This document shows, in pieces, positions 1 to 64,000 of a DNA stretch of 64,000 nucleotides. The notes below the pieces were generated by a model. The model saw only the letters and a list, made by a program, of their open reading frames with translations. It searched no databases and was not told where the DNA came from. Position numbers and translations under genes: made by a program. The DNA is taken from contig NZ_LMPS01000009.1 in assembly GCF_001424405.1 (NCBI RefSeq), forward strand, positions 62,001 to 126,000, written 5' to 3'. Source of the stretch: Dyadobacter sp. Leaf189. Lineage in GTDB: Bacteria > Bacteroidota > Bacteroidia > Cytophagales > Spirosomataceae. Position 1 is the stretch's first letter. Every line of letters starts with the position of its first letter.

Positions 1-285
1 GCTCGGTATAAAATCAAGCTGGTAGTACTCACAATGCCGCTTCAAACCAATCCATTGCTCTTTTGTAAACTCCATTCGCCTCCAATAAGCCATTCTCGTC
101 AGGTCTGGAAATGAGAATGGGTTCCGAAAAGGCTCGTAGATACTACTTTCCGCATCGGCAATGTGCACCTGAAACTTGATTGCATTAACTCCCGACTGCG
201 CCACTGCATCAATGTACGCGTGGGCCATGGCGACACTACCCTCGTGCGCCTGCCCGATCTCACAGATCATGTAAATCCCTTTCAT
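1..285 (-). CDS. N-acetylneuraminate synthase family protein (NeuB-type), C-terminus outside window
   Basis: The first 95 codons of a gene that leaves the window at its left edge. The start ATG (complement of 283-285) opens MKGIYMICEIGQAHEGS, matching the IxEIGxNHxG opening of the NeuB TIM barrel. The segment NAIKFQVH and the later CEYYQLDFIPS fit the next strands of that barrel. Family members condense phosphoenolpyruvate with an N-acylated hexosamine to make sialic or related nonulosonic acids for surface glycans. It lies 26 bases downstream of the Wzc-type kinase on the same strand, so it is probably the second of several capsule or exopolysaccharide genes. The exact sugar (Neu5Ac, legionaminic or pseudaminic acid) cannot be told from the N-terminus. 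Confidence 0.75.
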   Translation of the reverse strand, partial: MKGIYMICEIGQAHEGSVAMAHAYIDAVAQSGVNAIKFQVHIADAESSIYEPFRNPFSFPDLTRMAYWRRMEFTKEQWIGLKRHCEYYQLDFIPS

Positions 286-311
286 AACTTTTTAGTTGTT
301 GATATACCTTG

Positions 312-2606
312 TTAAAAAATGCTCCTTCTTTGTTTTGAATGTGAATAGTATTGATATCCGGGCTTGTATTTTGCTCCATTGTAAATGAGCTTCAAGGCCG
401 GCAGCTGGCCTGTATTCAGCAGCTCATTGATTTCATCGAGGTTTGCCAGAAGCGTAAAATCGTGGCGTACCACAAACAACGACATATCTGCAACCCTGCC
501 AATTATCCTGGCGTCGGTTACCAGACCCACAGGCGGCGTGTCTATTATAATGTGGTCGTACCTGCTTTTGAAAATCCCAATAAGTTGGTCAAAGCGTTCT
601 GTGGAAAGCAGTTCGGCAGGATCGGGAGGCGACGGGCCGGAAGTCATTATATCAAAAGCATTGCGTGCCCTACCTTGCTGGATGAGACTCTCAGGAGCCG
701 GATCTTCGTGCATATAATCTGTAAACCCGGCGGGATCGAGGTTCAGATAAGCTGCCACTGAAGGTCGCCGCAAGTCCAGTTCAAGTAATAAAACCTTCTT
801 ATCCGCATTTGCAAGAGACTCCGCTAAATGCATAGCAACAAACGACTTACCTTCTCCCGAGGCAGCAGAAGTGATCAGGATCGTTTGACATTGGTGTACT
901 GGAGAGCCAAAAAGCAGGTTGGTACGTAATGTTCGAAACTGTTCTGCTACGATACTGCGGCTGTTAGTGTCAAGCAGCTTATGGTGACTCTCGTAGCCGA
1001 TTTCTCCCACGATCGGTACAATGCAGCGCGTAGTAATGTCATTCTTGTTTGCAATTCTTACTGTCAGGACTTTTTTGATATGCAGTACAAATAGCGGAAT
1101 GAATAATCCCAGGCACCCCGCGATAAGCAGCACAAGCTGTTTGTCGGGTGTTACTGACTGCGAAGCTGCTTTTGGCGCGTCCAATATCCGCGCATTGGCA
1201 ATTGTTGAAGACCGGGTAATAGAAGTTTCAATCCGCTTTTTTATTAAAAACAGGTAGAGCTCCTGCTTGATTTGTTGTTGACGAGAGTAGTCGATGTACA
1301 TCCGCTCCGTAAAAGGAAATTTGGCAATCTGACTTTTAAACTCCCTTTTATGTCGATCGTACGAGTCCAGCGTGATCTGAACTTCGCGCTTCTGTACATC
1401 CAATGCAGCACGCATATCAGCCTTCAAGCTACTTAGCTGGCTGTCGAGCGTGTGCATGGTAGGATGGGCCGCGCTCATGGTCACGGCATTCCGCTTCCTG
1501 GATAGTACCAGCTCGTTGTATTGCCCAACTAATGCGCTGAAATTACTTTCCTGCTGGATCAGAGAGGTTGGAATTGCACGGTCGGGATTATCCGAGATAT
1601 ATCGGGTAAGTTCTTCGAGGATTTTTAATTTGATAACGTGACCTTCAAGCTCATCAGAAATGCGCGACGACTTTTCACGAAGTGCCTGATTATCTGCATT
1701 CAAATCAACTACTCCGTTACGTTGTTTGAATTTGGCTATGCCGGTTTCAATGCTCACCAACTCTGAGGAAACCTGAGCGAGATTGCTTGTAATGAAGGAT
1801 AACGTACTATCTGCGGTTCGGTTCTTGTCATCAATACTGTTTCGTAAATATTGCCTGATCAGCTCATGAAGAACAGCTTCTCCCTTTTGCGGCAGGATAT
1901 CTTTTAGCGACAAACCGACGACACTTGCCATCTTGTTGGTTACAGATACCTTCAATGCCGAAGTATACCTTGCTACAACTTCGTCTTTCGCCGAGATTTC
2001 AATCGAATATTGATCGTCTGGAGTGTAAATGTGTTTTGTCCGCGAAATTATCGCGGGTACCTGATCAATTAATATAGTATCTCCGAATGCACAGGTCCTG
2101 CTTCGCTTTGCATCGGAGATCTGGTATTTTCCTTCTTCGAGAAAAGTCAGTGTATAAATTGTCTTGTTCCGCAGGGTAATGGGAGCGAGAAACACGATTT
2201 TGAAAGGCGATTTCTCATACAATTCGGAGGTCTTTACCCTGCCCGAAGCAAAGCAGCGCACCTGCAGTTGGAGCGCGTCCACTACATGCTCCATCAGGTT
2301 CCTGCTCCTTAGAATTTCAACCTCATTGTCTACATTGCTTGTAACAGCAGCCAGGCCAAGGTTTTCGAATAAAGCGGCGTCCTCGAAGCTGGTGCCGCGC
2401 GAATCGTCTCTCACCAGCAGGGAAGCCTGAATGTCATACCGTGGAGTCGAATACCTCAGGAAAACAATGGCAATTACTACGCATGTAGCCAAAGAAGCTA
2501 CAAACCAATACCAGAAGCGCAGCGCTTCTTTCAGGAAGTGGAGGCTTACAATGCCTTTTCCGTCATTTGCTAAACTCGTAACCTGCTCTAATTGCTTGCC
2601 TGTCAT
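312..2606 (-). CDS. Polysaccharide biosynthesis tyrosine autokinase (Wzc/Etk type)
   Basis: A 764-residue inner-membrane co-polymerase and BY-kinase that controls chain length and export of capsule or exopolysaccharide. The N-terminal Wzz domain follows a membrane segment (FWYWFVASLATCVVIAIVFL, about residues 31-50). A long periplasmic coiled-coil region comes next, then a second membrane segment (LLIAGCLGLFIPLFVLHI, near 490-510). The cytoplasmic kinase has Walker A SAASGEGKS with Lys587, Walker A' LLLELDLRRPS, Walker B IIIDTPPVG and a tyrosine-bearing tail (YKPGYQYYSHS) as the likely autophosphorylation cluster. Kinase and Wzz parts are fused in one chain, as is usual in Bacteroidota and Proteobacteria. 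It lies just upstream of the NeuB-type gene, and its start is a clear ATG. Confidence 0.9.
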   Translation of the reverse strand: MTGKQLEQVTSLANDGKGIVSLHFLKEALRFWYWFVASLATCVVIAIVFLRYSTPRYDIQASLLVRDDSRGTSFEDAALFENLGLAAVTSNVDNEVEILRSRNLMEHVVDALQLQVRCFASGRVKTSELYEKSPFKIVFLAPITLRNKTIYTLTFLEEGKYQISDAKRSRTCAFGDTILIDQVPAIISRTKHIYTPDDQYSIEISAKDEVVARYTSALKVSVTNKMASVVGLSLKDILPQKGEAVLHELIRQYLRNSIDDKNRTADSTLSFITSNLAQVSSELVSIETGIAKFKQRNGVVDLNADNQALREKSSRISDELEGHVIKLKILEELTRYISDNPDRAIPTSLIQQESNFSALVGQYNELVLSRKRNAVTMSAAHPTMHTLDSQLSSLKADMRAALDVQKREVQITLDSYDRHKREFKSQIAKFPFTERMYIDYSRQQQIKQELYLFLIKKRIETSITRSSTIANARILDAPKAASQSVTPDKQLVLLIAGCLGLFIPLFVLHIKKVLTVRIANKNDITTRCIVPIVGEIGYESHHKLLDTNSRSIVAEQFRTLRTNLLFGSPVHQCQTILITSAASGEGKSFVAMHLAESLANADKKVLLLELDLRRPSVAAYLNLDPAGFTDYMHEDPAPESLIQQGRARNAFDIMTSGPSPPDPAELLSTERFDQLIGIFKSRYDHIIIDTPPVGLVTDARIIGRVADMSLFVVRHDFTLLANLDEINELLNTGQLPALKLIYNGAKYKPGYQYYSHSKQRRSIF

Positions 2607-2690
2607 TACATACCTTTTGACTTAGTATGGTTTAGACGTCGGTTAGCAGAATACGTAACGCATTAACCGGAATTTTTTTTGAAATGCGTA

Positions 2691-2729
2691 TAAACAAAAA
2701 TCCCTGGCAACTCAAAAAGATGCCAGGGA
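2691..2729 (-). terminator. Rho-independent terminator of the UDP-galactopyranose mutase gene
   Basis: Perfect 9-bp arms TCCCTGGCA (2701-2709) and TGCCAGGGA (2721-2729) enclose an 11-base loop. Read on the minus strand, the hairpin is followed by TTTTTGTTTA. It lies 18 bases past the stop codon of the mutase gene and separates it from the Wzc gene. Confidence 0.85.
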
Positions 2730-2746
2730 TCTATAAAATGGCATTT

Positions 2747-3850
2747 TCAGGCGAAATGCACTTTCACTTTCTTTAATGCAGAAGCTACTACCTGGTGCAT
2801 ATCATAATAACGATATTCGGCTAATCGCCCACCAAATATTACGTTCTCTTCTTCTCCGGCAAGTGCCTTGTACTGGTTAAAAACGGCAGTATTCTTGTCA
2901 TCGTTAACCGGATAGTAAGGTTCCGCACCTTTTACCCATTCTTGTGGATACTCGTGCGTGATCACCGTTTTAGGCTGCGTGCCAAATTCAAAGTGCTTAT
3001 GCTCGATAATCCGCGTAAATGGCGTCTCTCCATCCGTATAGTTTACAACCGCATTACCCTGGTAATTCTCCTTGTCCAGCAACTGGTTTTCAAAGCGAAG
3101 GCTGCGATATTCGAGCTGCCCGAATTTGAAATCAAAGTATTCGTCGATTGGACCTGTGTACACCACCGTTTCCGCCAATGCTGTTAGTGCCTCCCTGTCT
3201 TTGAAGAAATCGACGCCCAACCTTACTTCCACATCTTTGAGCAGACCTTCCGTCAGCTTGTTGTAACCACCGATGGGAATGCCCTGGTATTTGTCGTTAA
3301 AATAATTGTTGTCAAATGTAAAGCGAACAGGCAAACGCTTGATAATGAACGCAGGCAGTTCCGTTGCTTTCCGTCCCCATTGTTTTTCAGTGTAGGCTTT
3401 AATCAGCTTTTCATAGATATCAGTTCCGACGAGCGAAATAGCTTGTTCTTCCAGATTTTGCGGGTCTTTGATACCGGCTTGCTCTACCTGCTCCCTGATC
3501 TTTTCCTTTGCTTCCTCCGGCGTGCGCACCTTCCATAGCTGATAGAAGGTGTTCATGTTAAATGGAAGATTGTAAAGTTCTCCATTAAAGTTGGCTACAG
3601 GCGAGTTGGTGTAACGGTTAAACTCAACGAAAGAGTTTACGTAATCCCACACATCCTTATCGTTGGTGTGAAAAATGTGTGCACCGTATTTATGTACATT
3701 GATACCTTCCACATTTTCGCAATACACATTGCCGCCTGTGTGTTCTCTCCGATCTATCACCAGGCACTTTTTCCCTCTTTTTGTAGCTTCATGCGCAAAA
3801 ACAGATCCCCACAACCCTGCTCCAACTATTAAATAATCGTATTGTTTCAT
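2747..3850 (-). CDS. glf: UDP-galactopyranose mutase
   Basis: A flavoenzyme that interconverts UDP-galactopyranose and UDP-galactofuranose, supplying galactofuranose for surface glycans. The ATG at 3850 gives MKQYDYLIVGAGLWGSVFAH, a classic N-terminal Rossmann FAD motif (GAGLWGS). An in-frame upstream extension is AT-rich and unlike the family. Family motifs include YGAHIFHT, the KQWGR stretch, IPIGGYNKL near the middle, and FGGRLAEYRYYDM near the C-terminus. At 367 residues the length is normal. It is transcribed alone, with terminators on both sides. Its position next to wzc and neuB suggests a role in the same polysaccharide. Confidence 0.95.
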   Translation of the reverse strand: MKQYDYLIVGAGLWGSVFAHEATKRGKKCLVIDRREHTGGNVYCENVEGINVHKYGAHIFHTNDKDVWDYVNSFVEFNRYTNSPVANFNGELYNLPFNMNTFYQLWKVRTPEEAKEKIREQVEQAGIKDPQNLEEQAISLVGTDIYEKLIKAYTEKQWGRKATELPAFIIKRLPVRFTFDNNYFNDKYQGIPIGGYNKLTEGLLKDVEVRLGVDFFKDREALTALAETVVYTGPIDEYFDFKFGQLEYRSLRFENQLLDKENYQGNAVVNYTDGETPFTRIIEHKHFEFGTQPKTVITHEYPQEWVKGAEPYYPVNDDKNTAVFNQYKALAGEEENVIFGGRLAEYRYYDMHQVVASALKKVKVHFA

Positions 3851-3901
3851 TAAACTAGTTTGTAATATAATGTGAGTACTAATTGAAAAGATTTCCATCC
3901 T

Positions 3902-3933
3902 AAAACAGAAAAGGCCTCCGATATGGAGACCTT
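3902..3933 (-). terminator. Rho-independent terminator of the OmpA-type gene
   Basis: Arms AAGGCCTCC (3911-3919) and GGAGACCTT (3925-3933) pair with one mismatch. On the minus strand they are followed by TTTTCTGTTTTA. The element sits about 30 bases past the stop codon of the OmpA-type gene. Confidence 0.75.
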
Positions 3934-3964
3934 ATTCTGCTTATATCTTTTTTCCACTAAACTA

Positions 3965-5419
3965 TTATGGAAGAAGTTTAAGTTCTACGCGACGGTTTCT
4001 TTGTAGTCCGTTGCGGGTTGCGCTATCTGCGATAGGTTTGAATGAACCGAAGTAATCAACAATCACTTTGCTTGGGTCAGTCAATCCGGCTTCGTTGATC
4101 AGGTAGTTTTTAACTGCATCAACTCGGCGGCGAGAAAGTGCGATGTTGTAACGGTCAGATGCACGACGGTCTGTGTGACCAGCCAGTTGCAAGCGGCAAC
4201 CGTTTTTGTTCATCAGCGCAGCTACGTTTTTCAACATTTCCTGAGCCTCAGGCTTGATCACGTTTTTGTCTGTATCAAACATTACGTTTGCAAAGATCTC
4301 GCTGCAAGCTGCACCCGTTGCCAATGCATTTTTAACATATGCATCGAAGTCAAGTACGCGTCCACCACCGTCTACGATACTTCCTGCTGGTGAATTAGGC
4401 TCTTTATCGAAGAAGTCAGAAACACCGTCACCATCTGTATCAAGAAGCAATCTTGGGTCGATATCTTTTGGACGGTTTGCTTTTGCAACTGAGTCCATTT
4501 CTTCAAGCGTAAGGATCTTTGGTGGCTTGATCAACACCTTAGGATCTGTGTAACGCAAGTGGTAGTATCCGCCTTCGTCAGGTTTGTAATCCCATTTGCC
4601 ATCAACTTTCTGAACTTTCAATGGGTTTTTACCCAGTTTGTAAGTCAACTGAATCGCTCCATAACCGTAGCTATCCAATTCAGAGTTTCCTTTACGTGAA
4701 GTCTTTTGGTCTTTAATAAGATTCAGATTCTCAGTTCTGTCATAGTCACCACCGTAAGTAGCGTCCAGATAGTCAGAGTTAGTATGGTTCAAACGGAAGT
4801 CAAGACCAATATCGATTCTCTTTGTAACTTCGTAGTTTACGTTCAAACCTGTTGGCATGATCCAGTCATTTTTGCTGCCGGTCTCGCGCAATTTTACACC
4901 GCCAGTAAGATCATATGCAGTTGCATCGTAGAATATCTGCCCAACCCCTACATACGCATCCACTTTCCAGCGCTTCATTTTATTAGGTCCCATCAAAAGA
5001 CCTTTCAGGTTGACGGTTCCAGCAATGGAAACATCAAAGTAATTTCCTTCGAAATAACGATTGTAATTACGGCGCTTCATACCTCTCAGATTACCAAGAG
5101 ATACATCCAAGCGAGACCCGAACAAGTATGAAAGCTGTTTGTTTAAAGTGAGGCCTCCTTGAATTGTTCCGGATTCCTTGTGACTGTCAGCAGATGTTTT
5201 TGTAACAGGCCAGAAATCATACTCTCTCAAATCGCCGAAAAACATAGACGGGCCAAAGTGTGCAGAAACTGACCAGGTATTCAGTTTGTAAGGGCCATCG
5301 TAGGTTGCTTTGGGATTGTAATCCGGAGAATTCGGTTGCTCTAGCGGTTGCGCCAATGAAGGCAGCGCCATCATTGCCCCCAAGGCAAACGAACAAATCA
5401 ACTGGGATACTTTTTTCAT
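3965..5419 (-). CDS. OmpA family outer membrane protein
   Basis: The ATG at 5419 gives MKKVSQLICSFALGAMMALP followed by SLAQ, a Sec signal peptide; a TTG three codons upstream is a less likely start. The middle (about residues 50-270) resembles an outer-membrane beta-barrel, with alternating aromatic strands such as GAIQLTYKLG. An acidic calcium-type motif DTDGDGVSDFFDKEPNSPAG (thrombospondin type-3-like) follows. The C-terminal 110 residues are an OmpA peptidoglycan-binding domain (LQLAGHTDRRASDRYNIALS, then RNRRVELKL). This architecture is common among abundant Bacteroidota OmpA proteins that tie the outer membrane to the wall. It is monocistronic, with its own promoter candidate and terminator. 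Confidence 0.9.
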   Translation of the reverse strand: MKKVSQLICSFALGAMMALPSLAQPLEQPNSPDYNPKATYDGPYKLNTWSVSAHFGPSMFFGDLREYDFWPVTKTSADSHKESGTIQGGLTLNKQLSYLFGSRLDVSLGNLRGMKRRNYNRYFEGNYFDVSIAGTVNLKGLLMGPNKMKRWKVDAYVGVGQIFYDATAYDLTGGVKLRETGSKNDWIMPTGLNVNYEVTKRIDIGLDFRLNHTNSDYLDATYGGDYDRTENLNLIKDQKTSRKGNSELDSYGYGAIQLTYKLGKNPLKVQKVDGKWDYKPDEGGYYHLRYTDPKVLIKPPKILTLEEMDSVAKANRPKDIDPRLLLDTDGDGVSDFFDKEPNSPAGSIVDGGGRVLDFDAYVKNALATGAACSEIFANVMFDTDKNVIKPEAQEMLKNVAALMNKNGCRLQLAGHTDRRASDRYNIALSRRRVDAVKNYLINEAGLTDPSKVIVDYFGSFKPIADSATRNGLQRNRRVELKLLP

Positions 5420-5531
5420 ACTATTCAAGTTAGCGTTATTAAGATTAACTAGGATTGATCTTTAGTCAATATGAGTAAATTAGGTATTCAATTCATGGCC
5501 AATTGTACGTCAACCAAATGCCTAGTGCGCA

Positions 5532-5562
5532 CAAAAATAGGTTAACAATATCACTTAATCAA
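5532..5562 (-). promoter_or_regulatory. Candidate Bacteroidota promoter for the OmpA-type gene
   Basis: The plus strand has CAAAAATA at 5532-5539, which on the minus strand is TATTTTTG and fits the TAnnTTTG -7 consensus. A TTG (complement of 5560-5562) lies 20 bases upstream of it, a good -33 spacing. The leader would be about 100 nt. The call is by eye. Confidence 0.5.
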
Positions 5563-5642
5563 CCGAAGTTTCAGAGAAACGGAAAAACTTTCGGGATTAC
5601 CAATTCAAATTTTACCCGAAAGAAACGTCCTTTTCCGAACTT

Positions 5643-6776
5643 TCAAAGACGTTGATTTATTTTTTTTAATATTTCAGTCTTCCACGAAAGAAATACTCCT
5701 TCCCTTATTTTTTCCCTCGCACTACGCACCAGCCACAAGTAAAATGTAAGGTTGTGGACACTCGCAATCTGTGCGCCCAGCATTTCTCCTGACTTTACAA
5801 GATGCCTCAGATATGCCTTACTGTAAAAAGTACTAACGTATCCTCCTAATCCTGCATCAATCGCCGAGAAATCATCCTTCCACTTTTCATTGCGGATATT
5901 GATTATGCCTTCCGTAGTAAAAATCATGCCATTCCGCGCGTTCCGCGTTGGCATTACACAATCAAACATATCTACACCCAGTGCAATGCATTCAAGGATA
6001 TTCGCGGGCGTGCCTACTCCCATCAGATACCGGGGTTTGTCTTTGGGTAATATGTCGCAAACCACTTCCGTCAGCTCGTACATGATCTCGGCCGGTTCGC
6101 CTACTGATAAGCCGCCGATTGCATTTCCCTCGCGGTTACAAGAGGCAATAAATTCTGCTGACTGAACCCGAAGATCTTTGTACACACTGCCTTGCACAAT
6201 CGGGAAAAGTGTCTGCTGGTGACCATATAGAGGATCGGTAGTATCAAATCGCTGGCAGCAACGCACCAGCCAGCGGTGTGTCATTTCCATGGATTGACGG
6301 GCATAAGTAAAGTCACAGGGGTAAGGAGTGCATTCATCAAACGCCATGATAATGTCCGCTCCGATGGTCCGTTGAATATCCATCACATTTTCCGGGGTAA
6401 ATGTGTGTACGCCACCGTCAATGTGTGACTTAAATACCACACCCTCTTCATTGATCTTTCTTCCCGTTCCGGCAAGTGAGTAAACCTGGTACCCGCCGCT
6501 ATCTGTCAGTATGGGTTTATCCCAGCCATTAAATGCATGCAAGCCTCCTGCGCGGCTCAGTATGTCAAGTCCCGGGCGCAGGTATAAATGATAGGTATTT
6601 CCCAGAATGATCTGTGCCTGAATATCGTCATGCAGCTCGCGCTGGTGCACCGCCTTCACCGTCCCCGCAGTACCTACCGGCATAAAGATCGGCGTCTCAA
6701 TCACACCGTGATCAGTCTCGATATATCCGGCCCTTGCCTTGGAAGCGGGGTCTTCAACTTCTAGTGTAAACTTCAT
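5643..6776 (-). CDS. tgt: tRNA-guanine(34) transglycosylase (queuine tRNA-ribosyltransferase)
   Basis: Exchanges guanine 34 for preQ1 in GUN-anticodon tRNAs, the committed step of queuosine formation. The ATG at 6776 gives MKFTLEVEDPASKARAG, the usual family start. Catalytic motifs are present: TDSGGYQVYSL (Asp nucleophile region), DMFDCVMPTRNARNG with the second aspartate, and GGLSVGEP. The 377-residue length is normal. Unusually, the CxCxxC zinc motif expected after PxD is replaced by DAGLGGYVST (residues 307-316), with Leu310, Gly312 and Ser315 at the three cysteine positions. The downstream HNL histidine is kept. Related Bacteroidota TGTs may share this loss. The gene is divergent from the glycosyltransferase. 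Confidence 0.93.
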   Translation of the reverse strand: MKFTLEVEDPASKARAGYIETDHGVIETPIFMPVGTAGTVKAVHQRELHDDIQAQIILGNTYHLYLRPGLDILSRAGGLHAFNGWDKPILTDSGGYQVYSLAGTGRKINEEGVVFKSHIDGGVHTFTPENVMDIQRTIGADIIMAFDECTPYPCDFTYARQSMEMTHRWLVRCCQRFDTTDPLYGHQQTLFPIVQGSVYKDLRVQSAEFIASCNREGNAIGGLSVGEPAEIMYELTEVVCDILPKDKPRYLMGVGTPANILECIALGVDMFDCVMPTRNARNGMIFTTEGIINIRNEKWKDDFSAIDAGLGGYVSTFYSKAYLRHLVKSGEMLGAQIASVHNLTFYLWLVRSAREKIREGVFLSWKTEILKKINQRL

Positions 6777-6800
6777 TAAACCTTTTAGATTTCTGAGCTG

Positions 6801-6808
6801 CAAAAATA
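6801..6808 (-). promoter_or_regulatory. Candidate -7 element for tgt
   Basis: The plus strand CAAAAATA reads TATTTTTG on the minus strand, fitting TAnnTTTG, and lies 25 bases ahead of the tgt ATG. No TTG is seen at the ideal -33 distance, so support is weak. Confidence 0.35.
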
Positions 6809-6842
6809 GATTGAAGGTCTCGAAGAATACTGACAATGACTG

Positions 6843-6850
6843 TATATTTG
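6843..6850 (+). promoter_or_regulatory. Candidate -7 element for the GT2-rsmG operon
   Basis: TATATTTG fits TAnnTTTG and sits 36 bases ahead of the GTG start of the glycosyltransferase, back to back with the tgt candidate. No -33 TTG is seen at 19-20 bases. Confidence 0.35.
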
Positions 6851-6886
6851 TGAGAATATGATTAAAATTTACCTCTCTCTTCTGTT

Positions 6887-8017
6887 GTGGCCGAATCATT
6901 ACTTTATGCGCTAGCAGCGTTTGTTACCGTACAATTATTCTATTATCTCTTCTTTTTTACAAGACTTGCGTTTTATGGAAAAGGTGCGAACTACGGTAAC
7001 GCAATGCCTGGTGTGACGGTACTGGTTTGCGCCTGGAACGAGCGGGACAATCTGACGGAATTGCTTCCCCTGCTCGATGCACAGGAATATCCCGAATTTG
7101 AAGTGATCCTGCTCGATGACCGTTCTGATGACGGGAGCGAGGAATTCATCCGCAGCAACATCTTTCAGTGGAAACACATCAGGTATATCCGGATCAACGA
7201 TCAGTTTGATCACGTAACACCAAAAAAATACGCATTAACGGTAGGAATGAAGCAGGCAAAATATCCGATTGCGTTGATGACCGATGCCGATTGCCGCCCC
7301 TCCTCGCCCCACTGGATCACCGCGATGACTTCCCGTGTAACGCCGGACAAAGACATTGTGCTGGGCTTCTCACCCTACTTCCGGGACAAGGGAATGCTCA
7401 ACTGGTTTATCCGCTGTGAAACCTTTTATACTGCAGTTCAGTACCTTTCTTTTACGCTGGCCGGAATGACTTACATGGGCGTGGGCCGCAACATATTATA
7501 TAAGCGTTCGGTATTCTTCGCCAACAAGGGTTTTTACACACATAAGAATGTATACGGCGGAGATGATGATATTTTCCTGAACGAAGTGTCTACCAGTGAA
7601 AACACGACGATCTCTATTGAGGAAGATTCGTTTGTTTACTCCCGGCCGAAAACCACGTGGAAGGACTGGTACCGCCAGAAAACGCGCCATATTGCAGTAA
7701 GCAGGTACTATAAGCCGCGCAACAAGATATTGCTCGCATTGCTGTCAGGCAGTCATATTGCAGTTTGGCTGCTCGGGCTTGTCGCACTCCTTTTTGGATT
7801 GATCACGAGAGACTATCTTTCCTTACAATACCTAGGCATCATCGTTGCGGTGCGCTGGGTGATTCAATGGTTTTTACTCATTATTATAAATCTGAAGCTG
7901 GACAAAACGGTAGAGTGGTTCAGCTTTTTGCTCATGGATTTTGCATTGTTTGTTTACTATACCGTTTTCGGTTTTGTTACTTTAACTAAAAGAAGGCCAC
8001 GCCGGACATGGAACTAA
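6887..8017 (+). CDS. Glycosyltransferase family 2 membrane protein
   Basis: A 376-residue membrane-bound GT-A glycosyltransferase. It has an N-terminal membrane helix (about residues 4-25), the nucleotide-sugar motif LLDDRSDDGSEEF near residue 75, the metal-binding DAD motif in ALMTDADCRPSS, and further helices after residue 285. QKTRHIAVSRYY near the end of the catalytic part matches the Q/RxxRW-like region of processive GT2 enzymes. No in-frame ATG fits: the frame is closed by TAA at 6863, so GTG at 6887 is the best start. An ATG at 6858 is in another frame. The stop overlaps the rsmG start by 10 bases, indicating one operon. Donor and acceptor are unknown. Confidence 0.82.
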   Translation: MAESLLYALAAFVTVQLFYYLFFFTRLAFYGKGANYGNAMPGVTVLVCAWNERDNLTELLPLLDAQEYPEFEVILLDDRSDDGSEEFIRSNIFQWKHIRYIRINDQFDHVTPKKYALTVGMKQAKYPIALMTDADCRPSSPHWITAMTSRVTPDKDIVLGFSPYFRDKGMLNWFIRCETFYTAVQYLSFTLAGMTYMGVGRNILYKRSVFFANKGFYTHKNVYGGDDDIFLNEVSTSENTTISIEEDSFVYSRPKTTWKDWYRQKTRHIAVSRYYKPRNKILLALLSGSHIAVWLLGLVALLFGLITRDYLSLQYLGIIVAVRWVIQWFLLIIINLKLDKTVEWFSFLLMDFALFVYYTVFGFVTLTKRRPRRTWN

Positions 8018-8628
8018 TTAACAGGTATTTTCCCGAACTTACTGAGGATCAAAAAAGTAAGTTTAGTCAAATGGAAGAATTATATCAATACTGGAATGCG
8101 CGCGTGAATGTGATTTCGCGGCAGGATATTGATACATTATATGAAAGGCACGTGCTGCATTCGCTTGGGATTGCGAAAGTGCAGGGATTCAAAGCAGGAA
8201 CCAGCGTTTTGGATGTAGGTACCGGGGGCGGTTTTCCCGGCATCCCCCTGGCGATCCTTTATCCCGATGCCCAATTTCACCTTGTGGATAGTATTGGCAA
8301 AAAAATCAGGGTAGTGCAGGAGATTGCGGCTGCATTGAAGCTGGATAATGTGCGTGCAGAGCAAACACGGGCTGAAAAGCTGGACGAATCCTATGAATTC
8401 GTGGTAAGCCGCGCAGTAACCCGCATCACGCCATTTGTAGGCTGGGTCAGAAAAAACATCAACCGTAATTCATTTCACGAGCTCAGGAACGGGATTTTAT
8501 ATTTAAAAGGAGGCGACCTGGCAGAAGAATTAGGTGAGCTAAACCAGAAAAACCGCGTTTATGCGCTTTCTGACTATTTTAGCGAAGAATTTTTTGAGAC
8601 CAAGAAGGTCGTGTATGTACCTTTATGA
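8008..8628 (+). CDS. rsmG: 16S rRNA (guanine(527)-N7)-methyltransferase RsmG
   Basis: Transfers a methyl group from S-adenosylmethionine to N7 of G527 in 16S rRNA; loss of this family gives low-level streptomycin resistance in other bacteria. The SAM-binding glycine loop VLDVGTGGGFPGIPLAIL spans residues 68-84. FVVSRAVTRI and YLKGGDLAEEL follow in family order. The 206-residue length is typical. Its ATG lies within the last codons of the glycosyltransferase gene (10-base overlap), so the two are translationally coupled, and the small gene at 8651 follows 22 bases later. Confidence 0.95.
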   Translation: MELINRYFPELTEDQKSKFSQMEELYQYWNARVNVISRQDIDTLYERHVLHSLGIAKVQGFKAGTSVLDVGTGGGFPGIPLAILYPDAQFHLVDSIGKKIRVVQEIAAALKLDNVRAEQTRAEKLDESYEFVVSRAVTRITPFVGWVRKNINRNSFHELRNGILYLKGGDLAEELGELNQKNRVYALSDYFSEEFFETKKVVYVPL

Positions 8629-8650
8629 AAATTTAATTTAACCTAATATT

Positions 8651-8932
8651 ATGAACGAACGTTTTAGCGCCAGTGGATTGATGAATCCGTTTTTCCCCGA
8701 TGAAGTAACTTTCGGAGAGAAAGGCGTAACCTTCAAAGTCAGCAAGCTTTTCAGAAGTACCGACAACTTTGTGTTCTATTCCGACATTTCGGGTGTTGAA
8801 GTGGATAGCGGGATGTTTTTTTCGACGATCCGCGTGATCCCGAGAATGCGTCCGGAAATAATTATCAATAATTTTACGAAGGGAGACGCAAAGAAAGTCA
8901 AGGAGTTAATTCTCGCGAAGGTGCAATCATAA
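8651..8932 (+). CDS. Small conserved-looking protein of unknown function
   Basis: Encodes 93 residues, soluble, without signal peptide or membrane helix. The pattern of short strands with a terminal helix (FKVSKLFRSTDNFVFYSDIS through GDAKKVKELILAKVQS) resembles a small PH-like fold, but no family is recognised with certainty. It follows rsmG by 22 bases on the same strand and is probably the third gene of that operon. The stop is followed by a T-run without an obvious hairpin. Codon usage matches the neighbours, which supports it as a real gene. Confidence 0.7.
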   Translation: MNERFSASGLMNPFFPDEVTFGEKGVTFKVSKLFRSTDNFVFYSDISGVEVDSGMFFSTIRVIPRMRPEIIINNFTKGDAKKVKELILAKVQS

Positions 8933-8952
8933 GTTTTTTTTAGAGTTTACTC

Positions 8953-8983
8953 TTGCGCTGTATAACTTGAATTCTTAGATTTG
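8953..8983 (+). promoter_or_regulatory. Candidate promoter of tRNA-Asn
   Basis: TTG at 8953-8955, a 20-base spacer, then TAGATTTG at 8976-8983 match the Bacteroidota -33/-7 consensus (TTTG / TAnnTTTG) well. The predicted transcript would start about 25 bases ahead of the mature tRNA. Confidence 0.6.
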
Positions 8984-9016
8984 CACCACAATTCGAGTAA
9001 ACAACCGGATATAAAC

Positions 9017-9090
9017 TCCTGAATAGCTCAGCCGGTTAGAGCATCTGACTGTTAATCAGAGGGTCGTTGGTTCGAGCCCAACTTCGGGAG
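9017..9090 (+). tRNA. tRNA-Asn (anticodon GTT)
   Basis: A 74-base cloverleaf. Acceptor arms TCCTGAA and TTCGGGA pair with one G-T, the discriminator base is G, and the D-arm is AGCTCAGCCGGTTAGAGC. The anticodon stem TCTGA/TCAGA carries loop CTGTTAA with GTT at 9051-9053. The T-arm contains GGTTCGAGCCC. The 3' CCA is not encoded (CCT follows). Anticodon position 34 is G, so this tRNA is a substrate of the Tgt enzyme encoded 2-3 kb upstream. Confidence 0.97.
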
Positions 9091-9100
9091 CCTGAAAGTT

Positions 9101-9132
9101 AAAAAGCCTCATTCTTGCGAATGGGGCTTTTT
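9101..9132 (+). terminator. Rho-independent terminator after tRNA-Asn
   Basis: AAAAAGCCTCATTC and GAATGGGGCTTTTT form a stem with a short CTTGC loop. T-runs on both strands mean it could also serve the opposing minus-strand gene at 9163. Confidence 0.85.
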
Positions 9133-9162
9133 CATTGTGAGTCACTTGGCTCGCCAGCAGCA

Positions 9163-9708
9163 CTACAAAGTACTTACCTGGACAATCGCCTGGTTGTTGT
9201 CGCTGTTCACTTCTCCCCCTGCCCCGCCCACAATCACGGCTGTGATGTTTTGAGTGATATTGGCGGACTGGCCTGCATTTCTGGTGATTTTAAAACCAAC
9301 CACCGCCTTGCCGCCCTGCGCTATCTTGATGCCTGCCTTCGATGTAATAATTACAAAATTGGCATTTTCTGTAAAATCCCAGCTCGAATTTTGATTCGCT
9401 ACCCCTCCAAGTACATTCGAAGTGCCTGAGGTCAGTGGATAAGTGATCTTGAATGCAGAAATTTTACTGATGCGAAATGAAATCAATCCGGATGTTTCCA
9501 CATTGTTGATCTCATACATATTCAATACAAAGTCTCTCGATGCTGCCTCAGCGAATAATAAAGCATTGATATCGATCGTAGGTGTAAGGTCGGCTGCCGA
9601 GCTTCTTTTGATCCTGTTGCCCGCGGCATCATAGCCAAATGCGACTCCTTGTGAAAATGATGAACCAGAGAACACAAGACAGAGCGCCACTATAAATAGG
9701 TATTTCAT
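9163..9708 (-). CDS. Secreted protein with a single YD-repeat-like motif, function unknown
   Basis: Encodes 181 residues with a Sec signal peptide (MKYLFIVALCLVFSGSSFSQ). Directly after the cleavage site comes GVAFGYDAAGNRIKRS, which closely matches the YDxxGNR motif of RHS/YD repeats but occurs only once. The remaining 140 residues are Gly/Ser/Asn-rich and beta-like (DFVLNMYEINNVETSGLIS; GGKAVVGFKITRNAG), resembling cohesin- or Ig-like surface folds. No enzyme motif is seen. It lies divergent from, and about 500 bases away from, the large RHS gene. It may be a remnant or partner of an RHS protein, but the link rests only on the motif and position. Confidence 0.65.
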   Translation of the reverse strand: MKYLFIVALCLVFSGSSFSQGVAFGYDAAGNRIKRSSAADLTPTIDINALLFAEAASRDFVLNMYEINNVETSGLISFRISKISAFKITYPLTSGTSNVLGGVANQNSSWDFTENANFVIITSKAGIKIAQGGKAVVGFKITRNAGQSANITQNITAVIVGGAGGEVNSDNNQAIVQVSTL

Positions 9709-10224
9709 CGTAGAAATGGGGAAGGTTTGCTGACAATAGATGCATTTGCATCGCCGTGGTAATGGTATTGAACATTACCAAACAAACCCAAAGGAGTTTT
9801 CCTGCGGCGGCAGGCTTCTTTCAAACGGATTGATTCAAGCGTATTGACAAGGGCGAGTGATAGGCCTCTCCACCCGATCTTCATGAAAGGCTTTCCGTAA
9901 ACCTTTCTTTTATCACAATACTGACAAATCGCGCAATCCATTGGAGCACAATACATTGTACAACCGGCAAATAATTGCACCGTACATCTTCGTTTATATT
10001 TAAAGTTAATTGATACGTTTGCCGATGTCCTGCCGGCTTAGGATCGCCCCGAGTTTTGAGATTCCGCGTCCAACATTCCCACTCAACAAAAAGCATAGGG
10101 AATCCACTCTGAAGTTCTGAAAAGAACAAGGGTTTTCTGTGTCTTACCGACTACGTTATCAGGTGTTTAAAAGAATACACATACCGCTATTCCGCTTGCC
10201 AAAATTGCATTTAAATCCTCCTAT
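9709..10224. other. 516-base divergent intergenic region upstream of the RHS gene
   Basis: No convincing gene. A 91-codon minus-strand frame (9705-9980) ends in an ATGA overlap with the gene at 9163-9708 and is cysteine-rich near its start, but it resembles no protein. It is noted only because the overlap looks like coupling. A short inverted repeat GGTAATG (9758-9764) / CATTACC (9773-9779) is present. TACGTTTG at 10014-10021 fits the -7 consensus on the plus strand but has no good -33 partner. Confidence 0.4.
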
Positions 10225-13200
10225 ATGAAGACAGTTTACCTCCTTTGCAACGTCCGGTCAGCCAATCGCCCTGCGAAAATCCATTGGCCAAAATGTCTTT
10301 CCCGAAAGATCCTCTGGCTTTTCACAGCCCTGTACAGCTTCAACTCTCTTGCACAAAATGTAACCTACCAGACCTTACACACCGGAGCTACTTTCAACGG
10401 CAGAACCATTAATCAAAATCTTCCCGTTGGAAGTATTTCCGAAAGTGCCGGCGTTGCATCCGGAGGTGCCACTTACTCGATATTACTAGCAATACCTCCC
10501 GGAACAAATGGTATTGCTCCGACTATATCCTTAAACTACTATTCCTTAGGAGGAAATGGCGTTTTAGGTCAGGGATGGAGCATTGGCGGCTTGTCAGAAA
10601 TTACCCGCAGCACGCGCAATAGCTATTTCGATAGTGAGGCAAATCCTATTGTAATGACAAACAGTGACAGGTTTGTTTTGGACGGTTCCCGGCTGATCGG
10701 CAAAGTGGGTAACTATGGAGACCCGAATACGACGTATGGTACCGAGTGTGAAAACTTTGCTACTATCATCTCCAAAAACACACAGGGAGACGGCCCGCAA
10801 TGGTTTGAAATTGTTACAAAGGATGGAATTAAGATGGAATACGGCAATTCGCCGGATTCCAGGCATACCGGCCAGAATGCAACTGTTTTGACGTGGGCTT
10901 TATCACGCATTACCTACCCTGATGAAAACTATATCTCGTTCAAGTACAAGGCAGTAAGTTTCGCCTTGCTTATCGAAGAGATCAACTACACGGGTAATGC
11001 CGCTCAATTATTAGACCCTTATAATCAGGTCAGATTCGACTACAAGATCCGGACCATTGATGAAAACGCAGGTTTTGAAAACGATACGCGCATAGAAAGC
11101 AAATACTTGCTGGATAAAGTCACCACCAAAACCAGTGGCGTCGTTGTCAAAACCTACCAGTTCAATTACGGTCATGACAACATCAATTCGTACCTGAAAG
11201 AGGTGACTGAATCGGGTGCAGACGGCAGTTCACTGAACGCCACTATTTTCAAATATGGAGATTCGCCAGCCGAATTTAGTACGGTAACGACAAGCGGGTA
11301 TGACAATCCATCCGCAACAACCATTACAGGTGATTTTAACGCCGATGGATTAACTGATTTCCTTGAAGCCAGCCTGATCCAGAACCCTCCTGCATATAGG
11401 ATCAAGGTCTATACCAAGTATCTGCCATACACAGCAAGTCCGAATGATTTTTATGTAGGAAATATCACAGACGCGCCTGTTACTTATTCGGTCGTTAAAA
11501 AACAGAGTATACCTAATTCATTTGATTTTCTTGCTTACGACTTCACGGGTGATGGTGCAGATGATGTTCTGATGACCAATATTGCCGGAGCGGGACAGGA
11601 TCGTACATTATCAAGTCTTCGCATTTACCGGACTCTTCAGAACTATGATTGGCAAAACAATGCACAGTTTGCCATCCAATTTGACCCGCTCACGATAGCT
11701 CCCTATACAGGCTATTCGAAGATTCACCCAAGTGGCCACTTCATTTTTCCAGGAGATTATGATGGGGATGGTGTGCAGGATATTCTTACCATGCTGGGAA
11801 GTAATGCCGTGAATTACAACTGTCACTTATACAATGGCAAAGTGCAACCCGATTTTGGGTCAATCGTAATCTCGGGGACGCATCTTTTTGAGACAACTGA
11901 TTGGGCTACTGCCGACAAGGTGCACGTCGTCGATTTCAATGGTGACGGCAAAAGCGATATTATGCTTATCAAGAGCATTCATTGCGAGATTTTTACTTTT
12001 GACGGGTGGACTGCGCGACGTATCCACTATTCTGTTAATTATTTAAGCAAAGATCACCTCAGCTATTTTGGTGATTTTAATGGCGACAGAAAGACTGACA
12101 TTCTTGCCAAACTAACCACTTCGGGCGCATGGAAGGTATTGATATCCAATGGGGTCGGCTTATATGAATCCCCTTTTACTTTCAATACCACACCTGATAC
12201 AGACCTTTACCTGGGAGACCAACTCGGTATTGCCGATTTAAATGGGGATGGCAAATCAGACATTTATCATGGCTGGCAACTGCCGGACCTGGAAACTGCG
12301 AATTTGGACGTCTACTACGGAAGAGGCTTTTCGGGCGCAGGAGCAGGCTTCCATCGCATCACCAGCACTTATGCCGTAAGATTAGGGGCACCACCACCGA
12401 TGATCGGTGATTTTAATGGGGATCGCAGAGCGGACATCATCAACTTCAAGAGCGTTTCAAACCCCATGGATGTTTTCAACTTCAAAAAAGAAGGACGCGA
12501 AAATATCCTTGAAAAGGTAAAGAATGGATACAATCATGTAACGGAATGGAGCTACAAAAAGCTGACGGATGAAAATGGCTTCCATATCCGGGGAAATCTT
12601 ACAGCGTATCCGTTAAACGCAATTCAGCCACCACTTTACGCCATTTCCGATTTCAAAATACAAGATGGAATTGGCGGCTTCAATACCACTCAATATACTT
12701 ACGAAGGCACAAAACTTCACCGGGCCGGAAAAGGGTTTATCGGGTTTGGTAAGATAACAGCGAACAACCTGACAACGGGTATCAAAACCGTTGTTGAAAA
12801 TGAATTTAATACAACCTATTACACGGCTGTCCCCTACCGGACTTCTACCTATCTGGCATCTACCAATGCATTGCTTGATCAAACGACCAATACCAATGTA
12901 TTTGTTTCTCCGGCAGCCAAACGGTTCTGGGTTCAGACCACCAATATTCTTGAAAACAAAGCATTTGAGGGCCGCACAACTACTACGGTAAATGTTTACG
13001 ACAATTACGGTAACATCAAGCAAAGTACGGTCAACAATGGAGTTGAAACCACTGTTACCAACACCATTTTTGGCGCTTATCCTGCGGGAGTTCTCAACAA
13101 GCCAACCTCTGTAACCGTTTCAAACACCCGGACAGGTCAGCCTGCGTATACGGTTTCAACAGGATACGGATATAACGGCATTGGTCAACTTACTACCAAA

Positions 13201-16194
13201 ACGGATTTTGTGGGACTTCCGAAAAGCGTAGTAACCACTTTCGAGTATTATCCCTTAGGTAACCTGAAAAAAACGACCATAAATCCATCCGGTCTTCCAG
13301 CAAGGTCAACCTCTTCTGTTTACGACACCAAAGGCCGCTATCCGGAAACCAAGACGAATGAGCTAAGCCAAACTTCATCTGCGACTTACGATTTTAAATG
13401 GGGAAAACCACTGACTATAACGGGAGTAGATGGTTTGATAACAACATTGGAATACGATGCTTTTGGCCGGGAGAAGAAAATCATATTGCCGGAAGGTTAT
13501 TCAATCACCCAAAATTATGGCTGGAATATTTCAGGTAACGCGGTCTGGTACCTGAACACCTCCCATCCGGGAAAGCCGGATGTAAAAACATTTTACGACC
13601 TGTTAAGAAGGGAAATCAAGAGCGAAACGGAAGGTTTTCAGGGACAAACCATTACTCAGGTTAAGACGTACGATAGTCGAGGCAATGTCGCCACAACGAC
13701 CGATCCGTATAAATCCGGTGAGCCGGTACTGACCACCACAACACAGTATGACACCTACAACCGGCCATTTAATATCAGCAACAACGGTCCTTTTGGCACT
13801 ACTACCATTGGCTACGTTTATGCAGCAGGAAAGCTGACCACAACCACCACTACGCCCTCGGGAGTTTCTTCGAAAGTAACGGATGCCAGCGGCCAGGTTA
13901 TCAGCGCTACGGACAATGGAGGCACATTGACCTACACTTATTACAGCCACGGCGGTCTCAAGGAAGTAAACAATGGCGCAGTGATTACAAGCAGCCAATA
14001 CGATGTGCAGGCCCGGCAAACTTCACTGACCGACCTCAATGCCGGTACAACCACTTACGATTACAATGCATTGGGGCAGCTGGCGAGCCAAACCAATGCA
14101 AACAACAAAACGCATACGATGCAATATGACCTGCTGGGCAGGAACACCAGCCGCATTGGCCCTGAGGGTTCAACGGTTTACGAATACTACCTCACAGGCA
14201 GCGGAGCGTCCACTAACCAGCTAAAAAAGGTAACCGGGTTTGCCGGCAATCTGGATGAGTATACTTACGATGCATTTGGAAGGTTGCAGACGGTAAAACA
14301 ATCCGTCGACGCCACTATTTACACGACTACTTACGGCTACAATCTTTACGGGGACATGACATCAGTGTTGTATCCGTCAGGCTTTGGAACTAATCATGCC
14401 TATGACGGCAATGGTTATCCGACCACTATTAAAAACAGCACCAATGCGGTGACGCTTTATACCAATAACGGGATGAATGGTCTGGGACAAAACACGGCGT
14501 ATGCGTTGGGTAACGGCAAATCCTCGGCAATTTCTTACAACTATGGGACACCTAAACTGTTCACAACAGCTGGTGTACAAAACCTGGAACTGACCTGGAA
14601 TTACGCAAAAGGCAATCTGGATAAACGGAAAGATTACATCAAGAATAAAGAAGAGAGCTTTACATATGATAACCTGAATCGGCTGCTGACGGCTACCGTT
14701 TTGGGCAAACCTGCGCAGGTAACATCCTATACAGCCTCAGGAAATATTACTGCAAAAAGTGATGCCGGACAGACATTCAATTATCACCCTGCAAAATTGA
14801 ATGCAGTTATTGGTGTTGTTTCGCCGACGACAGCGATTCCGGTACTAACTCAGGAAATTACATACACCCCATTCAACCAGCCTGAAAAAATTACGGAGAA
14901 CGGGTCGGGCCAGCCTTATGAGCTGACCTACACCTACGGCGCCGACTACCAGCGACTGAAAGGGGTCATGAAAAAGAACAATGCGCTGATCAACATGCAT
15001 TACTACTTTGGAAGCTACGAAAAGGATGTAACGCCAGGTATTGCCGATAAGCATCTGCATTACATTAGTTCACCGGCGGGGCTGATCGCTATTATTATTC
15101 GCGAGAACAATGCAGACCAGTATTACTACACTTACACCGATCACCTGGGATCGCTTTTGACTTTAACGGCTTTTAACGGGACAGTCATTCTCGAACAGAA
15201 CTTCGACGCCTGGGGCCGCCTCCGTCATCCAGCCAATTGGGATTATGCCAATGTCCCCGCCCCAACAAGCTACCTCTATCGTGGATTCACCGGTCATGAG
15301 CATTTAACAAATTTCAACCTGATCAACATGAACGGCCGGATGTATGATCCGGTGGTTGGGAGGGTGCTGAGTGTTGATAATTATGTGCAGAATTCGTATT
15401 CGACGCAGGGTTATAATCGGTATAGTTATGTGATGAATAATCCATTGAAGCATACGGATCCTACCGGAGAGTTATTCGGTACGATTATGACTTTTACAGG
15501 TCATTTGTTCGAAACAGCATTTTTGCACGGCGGCCTGGATCCTACAAGCAAAACAGCTAGAAACAATGCATGGCGCAATTTTGACCCCACAGCAACCGGT
15601 ACCTTAACAAACAATGCCTGGAAGATAGACATGGGGGCATTCAAGACAGATCCGAAACGCAATTTTTGGGGAAGAGCGGGCACCTTACTTTCCCGATTTA
15701 CTTGGGAGGCACCTCAATCGCTATTAGGGAATACGTACTCCCATGCAAGAAATGGGGCAAGAAAGGTAGACAATGTTGATTATTGGGGAGGAGCAACGTT
15801 GGTTAATGATAATTCAAATTCAGATAATCAATGGGGACTTACGCTGGGTTCTTACATAAATTCAGAGAATATGCAGATTGGGAGTGACATCTTCCGGCAT
15901 GAATATGGACATGTTTTACAGAGCAGACTAGTGGGTCCTTTGTACTTTGGGCATATTGGTGTTCCAAGCTTTGTTGGATCAATCGCTGAAAACTTCGGTT
16001 GGCACAGTCATAATGACGAATGGTACGAAATACAAGCCAACAGAATGTCATTTAAATACTTGCAAAAATACAGGACAAACGACCTACTTACCAGAGGTTG
16101 GGATGATCGTTCAGGTGAATATAAGAGAGAATATATTAGGGACTGGTATCTTCTTCTCTTTCCTCCAACATATCCATTTTGGTTTAACTTTTAA
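10225..16194 (+). CDS. SpvB/FG-GAP/RHS repeat protein with a C-terminal zincin (HEYGH) domain, candidate polymorphic toxin
   Basis: A 1989-residue secreted protein. A hydrophobic segment (LWLFTALYSFNSLAQ, about residues 30-44) serves as signal sequence. An SpvB-like domain follows (GTNGIAPTISLNYYSLGG, from residue 93). Seven FG-GAP/VCBS calcium-type motifs lie between about 368 and 739 (for example GDYDGDGVQD and VDFNGDGKSD). Many YD repeats then run to the RHS core (YTYTDHLGSLLTL near 1633; DPVVGRVLSVDNYVQ near 1708), ending at PTGE near 1749. The final 240 residues are a separate tip with a zincin motif HEYGH (His1892, Glu1893, His1896) and a downstream EWYEIQANR that could give the third ligand. 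This is the layout of TcB/TcC-like cocoon toxins. Small lipoproteins follow immediately. The tip looks AT-richer than the body. Confidence 0.88.
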   Translation: MKTVYLLCNVRSANRPAKIHWPKCLSRKILWLFTALYSFNSLAQNVTYQTLHTGATFNGRTINQNLPVGSISESAGVASGGATYSILLAIPPGTNGIAPTISLNYYSLGGNGVLGQGWSIGGLSEITRSTRNSYFDSEANPIVMTNSDRFVLDGSRLIGKVGNYGDPNTTYGTECENFATIISKNTQGDGPQWFEIVTKDGIKMEYGNSPDSRHTGQNATVLTWALSRITYPDENYISFKYKAVSFALLIEEINYTGNAAQLLDPYNQVRFDYKIRTIDENAGFENDTRIESKYLLDKVTTKTSGVVVKTYQFNYGHDNINSYLKEVTESGADGSSLNATIFKYGDSPAEFSTVTTSGYDNPSATTITGDFNADGLTDFLEASLIQNPPAYRIKVYTKYLPYTASPNDFYVGNITDAPVTYSVVKKQSIPNSFDFLAYDFTGDGADDVLMTNIAGAGQDRTLSSLRIYRTLQNYDWQNNAQFAIQFDPLTIAPYTGYSKIHPSGHFIFPGDYDGDGVQDILTMLGSNAVNYNCHLYNGKVQPDFGSIVISGTHLFETTDWATADKVHVVDFNGDGKSDIMLIKSIHCEIFTFDGWTARRIHYSVNYLSKDHLSYFGDFNGDRKTDILAKLTTSGAWKVLISNGVGLYESPFTFNTTPDTDLYLGDQLGIADLNGDGKSDIYHGWQLPDLETANLDVYYGRGFSGAGAGFHRITSTYAVRLGAPPPMIGDFNGDRRADIINFKSVSNPMDVFNFKKEGRENILEKVKNGYNHVTEWSYKKLTDENGFHIRGNLTAYPLNAIQPPLYAISDFKIQDGIGGFNTTQYTYEGTKLHRAGKGFIGFGKITANNLTTGIKTVVENEFNTTYYTAVPYRTSTYLASTNALLDQTTNTNVFVSPAAKRFWVQTTNILENKAFEGRTTTTVNVYDNYGNIKQSTVNNGVETTVTNTIFGAYPAGVLNKPTSVTVSNTRTGQPAYTVSTGYGYNGIGQLTTKTDFVGLPKSVVTTFEYYPLGNLKKTTINPSGLPARSTSSVYDTKGRYPETKTNELSQTSSATYDFKWGKPLTITGVDGLITTLEYDAFGREKKIILPEGYSITQNYGWNISGNAVWYLNTSHPGKPDVKTFYDLLRREIKSETEGFQGQTITQVKTYDSRGNVATTTDPYKSGEPVLTTTTQYDTYNRPFNISNNGPFGTTTIGYVYAAGKLTTTTTTPSGVSSKVTDASGQVISATDNGGTLTYTYYSHGGLKEVNNGAVITSSQYDVQARQTSLTDLNAGTTTYDYNALGQLASQTNANNKTHTMQYDLLGRNTSRIGPEGSTVYEYYLTGSGASTNQLKKVTGFAGNLDEYTYDAFGRLQTVKQSVDATIYTTTYGYNLYGDMTSVLYPSGFGTNHAYDGNGYPTTIKNSTNAVTLYTNNGMNGLGQNTAYALGNGKSSAISYNYGTPKLFTTAGVQNLELTWNYAKGNLDKRKDYIKNKEESFTYDNLNRLLTATVLGKPAQVTSYTASGNITAKSDAGQTFNYHPAKLNAVIGVVSPTTAIPVLTQEITYTPFNQPEKITENGSGQPYELTYTYGADYQRLKGVMKKNNALINMHYYFGSYEKDVTPGIADKHLHYISSPAGLIAIIIRENNADQYYYTYTDHLGSLLTLTAFNGTVILEQNFDAWGRLRHPANWDYANVPAPTSYLYRGFTGHEHLTNFNLINMNGRMYDPVVGRVLSVDNYVQNSYSTQGYNRYSYVMNNPLKHTDPTGELFGTIMTFTGHLFETAFLHGGLDPTSKTARNNAWRNFDPTATGTLTNNAWKIDMGAFKTDPKRNFWGRAGTLLSRFTWEAPQSLLGNTYSHARNGARKVDNVDYWGGATLVNDNSNSDNQWGLTLGSYINSENMQIGSDIFRHEYGHVLQSRLVGPLYFGHIGVPSFVGSIAENFGWHSHNDEWYEIQANRMSFKYLQKYRTNDLLTRGWDDRSGEYKREYIRDWYLLLFPPTYPFWFNF

Positions 16195-16198
16195 AACA

Positions 16199-16627
16199 AT
16201 GAAAGCAATGATCTCTAAATCATCTTTTTTCGCCTTGCTTCTTATACAGCTGTTTGCATTATCATGCGAGCATCCTCCTGGTGCAACGGTGAGGTACTTT
16301 TTTACAATACAAAACAACAGTTCAAGTCGCATACTATATTTTGTAAATAACGATTATCCAGATATCTCAATTCCCGATTCATTGTCAACAGAAGTTCGGC
16401 TTGTGACTCTAAGTTCTGAGGAAAATTTCAAATATGAGTCTTCGAAGAAATGGCCAAAATATTTTAATAGCCTTCCAGCAGACACTCTCAGTATCTTTTT
16501 TCTTTCCGCTGATACAGTTTCGAAATATGGTTGGAAACAAGTTCAGAGCAGATATCTGATATTGAATCGAAAAGATATAAGTCTTCAGGATTTAGAAGAT
16601 AACAAATATTTAATAACCTATCCATAA
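16199..16627 (+). CDS. Small lipoprotein, candidate immunity protein for the RHS tip
   Basis: Encodes 142 residues starting four bases after the RHS stop codon (ATG at 16199, with a second in-frame ATG at 16208). The signal peptide ends in a lipobox-like LFALSC, and CEHPPGATVRYFF follows. The C-terminus reads ISLQDLEDNKYLITYP. The same N-terminal (C-x-PPG-x-T ... QNxSS) and C-terminal (LxxxNxxITYP) patterns recur in the two broken copies immediately downstream, so this is the intact member of a three-copy family. Tight spacing behind the toxin and probable outer-membrane or periplasmic anchoring fit an immunity role against a periplasm-acting protease. That role is inference only, since no known immunity family is recognised. 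Confidence 0.65.
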   Translation: MKAMISKSSFFALLLIQLFALSCEHPPGATVRYFFTIQNNSSSRILYFVNNDYPDISIPDSLSTEVRLVTLSSEENFKYESSKKWPKYFNSLPADTLSIFFLSADTVSKYGWKQVQSRYLILNRKDISLQDLEDNKYLITYP

Positions 16628-16718
16628 TACCAACCTCGTTGTGATTAATGCCCATATCGGTTGGACTAATCAATGCTTTGAAATACAATAGATAACCAAT
16701 AAAGTGATATGAAGCTAA

Positions 16719-16949
16719 ACTTATTTTCTATGGTCAAAGCTAGATTTTGATGGATTTAGAACGTGTTGGGAAAACAGACTTGCCAACGGGAAGTCAGAAG
16801 AGATTTACTTTATTGATCCGAATCACTTTTATACTGAAGGTGGTTTTTATGATTGCGATTCCATTAATATAAAAAGTAAAGTATTGAAACTTCATAAGTT
16901 TAATTTAGACGATTTAAAGAAGAGCAATTTTGTTATTACTTATGAATAA
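16719..16949 (+). pseudogene. Remnant (C-terminal half) of a second lipoprotein copy
   Basis: An open frame of 76 codons without a start codon, closed upstream by TAA at 16716. Its translation includes EEIYFIDPNHFYTEGGFYD followed by CDSINIK, and ends LHKFNLDDLKKSNFVITYE. The end matches the ITYP-type terminus of the intact lipoprotein at 16199, and FYDC matches the copy that follows. The signal peptide and N-terminal half are missing. The stop codon overlaps the ATG of the next copy by 8 bases, a sign of former translational coupling. Confidence 0.6.
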
Positions 16950-17365
16950 TTGGACAATCATATTATTATTGGCATTGTCCTCATGCGATCCTCCTGGTGA
17001 TACTAGATTAATGTTTCAGAATGATTCGTCACATCCAATCATTTTCACCAAAGCACCAGATGAAGGCAAAGCTGGGGATCCTTACAGTTTTTATGATTGT
17101 TCGTCAAGCAAACTTGCACATACCTACCTCGTGGAAGGAGAAAAGGACGGTTATCCAACAAGTCCCGGTGAAATGGGAAACTCTTATTCCAAGGTACCCT
17201 AAGGGAAGGTTGTTATTCATTGTCTATCATGCTGACTCGGCCATCAGATACATAGATAAATATGGGTGCGACAGTCTCGGAAAGCGGCACGATCTGGTCC
17301 TAAAGCGTTTCGAAGTAACTGTGGATTATCTCAAGAAAAACAACTGGACGCTCACTTATCCATGA
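16942..17365 (+). pseudogene. Frameshifted third lipoprotein copy
   Basis: The ATG at 16942 opens MNNWTIILLLALSSCDPPGD, a lipoprotein signal whose C-DPPG-DT ... QNDSS pattern matches the intact copy (C-EHPPG-AT ... QNNSS). The frame ends at 17202 after KVP. The next frame (read from about 17160) continues the family as WETLIPRYPKGRLLFIVYH and ends VDYLKKNNWTLTYP at 17365. A single-base indel near 17160-17185 would explain both. A sequencing or assembly error is the alternative. If rejoined, the product would be about 140 residues. Confidence 0.65.
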
Positions 17366-17433
17366 TATAGTCGAGCAATAAAACACTGAGCATTCTATAA
17401 TTTTTGAACATTCTAGTTAACTATCTATCTAGT

Positions 17434-18453
17434 ATGAAAGACATCCTCTTACTAATTGCACTATCCATCACTCATCTCACCCAAGCCCAGATCAACCTTA
17501 CAATCGACTACAATTGTAAAGATTCCACATCAGGTTTTTCAACTATTGAAGTGATAGACAACAGAGACGGCCAGAAACTATTAGGATATATTCATAAAGG
17601 GCTGGGAAACAATAGCAAACAAATCGTCTTCGAGGGAAGTATTGCGGATAGTCTAGCGATATTTTTTAAAGGTAAAAACGAAAGCATACGCAATCAAAAA
17701 ACATTGGTCTTCATTCTTAATGAGTTATTTATGAATGAAAATACCAGGGACATTCCTGAGAATGGAAAACTCAAACTTTCACTGCGTTTATTTCTTGAAG
17801 AGGATGTTGGTAAATATTCTGAAATACTTGCTGTTGACAGCATCTTCACAGTAAAAGGGTTTGATGTTACAAAAAAGCTGTTTCGATCGGTGAGCGAGGA
17901 ATTTTGTGCCATTGCAAAAGATGCTGCTGAAAGCAAGCTCAACGAGGACAAACCCACATTCACCAGAGACGAGCTAAATGATCTGGATAGTCTGGAAATA
18001 AGCCGCATTCCAATATTTTCTAATCAAGTACCCAATTCAGGGATATTTAAAGACTATGCACACTTTGCCCAGAATAATCCCGATATCAATGCAAGAATAA
18101 TGATTGAAAAATCGAAGAAGGGAAAAGTAACAGCCTATCGCTATTATGGAACAAGAAAGAAAGGTGTACAATTGGAACCTACTGGTCTTTACGCAATATC
18201 AGATGGCATTAATTTGTACAAAGCCACTTCCGCAGGCTTTTTCGAAATTAAAAATGTTAATCAACGGCTTTATTATGATCGGCCGGGATCTTTCACAGAT
18301 GCTAACAGCGGCGCCATGTGGGGCGCGTACTTTGGACTTGCCGGTTCGATTGTCGCCAGCTCCATATCTGCATCAGGCAACAAAAACTATCTCTTTCGAT
18401 TTAAAATTAATCACCGCCGAGGTAATTCAATTCCAATTGGTCTTGCAGAATAG
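17434..18453 (+). CDS. Secreted protein of unknown function in the RHS island
   Basis: The ATG at 17434 gives MKDILLLIALSITHLTQAQ, a Sec signal peptide; a TTG ten codons upstream is less likely. The mature part is about 320 residues. It includes an acidic, lysine-rich middle (FTRDELNDLDSLEISRIPIF) and a C-terminal glycine-rich hydrophobic stretch (GAMWGAYFGLAGSIVASSIS, near residues 305-325) that may insert in a membrane. No domain or catalytic motif is recognised. Its order after the lipoprotein copies and before the CHU_C gene suggests it belongs to the same accessory island. The sequence is AT-rich like the lipoproteins. Confidence 0.7.
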   Translation: MKDILLLIALSITHLTQAQINLTIDYNCKDSTSGFSTIEVIDNRDGQKLLGYIHKGLGNNSKQIVFEGSIADSLAIFFKGKNESIRNQKTLVFILNELFMNENTRDIPENGKLKLSLRLFLEEDVGKYSEILAVDSIFTVKGFDVTKKLFRSVSEEFCAIAKDAAESKLNEDKPTFTRDELNDLDSLEISRIPIFSNQVPNSGIFKDYAHFAQNNPDINARIMIEKSKKGKVTAYRYYGTRKKGVQLEPTGLYAISDGINLYKATSAGFFEIKNVNQRLYYDRPGSFTDANSGAMWGAYFGLAGSIVASSISASGNKNYLFRFKINHRRGNSIPIGLAE

Positions 18454-18509
18454 CATACATCCTGCTTGCCATTGAAACCATTCGATAACAATTCTAATAT
18501 ACAACCCCA

Positions 18510-19067
18510 ATGAAAAACACACTTACCATATTTCTTCTCCTCCTCATTTGCACCGCACAAACCTGTTCCTCCCAGGATCAGCCAAAACCTGTCAGCTCGG
18601 AATATGAATCCTGTTGCGGCACTCAGGCTGTTGAGTTTTCTTATGACAAAAAGCGCATTTATGTACCCAATGTTTTTACGCCGAACAAGGATGGTGTGAA
18701 TGACTATTTCCTGCCTTTTGTAAATGATATCGTGACCGACATTTGGGGATTTACCATATACAGTGCCGTCGGTGACACTATATTGTATCAAAAGCCTTAT
18801 TGTAATTCCAAAATGGCGATCGCTGATTATGGCTGGGATGGACTTAGACCGGATGGATCCAGGTACAAGGGATTGTTCAGGTATAAAATGCGGGTAGATG
18901 ACAGCGAAGCGAGGAAACACATCGTGGGAGGACAGGCGTGCGCCATTATTTGTGGAAGTGAGTCAGAGATATTCAAAACAAAAGCCGGATGCTACTACCC
19001 CATTCAGGCGGGTAAAGCGGGTACAGTGGATAAATCAATTGCCTCTGCGGAGAAGGATTGCTTCTGA
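18510..19067 (+). CDS. Short gliding-motility-type C-terminal (CHU_C) domain protein
   Basis: Encodes 185 residues with a signal peptide (MKNTLTIFLLLLICTAQTCS). The core YVPNVFTPNKDGVNDYFLPF, then GFTIYSAVGD and GWDGLRPDGSRYKGLFRYKM, matches the gliding motility-associated C-terminal domain usually found at the end of large type IX-secreted adhesins. Here it is nearly the whole protein and is followed by about 45 extra cysteine-containing residues, so it is not a normal C-terminal sorting signal. It may be a free-standing fold or a truncated adhesin. It is the last gene of the plus-strand run behind the RHS toxin. Confidence 0.72.
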   Translation: MKNTLTIFLLLLICTAQTCSSQDQPKPVSSEYESCCGTQAVEFSYDKKRIYVPNVFTPNKDGVNDYFLPFVNDIVTDIWGFTIYSAVGDTILYQKPYCNSKMAIADYGWDGLRPDGSRYKGLFRYKMRVDDSEARKHIVGGQACAIICGSESEIFKTKAGCYYPIQAGKAGTVDKSIASAEKDCF

Positions 19068-19116
19068 TTTTAACAAGTCTGTCATTTTATGAAGGCACAG
19101 TGATAAGCAGACACTA

Positions 19117-19971
19117 TTATTTTGTTGAGTCTGATCCAATTACAGCATACTGAAGGTACCTCCGCCATTGATCCCGACCCTCGTGATGTTCTTCGCTGGT
19201 GATTTGAAAGGTCGACGGATCGGCGTCGGGTAATTTGTAATTTCTCCAGAATACGTTTTTTTCGTCTTTTGCATAGTAACGCGACAGCACCTTAAATGTA
19301 GCCGGATCAGCACCTTCCAGCATTAGGGGCATTCCCTCATCAATGAGAAAAACAGCTTTCGCATCCATTGAATAGTTGTGCATCAACGGCTTGAACGTTT
19401 CAGCGTCAGCTGGATCAATTCTGATTGATCCGGTAAAAACACCTCTCCCGTCTGCATGGTAGGAGCGCAGGTTTGTACTGCCCAGGTAAGTGAGGTGGGC
19501 AGGATCATCAGAAACGATCCTGTAGCCATCATAAACATGCTTGCGATCTTTGAACAACCCGCCATTTACATTTACAAAGTGGACGGGATCATCGGATAAT
19601 ATGGAGTGAAACGCAAAAACGTGCTGCGAATCCTTTGCCCAGCCATAGCCAAAAACCTGAAAAGTCTTCCCGTCGGCGCCGTTGATCAGCTTACCTTCGA
19701 AATAAACATGGTTTCCATCAGTGGCATACAAATGCGCAAATGGTTGTTCGGGGAAGCGCTTTTCGAGTGTTTCAAACTGCGCTGCGACTGCATTCTCCAA
19801 TGCCGTAACAGTTGCATTCCCAAAGCCGCCATAATAATAAACCTTGTCGTTTTGAATGTAATAGCCCGCTTTCGATAAGATGCCCGGCTTGAATGAAGAA
19901 TTGCTTCCCTGGCAGGAAAGCAGATTGAATACCAATGTGATGAGGCCCATATACCCGGCGATTATTTTCAT
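19117..19971 (-). CDS. DKNYY family lipoprotein
   Basis: The ATG at 19971 gives MKIIAGYMGLITLVFNLLSC, a lipoprotein signal. The earlier in-frame ATG at 20028 would add 19 residues ahead of this signal and is less likely. The body is built of repeated units typed by DxxxVYxxG/xxLxxADPxTF: KDSQHVFAFHSILSDDPVHF, KDRKHVYDGYRIVSDDPAHL, AKDEKNVFWRNYKLPDADPS. This is the DKNYY repeat family, found in surface or periplasmic proteins of unclear role in Gram-negative bacteria. Length is 284 residues. It is divergent from the HTH-like gene at 20232. Confidence 0.8.
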   Translation of the reverse strand: MKIIAGYMGLITLVFNLLSCQGSNSSFKPGILSKAGYYIQNDKVYYYGGFGNATVTALENAVAAQFETLEKRFPEQPFAHLYATDGNHVYFEGKLINGADGKTFQVFGYGWAKDSQHVFAFHSILSDDPVHFVNVNGGLFKDRKHVYDGYRIVSDDPAHLTYLGSTNLRSYHADGRGVFTGSIRIDPADAETFKPLMHNYSMDAKAVFLIDEGMPLMLEGADPATFKVLSRYYAKDEKNVFWRNYKLPDADPSTFQITSEEHHEGRDQWRRYLQYAVIGSDSTK

Positions 19972-20062
19972 GGCTTCCATGCGGGCAAAAAAAGACCCGA
20001 ATGCCAGGTTCACACACACGCAGGGCATCCGGGTAGTTCAACGAGTTACAATTGAACCGTTA

Positions 20063-20070
20063 CAAAACTA
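20063..20070 (-). promoter_or_regulatory. Candidate -7 element for the DKNYY gene
   Basis: The plus strand CAAAACTA reads TAGTTTTG on the minus strand, matching TAnnTTTG, about 90 bases ahead of the ATG. No well-spaced -33 element is seen. Confidence 0.3.
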
Positions 20071-20183
20071 TACATCCACACTACAAGGCGAAGAACAAAT
20101 CAGCAAACGGTCGATATGGGTAAATCATCGGAAGAAGTTTGACAGATTGCCTGCATTATCAATCCTGAATCCATCTAAAAAGG

Positions 20184-20191
20184 TATTTTTG
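20184..20191 (+). promoter_or_regulatory. Candidate -7 element for the HTH/ConA-like gene
   Basis: TATTTTTG fits TAnnTTTG and lies 40 bases ahead of the ATG at 20232. No -33 TTG is visible at 19-20 bases. Confidence 0.35.
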
Positions 20192-20231
20192 ATTGCACAA
20201 ACACGCGACCCGAAAAGTGTTTATCACAGCC

Positions 20232-21515
20232 ATGACAAAAACAGGAGAAGAGCAGGATCTAAAAAAGTGCCTCATGCTGATTGAGTCGCAGCTCAGTTGG
20301 GGCGACAGCGGGCATTGGAGCAATTACGACTTTGAAAAGCTGAGCGATATCCTACACGAAAAAACCGGCGTAAGACTCAGTATCACCACTTTAAAACGGA
20401 TTTGGGGAAAGCTTAAATACGACAGCGCACCTACCCTCACAACACTCAATGCACTGGCCAAATTTGCAGGTTTTTCAGATTGGCGGCATTTCAGTCAACA
20501 GGAGAGAATGGTGGCAAACTCCTACGTACATACTGCCCCGTTGCCGGTAAGCACTGAACCTGCAACGAAAAAAGGCAAACTGAGATACCTTTGGCTGCTC
20601 TCGCTGGTCCCTTTGCTGCTTGCCGGGTATGTTTTGCTTTCCAACAAAGCTTCTGATTCCACGCTCGATCCTAAGCTGTTCTCCTTCCGACCTGACAAGA
20701 TTGTTACAGAGGGCGTTCCCAACTCGGTAGTGTTCCACTATGATGCGAAGGCGGCTAAAACCAATTCGGTGTTTATCGCACAAACCTGGGATGTGAGCCG
20801 CAAAAAACTCATTTCAAAGGACAAACACGAGCATTCTTCCATTTATTACCATCCTGGTTATTTCAACACCAAGCTGATTGCAGACAACCAGATCGTCAAA
20901 ACGCAGGACCTTTGGATTACTTCGGGCGGCTGGCTTTGTTTGGCGGAAGAAGAGCCGGTACCCGTTTATTTTAAGAAGGAGGAATGCGTCAGCAACGGTA
21001 TTGTGGAGGTAAATGAGCGTGTTTTAAACAAATATAATCTATCGCTGCACCCGAAAGCACCAAGAGTACGGATTTTCAATCAGCGCGATATGGGCGATCT
21101 GATGAGTGACAATTTTGTATTTGAAACAAGTGTCCGGAGTAATTTCAATCAGGGAACGAACGCTTGTCAGCCGATGCAGGTGCTGATTCAATGTAAAAAC
21201 GATATTATCATTATTCCGCTTGCAGCAAAACCTTGCATAGGCGATCTGTCGCTGGCTTTTTGCGGCACTTATGTAACGAGCAAAGAGGCCGATCTGTCAA
21301 ATTTCGGTGCAAACCTGACGGAGTGGACGAAACTGAGAGTTGAAACAATCTCGAAACGGGCAGATATTTACGTTAACGACAAAAAAGCCTATACGCTTCA
21401 TTTCCCAAACGAAGCAACCGGCATTGTGGGTGTTCAATACCGCTTCAATGGAACCGGCGCAGTAAAAGATACCTGGTTTGGTAATAAAAGAAATGTGATT
21501 CGGATGAATGAATGA
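20232..21515 (+). CDS. Membrane-anchored protein with an HTH-like N-terminus and extracytoplasmic PKD/ConA-like part
   Basis: The ATG at 20232 begins MTKTGEEQDLKKCLMLIESQ; a TTG thirteen codons upstream is disfavoured. Residues 1-95 form a helical domain (FEKLSDILHEKTGVRLSITT, then LKRIWGK and TLTTLNALAKFAGFSDWRHF) seen from memory in many Cytophagales proteins and reminiscent of a helix-turn-helix. One membrane helix follows (LRYLWLLSLVPLLLAGYVLL, near residue 120). The outside part has a PKD-like segment (FRPDKIVTEGVPNSVVFHYD) and a C-terminal beta-sandwich resembling LamG/ConA domains (WTKLRVETISKRADIYVNDK). The layout suggests a one-component signal sensor acting from membrane to DNA, but no target or ligand is shown. 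The fibre gene follows. Confidence 0.68.
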   Translation: MTKTGEEQDLKKCLMLIESQLSWGDSGHWSNYDFEKLSDILHEKTGVRLSITTLKRIWGKLKYDSAPTLTTLNALAKFAGFSDWRHFSQQERMVANSYVHTAPLPVSTEPATKKGKLRYLWLLSLVPLLLAGYVLLSNKASDSTLDPKLFSFRPDKIVTEGVPNSVVFHYDAKAAKTNSVFIAQTWDVSRKKLISKDKHEHSSIYYHPGYFNTKLIADNQIVKTQDLWITSGGWLCLAEEEPVPVYFKKEECVSNGIVEVNERVLNKYNLSLHPKAPRVRIFNQRDMGDLMSDNFVFETSVRSNFNQGTNACQPMQVLIQCKNDIIIIPLAAKPCIGDLSLAFCGTYVTSKEADLSNFGANLTEWTKLRVETISKRADIYVNDKKAYTLHFPNEATGIVGVQYRFNGTGAVKDTWFGNKRNVIRMNE

Positions 21516-21678
21516 TCAATGCGTAAATGAGTGATTTTTAAGTGACGTGACGCACGTTAAAAAAGTAGTTTCTACCTATCGATCATCAATTTATGTATTG
21601 AATAGATCAGTGATTTAATTAAGTCGAAAGTGCCGCCACGTAAGCCGGCGTCAATCCTTCACTTATTTATTTTCTGGC

Positions 21679-23280
21679 ATGAAACCACTTTTTTTCTTTT
21701 TAATTCTGCTTTTTACAATCATTACTGCAAAGGCGCAAGCACCAGAGCAATTTAGCTTTCAAGGGGTTGCCCGTGGGGTTGACGGGAAGCCGATCAGTGA
21801 TGTTATCGTTCGTCTTCGGGTAACTATTCACTCCGAAAGTCTGATGGGGCCATCTGTTTATCAGGAGATACATCGCCCGCCTACCAACACGAACGGAGTA
21901 TTTACTATCGCAATTGGGAAAGGAAACGTAGTTAGCGGGAACTTCACTGAGATACCGTGGAAGGCACTGGAGCATTTTATACAGCTCGAAATCGACCCGA
22001 CCGGAGGCAACGATTTTATCAATCTTGGGTCAACGCAATTGCTGAGTGTGCCCTATGCCTTGCAAGCACGGGAAGCAACTCAATGGAACCAGGGTATTCC
22101 GGTTGTTCAAAGTTTAAAATTGGGATCAGAAATCGACCCTAACTCGGATCCGAATGACCCCAAGGTTTTAAAATATATGTTACCAGCGATAGAAGACGGC
22201 CAAACGTTGATCTGGTATCCAGTGAAAGGTTCATTCAGAGCAGGAAATGCTGGAAACGAAAAGTGGAACGATGCATTAACCGGTCAATTCTCCTTCGCAA
22301 CCGGTGCGGGCACCGAGGCGAGCGGTGAATGCAGCGCGGCGTTCGGAACATTTACGAAGGCATCTGGTACACGTGCAGTAAGTATGGGATTTAATTCGGA
22401 AGCAACAGGCACTGCATCATTCAGTGCTGGCAATTTCACCAGAGCAGGCGGAACCGCTTCTGTTACGTTTGGCAACAATGTCTTTTCAAGAGCGATGGGC
22501 TCTTTGTCGATAGGTTCTTTTAATGAGGTTAGCACAGATGTTGCAGATACAGAAACCGAAGGACCTACAGACCGGATATTTCAGATAGGAAATGGATCTC
22601 AGAATAATAGCGACGAATCGCAGAACGTCAGAAAAAACGCGCTCACTTTGTTGCGAAACGGGAATCTGGGTTTGGGAAAAAATGCATTGAACCCGAAGTA
22701 CATTCTGGAAGTTGACGGAAGACCACGTATTCTTCACAATGGAGTAACTGCCGGCATTCACTTCGATAATTCCAGCCACGTAGAGCGAGGTTTTGTTGGA
22801 ATGAAAACAGACGATGAGGTAGGCTTCTTCCTCGACAACTGGCAATTATGGGTAAATAACGATGGAAATGCATTCTTGAATGGCAATGTCAGCCTGACTT
22901 CTGACGCGAGATTAAAGCATAATCTTTCCCCATTATCCGGCAGCCTTTTAAAAATCCGTGATCTGCAGGGTTATCATTATAACTGGATTGATAAAACAAA
23001 AGAACAATCACTGCAAACCGGGCTCATTGCGCAACAGGTCGAGAAGCTGTTTCCGGAACTAGTCAAAACGGATGCTAACGGCTTCAAGTCTGTCAATTAT
23101 ATCGGCCTCGTGCCGCATTTAATAGAATCAGTAAAAGAACTTAATGAAAAAAACGAGCTTTTGACCTCACAGAACCAAATTTTTAAAGAACAAGCTGCGC
23201 TGATCATGAGCAAACTGGATGCAATGGAAGCGCGACTTAACGCATCAGAGCAGGCGAAGTCTGAATTAAAAACAAAGTGA
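21679..23280 (+). CDS. Tail-fibre-like surface protein with S74 intramolecular chaperone domain
   Basis: Encodes 533 residues with a signal peptide (MKPLFFFLILLFTIITAKAQ). Residues 25-150 form a beta domain common at the N-terminus of such Bacteroidota proteins (FSFQGVARGVDGKPISDVIV). About 210-290 is a YadA-head-like left-handed roll with repeated xASG/ATG turns (AAFGTFTKASGTRAVSMGFN). The C-terminus is a peptidase S74 domain starting at TSDARLKHNLSPL, with the Ser and Lys expected for autocleavage, then GLIAQQVEKLFPELV and a coiled-coil end. In phage endosialidases this domain folds the trimer and cuts itself off. There are no phage genes nearby, so a trimeric cell-surface fibre is likely. 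Confidence 0.85.
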   Translation: MKPLFFFLILLFTIITAKAQAPEQFSFQGVARGVDGKPISDVIVRLRVTIHSESLMGPSVYQEIHRPPTNTNGVFTIAIGKGNVVSGNFTEIPWKALEHFIQLEIDPTGGNDFINLGSTQLLSVPYALQAREATQWNQGIPVVQSLKLGSEIDPNSDPNDPKVLKYMLPAIEDGQTLIWYPVKGSFRAGNAGNEKWNDALTGQFSFATGAGTEASGECSAAFGTFTKASGTRAVSMGFNSEATGTASFSAGNFTRAGGTASVTFGNNVFSRAMGSLSIGSFNEVSTDVADTETEGPTDRIFQIGNGSQNNSDESQNVRKNALTLLRNGNLGLGKNALNPKYILEVDGRPRILHNGVTAGIHFDNSSHVERGFVGMKTDDEVGFFLDNWQLWVNNDGNAFLNGNVSLTSDARLKHNLSPLSGSLLKIRDLQGYHYNWIDKTKEQSLQTGLIAQQVEKLFPELVKTDANGFKSVNYIGLVPHLIESVKELNEKNELLTSQNQIFKEQAALIMSKLDAMEARLNASEQAKSELKTK

Positions 23281-23292
23281 TTGTACCCAGAA

Positions 23293-24192
23293 TCAAATCA
23301 CCTGCTGCAAAATCTTCACTTCATCGCCAGGCAGCGTTGTTGATATACGCTTTTGATCCTTAAAATTAAAGACGTGACCGTCCTCTCTTACAACATCGAG
23401 GTTTGCAAAATCCAGTTCCTGGATGAGCCAGCCTTCCTGTTGCGGAAGCATTGTTGAGATAATTCCCTCTTCGGGCAAATCTCTGTCCGGTGTGGAGTAG
23501 CAGGCTGCGTATCCGTAATTGATATCCACTGCCGGCGACCAGGCCGCATTGCCGATTGTTTGGGAAACGACAGTATATGCCTGATTTTCCAAGGCGCGGG
23601 CACGGGCTCCAACATGCACGCGGGTGGCACCGCGGATAGTCTCGGTACAGCTTGGCGCAAGGATCAGCACGGCACCGGCCTCGCACAGCAACTGCGCTCC
23701 TATCGGGAATTCGACATCGTAGCAGATCTGAATGCCAAACTTACCCCAGGACGCTTCGAAGACAGTCAATACTTTGGGTGCAGTTTCAATGCCCCATTCC
23801 TCATCTTCAAAACGCGTCATGAAAAACTTATCCTGGTATCCGGCTAATCCAGCCGGAGAAAATACATATGCGCGGTTGAGGTTTTTACCTTGCTCAACAA
23901 CCGGGATCGTCGGGGCCACAATAGTTACCTTATATGCTTTCGCCAGCTCTTCAAACACCGCACAAAACTCGGATTTCAATGCGTCAAGTGAAAAGATCTG
24001 CTCACGGATATTGCTTCTGACAGCTTCTGAAAAAATGCTGACAAGCTCCATAGATCCATATTCAGGGAAAAGCAGAAGCTGAGCGCCCTGCCCGGCAGCC
24101 TGACTCACCCAATGCGCAATGTGCTTTTTCCATGCAGAAAAGTCGGCGTGTTCGCTGATCGGATATTGTGCTGCTGCAACGGTAACTTTCAT
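23293..24192 (-). CDS. Carbon-nitrogen hydrolase (nitrilase superfamily)
   Basis: Encodes 299 residues, cytoplasmic. The Glu-Lys-Cys triad is intact: Glu44 in LLLFPEYGSMEL, Lys122 in GYQDKFFMTRFEDEEWG, and Cys157 in GIQICYDVEFPIGAQ. Superfamily members hydrolyse nitriles, amides or carbamoyl groups. The overall form is that of the broad aliphatic amidase/omega-amidase-like branch, and the substrate is not determined. Its ATG directly abuts the stop of the GNAT gene (24193), and that gene in turn overlaps the SnoaL-like gene, so the three form one operon transcribed right to left. A detoxification or amide-salvage role is inferred only from these partners. Confidence 0.88.
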   Translation of the reverse strand: MKVTVAAAQYPISEHADFSAWKKHIAHWVSQAAGQGAQLLLFPEYGSMELVSIFSEAVRSNIREQIFSLDALKSEFCAVFEELAKAYKVTIVAPTIPVVEQGKNLNRAYVFSPAGLAGYQDKFFMTRFEDEEWGIETAPKVLTVFEASWGKFGIQICYDVEFPIGAQLLCEAGAVLILAPSCTETIRGATRVHVGARARALENQAYTVVSQTIGNAAWSPAVDINYGYAACYSTPDRDLPEEGIISTMLPQQEGWLIQELDFANLDVVREDGHVFNFKDQKRISTTLPGDEVKILQQVI

Positions 24193-24795
24193 CTATTCGC
24201 TTTTCAGATCTTTCAACCAAAATGTCATAGTCTTGGCTGTTTCTTCGCTATCTCCAATATCCAGCCACCGCATTGTACTTTGTAATTGCGGCGTTTTTAT
24301 ATAACCTCTTTTCTGCCAGAAAGCATCATTAGGCCGGTAATTGTCTGGCCTGGCCGGATGATCCGCTGCTCTTTCCACTGCACAAAAACACGCAAGTTTG
24401 TATTCGCCGAAACTGCGCGCGTGCGCTTCACGTTCATCGAAAAAGCGGTGCCCCAGCCCCAGCCCGCGGTATTTTTGAAGGAGAATGCTTTCACCAAAAT
24501 AAAATACACGGCCTGGATCGTACCCTGCTTTCTCGAAAGGTGCCCTTACTTCCTCTGTTTCATCGGAGAGTGGAATGCAGGTAGTAGCGCCGACCATTTC
24601 GGCACCATCATAAACTGCAAAAAGGAAGGCTCTGGCAGATTGACTGTAGATTTTAAGATACTCCTTTTCGTAATTCAGATCGCCTTCGTAGAGATAGGGA
24701 AAATCATGAAAAACGGCAATCCGCAACTTCCCCAGATCTTCGAAAACACTTTCGATCTCAGCACCTTTTTTTGAAATGAATGAGAGATCCTGCAT
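24193..24795 (-). CDS. GNAT family N-acetyltransferase
   Basis: Encodes 200 residues with a GNAT fold. Strand-helix pattern and acetyl-CoA loop are seen in YFGESILLQKYRGLGLGHRF (R/QxxGxG/A-like: KYRGLGLGHRFF) followed by DEREAHARSFGEYKLACFCA. The C-terminal IKTPQLQSTMRWLDIGD-ETAKTMTFWLK is typical of a GNAT subgroup commonly placed next to carbon-nitrogen hydrolases in Proteobacteria and Bacteroidota, from memory. The acceptor is unknown. The ATG overlaps the stop of the upstream SnoaL-like gene (TAATG), and the stop abuts the nitrilase start. Confidence 0.82.
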   Translation of the reverse strand: MQDLSFISKKGAEIESVFEDLGKLRIAVFHDFPYLYEGDLNYEKEYLKIYSQSARAFLFAVYDGAEMVGATTCIPLSDETEEVRAPFEKAGYDPGRVFYFGESILLQKYRGLGLGHRFFDEREAHARSFGEYKLACFCAVERAADHPARPDNYRPNDAFWQKRGYIKTPQLQSTMRWLDIGDSEETAKTMTFWLKDLKSE

Positions 24796-25199
24796 TATTT
24801 CTTTGAGACCAGCTCAATCCAGAGCGGCAGGTTATAGTAGGTAGTTACGCGCGTGATTTTTCCTGCTTTTACTTCGAGGAAAGCACCGGCAGGCAGCACG
24901 TAAGTTTGTCCGTAAGCTTCCGGCAAACCTTCCTCCGCCTTCTTGTAAACCCCATTTACCACAAATTCAACTGCGACGCGTGTTCCGGTTTTTTCTGTAA
25001 AAAAGAACATATCCGTAAGCTTTTCTTCATAAGCTTCATCCATTTTACCCAAAAACTCGGTGAACTTATCTATACCCACGCGCACATCGCCCTGGTTTGC
25101 TTCGTGCCTGACCTCCGGGTCAAGCAGCGCCAGCATTCCTTTCCAATCCTGATTATTAAAGCAAGCGTAATACGCTTCTACAACTTCCAATGCGTTCAT
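24795..25199 (-). CDS. SnoaL/NTF2-like ketosteroid isomerase-fold protein
   Basis: Encodes 134 residues. The opening VVEAYYACFNNQDWKGMLAL followed by LDPEVRHEANQGDVRVGIDK is characteristic of SnoaL-like members of the NTF2 superfamily, cone-shaped folds that bind small hydrophobic ligands. The C-terminal strands GAFLEVKAGKITRVTTYYNL complete the fold. Activity is not predictable. It is the first gene of a tight three-gene operon with the GNAT (TAATG overlap) and nitrilase genes. Confidence 0.82.
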   Translation of the reverse strand: MNALEVVEAYYACFNNQDWKGMLALLDPEVRHEANQGDVRVGIDKFTEFLGKMDEAYEEKLTDMFFFTEKTGTRVAVEFVVNGVYKKAEEGLPEAYGQTYVLPAGAFLEVKAGKITRVTTYYNLPLWIELVSKK

Positions 25200-25223
25200 T
25201 TCAATTGATTAAACCTGTAAATC

Positions 25224-27215
25224 CTATTTCAAATTGTTGGCTGGAATGTAAACCCACTTATCGAGTGTATGAAAACCCAGCACGTATTTCTGTCCATGAC
25301 AGTCAAACGCAGCTCCTTCATAAACCTCCGCGAGGATCAGATCAGGCTTGAATGCCGGGTTCTCCAATACTTTTGAAGGATTACGGACCGCCACATGCTC
25401 AAAAATACGGCCTTCTTTTCTTAAAGAATATTGAAATGCATAATCATAGCTGGCTTCCTTTAAATCAAAACCGATTTTTTGCGGATTCCGGGATTCAATA
25501 AAGCTGGTAAGATTCTGTATTTCAGCCAAATGGTCGCCCCATATTATTTTTTCAGGCGGAGAAAAAATGATACTCTCCTGCATCAGGTTCGCATTGCCCG
25601 GTCCCACGTGGATATGCAGGTTCAATGCATTATTGATCGGTGGAAACACATTTTCAAAAAACCACCTGGTAGAAAGCAGCGGGTGTGTTACGCTCAGAAG
25701 CGCAAATGGTAATGCAAAAAGCCATAGTATCGTGAGCAATATCTTGCCTGGCACTGCCCGCATTACCGAGCCGTAAACCAGACCCATCACCGGAGCCGCA
25801 AGTACAAAAAACGGAATATGCAGGCGCGAACCGTAAGTCTGGTATCCAATAAACAGACAGAAGATAAGGTAACTGCAAAACGCAGCCAGTGCATACCACT
25901 TTGCATGAGGAACAAGCCGCGCAAAGAAAAGCAACGGGATACTCAGCAGGATCAGCCACATTCCGAAGAAGTTATGCGCAAAATCTTCATTGAAATTGAG
26001 CTTGTTCATCTTGAAAGGCATCCCCGAGCCCGGCCGGTTCAATGGAACATCCATTGCAGCGTGCAAGTCCGTCAGCCGGCTTTCCAGAAATTGATTGTAC
26101 CTGTTGCCCGGTGAAACAAAGCCCAGGTGCAGCGCGGTATGCTTGGAGAGCGAGGATATAAAATCAGCCGGCCTGCGTATATCATTCCTGTTTCCATTAC
26201 TCATCGTCCCGACTGGCGAGCCGAAAATCTGGTGTGTTCGGTACCAGAAAGGCGCATTTAACAGCAATACCAGCACGACGGTACCCGCCAGCAACAATGC
26301 CAGTGACTTCCATAAATCCGCTCTTCCCAATGTAAAAACAAGCAGATAAAATCCAAATGGAAGTGCGTAGAACACGAATGTACCCTTTGTCATAATCCCG
26401 ATCGCGACCGCAAGTGCCAGGAACAAAAAGGCAATGGGCTTACGGTTTTGGGTAAAATCAAAACAGTAAAAAGCTGTTGCGATCACAAAGAAAGCGACCA
26501 TCAGGTCATTTTGCGTTGTCATGGATTCAAGCACTACAATCGGTAAAGTAGCTGCGAAAACCAATGCAATGCGAAGCTGAACAGCGGAGGCGGAGAAGAG
26601 CTCCACAATCAGCGACACGCAAATGAGAATACCAGCCAGGCTCAGCCATTGTGCCAGCTGAAAATACCGGTCGCTGCCAGAAAGCAGGTACGTATGCAAG
26701 TGTACGTACTCCGAAAAAGGGCTGAATGAAATCGCGCGCTCGATGTGGGAAGCATAATGTTCCACATTCCCGTTCTGTACCCAATAGCCCAGCCGGCTCA
26801 AATGGTAGCTCAGCGAATCGAGGTTATTGGGAGTAGCTACAATGGCCACGATGAGCGTACATAATGCCAGTGAACCAAGTATTATTATCGTAAATACACC
26901 GAGCTTGCGAAAGAACGCTTTGCCAGATTGCATCCAGAACCTGCTGATCGAACGGAGATTAAGCTTATGTTTACCTTGCAGCCGCGCAGAAATAAATATC
27001 AGGGCTACATTGAACAAAAGCCAGGCGGTAATCACGACATAGGAATTAATCAGATTGAATGCGCTGAGTAATTCAGTACCGGCCCCAATGAAGAAAAAGA
27101 GGAAAATGGCCGAAGCAAGTACCGATCGCCGGAATGCCTGAGGCCCGTCTTTGAAAAAAGCCAGATAACAATTGGCTGTACAAAGCCACATTGCTAATGG
27201 AACCAGAAGAATCAT
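25224..27215 (-). CDS. Multi-pass membrane protein, GT39/ArnT-like glycosyltransferase family
   Basis: Encodes 663 residues from the ATG at 27215 (a TTG 12 codons upstream gives a longer form). About eleven or twelve hydrophobic helices occupy the first 510 residues, with a soluble C-terminal 150 residues. The motif NNLDSLSYHLSRLGYWVQNG in the first outer loop, with acidic and aromatic residues, resembles the catalytic loop of GT-C enzymes that use polyprenyl-phosphate sugars. Many Bacteroidota encode such proteins for cell-envelope glycan modification. No acceptor can be named. It lies downstream of the ABC importer genes with a gap of about 90 bases and may be read through from them. Confidence 0.65.
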   Translation of the reverse strand: MILLVPLAMWLCTANCYLAFFKDGPQAFRRSVLASAIFLFFFIGAGTELLSAFNLINSYVVITAWLLFNVALIFISARLQGKHKLNLRSISRFWMQSGKAFFRKLGVFTIIILGSLALCTLIVAIVATPNNLDSLSYHLSRLGYWVQNGNVEHYASHIERAISFSPFSEYVHLHTYLLSGSDRYFQLAQWLSLAGILICVSLIVELFSASAVQLRIALVFAATLPIVVLESMTTQNDLMVAFFVIATAFYCFDFTQNRKPIAFLFLALAVAIGIMTKGTFVFYALPFGFYLLVFTLGRADLWKSLALLLAGTVVLVLLLNAPFWYRTHQIFGSPVGTMSNGNRNDIRRPADFISSLSKHTALHLGFVSPGNRYNQFLESRLTDLHAAMDVPLNRPGSGMPFKMNKLNFNEDFAHNFFGMWLILLSIPLLFFARLVPHAKWYALAAFCSYLIFCLFIGYQTYGSRLHIPFFVLAAPVMGLVYGSVMRAVPGKILLTILWLFALPFALLSVTHPLLSTRWFFENVFPPINNALNLHIHVGPGNANLMQESIIFSPPEKIIWGDHLAEIQNLTSFIESRNPQKIGFDLKEASYDYAFQYSLRKEGRIFEHVAVRNPSKVLENPAFKPDLILAEVYEGAAFDCHGQKYVLGFHTLDKWVYIPANNLK

Positions 27216-27306
27216 GTGAAGGGTAAAACCTGTTTGGCTAATAGGTTTCAAAAATAGCCATTATCACGGAAAGAACATCAGCTAAGTCACCGATGTTATA
27301 TTCTAT

Positions 27307-28326
27307 TTACTGTGAGGTCAAAAAAGTGATCAGGGCTGCGATCGAGTATAGCTGGACCGGACTTCCGCTACCGCTTACCTCCCACATTACGCGCTCACCT
27401 GCGATGTGCATTACTTTAATCTTTCGGCGACTGTCTGCTGTATTTGATACTGAAAATCCGGCACGTTGAAGCGCTTTTTTCGTCCATAATACCTCCTTGT
27501 CACTGCCTTCCAAATAAACCTGCTCCCCGGTTGGCTCCCGCTGTATATTAAATGTACCCGTATTGGTATCAAAGAAGAAGTTGTCCTGGTTGAAAACCGA
27601 TTCGAAGGATCCATTTAAAATCAAATCCTCGGGAACGCCTGCCAGCAATCCGCCGCCTTTTTTCATTAACCATAGCTGATCGGCAGTTTGTAATGCGAGA
27701 TCGAGCTCGTGGGTACTGAGCAAAATCGCCTTGTTGGTTTCGGCGGCAAGCCGGTGCAGCAGCTTCATCAGCCCGATACGGTTGGGCAGGTCCAGGTGTG
27801 CAGTAGGTTCGTCGAGCAAAATGACGCCGGTATCCTGCGTCAGTGCCCGCGCCAGCATTACTTTCTGCCGCTCTCCGTCACTGAGCTGGCTGATCTGGCG
27901 GTTTAGTAGCGATTCTGTGGCTGTGTATGCGATCGCGAGGTCAATTTGCCGCCTGTCTGCGTCACTGAGCTGACCAAGCCAGCCCGTGTAAGGTGTGCGG
28001 CCGAGGGTAATTACCTCCCGGGCTGTAAGGTTACCCGTTTCAAGTCTTTCAGTCAGAACGAGGCTCAGCTGCGTGGCGAGTTCCTGTGGCTTCAACCGCG
28101 CTAGTTCGCGCTGACCGAGCAGGATTTTGCCAGCTAATGCAGGCTGCAAACCCGCAAGCGTGCGCATCAGAGTGGATTTGCCGGAACCATTTTCGCCGAG
28201 CAGGCAAACCAGTTTTCCCGCCTCCAAAGAAAGATTCAGATCACCCGCAATGACCAGGTCAGCGCTTTTCGACCGGTACCCGATAGAAAGCGCCTCTGTT
28301 TGCAGTATTGCCCGATTATCTTTCAT
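27307..28326 (-). CDS. ABC transporter ATP-binding protein (BtuD/FecE type) with C-terminal extension
   Basis: The ATPase of a metal-chelate or cobalamin importer. Walker A GENGSGKST spans residues 44-52 (Lys50), the Q-loop follows, signature LSDGERQKV is near 148, Walker B VILLDEPTAHLD near 168, and the switch histidine lies in LLSTHELDLAL. Family members are usually about 255-260 residues; this one is 339, with about 80 extra residues (from EPTGEQVYLEGSDKEVLWTK to the end) of a small alpha/beta fold of unknown use. The start overlaps the permease stop by four bases (ATGA). It is the third gene of the importer operon; cobalamin is the favoured substrate because of the nearby adenosyltransferase. 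Confidence 0.9.
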   Translation of the reverse strand: MKDNRAILQTEALSIGYRSKSADLVIAGDLNLSLEAGKLVCLLGENGSGKSTLMRTLAGLQPALAGKILLGQRELARLKPQELATQLSLVLTERLETGNLTAREVITLGRTPYTGWLGQLSDADRRQIDLAIAYTATESLLNRQISQLSDGERQKVMLARALTQDTGVILLDEPTAHLDLPNRIGLMKLLHRLAAETNKAILLSTHELDLALQTADQLWLMKKGGGLLAGVPEDLILNGSFESVFNQDNFFFDTNTGTFNIQREPTGEQVYLEGSDKEVLWTKKALQRAGFSVSNTADSRRKIKVMHIAGERVMWEVSGSGSPVQLYSIAALITFLTSQ

Positions 28327-29375
28327 GAGAATGATGAACGAAGGTTGTTACTGCGGAGGATCACCCAGATCACAACCGGCGCACCCAGCAGTGAGGTAAC
28401 GATATTGATCGGAATCACAGTTTGCGTGCCGGGAAGCTGCGCCACGATATCACAGAACAACATCAGCACGGTACCCGAAAGGCAGCAGGCGGGCATTAAT
28501 ATACGGTGGTTGGAAGTGCGCAGCAAAGCGCGCGTCAGGTGCGGAATGGCAATTCCGATAAAGCCGATCGGACCGCAGAAGGCAGTGATACTTCCGGTAA
28601 GCAGACTGGTGCTGGCCATGATCATCAGCCTACTCCGCACAATGCTCAGCCCCATGCTTCTTGCATAATTCTCACCCAGCAACAATGCATTCAGTGATTT
28701 GGAAGAAACAAATGCACCCAGCAGGCCCAGTAGCACAACGATTGTCAGTACAAAAAGCCGGTACTGCGTTACCCCGCCCAGTGAGCCGAAAGTCCACATA
28801 ATGTATTCCTGCAACTCCTCGGGCTGGCTTACATATTGCCAGATACTGATCACAGAAAGTGTAATCGTGCCGATCATCACACCTACGATCAGCAGTACAA
28901 CATTGTCTTTCACACGACCGGCGATCAGCAGGATAAGCGACATCACCAATGCAGATCCGAGCGAGGCCATCACAATCACAAGCCAGCTACCCGAGATACC
29001 CAGCTGATTTACCGCGTACATTCCTCCTGCGCTTCCTCCCGCCAGCATTACGGAAGCCACACCCAGGCCCGCGCCGGCGGTAATGCCCAGTTCGGAGGGG
29101 CCAGCGAGCGGATTGCGGAAAAGTGTTTGCATCAGCAAGCCGCTCACCGAAAGCCCGCAGCCTGCCAACACAGCAGTCGCCGCTTTGGGAATACGGATTT
29201 TTTCAACAATGAAAAGCCACGCCTGATTTTCAGATTCCCGCGAAAATAGGATATGCATTACTTCCCCGAATGGGATAGCCACAGACCCGGACAATACATC
29301 CAATGCAAAAAAAACAACTGCCAGCAATGCCAGGCAGGTCAGGATCAATCCTTGTCTTTTTGCGGGTCCTGCCAT
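28323..29375 (-). CDS. ABC transporter permease (BtuC/FecCD family)
   Basis: Encodes 350 residues with about ten membrane helices, the family's usual size. Typical motifs include RIPKAATAVLAGCGLSVSG near the N-terminus (PRxxxAxxxGxxLxxxG), FRNPLAGPSELGITAGAGLG, and the C-terminal GPIGFIGIAIPHLTRALL, which interacts with the ATPase. It imports iron-siderophores, haem or cobalamin in the family. It follows the substrate-binding protein by two bases and overlaps the ATPase gene by four, so the three are one transcription unit. Confidence 0.93.
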   Translation of the reverse strand: MAGPAKRQGLILTCLALLAVVFFALDVLSGSVAIPFGEVMHILFSRESENQAWLFIVEKIRIPKAATAVLAGCGLSVSGLLMQTLFRNPLAGPSELGITAGAGLGVASVMLAGGSAGGMYAVNQLGISGSWLVIVMASLGSALVMSLILLIAGRVKDNVVLLIVGVMIGTITLSVISIWQYVSQPEELQEYIMWTFGSLGGVTQYRLFVLTIVVLLGLLGAFVSSKSLNALLLGENYARSMGLSIVRSRLMIMASTSLLTGSITAFCGPIGFIGIAIPHLTRALLRTSNHRILMPACCLSGTVLMLFCDIVAQLPGTQTVIPINIVTSLLGAPVVIWVILRSNNLRSSFS

Positions 29376-29377
29376 TT

Positions 29378-30538
29378 TTATGGTAACTGTTTGTAATAAA
29401 CCAGCTGGTGTCCCGGAAGGAGCTCCGGGTGGAAGATATGGATCAGGTCTGCCAGCACCGTATGCGGGTTAAAAGCGCCTGACTCGAAGAAATCATGCGC
29501 ACCCGACGCATTCACGCGGGCATTGTAGCTGTACATTTTTCTGGACTTGGCAGCAGCAAAATCGGCATAACGCGAATCCTGCGCGAGGATACTTCTCCGC
29601 GTATCGTTTTTATCAAATCCTACATTAACCCAGTACTGGGCCTTCAAAGCAATGGGATACACCGACTCGAAACTGAGCGACAAGCTGCCGCCGCCCTTGG
29701 TATCTGCCCAATGGTAGCTTGCCCCGGCGTCTTCAAAAAATTGCGACATATAATTATCGCCTCTTGGTAAAAACCATACATCCTTTGTGTTCAAACCGGA
29801 AATGACGGTTGGTTTGGGATCTGTGGTGCGGGCAAGGCGCGCCAGGCGGTTATAGTCTCTTTCTATTTTGCCAAAAATCCCATTGGCTTCCTTTTCCTTG
29901 TTTAGTAACGCAGCCGCCAGCTTTATCCATTCGCAACGCGCCAGCGGAGTGGTTTCAACCCATTCTGAATTGGTCAGAACGGGGATACCGGCTTCTCTCA
30001 ATGCATTAAAGCGATCCGCCTTCGTACCTGGTGAACCTACTGTCATTACGAGGTCCGGATGCATTTCAATCAGCTTTTCCTGATTAAGTCCATTGTCCTT
30101 TCCTACTTCCACAATCTTACCTGCCTTGATCCGCCTCTGAACCGAAGATGAATAAACGTATTGCAGGCCAGACAGTCCGGTCAGTATATCAATCGAATTG
30201 AGCGCTTCCAGCAAGCCGGTGTGCATGGAGGATGTCCCTACCATCGATTTGACTGGTATTTGAATGACCTGTGCTTCCGGGTAACCCTCGGGACGGGACC
30301 TGCCTTTTTCAAGCAAAATAAACTTTTCGCCGGCCGCGGTAGAATCAGCACTGTTGATTGTGACGATTTTGTACTGATCGAAATATTGAATGTCGAAACC
30401 TTTGGCGTGCCGGATCTCGCTTTGTTCTTTATAGCTGCTTTTCGTTCCAGCTTCCTTCTTTTCCTGCGACTTCTGACCGGAATCACAAGCTTGCAATAGC
30501 AAGAACACCAGCAATACAACCCAAGTTTTGTTCATCAT
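29378..30538 (-). CDS. ABC transporter substrate-binding lipoprotein (BtuF/FecB-like)
   Basis: Encodes 386 residues. The signal MNKTWVVLLVFLLLQACDSG is a lipoprotein leader; two adjacent ATGs (30538, 30535) can serve. The mature protein has the helical-backbone fold of class III binding proteins: KSMVGTSSMHTGLLEALNSI, EVGKDNGLNQEKLIEMHPDL and the DLVMTVGSPG strand. This subgroup (about 380 residues) is larger than E. coli BtuF. Ligand residues cannot be assigned by eye. It is the first importer gene, seven bases downstream of the queA-like gene, with which it is probably co-transcribed. Confidence 0.85.
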   Translation of the reverse strand: MMNKTWVVLLVFLLLQACDSGQKSQEKKEAGTKSSYKEQSEIRHAKGFDIQYFDQYKIVTINSADSTAAGEKFILLEKGRSRPEGYPEAQVIQIPVKSMVGTSSMHTGLLEALNSIDILTGLSGLQYVYSSSVQRRIKAGKIVEVGKDNGLNQEKLIEMHPDLVMTVGSPGTKADRFNALREAGIPVLTNSEWVETTPLARCEWIKLAAALLNKEKEANGIFGKIERDYNRLARLARTTDPKPTVISGLNTKDVWFLPRGDNYMSQFFEDAGASYHWADTKGGGSLSLSFESVYPIALKAQYWVNVGFDKNDTRRSILAQDSRYADFAAAKSRKMYSYNARVNASGAHDFFESGAFNPHTVLADLIHIFHPELLPGHQLVYYKQLP

Positions 30539-30544
30539 ATTATG

Positions 30545-31810
30545 TCAATGTTGCGCCGCCGGCCAGAGTAAGGAGGAATCGCCGTAGCTTAAAAACCGGT
30601 AACCTTTGTCAAATGCTTCCTGATAGATCTGTTTCCAGGCACTGCCTACCAATGCAGCCACAAGCAGGATCAATGTGGAACCCGGCTGATGAAAATTGGT
30701 AACCAGCCCTTTGCAAAGCCTGAACCGGTAACCCGGAAAAATAAATATCTCGGTTTCACCCGTAATGTAGCTGTAATTATTCAGATCCATGAATGCAGCA
30801 ATCGCAGCAAGCGACTCCGATGCGGTAGGCAGATCGCTTTCTTCAAAAGGATAAGGGTACAATTTTTCAATCCTGAACTCGGTTGTTTCATTCCTGAAAA
30901 GCTTCACACCAAACCAGTACAAACTTTCCAGCGAGCGCATGGAAGTTGTACCCACAGGCACCACCGGACCGGCGGCAGACCGCAGCGCTTCGATCAGTTC
31001 TCTCGAAAAAACGATTTGCTCCGAATGCATTCTGTGCGCCGTAACAGAAGTTACTTTGATAGGCAAAAAAGTACCTGCGCCCACATGCAGTGTCAGAAAT
31101 GACCTGCTTATCCCCCGTCTCGCTAATTCCTCAAAGACGTTTTCTGTAAAATGCAGTCCCGCAGTTGGCGCGGCTACCGCACCATCGTGATTTGCGTAAA
31201 CAGTCTGGTAGGTTTGCTTGTCTCCCTCTTCGGTATCCCTGTTCAGATAAGGCGGCAGCGGGATTTCACCCAGAGCCTGCACGATTTCCAGAAAGGTGAA
31301 CCCGCCGCTCCATTTTAAATACACATGGTTTTGCTCATAGTCGGCATAGGATACTTCCAGCGTGACCGGCTCTGCATGTACCTCAACAGTCGTTTTCAAG
31401 GTATCCGCAGACTTCCACCGCTTTTTATTCCCGATCATACATTCCCAAATGCATTCATTCCTGACCAGCATTGCATCGTTGATCACGCGGGTTGGCATTT
31501 CCGGATGCAGCAGCAGAATCTCTATCACGGCGCCTGTTTCTTTCTGAAAGTACGCCCGTGCGGGAATTACGCGTGTATCATTGAAAACCAACAGTGTATC
31601 TGCCGGAAGTTGTGCAGGTAAGTCGGAAAAGATACGATGGTTGATCGTTCCATTCTGATAGATCAGCAGTTTGGACTGGTCCCGGACATCAAGCGGGTAA
31701 TGCGCGATTCGCTCATCGGGCAGATCATAGTAATAATCCTGCAACCGGATCGATTCGGCTTTTGTAAGCCAGTCTGCCTGCACTCCTGTTTCCCCGCGTT
31801 CTTGTTCCAT
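30545..31810 (-). CDS. queA: S-adenosylmethionine:tRNA ribosyltransferase-isomerase (long-form QueA)
   Basis: QueA adds the epoxycyclopentane ring of queuosine to preQ1-tRNA, using S-adenosylmethionine as ribosyl donor. Signature segments are present: DYYYDLPDERIAHYPLDVRD, VFNDTRVIPAR, AAPTAGLHFT near residue 210, HVGAGTFLPIKV, VGTTSMRSLES and KGLVTNFHQPGSTLILLVAA. At 421 residues it is about 70 longer than the E. coli enzyme. Most of the excess is an insert (WFGVKLFRNETTEFRIEKLY and onward) before ETEIFIFPGY. Bacteroidota often carry both a short and a long form, from memory, so this may be a paralogue with changed specificity. It precedes the ABC importer operon by seven bases. Confidence 0.82.
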   Translation of the reverse strand: MEQERGETGVQADWLTKAESIRLQDYYYDLPDERIAHYPLDVRDQSKLLIYQNGTINHRIFSDLPAQLPADTLLVFNDTRVIPARAYFQKETGAVIEILLLHPEMPTRVINDAMLVRNECIWECMIGNKKRWKSADTLKTTVEVHAEPVTLEVSYADYEQNHVYLKWSGGFTFLEIVQALGEIPLPPYLNRDTEEGDKQTYQTVYANHDGAVAAPTAGLHFTENVFEELARRGISRSFLTLHVGAGTFLPIKVTSVTAHRMHSEQIVFSRELIEALRSAAGPVVPVGTTSMRSLESLYWFGVKLFRNETTEFRIEKLYPYPFEESDLPTASESLAAIAAFMDLNNYSYITGETEIFIFPGYRFRLCKGLVTNFHQPGSTLILLVAALVGSAWKQIYQEAFDKGYRFLSYGDSSLLWPAAQH

Positions 31811-31821
31811 TCGCCTTTCTT

Positions 31822-32334
31822 TTACAGCTTTTCCTCAGGTACAGGCGGCCAAAGCAGGCGCAAAGGCAACAAAAACACAGCCACGATCAACACGATACCT
31901 GCATAATATACCCAGGAGAAATCAAATACGTCCAGTTTGTATTGTGTACTGTTGATCGTCGCCAAAGCCAGCAAACTGAATCCCATAATGGTATTGATAA
32001 CCGAAACTAGGCAGTAAATCCAGTTTACAAGGTGCTCGCTCAGCTCCGGGCGGAACTGCGCCCATTCTTTTTTCTTTGGAATTGGCAGGTAAGTCGGATC
32101 TACTTTTGGGATGTGGCGGGCAAATGCCGAGATCACGACATTGTTCAGTATAAACAAACCCATTATAATGTAAAAAATATGCTCTTTGTCCACATATTTC
32201 TCGGCCAGGCCGGTTTGGGCAAAATCCACAGCCACCATTTCAGGGAACAGGGAGTAAGTCCATAGCAATGCACCTACCACAAATATGATGGACAGCCAAC
32301 GCCAGACCTTGATCGCAAATGTTGTAATTTTCAT
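31822..32334 (-). CDS. Four-helix membrane protein of unknown function
   Basis: Encodes 170 residues with four hydrophobic segments: near residues 12-28 (WLSIIFVVGALLWTYSLF), 53-68, 102-125 (VNWIYCLVSVINTIMGFSLL) and 140-162. The loop after the second helix carries HIPKVDPTYLPIPKKKEWAQ. No family is recognised, though similar short proteins are common in Cytophagales. It is the first gene of the run leading into queA (12-base gap) and the importer, and is divergent from the cobalamin adenosyltransferase. Confidence 0.7.
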   Translation of the reverse strand: MKITTFAIKVWRWLSIIFVVGALLWTYSLFPEMVAVDFAQTGLAEKYVDKEHIFYIIMGLFILNNVVISAFARHIPKVDPTYLPIPKKKEWAQFRPELSEHLVNWIYCLVSVINTIMGFSLLALATINSTQYKLDVFDFSWVYYAGIVLIVAVFLLPLRLLWPPVPEEKL

Positions 32335-32487
32335 GAATTCTTCAACCTTAAGGAGGTTTTCGCCAAGTTAAATCAGGGTGCAAAATTAGGTCGGGGAGTT
32401 TCTAAAACCTAATTGGCAGTTATTATTGCGTTCAAATGTTGTTGCCGGAACGCAGGCTTCCGCTAATCCACTTTCAAAATCACATTT

Positions 32488-33048
32488 ATGAAAATATACA
32501 CAAAAACAGGCGATAAGGGCATGACTTCCCTGATCGGAGGTACGCGACTGAGCAAAGCCCACGTCAGAATTGACGCTTATGGAACCGTCGATGAACTGAA
32601 CAGCTACATTGGTCTACTGCGCGACCAGCTGGTAAATGAAGACCGGAAAGAAACGTTGAAAGAGATCCAGGACAGGCTTTTTACGATCGGCTCGCACCTG
32701 GCTTCCGAGTCCGACCGGAGCAAACGCATTTTGCCGGACCTTCTGGAAGAGGACATTCTTTTACTGGAAACAGAAATGGACCGGATCGACGCGAAAGTAC
32801 CTCCATTGCGGGCATTTGTGCTTCCCGGCGGGCACCAGTCCGTTTCGTTCGGGCATGTGGCGCGCACGGTTTGCCGGCGGGCCGAGCGGGCGGTGATCCA
32901 TTTGCAACAGGGCGAAGAAGTGGAAGACATTGTGGTGCGGTATCTTAACCGCCTTTCCGACTATCTTTTTATGCTTTGCCGGGCTATGACTTACGAGCTG
33001 GGAATCGAGGAAGTCACCTGGAATCCAAGAGTTTCTCCGAAAAAATAA
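32488..33048 (+). CDS. Cob(I)yrinic acid a,c-diamide / cobalamin adenosyltransferase, PduO type
   Basis: Transfers the adenosyl group of ATP to cob(I)alamin to make coenzyme B12. The N-terminal MKIYTKTGDKGMTSLIGGTR carries the ATP-binding motif (TKTGDxGxT), and DAYGTVDELNSYIGLLRD is the next conserved block. The helix VARTVCRRAERAVIHL and the end NRLSDYLFMLCRAM contain the catalytic Arg/Glu and cobalamin-facing residues of the PduO family. Length is 186 residues, typical. It stands alone and is divergent from the queA/importer run. Its presence is the main reason to propose B12 as the importer's cargo. Confidence 0.95.
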   Translation: MKIYTKTGDKGMTSLIGGTRLSKAHVRIDAYGTVDELNSYIGLLRDQLVNEDRKETLKEIQDRLFTIGSHLASESDRSKRILPDLLEEDILLLETEMDRIDAKVPPLRAFVLPGGHQSVSFGHVARTVCRRAERAVIHLQQGEEVEDIVVRYLNRLSDYLFMLCRAMTYELGIEEVTWNPRVSPKK

Positions 33049-33146
33049 TTGTTGTACTAAATATCAGTTATTTATAGATTAAATATTTAAATTGCATTCC
33101 CTGACGAACATTCGTTTTAGCGTTTCGAAATTTAAATTTAGGCATC

Positions 33147-34214
33147 ATGACAGCCGACACATTACAGATCGAGGTTCAGCAAACCACCGAATCTCGCTTA
33201 CAAGAGGTTGACTTCAACAACCTGGTTTTCGGCCGGAATATTTCCGACCACATGTTCATCGCCGACTACCGTGACGGTCAATGGCAGGACCTCCGGATCG
33301 TCCCTTACGGCGACCTCTCGCTAAGCCCTGCAACAGCCGCCCTGCATTACGGACAGGCTATTTTTGAGGGAATGAAAGCTTATAAAAGCGAAGAAGGCGA
33401 AGTGCTCTTGTTTCGCGCGATAGATAACTGGAAGCGGCTCAACAAATCGGCAGAGCGCCTTTGCATGCCTTCGATCCCGGAAGAAGTTTTCATGAACGGA
33501 CTGCTGGAACTGCTTCGCCTGGATTCAGGCTGGGTACCTTCTCAGCCAGGATGCTCGCTGTACATTCGTCCGTACATGTTTGCAACTGATCCTTATATCG
33601 GAGTTAAACCTTCTGATTCTTATACATTTATCATTTTCACAAGTCCGGTAGGTACTTATTATGCCAAACCGCCGCGCGTGAAAGTGGAAACACAATATAT
33701 CCGCGCAGCCGAAGGCGGCGTGGGCGGTACGAAGTGTGCAGGCAACTACGCCGGTTCGCTTTATCCTGCAAAACTGGCCCAGGAGCAAGGTTACGACCAG
33801 CTTATCTGGACAGACGCACGCGAGCATGCCTACATTGAAGAGTCGGGTACGATGAACATCATGTTCCTGATCGACGGCACGCTGGTTACGCCTTACGTTT
33901 CTGAAACAACGCTCGACGGGATCACACGTAAAAGTATCGTGGCGATCGCTCAGCATTGGGGCATCCCGGTGGAAGAGCGCCGTGTAAGTGTAAAGGAAAT
34001 TATTGACGCAGCCAAAAACGGCACATTGGAAGCAGCTTTCGGTGCAGGTACTGCGGTAGTAATCTCTCCATTCGCTGCTATTGCATACGAAGGCGTGGAT
34101 TACACTTTACCAGAGATCAAAGAAGATTCATTTGTAACTAAAGTCAAAAACTACCTCACCGACCTGCGTACCGGAAAACAGGAAGACGTTTTCGGCTGGA
34201 TGCTGAAAGTGTAG
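33147..34214 (+). CDS. ilvE: Branched-chain amino acid aminotransferase
   Basis: A PLP enzyme of fold type IV that interconverts leucine, isoleucine and valine with their 2-oxo acids. Motifs include LHYGQAIFEGMKAYK near residue 70, SLYIRPYMFATDPYIGVKPS, the catalytic lysine in GGVGGTKCAGNYAGSL (around residue 197), EESGTMNIMFLIDG and the phosphate-binding FGAGTAVVISP. The 355-residue length matches type II BCATs common in Bacteroidota and Gram-positives. It is monocistronic; an 8-bp tandem repeat array begins at its stop codon and a strong terminator follows. Confidence 0.95.
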   Translation: MTADTLQIEVQQTTESRLQEVDFNNLVFGRNISDHMFIADYRDGQWQDLRIVPYGDLSLSPATAALHYGQAIFEGMKAYKSEEGEVLLFRAIDNWKRLNKSAERLCMPSIPEEVFMNGLLELLRLDSGWVPSQPGCSLYIRPYMFATDPYIGVKPSDSYTFIIFTSPVGTYYAKPPRVKVETQYIRAAEGGVGGTKCAGNYAGSLYPAKLAQEQGYDQLIWTDAREHAYIEESGTMNIMFLIDGTLVTPYVSETTLDGITRKSIVAIAQHWGIPVEERRVSVKEIIDAAKNGTLEAAFGAGTAVVISPFAAIAYEGVDYTLPEIKEDSFVTKVKNYLTDLRTGKQEDVFGWMLKV

Positions 34215-34369
34215 TTAATGAGCCGCCGTGAAACAGTTAATGAGTTAATGAGTTAATGAGTTAATGAGTTAATGAGTTAATGAGTTAATGAGTTAATGAG
34301 TTAATGAGTTAATGAGTTAATGAGTTAATGAGGTTAATGAGTTAATGAGTTAATGAGTTAATGAGTTAA
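34213..34369. repeat. Tandem repeat of AGTTAATG (8 bp), about 16 copies
   Basis: One copy of AGTTAATG overlaps the TAG stop of ilvE (34213-34220). After a 14-base spacer, a continuous array runs 34235-34369: twelve perfect units to 34330, one 9-base unit with an extra G (34331-34339), three perfect units, and a partial AGTTAA. Because 8 is not a multiple of 3 and each unit has TAATG, the array stops every reading frame within a few units. Slipped-strand expansion of the sequence after the stop codon is the simplest origin. Confidence 0.97.
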
Positions 34370-34373
34370 AAAT

Positions 34374-34414
34374 AAAGAGCTCAAAGTTCCGGTATACTCG
34401 GCTTTGAGCTCTTT
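34374..34414 (+). terminator. Strong bidirectional terminator between ilvE and the araC gene
   Basis: Perfect 13-bp arms AAAGAGCTCAAAG (34374-34386) and CTTTGAGCTCTTT (34402-34414) flank a 15-base loop. TTATTTT follows on the plus strand, and the minus strand also runs into an A/T-rich tract. It can end both convergent transcripts. Confidence 0.9.
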
Positions 34415-34437
34415 TATTTTGCCAAAAACAAAAAATT

Positions 34438-34500
34438 AGACTCTAAACTCATAAACTCTAAATTCACAAACTTTAAACTCATGAACTCATAAACTCCACC
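34438..34500. repeat. Degenerate A/T-rich direct repeats (AAACTCATAAACTC type)
   Basis: The motif AAACTCATAAACTC occurs as imperfect copies at 34445-34458 (AAACTCATAAACTC), 34467-34480 (CAAACTTTAAACTC) and 34480-34496 (CATGAACTCATAAACTC). The tract lies between the terminator and the end of the araC gene and has no coding potential. It is a second, independent simple repeat next to the 8-bp array. Confidence 0.6.
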
Positions 34501-34510
34501 AAAGAACTCT

Positions 34511-35395
34511 CTAAACAAACGTCCGCGTGCCAGAGTAGTTTTCCCTGAATTCCTTCGGCGTGCAGCCGTTTTTTGATTTGAAGATGCGGTTGAAATAGGA
34601 CAGGTTATTGAACCCGCATTTGTAGGCGATTTCCGAAATCGTGTTGCTGGTATTGATCAGATACCGGGAAGCGTGGCCCAGTCTGATCTCATTGAGGCTC
34701 TCGATAAAAGTTTTTCCGGTCCTTTTTTTGATAAACCTGCTGAAAGATACCTCCGACATTCCCGCGAGCTTGGATATTCCGGGCAGATTGATTTCCTTAT
34801 CATAGTTATCCTGCATAAAGGCAAATACCTTTTCAATGCGGCGGCTGTTGAAATTGACGTTCTCGCCCGTAAATGTACTGTTTGATAAGGTGCGCATGTT
34901 ACGTGATACCGAGAGGTCGTGCAGAATGGACATTAATTCCAGAATAGAATCAAACCCGCTTTTCTGGCCGAGCGCCTGGAAACGTGGAAGAATGCGCTCA
35001 ATGGTCTCGCGCGAAAAAGAAATCCCTTTTGCCGATTTTTCCAGAAGCGAGCGCACAAAGAAAAGCTGATTGCGTTTCAGAAATTTGTCGTCGAAAAGGT
35101 CGCGGTGAAACTGAACGGTAATTTCCTTTACTTCGGGCATTCCCTCCTGCCATTTATAGGTGTGGGTCAGCCAGCCGTGCGGGAGGTTATTACCGACAAG
35201 AACGAGCTCAGCATCGTCGATGGTTTCTGTGTGGTCACCTACGATCCGTTTCACACCACGCCCCGAAAGGATCAGATTGAGTTCAAATTCGTCGTGGGTA
35301 TGTAGTGGAAAATCGAAAATGGTCTTACTGCGGGTAAAAACAGTAAAGCAATCATACTGGGTCAGAGGTGTAATTTCGCGGTAGATTTCATTCAT
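34511..35395 (-). CDS. AraC family transcriptional regulator
   Basis: Encodes 294 residues. The N-terminal cupin sensor is visible (FDFPLHTHDEFELNLILSGR, metal- or sugar-binding histidines). The C-terminal 100 residues hold two helix-turn-helix motifs (ISKLAGMSEVSFSRFIKKRT and TISEIAYKCGFNNLSYFNRI) followed by KNGCTPKEFRE. It is divergent from the sodium:solute symporter, separated by about 90 bases, which makes that transporter (and perhaps the SusCD pair beyond it) the likely target, with the transported solute as ligand. Confidence 0.93.
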   Translation of the reverse strand: MNEIYREITPLTQYDCFTVFTRSKTIFDFPLHTHDEFELNLILSGRGVKRIVGDHTETIDDAELVLVGNNLPHGWLTHTYKWQEGMPEVKEITVQFHRDLFDDKFLKRNQLFFVRSLLEKSAKGISFSRETIERILPRFQALGQKSGFDSILELMSILHDLSVSRNMRTLSNSTFTGENVNFNSRRIEKVFAFMQDNYDKEINLPGISKLAGMSEVSFSRFIKKRTGKTFIESLNEIRLGHASRYLINTSNTISEIAYKCGFNNLSYFNRIFKSKNGCTPKEFRENYSGTRTFV

Positions 35396-35486
35396 ACAGT
35401 GTCAGGTTGGAATGTTTAAATATATCAATTTAATGTTGAAAATGTATTATAATCAATCCGCAATTTTCTAACTACTTATTAACCGG

Positions 35487-37307
35487 ATGCAAATAGGATT
35501 TACCGACTTCCTGGTGATCGGGACCTACCTTTTTTTCGTTGTTACTGTCGGCTTCTTGTCGAAAAAACAGGCAGATAAAACAAGTGAGGATTATCTGTTG
35601 GGCGGGCGGACAATTCCTTTCTGGATGCTCTCCATTTCCAATGCATCAGGCATGTTTGATATTTCAGGTACTGCCTGGATGGTGTCCGTTATGTTTGTTT
35701 ACGGTGTCAAAAGCATCTGGCTTCCGTGGCTGTGGCCCGTATTCAACCAGGTTTTCATGATGGTATATATGTCGGGATGGATACGAAAATCGGGCGCATC
35801 TACCGGTGCAGAATGGATGCTCACGCGCTTTGGTACCTCCCGCGATTCCCGACAGTCGCACAGCATTATCATTGTGTTCGCGATTCTGAGCTGTCTGAGT
35901 TTTATGACTTACGCATTCATAGGACTGGGCAAGTTCCTGGAAATCTTCATTCCGTGGAGCACAGTTTCCCGGTTCATTCCCTTCGATGTTCCGGTCCAAT
36001 TTGTACCACATCTGTACGGAATAGTATTCACCACATTTACGGTATTCTATTCACTCCTCGGCGGGATGAAAAGCATCGTTTGGGCAGACCTCGTGCATTA
36101 CGTGATCATCGTCATAATTTCGGTCTGTGTCGCGACCATTGCGATGCAGGCGTTGGGGAATGCAGGCGGGTTGCGCGTGCCGGAAGGTTGGGACAGTATG
36201 TGGTTTGGTAAAAACCTCGAACTCAACTGGAGCAGCTACCTGGCCGACGCTGACCGGAAGATCAGGGAAGACAACTTTTCACCTTTCGGCTACTTTTTTG
36301 CATTGATGGCGGCCAAAGGCATTCTGGCCAGCCTCGCCGGCCCGATGCCGAGCTACGATATGCAAAAGGTCCTTTCATCCAAAACACCCCGGGAAGCTGC
36401 ATTGATGAGCATGTTTGTCAATTTGGTACTACTCCCGCCCCGCTACCTGCTGATTACCGGAGTAACCGTACTCGGACTCATTTTTCATGCGCAGGGGAGC
36501 GGTTACGGCAGGGATTTCGAACGTTTGCTGCCCGAAGTACTCAGCGCCCATGTTCCTGCCGGCCTGCTCGGACTTGTGCTGGTGGGCTTGCTGGGGGCAT
36601 TCATGGGAACATTCGCGGGTACTTTCAATGCCGCACAGGCGTACCTGGTCAATGATGTTTACCTCAAATCCATTAACCCCTATGCAAGCAACAGGCAGGT
36701 AAGATGGATGAATTACATTTCAGGACTGTCGGTAGTGGCTGTGGCGATCGCGTTGGGCTTTGTAACCAAAAATCTGAACAGCATTCTGCTCTGGATCGTA
36801 TCCGCGTTGTACGGCGGCTATATTGCTTCCAACGTGCTCAAATTCCATTGGTGGCGTTTCAATAGCTACGGATTTTTCTGGGGTATGATTGCAGGAATTA
36901 CCTGTGCGATGTGCTGTCCGTATCTTTTCCCGGCACTCCTCCCACTCTACTATTTTCCGCTCATCCTCGCGATATCCACCTGCGTAGCGATCGCCGCGTC
37001 ACTGCTCACGCCGCCTACTGAAATGGCGGTTTTGAAAAGCTTCTGTCAGCAAGTTAATCCCTGGGGATTTTGGGGGCCGGTCAGAAAAGCAATCCGGAAA
37101 GACGATCCTGCATTCATACCTAATCCGCATTTTTCCCGGGATGCATTTAATATTGTGACCGGCATTATCGCCCAAACCGCACTGACTGCTTTGCCCGTGT
37201 ACACGGTGCTTCTGATGCCCCTACCAGCCGGCATTTCTGCTGCCATTCTTGTAGCCGCTGCATTGATCCTCCGGCAGACCTGGTACAAAACACTCCCACC
37301 CCGCTGA
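35487..37307 (+). CDS. Sodium:solute symporter family transporter
   Basis: Encodes 606 residues with about 13 or 14 membrane helices. SSS signatures include KQADKTSEDYLLGGRTIPFW at the start, SISNASGMFDISGTAWMVS, and the region GLLGAFMGTFAGTFNAAQAY that precedes the Na+-site helix. The family moves sugars, amino acids, myo-inositol, nucleosides or sialic acid with sodium; the cargo here is not evident. It is under probable control of the divergent AraC regulator. The SusC/SusD pair lies 300 bases downstream on the same strand, suggesting that outer-membrane and inner-membrane uptake of one nutrient may be combined. Confidence 0.92.
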   Translation: MQIGFTDFLVIGTYLFFVVTVGFLSKKQADKTSEDYLLGGRTIPFWMLSISNASGMFDISGTAWMVSVMFVYGVKSIWLPWLWPVFNQVFMMVYMSGWIRKSGASTGAEWMLTRFGTSRDSRQSHSIIIVFAILSCLSFMTYAFIGLGKFLEIFIPWSTVSRFIPFDVPVQFVPHLYGIVFTTFTVFYSLLGGMKSIVWADLVHYVIIVIISVCVATIAMQALGNAGGLRVPEGWDSMWFGKNLELNWSSYLADADRKIREDNFSPFGYFFALMAAKGILASLAGPMPSYDMQKVLSSKTPREAALMSMFVNLVLLPPRYLLITGVTVLGLIFHAQGSGYGRDFERLLPEVLSAHVPAGLLGLVLVGLLGAFMGTFAGTFNAAQAYLVNDVYLKSINPYASNRQVRWMNYISGLSVVAVAIALGFVTKNLNSILLWIVSALYGGYIASNVLKFHWWRFNSYGFFWGMIAGITCAMCCPYLFPALLPLYYFPLILAISTCVAIAASLLTPPTEMAVLKSFCQQVNPWGFWGPVRKAIRKDDPAFIPNPHFSRDAFNIVTGIIAQTALTALPVYTVLLMPLPAGISAAILVAAALILRQTWYKTLPPR

Positions 37308-37620
37308 GCTTAGCACTGTTCACAAATTTGTCACTGCGTATATACATATCCGAATAATCGGGACAGATAAGAATAGCTACCGGAGTTTCCATTTCTTAAC
37401 CAAAAGAGGAGCCCGGCGAAAAAGCACATCAAACAAGGTATTATTTTATTTATTCTTTATATAAACAAATTAACAGCCACCACAGTGGTACTAAATGTGT
37501 CATTTTTTGATAAAAATCTACTATACAGTTGTAGTTCCTTCCATGGTATATTTGGGTTAATTTTTATGAATTTTCCATATTTCAGCTAGTCCAAATTTTT
37601 CTTACCAGAAGTCAGATTCT
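37308..37620 (+). promoter_or_regulatory. 313-base intergenic region with a candidate promoter for susC
   Basis: AT-rich and without coding potential. TATATTTG at 37547-37554 matches the TAnnTTTG -7 consensus, about 70 bases ahead of the SusC ATG. A TTG at 37529-37531 is 15 bases upstream, shorter than the ideal 19-20, so the -33 element is uncertain. No terminator hairpin is obvious after the symporter. Confidence 0.4.
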
Positions 37621-40600
37621 ATGAAAAAAACTCTACTAATTAAAGTATTGGTACTGCTTTCTGTGCTCGCCCTGCCGGGTTATGCCCAGGAAATGACGGT
37701 AGCCGGGAAAGTTACAGATGCAAGTGGCGGCGACATTGCCGGGGTGAACGTAGTCGTAAAAGGCACAACCCGCGGCACAACCACCAACGACAAAGGCGAT
37801 TATTCCATTACAGTGGAAAAAGGCAAAACGCTGACGTTTAGTTACATTGGCTACATAACCACGGAAGTTGTAGCGAATGCGACTGTATTGAACATCTCAC
37901 TAAAGCCCGAAGCAACTGCCCTGAACGAGGTCGTTGTAACTGCGTTGGGTATCAGTCGTGACAAAAGAGCGCTGGCCTATTCCATTACCGAAGTAAGTGG
38001 CAGCAATATGACCGCGGCCCGTGAAGCTAACCTTGGTAATGCGCTCGCCGGACGTGTTGCAGGTGTGAACGTAAGCAAAATCGCCTCAGGACCAGCCGGT
38101 TCTTCCCGGGTGATTATTAGGGGTAACAAGTCACTGCAAGGCAACAATCAACCGCTCTATGTGATTGATGGTATTCCGATGGACAATAACAACTTTGGCC
38201 AGGCCGGCCTCTGGGGTGGTTCCGACGAAGGTGATGGGTTATCCAGCATTAACCCCGACGATATTGAATCGATTACCGTTCTGAAGGGTGCTAACGCAGC
38301 TGCACTCTATGGCTCACGCGCGGCAAACGGCGTTATCAACGTCACCACGAAGCGCGGCGGCAAAAGAAAAGGAATTGGTGTGGAATTCGGGTCAAATTAT
38401 GTCTTCGAGAAGCTGAATGATCTTTCCGATCTCCAGCATTCTTATGGAAGCGGCTCTTATGTTAATGGCGTTGCAACCAAATCTGCCAACCAGAACCAAG
38501 CTTATGAGTGGGGAGACGACTCCTGGGGCCCTAAGTTCGACAACAGCCAGGTGGTAGGTTTTGACGGCAAAATGCATCCCTATTCTTATGCAGGCGATAA
38601 CTTTTCCAGATATCTGAAAACGGGCCACGCCTTTACGAACAGCCTCGCGTTTTCAGGTGGTAACGAAAACCAGAACTTTCGTGCCTCGGTCACTAACCTG
38701 AAAAGCACTTCTATCCTTCCCAATTCTGGTTTTGACAGGATCAATTTGTCTCTGTCTACGCAATCCAAGTTTGGAAAAAGATTGACACTGGACGCTAAAA
38801 TGCTGTATTCAGAAGAAAAAGCGAAAAATCGTCCGAATGTATCCGACTCCCCGGGGAATGCAATCCAGAGTATATGGAGAATTCCAGGCGATTACAATGT
38901 GCTTTCCTATTATGGTGATCCTAACAAGCCGGGAGCAATCGCGCCAGGCACCGACGCGGCAAGTTTAAGCCTTTGGGGCGGCACCAAGCCTAAACAAGTG
39001 GGCGAAGAGTTTCAGCAGGCAAATAACAACTGGGGTCAGAATCCATATTGGGTAGCATACCAGTTCATCAAGTCCGATCAAAAGAACAGAATAATCACAT
39101 CTGGTCAATTGAAATACCAGATCACAGACTGGCTGTTTATTCAGGGCCGAGTAGGTTTGGATAAATACTCAAGAAAAGCAGAAAGCCTCACACCGGAAGG
39201 TACCGGTTACCAGCGCGGCGGAGCGAGGAGCCTGGGCAACTGGAATGTTTCTGAGCTGAACGCAGAATACACCATCGGCGCAACAAAAGACTTTGGCAAA
39301 TTTGGCTTTACTGCTTTTGCCGGCGGTAACAGAATGAGAAGAAAATACGAGTATGTGAACATTTACGGTAACGGATTCAATGTTCAATTCTTCCCTGCTC
39401 TGAACAACGTCAAAGACAAATCTTTCAATTATGAGCCAAAAGAAAGCGGTATCAATTCGCTTCTCGGTTCGGCTGAATTTTCTTACGACGGATTCCTGTT
39501 TCTTACCGCAACGGCGAGAAATGACTGGTTCTCAGTCCTCAACCCGGCAACAAACAGCATTTTGTATCCATCCATCGGCGGAAGCTTTGTATTCTCGGAT
39601 GCGTTTAAGGGACTTCCGGGCTGGTTATCCTATGGTAAAGTCAGAGCATCGTGGGCACAGGTCGGTAATGTGACAATTGATGCTTACCAAAACAACCTGA
39701 CGTATTCGTTGAACGGGAATCCACATTTGACACGTCCTATGGCCTCGTTTTCACAAGCAATGGGAAATGGCGGAAACATCCCCAATCCTGCACTGAAACC
39801 ACTTACTGTTACTGAAACAGAAGTTGGAATTGATTTCAGGGTATTTAATAACAAACTGGGCGTCGACTTCACTTATTATGACCAGCAAACTACCGACGAC
39901 ATCCTCAATGCAACGATCTCGCGTGCATCGGGCTTTGGAAGCACATCGGTAAACCTGGGTAAACTGCAAAACCGTGGTATCGAACTGCTACTAACCGCCA
40001 CGCCGCTCAAATCGAATGCGCTCGTGTGGGACGTTACCGTGAACCTGGCCAAAAACAACAGCAAGGTAAAATCACTCATTCCAGGCACAACCGAACTGGT
40101 AATGGATGAACCAAGGACCAGAAACGCTTTCATTAAAAACATTGTAGGGCAGCCATTCGGGATGATCACGGGACGTGTACAAAAACTGTCACCTGATGGG
40201 CAGCCGGTATTTGACAAGGATGGTCGTCCGATTAGCGCGCCGGGTTATCAGGTGATCGGAAATGGCATTGCGAAAATGACGGGCGGTGTAACCAATGCTT
40301 TCAACTACAAAGGGTTCGACTTATCGTTTCTGGTTGATTTTAAAGTAGGCGGAGATATTCTTTCCGGAACGAACATGAGACTGGATCAATGGGGTTTAAG
40401 CAAAGCTTCATTGCAGGGCCGTGAAGGTGAAGCGCCGCTTACCGTAACCGGCGTAACTCAGGAAGGAACCGAATACAAGCCATTTACCAAAACACTGACC
40501 CCACAGGAAGCATACAATTATTGGGGCTCTGTTGGAGGTGAAGGAGACAATGCTGTAACGAGCATGTACCTCTATGATGCTTCATTTATCAAACTTCGAC

Positions 40601-40821
40601 AGCTGACTGTCGGCTATTCATTCCCTAAAAAGTGGCTTGGAAAAACGCCGCTGCAGAATCTGACACTCTCATTTGTAGGTCGCAACCTGGCTATTCTGTT
40701 CAAGAATACCCCAAACATTGATCCTGAATCCAACTATGCAAACGGGAACTCACAAGGGTTTGATTACTTCGGCTTTCCTTCTACGCGCAGCTACGGTTTC
40801 AATTTGAGAGCAACATTCTAA
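37621..40821 (+). CDS. SusC/RagA family TonB-linked outer membrane protein
   Basis: A 1066-residue nutrient importer of the outer membrane. It has a signal peptide (KVLVLLSVLALPGYAQ), a carboxypeptidase-regulatory-like N-terminal domain (VAGKVTDASGGDIAGVNVVV), the TonB-dependent plug (NLGNALAGRVAGVNVSKIAS; VIIRGNKSLQGNNQPLYVID; LKGANAAALYGSRAANGVIN), and a large beta-barrel ending RSYGFNLRATF with a terminal Phe. The SusD partner starts 11 bases after the stop. There are no glycoside hydrolases nearby, so the substrate may be an oligosaccharide, peptide or other compound. The SSS transporter and AraC regulator upstream may belong to the same uptake system. Confidence 0.95.
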   Translation: MKKTLLIKVLVLLSVLALPGYAQEMTVAGKVTDASGGDIAGVNVVVKGTTRGTTTNDKGDYSITVEKGKTLTFSYIGYITTEVVANATVLNISLKPEATALNEVVVTALGISRDKRALAYSITEVSGSNMTAAREANLGNALAGRVAGVNVSKIASGPAGSSRVIIRGNKSLQGNNQPLYVIDGIPMDNNNFGQAGLWGGSDEGDGLSSINPDDIESITVLKGANAAALYGSRAANGVINVTTKRGGKRKGIGVEFGSNYVFEKLNDLSDLQHSYGSGSYVNGVATKSANQNQAYEWGDDSWGPKFDNSQVVGFDGKMHPYSYAGDNFSRYLKTGHAFTNSLAFSGGNENQNFRASVTNLKSTSILPNSGFDRINLSLSTQSKFGKRLTLDAKMLYSEEKAKNRPNVSDSPGNAIQSIWRIPGDYNVLSYYGDPNKPGAIAPGTDAASLSLWGGTKPKQVGEEFQQANNNWGQNPYWVAYQFIKSDQKNRIITSGQLKYQITDWLFIQGRVGLDKYSRKAESLTPEGTGYQRGGARSLGNWNVSELNAEYTIGATKDFGKFGFTAFAGGNRMRRKYEYVNIYGNGFNVQFFPALNNVKDKSFNYEPKESGINSLLGSAEFSYDGFLFLTATARNDWFSVLNPATNSILYPSIGGSFVFSDAFKGLPGWLSYGKVRASWAQVGNVTIDAYQNNLTYSLNGNPHLTRPMASFSQAMGNGGNIPNPALKPLTVTETEVGIDFRVFNNKLGVDFTYYDQQTTDDILNATISRASGFGSTSVNLGKLQNRGIELLLTATPLKSNALVWDVTVNLAKNNSKVKSLIPGTTELVMDEPRTRNAFIKNIVGQPFGMITGRVQKLSPDGQPVFDKDGRPISAPGYQVIGNGIAKMTGGVTNAFNYKGFDLSFLVDFKVGGDILSGTNMRLDQWGLSKASLQGREGEAPLTVTGVTQEGTEYKPFTKTLTPQEAYNYWGSVGGEGDNAVTSMYLYDASFIKLRQLTVGYSFPKKWLGKTPLQNLTLSFVGRNLAILFKNTPNIDPESNYANGNSQGFDYFGFPSTRSYGFNLRATF

Positions 40822-40832
40822 TTCCATTGAAG

Positions 40833-42413
40833 ATGAAAAATTTAAAAAAATATATCAAGTACGGGCTCGCGGTGGTATTGGTAACAGGTTGTGATACAAA
40901 GCAGCTGCATGATTTAAATATTAATCCGCAAGCGTTGAACGAGGTTGATCTGAACTTCATTTTTACCTCTGCCGAACTGGGCATCGCATCTAACGGAAGC
41001 ACCGGTGATAACAGATACATCGACTGGCGGACGAACATCGGAATGTGCGGCTATGCTATTCAGCAACTGGCCAATTCCGGGGGCGGCATTGCTCCGGGGG
41101 ATAAGTATACCGTCAATTCTGAAACGAATGCGGCACCGTTCGAATTCACTTATAATGACCAGTTGAAAAATATCGCAGAGATTTTGAAACAATCAGGTCC
41201 GGGTGGTTTTGCGGAAGGAAAGTACCTGAACATGCGCCAGGCTGCGCGCATTATCCGGGCTTTTAGCTTCGCCAGGATCACTGATTTTTACGGTAACATT
41301 CCATACCAGGAGGCGAATCAGGGAATTGAAGGGATATTTTTCCCAAAATACGACAGCCAGGATGCCATTTATTCAGACTTGCTGAAAGAGCTGGATGAGG
41401 CAACAGCAGCGCTCAACGCGTCCAATGGTGACGAAGGTTTCGCCAACGCCGACTTCATTTATAATGGGGACATTGCGAAATGGAAAAAGTGGGGATACTC
41501 TCTCATGCTGCGACTTGCTATGCGCATTTCTAACGTGGATGCGGCCAAAGCGGCAACCTATGTTACCAAGGCGGCGGCTGGCGGCGTTTTTACCAGCAAT
41601 GCCGACAATGTGTGGGTCGCTATGGCTGACGGGCCTGGCGAATGGGTAAACCAGAATGGTATTTCAAGAGCATTCGATCCGGGAGACGGTGGCCAACCTC
41701 CTTACCTGAGTGCCACACTTGTTAATTGGCTGAAAGGGGCTAATCAGGCTGTTGCAACGGATGATGATCCGCGCCTGATGATCATTAGCGGCGGAATCGG
41801 TGACGTCGCAGTCATTACAGATCCTGTTAAACAAAAAGGAATGCCCAATGGATATGATCAGGCCATGCTCGACAAGCTGGAAGGACGGACCGTGGACGTG
41901 CCGAAAACATACTCCCGCATCAATCCTAAAATGTTACAGGATTCGGATCCTTACATGATCATGAACTATGGAGAAGTAGAGCTTTTGCTGGCGGAGGCCA
42001 TTGAGCGGAAGATCGGTTCCGGAATTTCGGGCACGGCCAAGTCGCACTATGATGCGGGCGTAAAAGCATCCATGCAGATGTACACGCCATTTGACGCGTC
42101 GCTCACCGTTTCGGATGCAGCGGCACAAACCTACCTGAGTACGTATCCTTATGGCGTTACCAAGCCTGCATTGGAAATGATCGGAGAGCAGCTCTGGGTC
42201 AACAAATTTTTCAACTGGTGGGAAGCATGGTCGGACTGGCGGCGAACAGGATACCCTAAACTTACCCCAACCAACTACCCCGGAAATGTAACAGGCGGCA
42301 CCATTCCCGTACGGTTGCGCTACCCCACCAACGAAGTAGCAGGCAATCCAAATTACCAGACCGGCGCAACCTTGCCGGACGATTTTACTACCAAAGTGTG
42401 GTGGGACAAATAG
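40833..42413 (+). CDS. SusD/RagB family nutrient-binding outer membrane lipoprotein
   Basis: The ATG at 40833 gives MKNLKKYIKYGLAVVLVTGC, a lipoprotein leader with Cys20; a TTG two codons earlier is not preferred. The 526-residue protein has the helical (TPR-like) SusD fold of the SusD-like type 2 group: DLNINPQALNEVDLNFIFTS at the start, YLNMRQAARIIRAFSFARIT with the DFYGNIPYQEA segment, KWKKWGYSLMLRLAMRISNV, and a C-terminal EQLWVNKFFNWWEAWSDWRR. It forms the lid over the SusC barrel. A hairpin with a T-run follows the gene. Confidence 0.94.
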   Translation: MKNLKKYIKYGLAVVLVTGCDTKQLHDLNINPQALNEVDLNFIFTSAELGIASNGSTGDNRYIDWRTNIGMCGYAIQQLANSGGGIAPGDKYTVNSETNAAPFEFTYNDQLKNIAEILKQSGPGGFAEGKYLNMRQAARIIRAFSFARITDFYGNIPYQEANQGIEGIFFPKYDSQDAIYSDLLKELDEATAALNASNGDEGFANADFIYNGDIAKWKKWGYSLMLRLAMRISNVDAAKAATYVTKAAAGGVFTSNADNVWVAMADGPGEWVNQNGISRAFDPGDGGQPPYLSATLVNWLKGANQAVATDDDPRLMIISGGIGDVAVITDPVKQKGMPNGYDQAMLDKLEGRTVDVPKTYSRINPKMLQDSDPYMIMNYGEVELLLAEAIERKIGSGISGTAKSHYDAGVKASMQMYTPFDASLTVSDAAAQTYLSTYPYGVTKPALEMIGEQLWVNKFFNWWEAWSDWRRTGYPKLTPTNYPGNVTGGTIPVRLRYPTNEVAGNPNYQTGATLPDDFTTKVWWDK

Positions 42414-42438
42414 TATAAATTAGTAGATATAATTCAAA

Positions 42439-42470
42439 AGGTGTCCTGAATATTTTAGGGCATCTTTTTG
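42439..42470 (+). terminator. Probable terminator after susD
   Basis: GGTGTCCT and AGGGCATC pair with two G-T wobbles around a 9-10 base AT loop, followed by TTTTTGTTTTTT. It lies about 25 bases past the susD stop. Confidence 0.7.
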
Positions 42471-42480
42471 TTTTTTATCC

Positions 42481-42488
42481 TAATTTTG
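42481..42488 (+). promoter_or_regulatory. Candidate -7 element for the cupin gene
   Basis: TAATTTTG fits TAnnTTTG and lies 32 bases ahead of the ATG. The upstream -33 position falls in the terminator, so the match may be chance. Confidence 0.3.
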
Positions 42489-42519
42489 AAACTCACCTTA
42501 ATCAGGTTAATCCCTTTTT

Positions 42520-43035
42520 ATGATACAATCATTCACAGCAGATGCTGATAAGGACGCTGTATTCGCAAAAGTCCAGCAGTTTATCGACGAGCAGGGCTTC
42601 ACAGTTGTCAGCAAGGATCACTCCCGTCCATGGGGAGGTTTTTTTGTACTGGAAGAAAGCCAGGCTCCGCAGTTTATCTCCACATTCTTTCCTCACCTTT
42701 CATTGGAAGATTTTGCAGGCTACGATAAGTTGAGCCCGAAGATCCTCGTGGTTGCACCAAATAAAAGACTGTCGTGGCAGTACCATCACCGCCGCGCCGA
42801 GATCTGGAAAGTAATTGGTGGAAATGCAGGGATCGTGATCAGCGATACCGATGAAGAAACCGAAATGCGCCAATTGCCGATCGGCACTGTAATAGATCTT
42901 AAAAAAGGAGAACGCCACCGGCTGGTAGGTGTTGACGAATGGGGGATTGTTGCTGAAATCTGGCAGCACACAGATCCATCCAATCCTTCCGACGAAGACG
43001 ATATTGTTCGGGTACAGGATGATTTTGGAAGATAA
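42520..43035 (+). CDS. Cupin domain protein, mannose-6-phosphate isomerase type II-like
   Basis: Encodes 171 residues. The core KILVVAPNKRLSWQYHHRRA followed by EIWKVIGGNAGIVISD carries the two-histidine cupin motif, and PIGTVIDLKKGERHRLVGVD supplies the second motif. This resembles the cupin part of mannose-6-phosphate isomerase/GDP-mannose pyrophosphorylase, but the nucleotidyltransferase part is absent. An acidic C-terminus (DPSNPSDEDDIVRVQDDFGR) is family-like. Such proteins are often labelled phosphoheptose isomerase in databases, which the sequence does not support. It is followed 48 bases later by the DUF72 gene. Confidence 0.75.
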   Translation: MIQSFTADADKDAVFAKVQQFIDEQGFTVVSKDHSRPWGGFFVLEESQAPQFISTFFPHLSLEDFAGYDKLSPKILVVAPNKRLSWQYHHRRAEIWKVIGGNAGIVISDTDEETEMRQLPIGTVIDLKKGERHRLVGVDEWGIVAEIWQHTDPSNPSDEDDIVRVQDDFGR

Positions 43036-43083
43036 TTAAAACAAGTTTCACCACTATTTGCACAACTATTAATCCCCTGAAAT

Positions 43084-43980
43084 ATGAAATTCGGAAAAGT
43101 TGATAATCCCGCATTGATCGATTTTACATTGCCGCCCGATGCACCTGAAAATGAAAAGATATTTAGCAGTACAAAGGGCAAAGGCAAACCGGATATTCGT
43201 ATTGGCTGTGCAAAATGGAATAAAACGGACCTGAAAAGCTTTTATCCAAAAGGGGTGAAAGACGAGCTGGGTTACTATGCTACGCAGTTCAACAGCATTG
43301 AGCTTAATGCCACTTTTTACAACAACTTTCCCATTGAAACGATCGAGGGATGGTATAACAAGACTTCCGAAGGTTTCAAGTTTTTCCCGAAACTTCATCA
43401 GGGAATCAGTCACTGGAAAAGATTGAAGGAAGCCAAGGAAGCGACCGACGTATATCTGGACGGGATCTCACATTTACAGGAAAAGCTCGGAATGCTCTTT
43501 TTGCAGCTGCCCGACAATTTTGGTCCCAAAAACTGGGAGCAGCTGAAAGCCTATCTTGAACAATGGCCTTCCGGCTTCCCGCTCGCATTGGAACTCCGGC
43601 ACCCGGGCTGGTATGACGGGGTGTTTGATACCACCGACTTTTATGAGGTTTTGGAAAAAAATAACATCACGCACATTGTTACCGACTCGGCAGGAAGAAG
43701 GGACTTAATGCACATGCGGCTCACTACGCCAACCGCATTTATCCGCTACAATGGCGCCAATGTGGATTCGGATTATTCCCGCCTTGACGATTGGTTTGAG
43801 CGTTTGAAAGTGTGGATTGAGCAGGGTATTGAGAACATTTACTTTTTTGTACACCAAAATCACGAGGAAGCCTCTCCCCTGCTGTCCACTTATCTGATCA
43901 AAAGATTGAATGATGAACTGGGAATGACATTGCAGGTACCACAACACCCAGCTACCGGCGGACAAACGAAGCTGCTTTAA
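43084..43980 (+). CDS. DUF72 domain-containing protein (YecE-like)
   Basis: Encodes 298 residues with the DUF72 TIM-barrel-like fold: IRIGCAKWN..., FNSIELNATFYNNFPIETIE, FKFFPKLHQGISHWKRL, LGMLFLQLPDNFGPKNW, LALELRHPGWYD and IENIYFFVHQNHEEASPLL. These are the conserved blocks in order. The biochemical role of the family is not established; some members are linked to Fe-S or DNA-damage contexts. About 35 extra N-terminal residues precede the domain. It is convergent with the phosphodiesterase gene, with only four bases between stops. Confidence 0.88.
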   Translation: MKFGKVDNPALIDFTLPPDAPENEKIFSSTKGKGKPDIRIGCAKWNKTDLKSFYPKGVKDELGYYATQFNSIELNATFYNNFPIETIEGWYNKTSEGFKFFPKLHQGISHWKRLKEAKEATDVYLDGISHLQEKLGMLFLQLPDNFGPKNWEQLKAYLEQWPSGFPLALELRHPGWYDGVFDTTDFYEVLEKNNITHIVTDSAGRRDLMHMRLTTPTAFIRYNGANVDSDYSRLDDWFERLKVWIEQGIENIYFFVHQNHEEASPLLSTYLIKRLNDELGMTLQVPQHPATGGQTKLL

Positions 43981-43984
43981 TTAT

Positions 43985-44932
43985 TTAGAAATTCAATGGA
44001 ATACCCTGTTGCGGAAAGATCAGCTTGACGCCCAGGGTATTTTCCTTTTTCAGCTCGGAAGTTATTTTCTCTTCATTAGTCCCAACCGGCTTGATATGCG
44101 TCACGACCACATTCAGGTTTTGCATTGCTTTTTGTCCGGTAAATCCGGCCAGTTTTTGCAGCTCTTTAAAAAACCATTTGGGAGTTAAATGTCCGAACAG
44201 GCTTTTGTCGGGCTGGCTGTTGGGATAGGATACTTCCAGGAAGATCGCGCGTAACTTTCCTTCTCTGACGAGCGGCGCGACTGCTTTCCAGACTGTCTCT
44301 ATTTTATCGGATTTTTCAACTTCGTCAGGTCCGGTGTCGCCAAAATACAACAGGTAACTATCGCCGCTCCGCACCAGGAAAGCTGCACTTTCGGTAGGGG
44401 CACCGTGACTGAGCCTGAAAGCGCGCACGTGCATGGCGGTACCGGCCAATGGAATTTCATTTTCTTCTGAAAGTATGTTATAAGTGTACTTTTTCATTGC
44501 CGGCGCTGCGCCTTCGTTGGTGAAGTTGGGCCAGCTTTCCCAATTGAAATAATGCGTTTTCAGAACCTTCATGCAATTTTCAAATCCGTAAATGTGCTTG
44601 GCGGTATCCTCCACTGCGTTGAGCAGCATTCCCGAAACATGGTCGAGATGCGGATGTGAAATCAGGTAGCCTTTGATGTACTGCTTCAAAACGACTTCAC
44701 CTGAAACCGGAAATGTACCCTGTTGCACTGCGGACCAGATTCCGTTAGTCAGCGTACCTGCATCCAGGCAAACAAATGCATTGCTACCCGCTGGCGCGAC
44801 CATATAAGCGGACAAATTTCCATCATTCACCCCGCCTTTTACACCCAATGGAACTACCCTGAATCCATTTTGACTGTAACCCTGAGCACACCAGCACAGG
44901 AGCGTAATAATAACAGAGAGCAGCGTTCGCAT
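43985..44932 (-). CDS. Class II 3',5'-cyclic nucleotide phosphodiesterase (CpdP-like), exported
   Basis: Encodes 315 residues with a Sec signal peptide (MRTLLSVIITLLCWCAQGYS). The metal-binding motif LISHPHLDHVSGML (HxHLDH) and the downstream FGDTGPDEVEKSDKIETVW, AIFLEVSYPNSQPDKSLFGH and NVVVTHIKP define the PDE II family within the metallo-beta-lactamase fold. Family members hydrolyse cAMP or cGMP; the exported form is known from Vibrio CpdP and eukaryotic secreted PDEs. A periplasmic enzyme would destroy external or exported cyclic nucleotides. It is divergent from the photolyase gene with a 69-base gap. Confidence 0.85.
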   Translation of the reverse strand: MRTLLSVIITLLCWCAQGYSQNGFRVVPLGVKGGVNDGNLSAYMVAPAGSNAFVCLDAGTLTNGIWSAVQQGTFPVSGEVVLKQYIKGYLISHPHLDHVSGMLLNAVEDTAKHIYGFENCMKVLKTHYFNWESWPNFTNEGAAPAMKKYTYNILSEENEIPLAGTAMHVRAFRLSHGAPTESAAFLVRSGDSYLLYFGDTGPDEVEKSDKIETVWKAVAPLVREGKLRAIFLEVSYPNSQPDKSLFGHLTPKWFFKELQKLAGFTGQKAMQNLNVVVTHIKPVGTNEEKITSELKKENTLGVKLIFPQQGIPLNF

Positions 44933-45001
44933 GATTTTAATAACTATTTCCGACGGATCTTTTTGGTTAAAGGTAGGTAATTGCTCTTAAAACGGTTTGT
45001 T

Positions 45002-46483
45002 ATGAAAATGGTTACGCTGGTATTTCCGCATCAGTTATTCAGGCAGAACCCTGCCGTAAGTGCCGACAGAAATGTGGTTATGGTGGAAGAATACCTGTTT
45101 TTCAAACAATTTAATTTTCACAAACACAAGCTGTTTTACCACCGCGTATCCATGCAGGCCTACCGGCAACTTCTGGAAGATCAGCAGCTGCAAATCGACT
45201 ACATTGAAGCTCACGAAGACCATAGCGACATAAGAAAGCTGGTACCCTATCTTAAAAAGAAAGGGGTGGAAGAGATCCATTACGTGAATGTAACTGACGA
45301 CTGGCTCCAAAGAAGACTGCAAAAAGCGGCAAAAAGTGCGGGAATTGAGCTGGTATCTTATGAAACGCCGATGTTCATCAATACACAGGAAGATCTGGAC
45401 AGGTACTTCATCAACAAAAAGCGCTACTTCCAGGCTGATTTTTATGCCAATCAGCGGAAGAGACTGAAAATACTGGTTGACGAAAACGAGGAGCCGGTAG
45501 GTGGAAAATGGAGCTTTGATACCGAAAACAGGCTCAAATTTCCAAAAAAACAAGAGCCGCCAAAGATCCGGTTTCCGGATCGCTCCGGACTGCATGACGA
45601 AGCCGAAGCCTATGTTGAAAAATACTTTGGCAAAAACTATGGTCTGATTCCGGAAGAGATTCGCTTTCCTGCCTCGCATGAAGAAAGTCAATCCTGGCTG
45701 GACCAGTTTCTTCAACACCGTTTTGAGGAGTTTGGCAAGTACGAAGACGCGATTGTTACCTCAGAGCATTTCCTGCACCACAGCCAGCTGACCCCCATGC
45801 TGAATGTAGGACTGATTACTCCAAAGCAGGTCATTGCAAAAACCCTGCGCTATGCCGAAAAGCACGACATTCCATTTAATTCAACGGAGGGATTTGTCCG
45901 TCAGGTAATTGGCTGGCGGGAGTTTATGCATGGTGTTTACGAAAATAAAGGCAGCCGCCAGCGGACGCGCAACTATTGGGGTTTCACTCGAAAAGTCCCG
46001 GAATCATTCTGGAAAGGAACTACCGGCATTGAACCGGTGGATATCACGATCAGGAAGGTACTTGCTACCGGATACTGCCATCACATTGAACGGTTGATGG
46101 TAATGGGAAACTTTATGCTGCTTTGTGAATTTGATCCCGACGATGTGTACCGCTGGTTTATGGAGCTTTTTATTGATTCCTATGATTGGGTAATGGTACC
46201 TAACGTGTACGGAATGAGCCAGTTTGCAGATGGCGGGTTATTGTCGACCAAACCGTATATCAGTTCAAGCAACTACCTGACCAAAATGAGTGATTATAAA
46301 AAGGGAGAATGGCAAGAGATCTGGGACGGGCTTTTCTGGCGGTTTATGGACAAGCAACGGAAGTTTTTCTCGCACAATCCCAGGTTAAGTATGCTGCTAA
46401 GAACTTTCGATAATATGCCCGACGAGAAAAGAAAAGCGCATCTTGACAATGCAAATGCATTTTTGAAAAAGCTGGATAGTTGA
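45002..46483 (+). CDS. Photolyase/cryptochrome of the FeS-BCP (PhrB-like) lineage, without the cluster cysteines
   Basis: The ATG at 45002 gives MKMVTLVFPHQLFRQNPAVS, the family's opening; the TTG at 44981 is less likely. The order of motifs follows bacterial PhrB-like proteins: FYHRVSMQAYRQLL, GKWSFDTENR, IPFNSTEGFVRQVIGWREFM, YCHHIERLMVMGNFMLLCEF and VMVPNVYGMSQFADGG. FAD and probably a second chromophore bind in the family, which repairs (6-4) photoproducts or acts as light sensor. Where PhrB proteins have MSDYCxxC ... CPFN-LYW, this protein reads MSDYKKGEWQEIWDGLFW (429-446), with no cysteine, so a 4Fe-4S cluster is unlikely. Length is 493 residues. The GNAT gene follows immediately. Confidence 0.88.
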   Translation: MKMVTLVFPHQLFRQNPAVSADRNVVMVEEYLFFKQFNFHKHKLFYHRVSMQAYRQLLEDQQLQIDYIEAHEDHSDIRKLVPYLKKKGVEEIHYVNVTDDWLQRRLQKAAKSAGIELVSYETPMFINTQEDLDRYFINKKRYFQADFYANQRKRLKILVDENEEPVGGKWSFDTENRLKFPKKQEPPKIRFPDRSGLHDEAEAYVEKYFGKNYGLIPEEIRFPASHEESQSWLDQFLQHRFEEFGKYEDAIVTSEHFLHHSQLTPMLNVGLITPKQVIAKTLRYAEKHDIPFNSTEGFVRQVIGWREFMHGVYENKGSRQRTRNYWGFTRKVPESFWKGTTGIEPVDITIRKVLATGYCHHIERLMVMGNFMLLCEFDPDDVYRWFMELFIDSYDWVMVPNVYGMSQFADGGLLSTKPYISSSNYLTKMSDYKKGEWQEIWDGLFWRFMDKQRKFFSHNPRLSMLLRTFDNMPDEKRKAHLDNANAFLKKLDS

Positions 46484-46530
46484 TGATCGCGGCAAATCAG
46501 CGATATTGCATTGAATGCAATTGCCTGTTT

Positions 46531-46980
46531 ATGCTTAAAATTATACGAACCACCAGCGACAATCCGGACTTTACGAGGCTGACTGACAAGCTTGATGATG
46601 AGCTATGCTCCATTTATCAGACCAAAAAAGAAGATTTCGAGGAATATAACCGCATTACGGACCTGAAAACGGTGGTACTTGCTTACGAAGAACAAGATTT
46701 AGTAGGTTGCGGCTGCTTTAAAAAGTTCGACGAAACGACACTCGAATTAAAACGGATGTTTATCGAACCCGCATTCAGAGGCCGGGGTATTGCGTCGGCA
46801 ATTGTGCAGGAACTTGAAAAATGGGGCATCGAGCTGGGATACGCATCTGCATTCCTGGAAACCGGAGAAGGCCAGCCACAAGCTATTCAGTTGTACAAAA
46901 AGCTAGGCTACGAACAGATCACAGACTTTTCAAAGTATCAGGTCTCGGATTATAGTGTTTGTATGATGAAGAGTCTTTAA
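46531..46980 (+). CDS. GNAT family N-acetyltransferase
   Basis: Encodes 149 residues from the ATG at 46531, where the domain begins (MLKIIRTTSDNPDFTRLTDK). An ATG at 46483, overlapping the photolyase stop (TGATG), would add 16 residues with no domain character. The acetyl-CoA loop is FIEPAFRGRGIASAIVQELE, and the end reads AFLETGEGQPQAIQLYKKLG, typical of GNATs acting on small molecules or proteins. The acceptor is unknown. It probably shares a transcript with the photolyase upstream and perhaps with the transporter downstream (31-base gap). Confidence 0.82.
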   Translation: MLKIIRTTSDNPDFTRLTDKLDDELCSIYQTKKEDFEEYNRITDLKTVVLAYEEQDLVGCGCFKKFDETTLELKRMFIEPAFRGRGIASAIVQELEKWGIELGYASAFLETGEGQPQAIQLYKKLGYEQITDFSKYQVSDYSVCMMKSL

Positions 46981-47011
46981 AAATGAAATCCTTTTTAGAA
47001 AAATAACGACA

Positions 47012-48121
47012 ATGCAAGCCCTAGACTCCCCTCCTTTTTACCAAAGATTATCACTTTCCCTGTTAGGAATTGGCTTGATTATGACGGCTATTTATCTGGG
47101 AGCTGATATCATTGTTCCACTGGCACTTGCTGGATTGATAGCGGTTTTGCTGCGGCCGGTGGAAAGGTGGCTGGTGAACATGGGAATGCCGAAGGTGGTG
47201 GCAATAAGCCTCGCGGTATTGCTGGCTGTATTGATCGTCTCCGCGGTGGGTGTGCTGCTTTCCATGCAGCTGGCAGATTTTTCGGACGAGCTTCCCAAGC
47301 TCAAACGCAACATCAACGAATTTTACCACGACGCCCGCCGCTGGATCCGCCGGGAATATAGCGTTACTTACCGGCAGCAAGCCGAATACCTGAAAAACGC
47401 TCAGACCAAAACACTTGAAAATTTCCAGGGAACAGAAACCCTGGGCGCTGTCACCGGTCCATTAACTACGCTGATCCTCATACCGATATACGCATTTCTT
47501 CTACTTTACTACCGCACTATGCTGCTCCATTTCATGGTAGTGGTGTTTCCCGAAGAACATAAGGAGAAGATACTGGAAGGATTGGGACAAATTAAGTCGA
47601 TTATCCAGAGTTACATGGTAGGCTTGCTTTTCGAAACAACGGTTGTAGCAATCCTGAATTCCATCGGTTTGCTGATCCTGAATGTACAATATGCTGTGCT
47701 GCTCTCCATTATGGCGGCTATCCTCAACCTGGTACCTTATATCGGCGGGATCGTGGCAACGGTACTTGCAGTGCTGGTGACATTTATCAGCCACCCCGAA
47801 ACCGACACAGTTCTGGGCGTGGTTGGCGTTTTTATTGTGGTACAATTTATCGATAACAACTTCCTTGTTCCCGTAATCGTGGGCTCCAAAGTCAAGATCA
47901 ATGCATTGGTTTCGATAGTTGGTGTGCTGGTGGGCGGCGCACTGGCGGGGTTATCGGGTATGTTCCTGTCCATTCCGGCAATTGCCATGATGAAAGTAGT
48001 ATTCGATCGCGTCGACGATCTGAAACCCTGGGGTATTCTGTTGGGTGACCAGACGCCGGAACAGGAGAAGAAAGCCCTCTTAAAGCTGGTAAGACGCAAG
48101 AAAATGATTGAAGAGGAATAA
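47012..48121 (+). CDS. AI-2E family transporter (PerM/YhhT-like)
   Basis: Encodes 369 residues with about seven or eight membrane helices. Typical regions are LGADIIVPLALAGLIAVLLR followed by PVERWLVNMGMPK, a soluble central helix pair (residues 90-135), and the conserved C-terminal half (AILNLVPYIGGIVATVLAVL; FIVVQFIDNNFLVPVIVGSK; GMFLSIPAIAMMKVVFDRVD). The family includes TqsA, proposed to export autoinducer-2, and members thought to act as Na+/H+ exchangers; the substrate here is open. It ends a plus-strand run and is convergent with the ABC1 kinase gene, a terminator lying between them. Confidence 0.9.
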   Translation: MQALDSPPFYQRLSLSLLGIGLIMTAIYLGADIIVPLALAGLIAVLLRPVERWLVNMGMPKVVAISLAVLLAVLIVSAVGVLLSMQLADFSDELPKLKRNINEFYHDARRWIRREYSVTYRQQAEYLKNAQTKTLENFQGTETLGAVTGPLTTLILIPIYAFLLLYYRTMLLHFMVVVFPEEHKEKILEGLGQIKSIIQSYMVGLLFETTVVAILNSIGLLILNVQYAVLLSIMAAILNLVPYIGGIVATVLAVLVTFISHPETDTVLGVVGVFIVVQFIDNNFLVPVIVGSKVKINALVSIVGVLVGGALAGLSGMFLSIPAIAMMKVVFDRVDDLKPWGILLGDQTPEQEKKALLKLVRRKKMIEEE

Positions 48122-48145
48122 AAAAGGCAGACAGAAAACCTGCCT
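48118..48145 (-). terminator. Rho-independent terminator of the TetR-ABC1 operon
   Basis: AGGCAG (48125-48130) and CTGCCT (48140-48145) form a 6-bp stem. On the minus strand it is followed by TTTTTATTCC. It lies about 25 bases beyond the ABC1 kinase stop and overlaps the 3' end of the convergent AI-2E family gene. Confidence 0.7.
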
Positions 48146-48169
48146 GCCCTGCAACAAGTATTGCTGTTA

Positions 48170-49471
48170 TTACATCGCGAACTGCTTGGTTTCAACTTCT
48201 GCCTTCAAATCATGCAGCAAGCTGAACAACCCAAAGAATGTGCGGTTGATATAAATGAAATGCTTCGAGCCGCGATTCATATTCATTTTCCGCAGCTCTT
48301 TATCGTTTGCATATTTTTCACCCAACTCAGCCAGCTTTTCAAAGAAACTTTCATCCGCAAAGTCGAACTTCTCGGAATTAAAAGGTTGAGTCAAAAGGCC
48401 TAGTATATCCCTGAAAAGATTTGAGAAATAGACGATCTCTTTCTCAGTATCCTTTGGTGTAAGTATTTCCAGATCCACCAAACCCTGTCTGAAAGTCGCG
48501 GGATCATTCAGTTTTTCGGGCTCCGCCAAATCAAAGTACGGCGTGTAGAACGATTCGGGAATCTCCTTGATGCAACCAAAGTCAATGGCGATCAGGTTAT
48601 CCTGTTCGTCGATCAGGAAGTTGCCCGGGTGCGGGTCCGCATGTACTTTCCGCAGCTGGTGCACCTGATACATATAAAAGTCCCAAAGTGCCTGCCCGAT
48701 CTTGTTGGCAAGTGTTTGATCCGTATTTGCTTTGCAAAACTCAGACAAATGCCTGCCTTGCATCCAATCCATTGTAATCACACGCTCGCATGAAAATTCG
48801 GGATAGTAAGCAGGAAAACGCAGGTTCGGAATATGTGCGCAGGCCTCTGCAATCTCGGTACTGCTCGCTATTTCAAGATTGTAGTTCGTTTCTTCGGTCA
48901 GTTTGGTTTCTACCTCCTTGAAGTACTTGTCCGAATCCTTTGCCTGAATATTGAACATTTTCATCGCAATCGGCTTCACAAGCGCGAGGTCCGAAGAAAT
49001 ACTCTCGGCTACGCCAGGATACTGGATTTTCACAGCAAGCTCCTTACCATTCAAAGTAGCTTTATGTACCTGTCCGATACTGGCTGCATTAATCGCATTC
49101 GGATCAAAGCTATCAAAAAGGTCAAGCGGCGATTTACCGAAATACCTCCTGAAAGTTTTGATAACAAGCGGAGCAGAAAGTGGCGGAACCGAGAACTGAG
49201 ACAATGAAAACTTCTCGACATAAGCCTGTGGAAGAAAATTCTTCTCCATACTAAGCATTTGCGCCACTTTGAGCGCGCTGCCTTTCAGGTTTTTCAGACT
49301 ATCATAAATGTCCTCTGCATTGTTACTGTTCAAATTATCACGCGCCGTTTCAGGATTCGTGATCTTTTCACCGTAATACTTCAAATAATTACCACCGATT
49401 TTTACACCGGTCGAAATCAATTTAGTGGCACGTCGGATTTTAGAGGTGGGTATACTATCAATCGTCTCCAT
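48170..49471 (-). CDS. ABC1/AarF (UbiB-like) atypical kinase
   Basis: Encodes 433 residues of the UbiB/ADCK family of protein-kinase-like proteins linked to quinone and lipid metabolism. The KxGQ-like region is present as SLKNLKGSALKVAQMLSMEK. Motifs for nucleotide binding and catalysis follow: AASIGQVHKATLNGKELAVK (Ala-rich loop and lysine), VHADPHPGNFLIDE (catalytic Asp loop) and IAIDFGCIKEIP (DFG-like). No C-terminal membrane helices are evident, so it is the short soluble form. It starts two bases after the TetR-family gene stop, so the two are one operon; such pairs recur in Bacteroidota, from memory. Confidence 0.9.
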   Translation of the reverse strand: METIDSIPTSKIRRATKLISTGVKIGGNYLKYYGEKITNPETARDNLNSNNAEDIYDSLKNLKGSALKVAQMLSMEKNFLPQAYVEKFSLSQFSVPPLSAPLVIKTFRRYFGKSPLDLFDSFDPNAINAASIGQVHKATLNGKELAVKIQYPGVAESISSDLALVKPIAMKMFNIQAKDSDKYFKEVETKLTEETNYNLEIASSTEIAEACAHIPNLRFPAYYPEFSCERVITMDWMQGRHLSEFCKANTDQTLANKIGQALWDFYMYQVHQLRKVHADPHPGNFLIDEQDNLIAIDFGCIKEIPESFYTPYFDLAEPEKLNDPATFRQGLVDLEILTPKDTEKEIVYFSNLFRDILGLLTQPFNSEKFDFADESFFEKLAELGEKYANDKELRKMNMNRGSKHFIYINRTFFGLFSLLHDLKAEVETKQFAM

Positions 49472-49473
49472 TC

Positions 49474-50148
49474 CTACCTCAGCTTTTCTTTAATGAGAAA
49501 TTTTCCAAAATCGATAACACTTTCAAGCGGACTCGTATCGATCAGGTCGAATGTCGCACGGATTGATTTTTCGATAAAAAGATCTGTTTTTTCAAATCCG
49601 AGAGACTCGTCATCGAGCCAGAACTTCAATGTCACCAGGAACTGTATCCACGCTCCTTCCTCCAATGCATCCTGCTGCGCCTTGCGAATACGCTCGCTTC
49701 TGATTTTCAGATAACCATCGCTGCTCTTTGAAATAAAGTCTTTGAAATGCGTTCTGAACTCTTTCAATTTCATCAGTCCGCTCAGACGGTTCCTGCTTTC
49801 CTGCAATGAAAAGATCACAAAGCTCCTGTTGGCTGTAAGTATCTCAAAGTAAGTGTAATAGTAAGTCAGCAATTTATCCCTGAACCCTAATGCATCCACT
49901 TCTCCGCTCTGGTCGATCAGCTGAACAGCGAGCTTGTGAAAGCTTACAAAAACCGTTTTCTCAACCGCATCTATCGACGAAAAGTGTTTGTAAAAATCCT
50001 TTTCAACAATCCCGTTTTGCTTGCAGAACAGGTATACCGACTCCGGTTTCCTGTTGTTCTCAAGACAGTATTGCATGAATAACTCGGTGATTCTTTCGGA
50101 GGTAATCTCCTGTGCAGCAGCCGGAAGTTCTTTTAGTCTAGTTGCCAT
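49474..50148 (-). CDS. TetR-family-like transcriptional regulator
   Basis: Encodes 224 residues. The N-terminal HTH is visible as ITSERITELFMQYCLENNRK, ESVYLFCKQNGIVEKDFYKH and FSSIDAVEKTVFVSFHKLAV, in the spacing of TetR proteins. The all-helical C-terminal part is divergent (LTYYYTYFEILTANRSFVIF) and typical of the group paired with ABC1 kinases. The ligand is unknown. It is the first gene of a two-gene operon with the kinase (two-base gap) and probably autoregulates it. Confidence 0.8.
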   Translation of the reverse strand: MATRLKELPAAAQEITSERITELFMQYCLENNRKPESVYLFCKQNGIVEKDFYKHFSSIDAVEKTVFVSFHKLAVQLIDQSGEVDALGFRDKLLTYYYTYFEILTANRSFVIFSLQESRNRLSGLMKLKEFRTHFKDFISKSSDGYLKIRSERIRKAQQDALEEGAWIQFLVTLKFWLDDESLGFEKTDLFIEKSIRATFDLIDTSPLESVIDFGKFLIKEKLR

Positions 50149-50240
50149 TGTTTATTTGGATTAGCACAAAAATGTCTGAAATCAATAACGTAAACAGCGC
50201 GGTAATCGTGCCAGTTGCGCAGGGCGAATCCTGCGGAACA

Positions 50241-51581
50241 TTAACCGAACACGTTCATCTTCAGGAACTCATTTACAAATTTCCCTTTCTGATCGTACTC
50301 TTTTGCCAGTTGCCTGAATTCACCGAGCTTTTCATACCTTTTTGCAAGAAGAGCGGGCGCGACAGTGAAAAGCTTACCCCAATGCGGCCGTACATCATAA
50401 ACGGAAAGTTCCTTTTCAATAAACGGCAGTAATTTGCTAACAGCCGGCCAATCCTGTTTCCAGGTAAAATGAATCGCCACAGAATCCTGTTTGTAGCACG
50501 GACTCATCCACAGCTCATCGGCCGCAATGGTACGTATTTCGGAAGTCAACAAATGTGGGGTAATCTGCTTTCCCATTCTCGAAATAGCCAGAATAGCGTC
50601 TACCGCATTTTTTCTCGGCACAAAATACTCCGACTGCAACTCCTTGCCGCTGCTGGGCGTGAAACCCATTTTGAAGTGCGGCATGCGCTCATACCACGGA
50701 CCGGCGACGCCCATTTGTTCAGTACAATTTTCAGCTGAAAGTTCAGGAATAGGATGCAGGTTTTTAGTAGCCAGCTTCCCGCCAAAAAACTCTTTATCAG
50801 CTTTGAATGCCTTATCCCCCTCCTTGTATTTGACCCAGACTTCAGTAATGTCATCGCTGGCCCAGTTGGTAAACAAGCTTACACTGTACCCACTAGCCTC
50901 TATTTGGTCGAAATTGTCCTTCAATTGGCTCAAAGGCAGGTTTTCAAAAACGTATTGCCCCATCATAAACGTAGGTTCCACATCCAGCGTAACCTGCGTT
51001 ACCACACCCAGTGCGCCCAGGTTCACCACGGCCGCATTGAATTTATCACCATCTTCTTTCCGGGTCAGCCGCACAAGCTCACCATTTGCAGTAACCATTT
51101 CCAGTGCCGATACTGCGGTAGAAAGATTCCCATTCTTTTCACCCGAACCGTGCGTAGCCGTAGCGCAAGCGCCAGCTACCGATATATGTGGCAGGGACGC
51201 CAGGTTATGTAATGCAAATCCTTTCCGATGCAACACAGGGCTGAGCTGCCCGTATTTCAGCCCCGCATTGACGGTAACTGTTTTATTTTTTTCATCCAAA
51301 ACAATCTGCTGCTCCGCGTCTGTCACAGAAATGAAGCGGTCTTTAGTATCCGCAATGTGATTGAAACAATGCCGCGTGCCGAGTACTTTCAGCTTCGGGT
51401 ATTTGGTAACGATTTCTTTTACCTGCTGCAAATTCCGGGCTGCGTCCAGTTTGTTGGTGCTGTATTCCAGGTTACCGGCCCAGTTTTTCAATTTTTCATC
51501 TGCTGCCAGACCAGATAGCGGACGGAATAGAGGAGCTGCCATTAATGCTGACGATAGTTTAATGAATGTTCGCTTTTTCAT
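50241..51581 (-). CDS. FAD-linked oxidase, alditol/aldonolactone oxidase type
   Basis: The ATG at 51581 gives MKKRTFIKLSSALMAAPLFR, an export signal with a KKR (imperfect twin-arginine) start. A 22-residue upstream extension is unlikely. The FAD-binding VAO/PCMH domain contains LKVLGTRHCFNHIADTKDRF, with the GxRHxxN histidine that binds FAD covalently in relatives, and ISVAGACATATHGSGEKNGN. The C-terminal ALO-like domain ends VDAILAISRMGKQITPHLLT through YDVRPHWGKLFT. The enzyme likely oxidises a polyol or sugar lactone in the periplasm, producing hydrogen peroxide or reducing a quinone. It lies 73 bases downstream of the MocR-type regulator. Confidence 0.87.
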   Translation of the reverse strand: MKKRTFIKLSSALMAAPLFRPLSGLAADEKLKNWAGNLEYSTNKLDAARNLQQVKEIVTKYPKLKVLGTRHCFNHIADTKDRFISVTDAEQQIVLDEKNKTVTVNAGLKYGQLSPVLHRKGFALHNLASLPHISVAGACATATHGSGEKNGNLSTAVSALEMVTANGELVRLTRKEDGDKFNAAVVNLGALGVVTQVTLDVEPTFMMGQYVFENLPLSQLKDNFDQIEASGYSVSLFTNWASDDITEVWVKYKEGDKAFKADKEFFGGKLATKNLHPIPELSAENCTEQMGVAGPWYERMPHFKMGFTPSSGKELQSEYFVPRKNAVDAILAISRMGKQITPHLLTSEIRTIAADELWMSPCYKQDSVAIHFTWKQDWPAVSKLLPFIEKELSVYDVRPHWGKLFTVAPALLAKRYEKLGEFRQLAKEYDQKGKFVNEFLKMNVFG

Positions 51582-51654
51582 AAGGTTAGCTGCGGGCCTG
51601 TATATGATTTTACCACAAATTAGTTGAATAATCCGAAACCGCAGCACCTCTTTT

Positions 51655-53142
51655 CTAATGCATTTTATCGAGTATATCTTTGAGAATCAAGACTGCCTCA
51701 GTCATTTCATTTTCATTCAGATTACCAAAACCCAGCCGCACCGCGCTCAGTTTTCCTGTTTGAAATAACAGGGTTTGCGGAAGATGCAGATTTTGTTTCA
51801 GACAAGCCTTACTAACGCGCATCAGGTTGATATCCTTGCGCCATTCTGTCCAGAAAGCAAGTCCGCCGGGTGGTGATTTGAAGGTCAGGTACTCACCCAG
51901 TTGCGCGTCGAGCTGGGTACTGAGCAGGTCGCGCCGCTGATGGTAGACCTTCTGTGCTTTTTTGATGTGTCTTTGAATTTCGCCATCATCGAGCATTTCG
52001 CCCAGTGCCTGTTCCATCATCAGGTCGCCCTGCCGGTCCATAATGCGCCGCAACTTTCCGAGCTCTGCAATCAGGTTTGCCGGCGCGACCATATAGCCCG
52101 ATCGCAGTCCCGGCGCCAGCGCCTTGCAAAATGAGCCGATGTAAACTACCATTCCTGCCCTGTCGGCACTGGCCAGCGGGAGTACCGGACTACTGTTGTA
52201 ATGAAAATCGTAATCGTGGTCGTCTTCCAGAATAATAAACCCGTATTTCGCCGACAGGCTCAACAACTCCATCCTCCGCTCTGCCGACAAGGTAACGGTA
52301 GTTGGGTAATGGTGGTGCGGGGTTAGGTACAGCATTCTGACCGGGGTTGTTTCGCACAATTTCCGAAGTGCTTCCACGGATATACCCTGACTGTCAACCG
52401 GAATGGAGATCATATTGGCACCTGCATTCTGAAAAATCATATTGGCCGTATAATAACTCAGATCACCCACTACTACCCTATCTCCGCGCTTGATCAGCAG
52501 TGCAGAGGCCAGATAGATCCCCATTTGAACACCCCGGGTTGTCAGGATATTTTCTGCATTGATATGTAGTCCGCGGGTATTGTTGAGATAAGCAGCCAGT
52601 TTTTCCCTGAAAAACCTATTTCCTTCTACATGGGAGTAACCGAGGTATTTCCGGCTGTTCTTTCGGCGCAAAATTCCTGAGTAAGTTTTGGCGAGTTTGT
52701 CAAGCGGCGCGAGCCGCACATCAGGCAGCCCGTCGGTAAATTCAAGCTCTACATTGGATACAGAAACCGGCCGGTCCAAAAGCATGCTTTTATCAAAAGA
52801 AAACCCGGCAGCCCGCGGGTAGCTGACAAGATCTTCCGCATTGATAAGCAACTGTTTACCTCCGGATTCCTGTAATTTGTAAGTAATATAAGTGCCTTTG
52901 TTTGGCAGCATTTCTATCCACCCCTGCGCATGGAGCTCCTGGTAGGCAGCTACCACTGTTTTTCGGTGTACATCCAGGGTCTCTGCCAATGCGCGCGTGC
53001 CGGGCAGCCGGGCTCCATTGGAGAGCAACCCGCGCTGGATTGCATTGATCATTTTATGAGCGATCTGCAGGTACACCGGAGTGCCCGAAAGGCGGTCGAG
53101 GAGGATTATGTTGTCGAAAGGTATTTCAACCGGACTATTCAT
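51655..53142 (-). CDS. MocR/PdxR-type transcriptional regulator with aminotransferase domain
   Basis: Encodes 495 residues. The N-terminal GntR winged helix (QIAHKMINAIQRGLLSNGAR; LPGTRALAETLDVHRKTVVA; GWIEMLPNKGTYI) is joined by a linker to a fold-type I aminotransferase domain with ILTTRGVQMGIYLASALLIK, ILEDDHDYDF and the PLP lysine in SFCKALAPGLRSGYMVAP. The proteins act as PLP-sensing regulators, often of vitamin B6 or amino-acid genes. No pdx gene is adjacent; the next gene downstream is the FAD oxidase. The complete aminotransferase part suggests true PLP binding. Confidence 0.92.
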   Translation of the reverse strand: MNSPVEIPFDNIILLDRLSGTPVYLQIAHKMINAIQRGLLSNGARLPGTRALAETLDVHRKTVVAAYQELHAQGWIEMLPNKGTYITYKLQESGGKQLLINAEDLVSYPRAAGFSFDKSMLLDRPVSVSNVELEFTDGLPDVRLAPLDKLAKTYSGILRRKNSRKYLGYSHVEGNRFFREKLAAYLNNTRGLHINAENILTTRGVQMGIYLASALLIKRGDRVVVGDLSYYTANMIFQNAGANMISIPVDSQGISVEALRKLCETTPVRMLYLTPHHHYPTTVTLSAERRMELLSLSAKYGFIILEDDHDYDFHYNSSPVLPLASADRAGMVVYIGSFCKALAPGLRSGYMVAPANLIAELGKLRRIMDRQGDLMMEQALGEMLDDGEIQRHIKKAQKVYHQRRDLLSTQLDAQLGEYLTFKSPPGGLAFWTEWRKDINLMRVSKACLKQNLHLPQTLLFQTGKLSAVRLGFGNLNENEMTEAVLILKDILDKMH

Positions 53143-53189
53143 GAGTTTAAAACCGGAGCATATAAACGGTCCGGCAAGGTAGTAGTTTT

Positions 53190-53329
53190 GTTGCTGTTGG
53201 TTGTTGGATTTTAGCTTTTAGCTGTTAGAGGTTAGCTATTGGCGGTTAGCATTTGGGTGTTGACCGTTCCTGGCTCAACCAGGCCAGTCGCTAACAGCTA
53301 ATTGCTAACAGCCACCAGCCATCAGCAAC
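53190..53329. repeat. Long imperfect inverted repeat (two 39-base arms)
   Basis: Left arm 53190-53228 and right arm 53291-53329 are reverse complements with seven mismatches in 39 positions. GTTGCTG and TTAGCTGTTAG are identical blocks at the two ends. The 62-base centre contains further GGTTAGC-type copies and a tip hairpin CCTGG-CTCAA-CCAGG (53269-53283). The unit GTTAGC/GCTAAC recurs throughout. It lies between the MocR gene and the TonB receptor, and could be an RNA hairpin, a recombination relic or a MITE-like element. Confidence 0.8.
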
Positions 53330-53357
53330 TCATTTCTAAATAATAACAATTGAATAA

Positions 53358-55310
53358 ATGAACCGACATTACTTAGTTCTTTGCCTGCTTTTTACTTTTA
53401 TCACAATCCAGATTAAGGCGCAGGATGTTTCGCTGGATCCGGTTACTGTTACTTCTTCGATTGTGGAGAAGCGGGCGTCGGAAACGGGGCGGAATATTGC
53501 TGTTATCAAAGGAGAATCATTTCAAAACCTGCCTGTACATAGCATTGACGACCTGCTCAGGTATGTGCCAGGCGTGGAAATACAGGCACGGGGACCAATG
53601 GGATCGCAAAGCGACATTGTGCTGCGCGGAGGTACTTTTCAGCAGGTGCTGGTAATCCTCGACGGAATCCGCCTCAATGACCCGAATACCGGACATTTTA
53701 ACAGCTATATTCCCATTTCGCCTGCGGAGATCGAGCGGGTCGAGGTTTTGAAAGGCGCTTCTTCGGCTATTTACGGTTCTGATGCCGTGGGCGGGGTTGT
53801 TCATGTAATATCAAAGACTTTTGCAGCCAGAACATTGGACGGGAATGAAGATGCGCCCGGTACGAAAACGAATGTCAACGCGCGTGTCTCGGCGGGGCAA
53901 TATGGTCTGCTGAATGCAAGTGCCGGGGCATTTTACCAGGTCAACAAGCTGGCGGTGTCGGGCGGGATTTTATCCAATAATGCATCCGGCGTTCAGCAGC
54001 GGGGTACCAAAGGATTTTTCCACAACAATACTGCCTCACTTTCGCTGAATTACCGGCTTTCCGATGCGTGGAATGTAGCGGTTCGCAGCTCGTACGATCA
54101 CCGCGATTTTGCTGCTCAGAACTTTTACACCGTTCTGAAATCCGATACTGCAAGCGAAAAGGTTAAAACCTCCTGGAACCAGCTGCGGCTCGCTTATCGC
54201 AAAAACAAAAGCACATTTGCATTTGACGGAGGATACAAGTTTGTGGAAGATACGTACGCATTTAACCCGCATGCAATTGCGAATAACAGCAAATCGCGGC
54301 TTTGGCAGGGACTTGCTACCTGGCAGCAAGCTTTTTCACCGGCTACCAGCCTGATCGGCGGATTGAATTATCAGAACCGGAATATCGCGTCCAATGACCG
54401 TGGGAACCACTCCATTCACCAGCTCGCGCCTTTTGTTTCATTGGTTCAAAGTTTTGGTACAAATTTCACCGTGACGCCTTCTATCCGGCTGGACTGGCGG
54501 CAGAATATTGGTACGGAAGCTGTCCCGCAAATCACTTTATCATACAAAAAAGACAGCTGGCAGCTGCGCGGAAGTGCAGGCAAAACGATCCGCGACGCCG
54601 ATTTTACCGAACGTTTTAACAACTACAACAAAGCCCTCGTGACCGGTGGTAATGTAGGTAACCCTGACTTGAAAGCGGAACGTTCTTTCAGCTACGAAGT
54701 GGGTGCAGACTGGTTTTTGACGACCAACAATACCGCTCAGCTCAAACTTTCGGGTACGTTTTTTCAAAGGCTGCAAAACGACCTGATCGATTATGTAACT
54801 ACCCCTTATGCGCAAATGCCGCGAAAAGACAATCTATCCCCCACTGGCAACTTTGGGCTGGCGCTGAATATTGCAGAGGTGAATACAAGCGGTTTTGAGC
54901 TGGATGTGCAGTCGGCGACCAAGTTAGGCAAAGATCAGAGCCTGCTGCTGAATGCAGGATTAACGTGGCTGGACAGCCGGAACAGCAATCAGGTACCTTC
55001 GTTTTACGTATCCTCACATGCTAAATTCCTGGCCAATTTCTCTGCTATCTATCAGCTAAAGCGGTTTTCGTTCAGTTTGAATGGATTGTACAAACAAAGG
55101 GCCGCGCGCGAAGCTTCGGCGATTGAAGCAACTATCTCAAAAAACTACTTCGTAATGAATGCCCGCGCAGAATATGCCTTTGATGGCAGGATGCTAGCCG
55201 TTTTCGCGCAGGCAGACAATGCATTTGATGCAGATTACAGCGACTTACTGGGCTCTAAAATGCCTGGCCGCTGGGTTTTGGCGGGAGTACGATTTAATCT
55301 CGTGAAGTAG
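53358..55310 (+). CDS. TonB-dependent receptor, BtuB-like
   Basis: A 650-residue outer-membrane receptor with signal peptide (MNRHYLVLCLLFTFITIQIK then AQ). The plug domain is typical: DPVTVTSSIVEKRASETGRN as a possible TonB box region, IDDLLRYVPGVEIQARGPMG, VLVILDGIRLNDPNTGHFNS and IERVEVLKGASSAIYGSDAV. The barrel ends RWVLAGVRFNLVK. There is no carboxypeptidase-like N-terminal domain and no SusD partner, so it belongs to the vitamin B12/siderophore class rather than the SusC class. With a PduO enzyme and a BtuFCD-like importer 20 kb away, cobalamin is a reasonable guess. No cobalamin riboswitch is seen upstream. Confidence 0.9.
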   Translation: MNRHYLVLCLLFTFITIQIKAQDVSLDPVTVTSSIVEKRASETGRNIAVIKGESFQNLPVHSIDDLLRYVPGVEIQARGPMGSQSDIVLRGGTFQQVLVILDGIRLNDPNTGHFNSYIPISPAEIERVEVLKGASSAIYGSDAVGGVVHVISKTFAARTLDGNEDAPGTKTNVNARVSAGQYGLLNASAGAFYQVNKLAVSGGILSNNASGVQQRGTKGFFHNNTASLSLNYRLSDAWNVAVRSSYDHRDFAAQNFYTVLKSDTASEKVKTSWNQLRLAYRKNKSTFAFDGGYKFVEDTYAFNPHAIANNSKSRLWQGLATWQQAFSPATSLIGGLNYQNRNIASNDRGNHSIHQLAPFVSLVQSFGTNFTVTPSIRLDWRQNIGTEAVPQITLSYKKDSWQLRGSAGKTIRDADFTERFNNYNKALVTGGNVGNPDLKAERSFSYEVGADWFLTTNNTAQLKLSGTFFQRLQNDLIDYVTTPYAQMPRKDNLSPTGNFGLALNIAEVNTSGFELDVQSATKLGKDQSLLLNAGLTWLDSRNSNQVPSFYVSSHAKFLANFSAIYQLKRFSFSLNGLYKQRAAREASAIEATISKNYFVMNARAEYAFDGRMLAVFAQADNAFDADYSDLLGSKMPGRWVLAGVRFNLVK

Positions 55311-55362
55311 GAAAATCGTTATTCAGGCGCAGTTCGTATATTCAGGAGGTTAACAATCGACT

Positions 55363-56121
55363 ATGACTTCCGGAATACGAATTGCGCTTTCTCTTTTTAT
55401 GATCCTTGCAAATGCATTTGACCAAAATCTGTTTGCTGGCAAAAACCCCGGCTCTCCTGAACCGTCTAAAATGAATGTATACTTTATCAGCGGTCTTGGT
55501 GCAGATAAGCGTGTTTTTGACAAACTGAAACTGGACGATGCTATACAGGTCAACCATATTCAATGGATCAGGCCGCAAAGGAAGGAGACGATCGCGCATT
55601 ATGCCGGGCGCCTGGTCGCGCAGATGGATACGACGAAACCATTCAAGCTGGTGGGCTTGTCTTTTGGTGGCGTAATTGCCAGCGAGATTTCGCGGATCGC
55701 GCTGCCTGAACAGATTGTGCTTATTTCGAGTACACCGCTAGGTATTCCCGTTTCTGCATTCAATCGCGGGTTAATACGGTTCTTCCTGCTTTCACCATTC
55801 GCCGCTCCGATTTTGAAATCGGCCAACAAGTATACTTACAGATATTTCGGTGCAGATACGCCTGAGCTGCAAGCTTTGTTAAAGAACATTTTGCACGATA
55901 CAGACAGTAAATTCCTGAAATGGGCATTGATCAAAATGAGCAGCTGGGATCGGAAAACGAGGGCTGATCATATATATCACATTCACGGCAGCGCCGACAA
56001 GCTGATCCCGATTGATCTTGTAAAACCGGATGTTGTGATCAATGGAGCGGGACATTTGATGGTTTACGCGCAGGCTGACCAGATTTCTGAAATTTTGAAC
56101 AAGCAGCTTTTGTCTAAATGA
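55363..56121 (+). CDS. Alpha/beta hydrolase
   Basis: Encodes 252 residues from 55363, or 216 from the ATG at 55471, where the recognisable domain begins (MNVYFISGLGADKRVFDKLK). The longer form would add a weak signal-like segment (ALSLFMILANAF), so the start is uncertain. The nucleophile elbow GLSFGG, an acid region in HIHGSADKLIPIDL and a C-terminal histidine in INGAGHLMVYAQ complete the catalytic triad. The family includes lipases and esterases; no substrate can be proposed. It lies downstream of the TonB receptor and is convergent with the quinone oxidoreductase, with abutting stops. Confidence 0.83.
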   Translation: MTSGIRIALSLFMILANAFDQNLFAGKNPGSPEPSKMNVYFISGLGADKRVFDKLKLDDAIQVNHIQWIRPQRKETIAHYAGRLVAQMDTTKPFKLVGLSFGGVIASEISRIALPEQIVLISSTPLGIPVSAFNRGLIRFFLLSPFAAPILKSANKYTYRYFGADTPELQALLKNILHDTDSKFLKWALIKMSSWDRKTRADHIYHIHGSADKLIPIDLVKPDVVINGAGHLMVYAQADQISEILNKQLLSK

Positions 56122-57114
56122 TCAATCCCAATTATTGATCAGGATTATCTTTCCGATGTGCCCGCTGCTTTCCATTAACTCGTGTGCCTTTGCTGCTTCG
56201 TGAAGCGGGAACGTGCGAAAGATAACCGGCTTAAATGCGCCCTTTTCGATAACTGGCCAGACTTTCTCCCGAATTTCTGCTGTTAGCTGATTTTTAAATG
56301 CAACATCGCGGTTCCGTAAGGTGCTGCCAGTAACGACCAGTCGCTTCCGCATAATGAGACTAAAATCCACCTGATCTGCTTCCGGCTTTACCTTGCCACC
56401 TTTCATGGTGTTGATAAAAACGAGCCGGCCATCCTCCCGTAGTAACCTGATATTCTTCGGAATGTAATCACCGCCAATCATATCCAGGATCACATCTACG
56501 CCTTTATCTTTCAGGATTTCTTCAAAGTCTTCTTCTTTGTAGGGAATGCAAATGTCGGCACCGAGCCTGGAACAAGCCTGGCATTTTTCCTTTGAACCAG
56601 CGGTTGTAAATACACTGGCGCCAAAAGCTTTTGCAAGCTGAATGGCGGTAATGCCAATGCCGCTGCTGCCACCGTGAACCAGCAAGTGCTCGCCAGTTTT
56701 GAGATTGCCTCTCTGGAATACATTGTGCCAAACCGTAAAGACCGTCTCGGGCAGTGAAGCGGCTTCTGCATAATCAAAACCTGCCGGTATGGGAAGACAA
56801 TGCCCTGCTTGCGCTACTGCATATTCGGCATAGCCGCCGCCAGTAAGCAATGCACAAACCTTGTCGCCCCGCTTCCATTCAGTTACTTCATCCCCCGTTT
56901 CCACGATTTCGCCGGCAACTTCCAGACCGGCAATGTCCGCAGGGGCACCTGGCGGCGGCGGGTATTTACCCTGCCTTTGCATCACGTCCGGACGGTTAAC
57001 ACCGGCTGCGTAGACTTTAATCAATACTTCGGTAGGCCGGGGTTGCGGCGTTTCCCGCTCGCCAATCTGCAAAACTCCGGGAGCGCCGGGCTGCGTGATC
57101 ACGACTACTTTCAT
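56122..57114 (-). CDS. NAD(P)H-quinone oxidoreductase (zeta-crystallin/PIG3-like)
   Basis: Encodes 330 residues of the medium-chain dehydrogenase/reductase superfamily, without the catalytic zinc ligands. The GroES-like N-terminal part (VLIKVYAAGVNRPDVMQRQG followed by KYPPPPGAPADIAGLEVAGE) matches PIG3-type quinone oxidoreductases. The NADPH-binding motif is LLVHGGSSGIGITAIQLAKA, and GVDVILDMIGGDYIPKNIRL follows. It transfers electrons from NADPH to quinones as a detoxifying enzyme. It lies upstream of no operon partner; the YccF gene is 20 bases before its ATG on the same strand and could be co-transcribed. Confidence 0.92.
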   Translation of the reverse strand: MKVVVITQPGAPGVLQIGERETPQPRPTEVLIKVYAAGVNRPDVMQRQGKYPPPPGAPADIAGLEVAGEIVETGDEVTEWKRGDKVCALLTGGGYAEYAVAQAGHCLPIPAGFDYAEAASLPETVFTVWHNVFQRGNLKTGEHLLVHGGSSGIGITAIQLAKAFGASVFTTAGSKEKCQACSRLGADICIPYKEEDFEEILKDKGVDVILDMIGGDYIPKNIRLLREDGRLVFINTMKGGKVKPEADQVDFSLIMRKRLVVTGSTLRNRDVAFKNQLTAEIREKVWPVIEKGAFKPVIFRTFPLHEAAKAHELMESSGHIGKIILINNWD

Positions 57115-57133
57115 GCTGGATTTCGATTGCTGA

Positions 57134-57502
57134 TTAATAGATTTCCTTACCGAAAGGTGTAAAAGACAAGCTCATCAGCTTGAAATGTTGCCTTGCGAAC
57201 GGAAGTCCGACAATGGTAATGGCAAGAATTATTCCAAAAATCAGGTGCGTCAAAGCAATCCAGACACCGCCGAGGACGATCCAGATAATATTGAATATGG
57301 TAGAAAGGCAACCCGTATTTCCCGGCACCTCGCGCACTTGCTGGCCAAATGGAAATAGTGTTAGAAATCCGATCTTGAAGCATTGTATTCCGAATGGGAT
57401 ACCTACGATGGTGAGGCACAGCAAAAAACCAGAAATCATGTATTCCAGGAAGACAATAAAGCCGCCGAAAATAAGCCAGATGATGTTTCCAATGAGGTTC
57501 AT
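57134..57502 (-). CDS. YccF domain-containing membrane protein
   Basis: The ATG at 57502 gives MNLIGNIIWLIFGGFIVFLE, the family's usual start; an upstream 16-residue extension is not supported. The two YccF halves are visible, each with a hydrophobic helix and a FGxQ/FArQ block (IVGIPFGIQCFKIGFLTLFP and IVGLPFARQHFKLMSLSFTP). Length is 122 residues. The function of this inner-membrane family is not established. It is probably co-transcribed with the quinone oxidoreductase downstream. Confidence 0.9.
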   Translation of the reverse strand: MNLIGNIIWLIFGGFIVFLEYMISGFLLCLTIVGIPFGIQCFKIGFLTLFPFGQQVREVPGNTGCLSTIFNIIWIVLGGVWIALTHLIFGIILAITIVGLPFARQHFKLMSLSFTPFGKEIY

Positions 57503-57559
57503 AGCCAGAAGTTTTGTTTTACGATGATTCAGGTCGCATAAAACTAACAATGCCCCGGC

Positions 57560-58225
57560 TTAGTGTTCCGGGTTTGTTACAGGCGGTCGGGTGCGCCAGT
57601 CACTGGAAATATCGGCTGATTGCCAGTTTCTGATTTTAAGTAAATTGAAGAATGTAGTTTCTTCAATTTCGCGCACTTTACCGGGTGGCAGGTCGCCCAG
57701 TTCCAGATCTTCGATGCTTACTCTGACCAGACGCTTGCACCTGTGGCCGGCGGTACGCACCATTTTGCGGATCTGGTGAAATTTACCTTCCTGTAATGTT
57801 ATTTTCAGCCAGGTATTCGGCACATTCTCCCAGTTTTCGCTCGGGTGTTTTGAAAGGATTGCTGGTCTTTCAATAATATCAACCTCGCAGGGTGCGGTGA
57901 TGTATTCCTGTCCTCCTTTTACTTCTATCCCAATCCCATTGCGGAGTAGTTGCAGCGTCTGCTCACTTACATGATGCCCAACATTGACCCAGTAAGTACG
58001 CCGGTGCGGTTCTTCTCCTGTAAACAGCAGCCTGGTGACACGTTTGTTTGTAGTAAGTATCAGCAAGCCTTCGGAATGACTGTCCAGCCGTCCTATCGCA
58101 TGCGTGCCTGCCGGAAAATCAAAATCAAGGTCACCCAACAGCCCCACCGGATGTGTGCTGATAAATTGGGAAACCATATTAGCGGGCTTATTAATAATGA
58201 AATAACGGTGACGCGGTTCGGTCAT
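57560..58225 (-). CDS. Pseudouridine synthase, RluE/RsuA family
   Basis: Encodes 221 residues and modifies uridine to pseudouridine in rRNA. The catalytic motif is HAIGRLDSHSEGLLILTTNK (GRLDxxSxGLL, Asp catalytic). The opening YFIINKPANMVSQFI matches the family KP motif, and WLKITLQEGKFHQIRKMVRT is the conserved C-terminal core with GKxHQIRKM. No S4 RNA-binding domain precedes it, as in RluE, so 23S U2457 is the most likely site. It is 57 bases upstream of the YccF gene start and on the same strand. Confidence 0.92.
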   Translation of the reverse strand: MTEPRHRYFIINKPANMVSQFISTHPVGLLGDLDFDFPAGTHAIGRLDSHSEGLLILTTNKRVTRLLFTGEEPHRRTYWVNVGHHVSEQTLQLLRNGIGIEVKGGQEYITAPCEVDIIERPAILSKHPSENWENVPNTWLKITLQEGKFHQIRKMVRTAGHRCKRLVRVSIEDLELGDLPPGKVREIEETTFFNLLKIRNWQSADISSDWRTRPPVTNPEH

Positions 58226-58236
58226 TTGTGAAGTTG

Positions 58237-58536
58237 TTAGAATTCCCAGCTCAGGCGAGCGGGATCCTGATAGCTGTTCCAGATCGTCAGGATATAAATT
58301 TCACGATCAGTTTCTTCGTAGATAATGAAACAGTCACGTACGATTTTGATCCGTACATTTTCTTCATCTGTATGTTTGCCGATTTTCGGAAAAGCTGCTA
58401 TCAGCTGAATCGCTTCTTTAAAAAGCAAATTCAGCTTTTTACTGTAACTATTTGATTTATTCCTGTCAATCCAATAAGCTAAAATTGCCTTTCTATCTTC
58501 AAGAGCTCTTTGGGACCAGATTACTTTTTTAACCAT
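58237..58536 (-). CDS. ParE/RelE-type toxin
   Basis: Encodes 99 residues. The ParE-like start VIWSQRALEDRKAILAYWID, the middle AFPKIGKHTDEENVRIKIVR and the end DREIYILTIWNSYQDPARL follow the RelE/ParE superfamily fold. ParE members poison DNA gyrase; RelE members cleave mRNA. Which applies here is not decided by the sequence. Its start overlaps the antitoxin by 16 bases (58521-58536), the usual order of antitoxin first. Confidence 0.88.
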   Translation of the reverse strand: MVKKVIWSQRALEDRKAILAYWIDRNKSNSYSKKLNLLFKEAIQLIAAFPKIGKHTDEENVRIKIVRDCFIIYEETDREIYILTIWNSYQDPARLSWEF

Positions 58537-58760
58537 TGGTCAATCTCATTGTCCGCCTCTTCATTTGTAAGGCTTTGCCCCCCACTAATTTGCTCCCTGG
58601 CTTCTGTAATTGCCTGCCTTTGTTCATTACTGAGATTAAAAGCCTTTTCTCCTTCAACTTCGAGCGCGAGCAAACGATAGGCTTCCGCCAATAAATGGTC
58701 GTTATCAATTTCCTGAATCTTCCCTATCAACCTTTCTTTTAAATCAGTGCCCGACATCAT
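58521..58760 (-). CDS. Antitoxin partner of the ParE/RelE-type toxin
   Basis: Encodes 79 residues, highly charged and helical: LIGKIQEIDNDHLLAEAYRL followed by LALEVEGEKAFNLSNEQRQA. The C-terminus ends DNEIDQWLKK and would wrap the toxin. Bacteroidota partners of ParE-type toxins often look like this without a clear DNA-binding motif. It overlaps the toxin gene by 16 bases, giving translational coupling. Two consecutive ATG codons stand at the start. Confidence 0.8.
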   Translation of the reverse strand: MMSGTDLKERLIGKIQEIDNDHLLAEAYRLLALEVEGEKAFNLSNEQRQAITEAREQISGGQSLTNEEADNEIDQWLKK

Positions 58761-58842
58761 AATTAATGATTTTAGTTATTCGAAAATAGTCAGAATATCG
58801 ATGGTTACCTAGTCGAATGTTTGTATTAACACGCTGGTCGAT

Positions 58843-59913
58843 TCACCGGTGTTGGCTTTCATAATGCGCCCGCAGCATATCTTCTCCGAAATCATTGGTA
58901 AGATCCCGCACCACGGAATGGATGTGGTTGCCGCCGTTTTGGGTATTGTCAAACTCGATCAGGAATGTAGGACCGTGGATCCGGTAATAGTGGCCGTGCC
59001 CCTGACCAATTACCGGTTCGTGATCGCCCATCCAGGCAAAATGGATCTTTTCCAGGCCTGCTTTTTCCAGTTGCGCCCATTGCTGGTTTTTGAGTGTAAT
59101 ATGGTAACGCAGGAGATATGCCATGATCAGGTTTTTAAAAAGCGCTTTTTGCTCCCCATTCAATTCTTCCATCGCAACCCCTTCCATTTTGTCCAGCACA
59201 GCTTTGCGGGAATTGGAAGTAAATATTTCGTTTGGCGCTTTTCCGCCCAGATCCGCTTTTTTCTGCTGGGCTTCGGTGAGACTATGCAGTAACCTGAATG
59301 CAATTTCCTGCTCATCTTTCAATATAACCTTCCCTTTCTGTGGTACATCTGCAAGCACTTTTCCCGGATTACTTCCCATAAAACTCGGCGTGTAGGTAAT
59401 CTGGTTTTTGATGGATGAAAAATGAAGTGATAAATGGTGGCCTTCCACACGCCAGCCCCACGGATCGCTGCCAGGTGTTCCAAAAACCAGGAATGCATAA
59501 TTTTCAGGATCCCGGTAGGTATCGTTTGCCGGGCGGGTTTCTACTACCCTCAGCACATTTTCAAGATCAATAATCTGCTCTGCCTTACTATATCCTTCCT
59601 GGCTCAGCACAACCCTGATCAGCGACATAGCTGCTTTTCGCTGAGCTGCATTCATTTGTTTGAGTGACAAACCCTTACGCGCACGTGGCGTAAAATTCCA
59701 ATCGAACCGCGCCGGATCCTGATAATCAAGCTGGGCCTCTTTCCGCTGCGTGTCATCGAGGGTTTTCAGGAATGTATTTACCGCCGCCGCCATTTGCCTG
59801 GCGAGCTTTTCGTCCTGTACCGGTTTGGCTGTCAGGTCAGCAGCCTGCCAGCCCGGCAGCAGCCCGAACAGCAAAAAAGCAATCACCGTTATTCTAATTC
59901 CTAAATCTCTCAT
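58843..59913 (-). CDS. DUF3500 domain-containing secreted protein
   Basis: The ATG at 59913 gives MRDLGIRITVIAFLLFGLLP, a signal peptide ending near GWQAADL; the earlier ATG at 59985 would put 24 residues before it. The 356-residue product has the DUF3500 blocks: DDTQRKEAQLDYQDPARFDW followed by NFTPRARKGLSLKQMNAAQR, VFGTPGSDPWGWRVEGHHLS, and a C-terminal FLIEFDNTQNGGNHIHSVVR with metal-ligand-like histidines and acidic residues (HGHYYRIHGP). The family is probably enzymatic, but its reaction is not known. It is divergent from the dGTPase gene. Confidence 0.88.
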   Translation of the reverse strand: MRDLGIRITVIAFLLFGLLPGWQAADLTAKPVQDEKLARQMAAAVNTFLKTLDDTQRKEAQLDYQDPARFDWNFTPRARKGLSLKQMNAAQRKAAMSLIRVVLSQEGYSKAEQIIDLENVLRVVETRPANDTYRDPENYAFLVFGTPGSDPWGWRVEGHHLSLHFSSIKNQITYTPSFMGSNPGKVLADVPQKGKVILKDEQEIAFRLLHSLTEAQQKKADLGGKAPNEIFTSNSRKAVLDKMEGVAMEELNGEQKALFKNLIMAYLLRYHITLKNQQWAQLEKAGLEKIHFAWMGDHEPVIGQGHGHYYRIHGPTFLIEFDNTQNGGNHIHSVVRDLTNDFGEDMLRAHYESQHR

Positions 59914-60074
59914 CAGCGCAGTAGTTTGAGAATGGCTATTTCCATTTGCAAAAAAGGAAAGTAACAGGCGGGATGAAACTACCACTGCAATGCAGCCAAT
60001 CGCCGGAATGTTCTTTGAAGCGCGGAAAGGAATTGACTGAAACCGACTAGTTTTACTGCATTAAGAAAATCAAC

Positions 60075-61421
60075 ATGATGAATTGGGACAAACTGCTTTC
60101 CGCCAAACGCTGGGGAAGTGAAGACAAATACAATGCAAATCCGGCCGAAGCGCGGTCTGAGTTTCAACGCGATTACGACAGGCTTATTTTTTCTTCTCCT
60201 TTCAGAAGACTTCAAAATAAAACACAGGTATTCCCATTACCCGGAAGTGTTTTTGTACATAACCGGCTAACCCACAGCCTGGAAGTGGCTAGTGTGGGAA
60301 AGTCTCTCGGCCGGATATTCTACAATAAGCTCTGTTCAGCCGACGCTGACATTGACTCAAAATATCCTTTGGTTAGTGAGATAGGGAACATCGTTTCCGC
60401 CGCTTGTCTCGCACACGATCTGGGTAACCCTGCATTCGGACACTCGGGTGAAGCCGCTATCTCGCATTATTTTACACACGGTGACGGATTTAAATACAAA
60501 ACCCTTGTAAGTGAGGCACAATGGGCTGATCTGATCCATTTTGAAGGAAATGCAAATGCATTCCGGATACTGACACACCCTTATGCCGGAAAAGGCTACG
60601 GAAGTTTCGCTCTGACCTACGCTACATTAGCCGCCATTGCAAAGTATCCCTGCGAAGCCATTGCAGGACATAATAAGGCCAATATTCACACCAAGAAATA
60701 CGGCTTCTTCCAATCAGAGCAGGATGGCTTTCAAAAGATTGCCAATGAACTCGACCTGCATAAAGTAACCGACTCGCCGTTGGTTTATAAACGTCACCCG
60801 CTGGTTTATCTGGTGGAGGCGGCTGACGATATTTGTTACAATATCATTGACCTGGAAGATGCGCACCGCCTCAAAATCCTTTCTTATAAGGAAGTCGAAA
60901 CTTTGCTGCTGGAACTTTGTAACGACCCCAAAATGCCGGCAAGGTTACAGGAGATCGACGACGACGATGCCAAGATCAGTTTGCTGAGAGCTAAATCGAT
61001 CAACACGCTCATCGGGGCCTGCTCCGAACTTTTCTATGATGAACAATCCACGATTCTATCGGGCGATCTGAACTGCAGCCTGATCGACGGAATTGCGGAA
61101 CCTTACCGGAGCGCGATGAAAGAAATTGAGCGCATTTCCATCAGTAAAATTTACAATTATTCATCCGTGGTTCAGATAGAAGTAGCGGGGTACAAGGTAA
61201 TCGGCGGACTGCTGGAAGAATTTGTGCCAGCCTACCTGAATAATACTTCGCATTATACCCGCAAGCTGGTGGACCTGATACCCAAACAATTCATCACATC
61301 CCGCACAGATACCTATTCCCGGATCCAGACCGTGCTGGATTTTATTTCGGGGATGACGGACCTGTACGCAGTGGAACTGTTCAGGAAGATAAAAGGCATT
61401 TCGTTTCCATCTATTTCCTAG
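60075..61421 (+). CDS. dgt: Deoxyguanosinetriphosphate triphosphohydrolase (dGTPase), HD superfamily
   Basis: Hydrolyses dNTPs to the deoxynucleoside and triphosphate. The HD-domain ligands are present: His67 in RLTHSLEV, and His114-Asp115 in AACLAHDLGNPAFGHSGEAA. SPFRRLQNKTQVFPLPGSVF precedes them, the standard dGTPase opening. The length (448 residues) fits the Dgt group; LVYLVEAADDICYNIIDLED carries the last metal ligand. It is monocistronic and divergent from the DUF3500 gene. Two adjacent ATG codons occur at the start (60075 and 60078). Confidence 0.93.
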   Translation: MMNWDKLLSAKRWGSEDKYNANPAEARSEFQRDYDRLIFSSPFRRLQNKTQVFPLPGSVFVHNRLTHSLEVASVGKSLGRIFYNKLCSADADIDSKYPLVSEIGNIVSAACLAHDLGNPAFGHSGEAAISHYFTHGDGFKYKTLVSEAQWADLIHFEGNANAFRILTHPYAGKGYGSFALTYATLAAIAKYPCEAIAGHNKANIHTKKYGFFQSEQDGFQKIANELDLHKVTDSPLVYKRHPLVYLVEAADDICYNIIDLEDAHRLKILSYKEVETLLLELCNDPKMPARLQEIDDDDAKISLLRAKSINTLIGACSELFYDEQSTILSGDLNCSLIDGIAEPYRSAMKEIERISISKIYNYSSVVQIEVAGYKVIGGLLEEFVPAYLNNTSHYTRKLVDLIPKQFITSRTDTYSRIQTVLDFISGMTDLYAVELFRKIKGISFPSIS

Positions 61422-61529
61422 GCTAAATACCGCACTTACAATGCAATAAGCGTAATATTAATTCGAATATTAAAAGTTTTACGTAAATTGTTTTCCCGAA
61501 TTATCCAGCCCTTTTAGATACGTAAACCC

Positions 61530-62654
61530 ATGCAAATTGAACAGGTAGTTTATACCGAATCTTCCTCTCAGGTTACATTTAGTTTTAGTCCACAACTCCT
61601 ATTTATATTCGGAAACCGCGAACTACTTGAGGGTAGCAGTCTGACCACAAAGCTGGCAGCCGAATATCCCGGGGCGATCTTTTCCGGATGCTCGACAGCA
61701 GGTGAAATTGCAGATGTGAATGTGAAGGACAATACCATTATAATCACGGCGATCGGCTTTGATAAAACGGGTGTAAAAAGCTCGAAGGTTTGTCTTGAAG
61801 ATATCCAGTTCAGCAGCTTTGAAGCTGGCAAGCAACTGGTAGACCAGCTTCCAAAAGAAGGATTGCAGCACGTTTTTGTTGTTTCCGACGGTCTGAAAGT
61901 GAATGGTACCGATCTGGTAAAAGGTATGACGGAGCACCTTCCGGCAGATGTTACCTTAACCGGCGGTCTTGCCGGCGACGGTTCCCATTTCGTGAAGACG
62001 GTGATTGTGGAGCCTGACGGCGCTGTGGCAACACAAAGTGTAGCGGCAGTAGGATTTTACGGGGACACTCTGTCCATTGGTTTTGGTTCAAGAGGCGGCT
62101 GGGACAGTTTCGGACTGGACAGAGTAGTAACCAAATCGAAAGAAAACGTTTTGTTTGAGATCGATAACCAGCCTGCGCTGGATCTTTATAAATCATTTTT
62201 GGGAGATAAAGCCAAAGAGCTCCCGGCCTCGGGCCTGCTTTTTCCATTGAGCATGCGCGACAGCGAAGACCGCGCCCCTGTGGTACGTACCATTCTTGGC
62301 ATTAATGAGGACGAAAAAAGCCTCACTTTCGCCGGTGACATTCCGGAGGGTTCATTTGTAAGGTTAATGAAGGCAAACAACGACCGCCTGATCACAGGCG
62401 CGGAAGAAGCAGCGCACGCGGCTGCCGAGGGCCTGAAAAATGATCCCGAGCTCGCAATCCTGGTGAGCTGCGTCGGAAGAAAGCTGGTATTAAAACAAAT
62501 GGTGGAAGAAGAAGTGGAATGCGTTTCGGAAGTATTGTCGGCTCCGTTTATGGCTGGCTTTTACTCTTATGGCGAGCTGGCACCCTTTAACCGCAATGCT
62601 TTGTGCGAGCTCCACAATCAAACCATGACCATTACCACTTTCAGGGAACTGTAA
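61530..62654 (+). CDS. FIST domain sensory protein
   Basis: Encodes 374 residues with FIST_N (LLFIFGNRELLEGSSLTTKL, then AEYPGAIFSGCSTAGEIADV) and FIST_C (GLLFPLSMRDSEDRAPVVRT; SAPFMAGFYSYGELAPFNRN) domains. FIST proteins are proposed small-ligand sensors, perhaps for amino acids, that feed signal-transduction systems. It is soluble with no signal peptide. Its stop codon overlaps the ATG of the histidine kinase (TAATG), so kinase translation is coupled to it and the two very probably form one sensory complex. Confidence 0.92.
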   Translation: MQIEQVVYTESSSQVTFSFSPQLLFIFGNRELLEGSSLTTKLAAEYPGAIFSGCSTAGEIADVNVKDNTIIITAIGFDKTGVKSSKVCLEDIQFSSFEAGKQLVDQLPKEGLQHVFVVSDGLKVNGTDLVKGMTEHLPADVTLTGGLAGDGSHFVKTVIVEPDGAVATQSVAAVGFYGDTLSIGFGSRGGWDSFGLDRVVTKSKENVLFEIDNQPALDLYKSFLGDKAKELPASGLLFPLSMRDSEDRAPVVRTILGINEDEKSLTFAGDIPEGSFVRLMKANNDRLITGAEEAAHAAAEGLKNDPELAILVSCVGRKLVLKQMVEEEVECVSEVLSAPFMAGFYSYGELAPFNRNALCELHNQTMTITTFREL

Positions 62655-64000
62655 TGTCTGCTATTGAAATAACGGAAACCAATTACCACCGGCTGCTTAA
62701 ACGGCAGATCCGGAAATCATTGCCTTTGGAGCTGGCCGAACACCCTGGCTTACAGGATTTCCTTTTATCAGTCCATTTGGCTTATACCGAATACCAGGAC
62801 GATCTTACGAGGGTTGAACATATTCTCGAACAAAGCTCAGGCGAGCTTTTCAAGGCGAACAGGGAACTGACCCGCGTTGCGCAGGAGAAGACCGAAGAAG
62901 CTGCGCTGACCAGCAAAAGACTGGAACAGGTTGTCAGCAGCATTTCAGAGATACTCTTGCAACTTGATCGTGACGGTACCATCATCTATCTCAATAATGC
63001 ATGGGAAACTGTTACCGGCTATACTGTAGCCGAAACGCTCAACCGTAACTGGATGGATTTCTTCTCCGAATCGGCTGATCAGATCAATGAAGTTCTGAAT
63101 ACGGAGCAGAATGCGGTGGATGCGATTATCAAAATCCACACGGCCGGTAAAAAAGAGATATGGGTCGGCGGATCGATTACGAAACAATACGCCGGCGACG
63201 AGCTCGTAGGTTACATTGGCGCACTTTCGGATGTGACCGAAAAGGTTAATTCCGAAAGGAAACTGAAATCCTACATGCGCGATCTGGAAAGGATCAATGC
63301 AGAACTTGACCAGTTTGCATACGTGGTAAGCCACGACCTGAAAGCGCCGCTCCGCGCCATCAATAACTTGTCTGAATGGATTGAAGAAGACATTAACCAT
63401 TTGCTGGAAGGAGATACGCTCGACCAGTTTAAGCTGCTGCGCGGCCGCGTGCATAGAATGGAAAGTCTGATCAATGGGATCCTGTCGTATTCAAGGGCTG
63501 GCAGGATTAAAACTTCCAAGGAACGTTTTGCATTGAAAGCGCTGGTTGACGATCTGTCTGAAACTTTCAGCAGCAAAAAACCTGTACGCTTCAAACTGGA
63601 CGGTGACGCAAGTCTTGAACTAGAAACAGAGAAGATTACATTGACCCAGATTTTACAGAACCTGATTTCAAATGGCGTCAAATACAACGACAAGCCGGAG
63701 ATAGAGATCACGATCGGCTGGCGGGAGAAAGACACTCTGTACGAATTTTACGTAGGAGATAATGGTCCTGGCATCAGCCCCGAATTTCATGAAAGAATAT
63801 TTGTGATTTTCCAGACCTTACAGGCGCGTGACGAAGTTGAGAGCACCGGTGTGGGGCTCGCAATTGTGAAGAAAATACTGGATGAAAAAGGCGGCGTGAT
63901 CCGGATAGAATCTCAAATGGGTGAAGGGACCAAGTTCTTCTTTACCTGGCCGAAGAATGAATTGAAAAATACTGAAACCTCTCTCAAAAACAATCCATTT
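62654..64000 (+). CDS. PAS domain sensor histidine kinase, C-terminus outside window
   Basis: The first 449 codons, without a stop up to the window edge. An N-terminal helical coiled coil (residues 55-90, LTRVAQEKTEEAALTSKRLE) leads into a PAS domain (ISEILLQLDRDGTIIYLNNA; WETVTGYTVAETLNRNWMDF) with PAC-like end. The HisKA phosphoacceptor is His227 in FAYVVSHDLKAPLRAINN. The HATPase_c boxes are ILQNLISNGVKYND, VGDNGPGISPEF and GVGLAIVKKILDEKGG. There are no membrane segments, so it is cytoplasmic. Coupling to FIST (4-base TAATG junction) suggests FIST is its sensor. The last residues seen are past the kinase domain and the gene may end shortly. Confidence 0.92.
   Translation, partial: MSAIEITETNYHRLLKRQIRKSLPLELAEHPGLQDFLLSVHLAYTEYQDDLTRVEHILEQSSGELFKANRELTRVAQEKTEEAALTSKRLEQVVSSISEILLQLDRDGTIIYLNNAWETVTGYTVAETLNRNWMDFFSESADQINEVLNTEQNAVDAIIKIHTAGKKEIWVGGSITKQYAGDELVGYIGALSDVTEKVNSERKLKSYMRDLERINAELDQFAYVVSHDLKAPLRAINNLSEWIEEDINHLLEGDTLDQFKLLRGRVHRMESLINGILSYSRAGRIKTSKERFALKALVDDLSETFSSKKPVRFKLDGDASLELETEKITLTQILQNLISNGVKYNDKPEIEITIGWREKDTLYEFYVGDNGPGISPEFHERIFVIFQTLQARDEVESTGVGLAIVKKILDEKGGVIRIESQMGEGTKFFFTWPKNELKNTETSLKNNPF

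What the first reader, a model, noticed from the sequence alone, without database searches (positions are those of the whole stretch)
16199..17365. Three-copy lipoprotein family decaying behind the RHS toxin
The intact gene (16199-16627), a start-less fragment (16719-16949) and a frameshifted copy (16942-17365) share a lipobox followed by C-x-PPG-x-T ... QN-x-SS and a C-terminal ITYP-type ending (NKYLITYP, SNFVITYE, NNWTLTYP). They lie directly after the toxin tip. Tandem orphan immunity genes downstream of RHS tips are known in polymorphic toxin systems; lipoprotein immunity would fit a toxin acting in the periplasm. This looks like an immunity graveyard from earlier tip exchanges.
Basis: partly seen in the sequence, partly recalled or inferred. 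Interest (0 to 1): 0.78.

Follow-up and report, generated by a model that had tools for sequence, protein, structure and literature searches.

The report
Layered immunity-gene fossils behind RHS toxin
Behind a bacterial weapon gene lie one working and two broken lipoprotein genes, each matching the gene behind a different version of the weapon's tip in sister species, plus a scrap of an earlier tip, so the spot appears to record past weapon swaps.

Summary
The window is from Dyadobacter. The intact lipoprotein, the fragment and the frameshifted copy are homologous but belong to three subfamilies. Each is closest to the lipoprotein directly behind a different HEYGH tip at the syntenic locus of a sister species (G027 = D. 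soli; G012/G043; G004). Between copy 1 and the fragment lie the last 10 codons of a G012-type tip and the start of a G012-type lipoprotein (0 of 1000 shuffles as high). So the site holds strata of displaced tip-immunity cassettes, not a tandem duplication.

The pairing is wide: 68 of 79 HEYGH tips, nearly all from Bacteroidota by record title, are directly followed by this family, some in serial tip-lipoprotein cassettes. Of 25 fetched Dyadobacter RHS ends of other kinds, none is. Neither protein has a Pfam or NCBIfam family of its own.

Against a simple reading: in a class-wide sample 16 of 20 lipoprotein-bearing genomes show no tip, so solitary members are common and their role is open. The frameshift is recent or an assembly error. 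Protease activity and protection are inferred.

Known kind (orphan immunity array behind a polymorphic toxin); new toxin-immunity family.

The parts
10225..16194 (+). RHS protein, 1989 aa: SpvB and FG-GAP regions, RHS/YD repeats, RHS-associated core; N-terminal hydrophobic stretch that reads like an export signal
   Evidence: Pfam and NCBIfam matches; export signal read by eye (sequence printed)
15466..16194 (+). C-terminal tip with HEYGH and a conserved later Glu, putative zinc metallopeptidase toxin
   Evidence: HEYGH, E188 and A191 invariant in 64 aligned tips (HEYGH partly by construction of the scan); no Pfam, NCBIfam or PDB match
16199..16627 (+). copy 1: intact lipoprotein, putative cognate immunity gene of the present tip
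   Evidence: G027 lipoproteins 59 and 54% identical, behind a tip 69% identical
16663..16695 (+). scar: last 10 codons and stop of a displaced G012/G043-type tip (GLINALKYNR-stop)
   Evidence: alignment of 16662-16731 to G012 score 80 and G043 score 72, 0 of 1000 shuffles each
16709..16731 (+). start remnant of a G012/G043 first-lipoprotein gene
   Evidence: same alignment; N-terminal test score 67, 0 of 500 shuffles
16734..16949 (+). fragment 2: C-terminal half of a G012/G043 second-lipoprotein gene
   Evidence: 79% and 70% identity over 71 aa
16942..17365 (+). copy 3: frameshifted lipoprotein of the G004 type, break between about 17165 and 17185
   Evidence: 67% and 72% identity of its two parts to the whole G004 gene
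17434..18453 (+). 339-aa exported-looking protein, conserved 3' border of the array
   Evidence: matches in 4 of 7 syntenic stretches (L160, L162, L163, L164); no family above its curated cut-off

Best explanation
The locus is a polymorphic RHS toxin with its immunity gene and the fossils of earlier immunity genes. The tip is most likely a zinc metallopeptidase acting in the cell envelope. Copy 1 is its cognate immunity protein: exported, lipid-anchored in the producer's own envelope, where it binds and blocks the tip. The fragment and copy 3 are immunity genes of two other tip types, lost when a new tip-immunity cassette recombined onto the conserved RHS core; the old genes stayed downstream and are now breaking. 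Shown here: homology, subfamily assignment, the scrap of the old tip, synteny, wide tip-lipoprotein linkage and co-divergence. Inferred: protease activity, place of action, neutralisation by binding, and the order of events.
For: Three copies match lipoproteins behind three different tips of sister species. Tip scar. 68 of 79 tips directly followed by the family in cross-validation. Control: 0 of 25 other Dyadobacter RHS ends. Nearest relatives agree for tip and lipoprotein across genera: G004-type to L142, G012-type to L116 and L144, window type to L081 and L083. Tip-lipoprotein distance r 0.405 in 44 pairs (0 of 2000 permutations); partial r 0.266 given the RHS core in 32 pairs (1 of 2000), core-lipoprotein r 0.044. 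Serial tip-lipoprotein cassettes in L113 and L135.
Against: 16 of 20 lipoprotein-bearing genomes in the class sample show no tip. G490 has a distant HEYGH tip in an RHS-length frame with no family member behind it. The correlation is weak among distant tips (r 0.189, and 0.098 in the smaller set). Lipoproteins of other kinds follow other RHS tips in this genus too (9 of 26 by rule), so a lipoprotein as such is not special. The tip has no fold match, so protease activity rests on its motif. No assay.
Confidence: 0.82

Rival explanations
1. The family is a general Bacteroidota envelope lipoprotein, for example an inhibitor of the cell's own proteases or an accessory of RHS export or anchoring, that became linked to RHS genes and is not immunity.
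For: Many solitary members, some beside unrelated genes and kept in one place in several species of one genus (g86); 16 of 20 lipoprotein genomes lack the tip.
Against: Linkage is to one tip kind and not to the RHS core; copies differ with the tip; solitary rows fall in several places of the tree, at least 4 changes forced (poorly resolved).
Confidence: 0.12
2. The three copies arose by tandem duplication in place and then diverged.
For: They are adjacent and homologous.
Against: Each is far closer to a lipoprotein in another species than to its neighbours, their types lie apart in the tree, and a foreign tip scar lies between them.
Confidence: 0.03
3. Copy 3 is an intact gene and its frameshift an assembly error.
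For: A single break; both sides conserved against G004 (changing differences 0.21 and 0.12, silent 0.57 and 0.96); the G004 gene is whole.
Against: The neighbouring fragment lacks half its gene, so decay at this site is real; broken family copies also occur in G017, G031 and G043. No reads were available.
Confidence: 0.25

Closest known systems
VgrG2b C-terminal metallopeptidase and PA0261, Tpe-Tpi family (Wood et al. 2019, PMC6899460, passages read)
   Same: HExxH metallopeptidase acting in the periplasm; immunity protein exported to the envelope, in some relatives a predicted or fractionated lipoprotein; the immunity protein binds the toxin
   Different: Delivered by a type VI system on VgrG; homology to the tip or lipoprotein here was not tested pairwise; analogy of mechanism only
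Vibrio cholerae T6SS immunity gene arrays (Kirchberger et al. 2017, PMC5361080, abstract read)
   Same: Old immunity genes retained downstream when a new effector-immunity pair displaces the effector
   Different: Different toxins and delivery; here RHS tips, with a tip scar and broken copies
Serratia Rhs1 NADase tips with orphan immunity (Hagan et al. 2023, PMC10539506, abstract and outline read)
   Same: Exchangeable RHS tips; an orphan immunity protein at the RHS locus protects against another strain's tip
   Different: NADase tips, T6SS delivery, unrelated immunity proteins
Tox-MPTase1-5 of polymorphic toxins (Zhang et al. 2012, PMC3482391, passages read)
   Same: Zincin-like HExxH tips behind RHS repeats, some in Bacteroidetes
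   Different: The table shows '-' for all five, which I read as no immunity protein listed; it calls Imm65 (with Tox-JAB-1) its only apparent lipoprotein immunity. No Tox-MPTase Pfam model matched the 64 tips at E 0.1
TANFOR toxins with BaCT-BaCTic (PMC7073777, passages read)
   Same: Polymorphic toxin of the same phylum with a diverse cognate immunity family directly downstream
   Different: TANFOR N-terminus and DNase tip; the text holds neither 'lipoprotein' nor 'metallopeptidase'

Membership tests
RHS polymorphic toxin with cognate immunity gene | Conserved RHS core joined to variable C-terminal tips | tested here: met
   30 fetched RHS ends of the genus carry HEYGH and other tips; core pieces about 70-92% identical at the syntenic locus
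RHS polymorphic toxin with cognate immunity gene | A specific small gene directly behind each tip type, moving with the tip | tested here: met
   68 of 79 tips, 0 of 25 other tips, co-divergence
RHS polymorphic toxin with cognate immunity gene | Tip is toxic and the gene protects | not testable with these tools
   needs an assay
Orphan immunity array left by tip displacement | Downstream genes match immunity genes of other tips in relatives; remains of old tips may persist | tested here: met
   broken core, tip and lipoprotein pieces in G017, broken core and tip pieces in G033
Tox-MPTase1-5 | Match to their family models | tested here: not met
   no Tox-MPTase model among Pfam matches of 64 tips at E 0.1; I did not check which of the five have a Pfam model
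Zincin metallopeptidase | HExxH and a downstream Glu | tested here: met
   invariant in 64 tips, HEYGH partly by construction of the scan
Zincin metallopeptidase | Zincin fold | tested here: inconclusive
   model pLDDT 86.9, no PDB match below E 4; two of the weakest are zincins by my recall (PprI, deuterolysin)
Tpe-Tpi (VgrG2b-PA0261) | Sequence homology to VgrG2b C-terminus or PA0261 | not tested
   not compared
Bacterial lipoprotein | Signal with lipobox Cys | tested here: met
   copies 1 and 3; 59 of 79 first downstream genes by a strict rule

The most novel reading that the evidence does not exclude
The lipoproteins are a phylum-wide envelope shield against RHS metallopeptidase tips. Many Bacteroidota that lack the toxin keep a solitary member as defence against neighbours, captured repeatedly from displaced cassettes like those fossilised in this window.
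Probability: 0.35. Interest if true: 0.68.

Novelty: new member of a known kind. Interest (0 to 1): 0.57.

Why it matters
It pairs an unannotated lipoprotein immunity family with an unannotated RHS metallopeptidase tip across Bacteroidota, where the 2012 catalogue of polymorphic toxins shows no immunity protein for its five Tox-MPTase families (passages read). One 1.2 kb stretch shows stages of tip exchange: the new pair, a scrap of the old tip, old immunity genes breaking. Intact pairs in sister species make it directly testable whether orphan immunity genes protect.

Tried and rejected
Tandem duplication in place was rejected. Pfam and NCBIfam gave scattered weak matches only, the best being BSAP-5i immunity (E 9e-4, 2 of 61 lipoproteins), TsiR (E 0.016, 2 of 61), 2B_soluble (E 7e-4, 1 of 61) and PG_binding_1 (E 2e-4, 1 of 64 tips); not followed further. 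The lipoprotein model gave no PDB match below E 0.018, only partial beta-sandwich matches, and one viral match at E 4.4e-4 with TM 0.35, which I do not trust. Profiles against solved-structure sequences gave 12 weak matches (best E 0.08) and none. The first genome-contig scan, with copy 1 alone, found nothing. The idea that 16628-16733 holds the lost half of the second G012-type lipoprotein failed (62 and 51 of 500 shuffles as high); the tip end and the first lipoprotein fitted instead. Literature searches (open PMC papers only). 'HEYGH' hit one unrelated 1816 text; 'immunity lipoprotein' with Rhs two papers (one of them Wood 2019); Dyadobacter with Rhs and toxin one paper, by its abstract on a Photorhabdus injection system. 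I saw no report of this pair in these listings.

Correction to the notebook: the entry says 68 of 76 tips; the right figures are 68 of 79 loci, or 67 of 76 with at least 400 bases after the tip.

Full report
OBSERVATION. Coordinates and frames are right. A profile from 60 relatives, none from the window, matches all four pieces of the three copies at E 6e-33 to 9e-7. The intact copy starts 4 bases after the RHS stop; the fragment and copy 3 overlap by 8 bases.

WHERE IT IS. G027 contig C22 has the length (368504) of the Dyadobacter soli contig, and G012 contig C76 the length (11479) of a D. fermentans contig there; both genomes are of the window's genus. So the window is Dyadobacter. 48 genomes of the genus are held, the window's own included.

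THREE COPIES, THREE PARTNERS. The tip matches in 5 of 48 genomes at E 0.001; a profile also finds a broken tip with stops in G033. In each of the five the RHS gene is followed at once by one or two family lipoproteins. G027: tip 69% identical, two lipoproteins 59% and 54% like copy 1. G012 and G043: tips 40% identical; two overlapping lipoproteins each, the second 79% and 70% like the fragment; in G043 the first is split over two frames. G004: tip 34% identical, one lipoprotein 67% and 72% like the two parts of copy 3. The locus is syntenic: RHS core pieces about 70-92% identical, and the gene 17434-18453 or the gene 18510-19067 reappears behind the array in 6 of 7 stretches (not in G017, whose contig ends soon after).

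SCAR OF A LOST TIP. Window 16662-16731 aligns to the junction of tip end and first lipoprotein of G012 with score 80 (0 of 1000 shuffles, highest 32) and of G043 with score 72 (0 of 1000, highest 42). It reads GLINALKYNR-stop against GLINAWRYNR-stop, then the start of the first lipoprotein. The fragment continues as the second lipoprotein's C-terminal half. One deletion from inside the first gene into the second would explain this (inference).

OTHER FOSSILS IN THE GENUS. G031 has an RHS with another tip and, about 2.5 kb beyond its core, two lipoproteins run together in one frame. G017 and G033 have an RHS with other tips followed by broken pieces of core and tip, in G017 with lipoprotein pieces as well. 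G027 carries, after its two copies, the start of a G012-type lipoprotein.

DECAY IS YOUNG. Copy 3 against G004: changing differences 0.21 (75 codons before the break) and 0.12 (59 after), silent 0.57 and 0.96. Fragment (71 codons) against G012 0.13 and 1.05, against G043 0.17 and 0.93. The proteins were under selection until recently, or copy 3 is whole and the break an assembly error.

WIDE PAIRING. The scan pattern held HEYGH, so that motif is partly by construction. A strict lipobox rule found a lipoprotein behind 59 of 79 tips. In 5-fold cross-validation a family profile matched directly behind 68 of 79. Of the 11 misses one tip ran off its contig and one had 121 bases left; with at least 400 bases after the tip it is 67 of 76. 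Five of the misses (L093, L120, L123, L141, L152) hold a match further on; L110, L151 and L156 hold none at E 1e-3. Close relatives in different folds (for example L082/L083) raise the figure. With a profile that includes these sequences, 66 loci with at least 2 kb downstream have one copy (46), two to five (18) or none (2). Of 120 family matches in the 79 loci, 86 have a tip end within 400 bases upstream; L113 and L135 are rows of tip-lipoprotein cassettes.

CONTROLS. One search found 34 RHS ends in the genus; 30 became new loci and were examined, with 402 to 1200 bases behind the tip. The profile matches behind all 4 with HEYGH (in the window the match counted is the fragment, as copy 1 fell outside the script's rule), weakly behind one with HEFGH (L185, E 9e-4), and behind none of the other 25 (best E 0.1). 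Lipoproteins of other kinds do follow some: 9 of the 26 by the lipobox rule. So a lipoprotein behind an RHS tip is not special in this genus; this family is. Distances: tip-lipoprotein r 0.405 for 44 pairs (0 of 2000), 0.189 for tip distances above 0.35. For the 32 pairs with enough core: tip-lipoprotein r 0.269 (5 of 2000; 0.098 above 0.35), partial r given core 0.266 (1 of 2000), core-lipoprotein 0.044 (647 of 2000). Pairs whose core border could not be cut by rule were dropped. A first run of this test failed in the script.

RESULTS AGAINST A SIMPLE STORY. In 395 genomes of the class 20 have a lipoprotein match at E 1e-6. Three (G000, G245, G569) have it beside a tip; G245 and G569 are the same DNA as loci L100 and L101 of the scan, so they are not independent. 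Of the 20, 16 have no tip at E 1e-3; G469 has one elsewhere, with a weak family match behind it (E 0.006). Neighbours of solitary copies look like TypA, NAPRTase, Lon and formimidoylglutamase (names by eye and recall). Conversely 15 of the 395 have a tip match at E 1e-10. Of the 8 best, G000, G245 and G569 have the family directly behind, G311 (same DNA as L156) and G469 weakly (E 0.05 and 0.006), G523, G279 and G602 not; the last two look like membrane proteins, not RHS. Of the other 7, none shows a family match; G490 is an RHS-length frame with HEYGH. The lipoprotein tree (77 rows, poorly resolved, bootstrap not settled) needs 8 label changes for 16 solitary rows, at least 4 forced.

STRUCTURE. 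The lipoprotein model is confident (pLDDT 93.2, pTM 0.79) but has no convincing relative. The tip model (86.9) has none. The protease reading rests on the motif.

MECHANISM. The RHS protein seems to carry an export signal (by eye), so its tip would pass the producer's envelope; a lipid-anchored inhibitor there would guard against an envelope protease. VgrG2b and PA0261 work in this way (PMC6899460, passages). Binding is inferred.

VERDICT. An orphan-immunity array of a known kind, unusually legible, with a toxin-immunity family not covered by Pfam or NCBIfam.

Noticed in passing
L190 2824-3111 (G000:C8), L177 2817-3095, L050 548-877 minus, L054 641-923, L004 2600-2866: A second small protein family (about 97 aa, no export signal by eye) stands directly behind other RHS tips in G000 and G017 and recurs as a likely orphan in the G004 and G033 arrays (58-64% identity) and distantly in G027 (27%, E 5e-8).
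   Followed up: partly
window 9163-9708 minus: Small protein whose N-terminus reads like an RHS/YD protein start (VAFGYDAAGNRIKR), no Pfam family; a homologue lies near the RHS locus in G033 (57%) and a weak one in G031.
   Followed up: no
L168, L188, L191, L193: Other Dyadobacter RHS tips are followed by a different lipoprotein type that overlaps the RHS stop by 13 bases and often starts MGK.
   Followed up: no
L249 1426-1905: The front part of the tip occurs without HEYGH, followed by another ending and a different lipoprotein, as if a shared pre-toxin part carried another toxin.
   Followed up: no
L247, L248: HEYGH relatives of 254-257 aa with hydrophobic stretches outside RHS genes and without the lipoprotein family nearby: possible resident membrane peptidases.
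   Followed up: no
L100 and L157: Five family lipoproteins in a row behind one HEYGH tip.
   Followed up: partly
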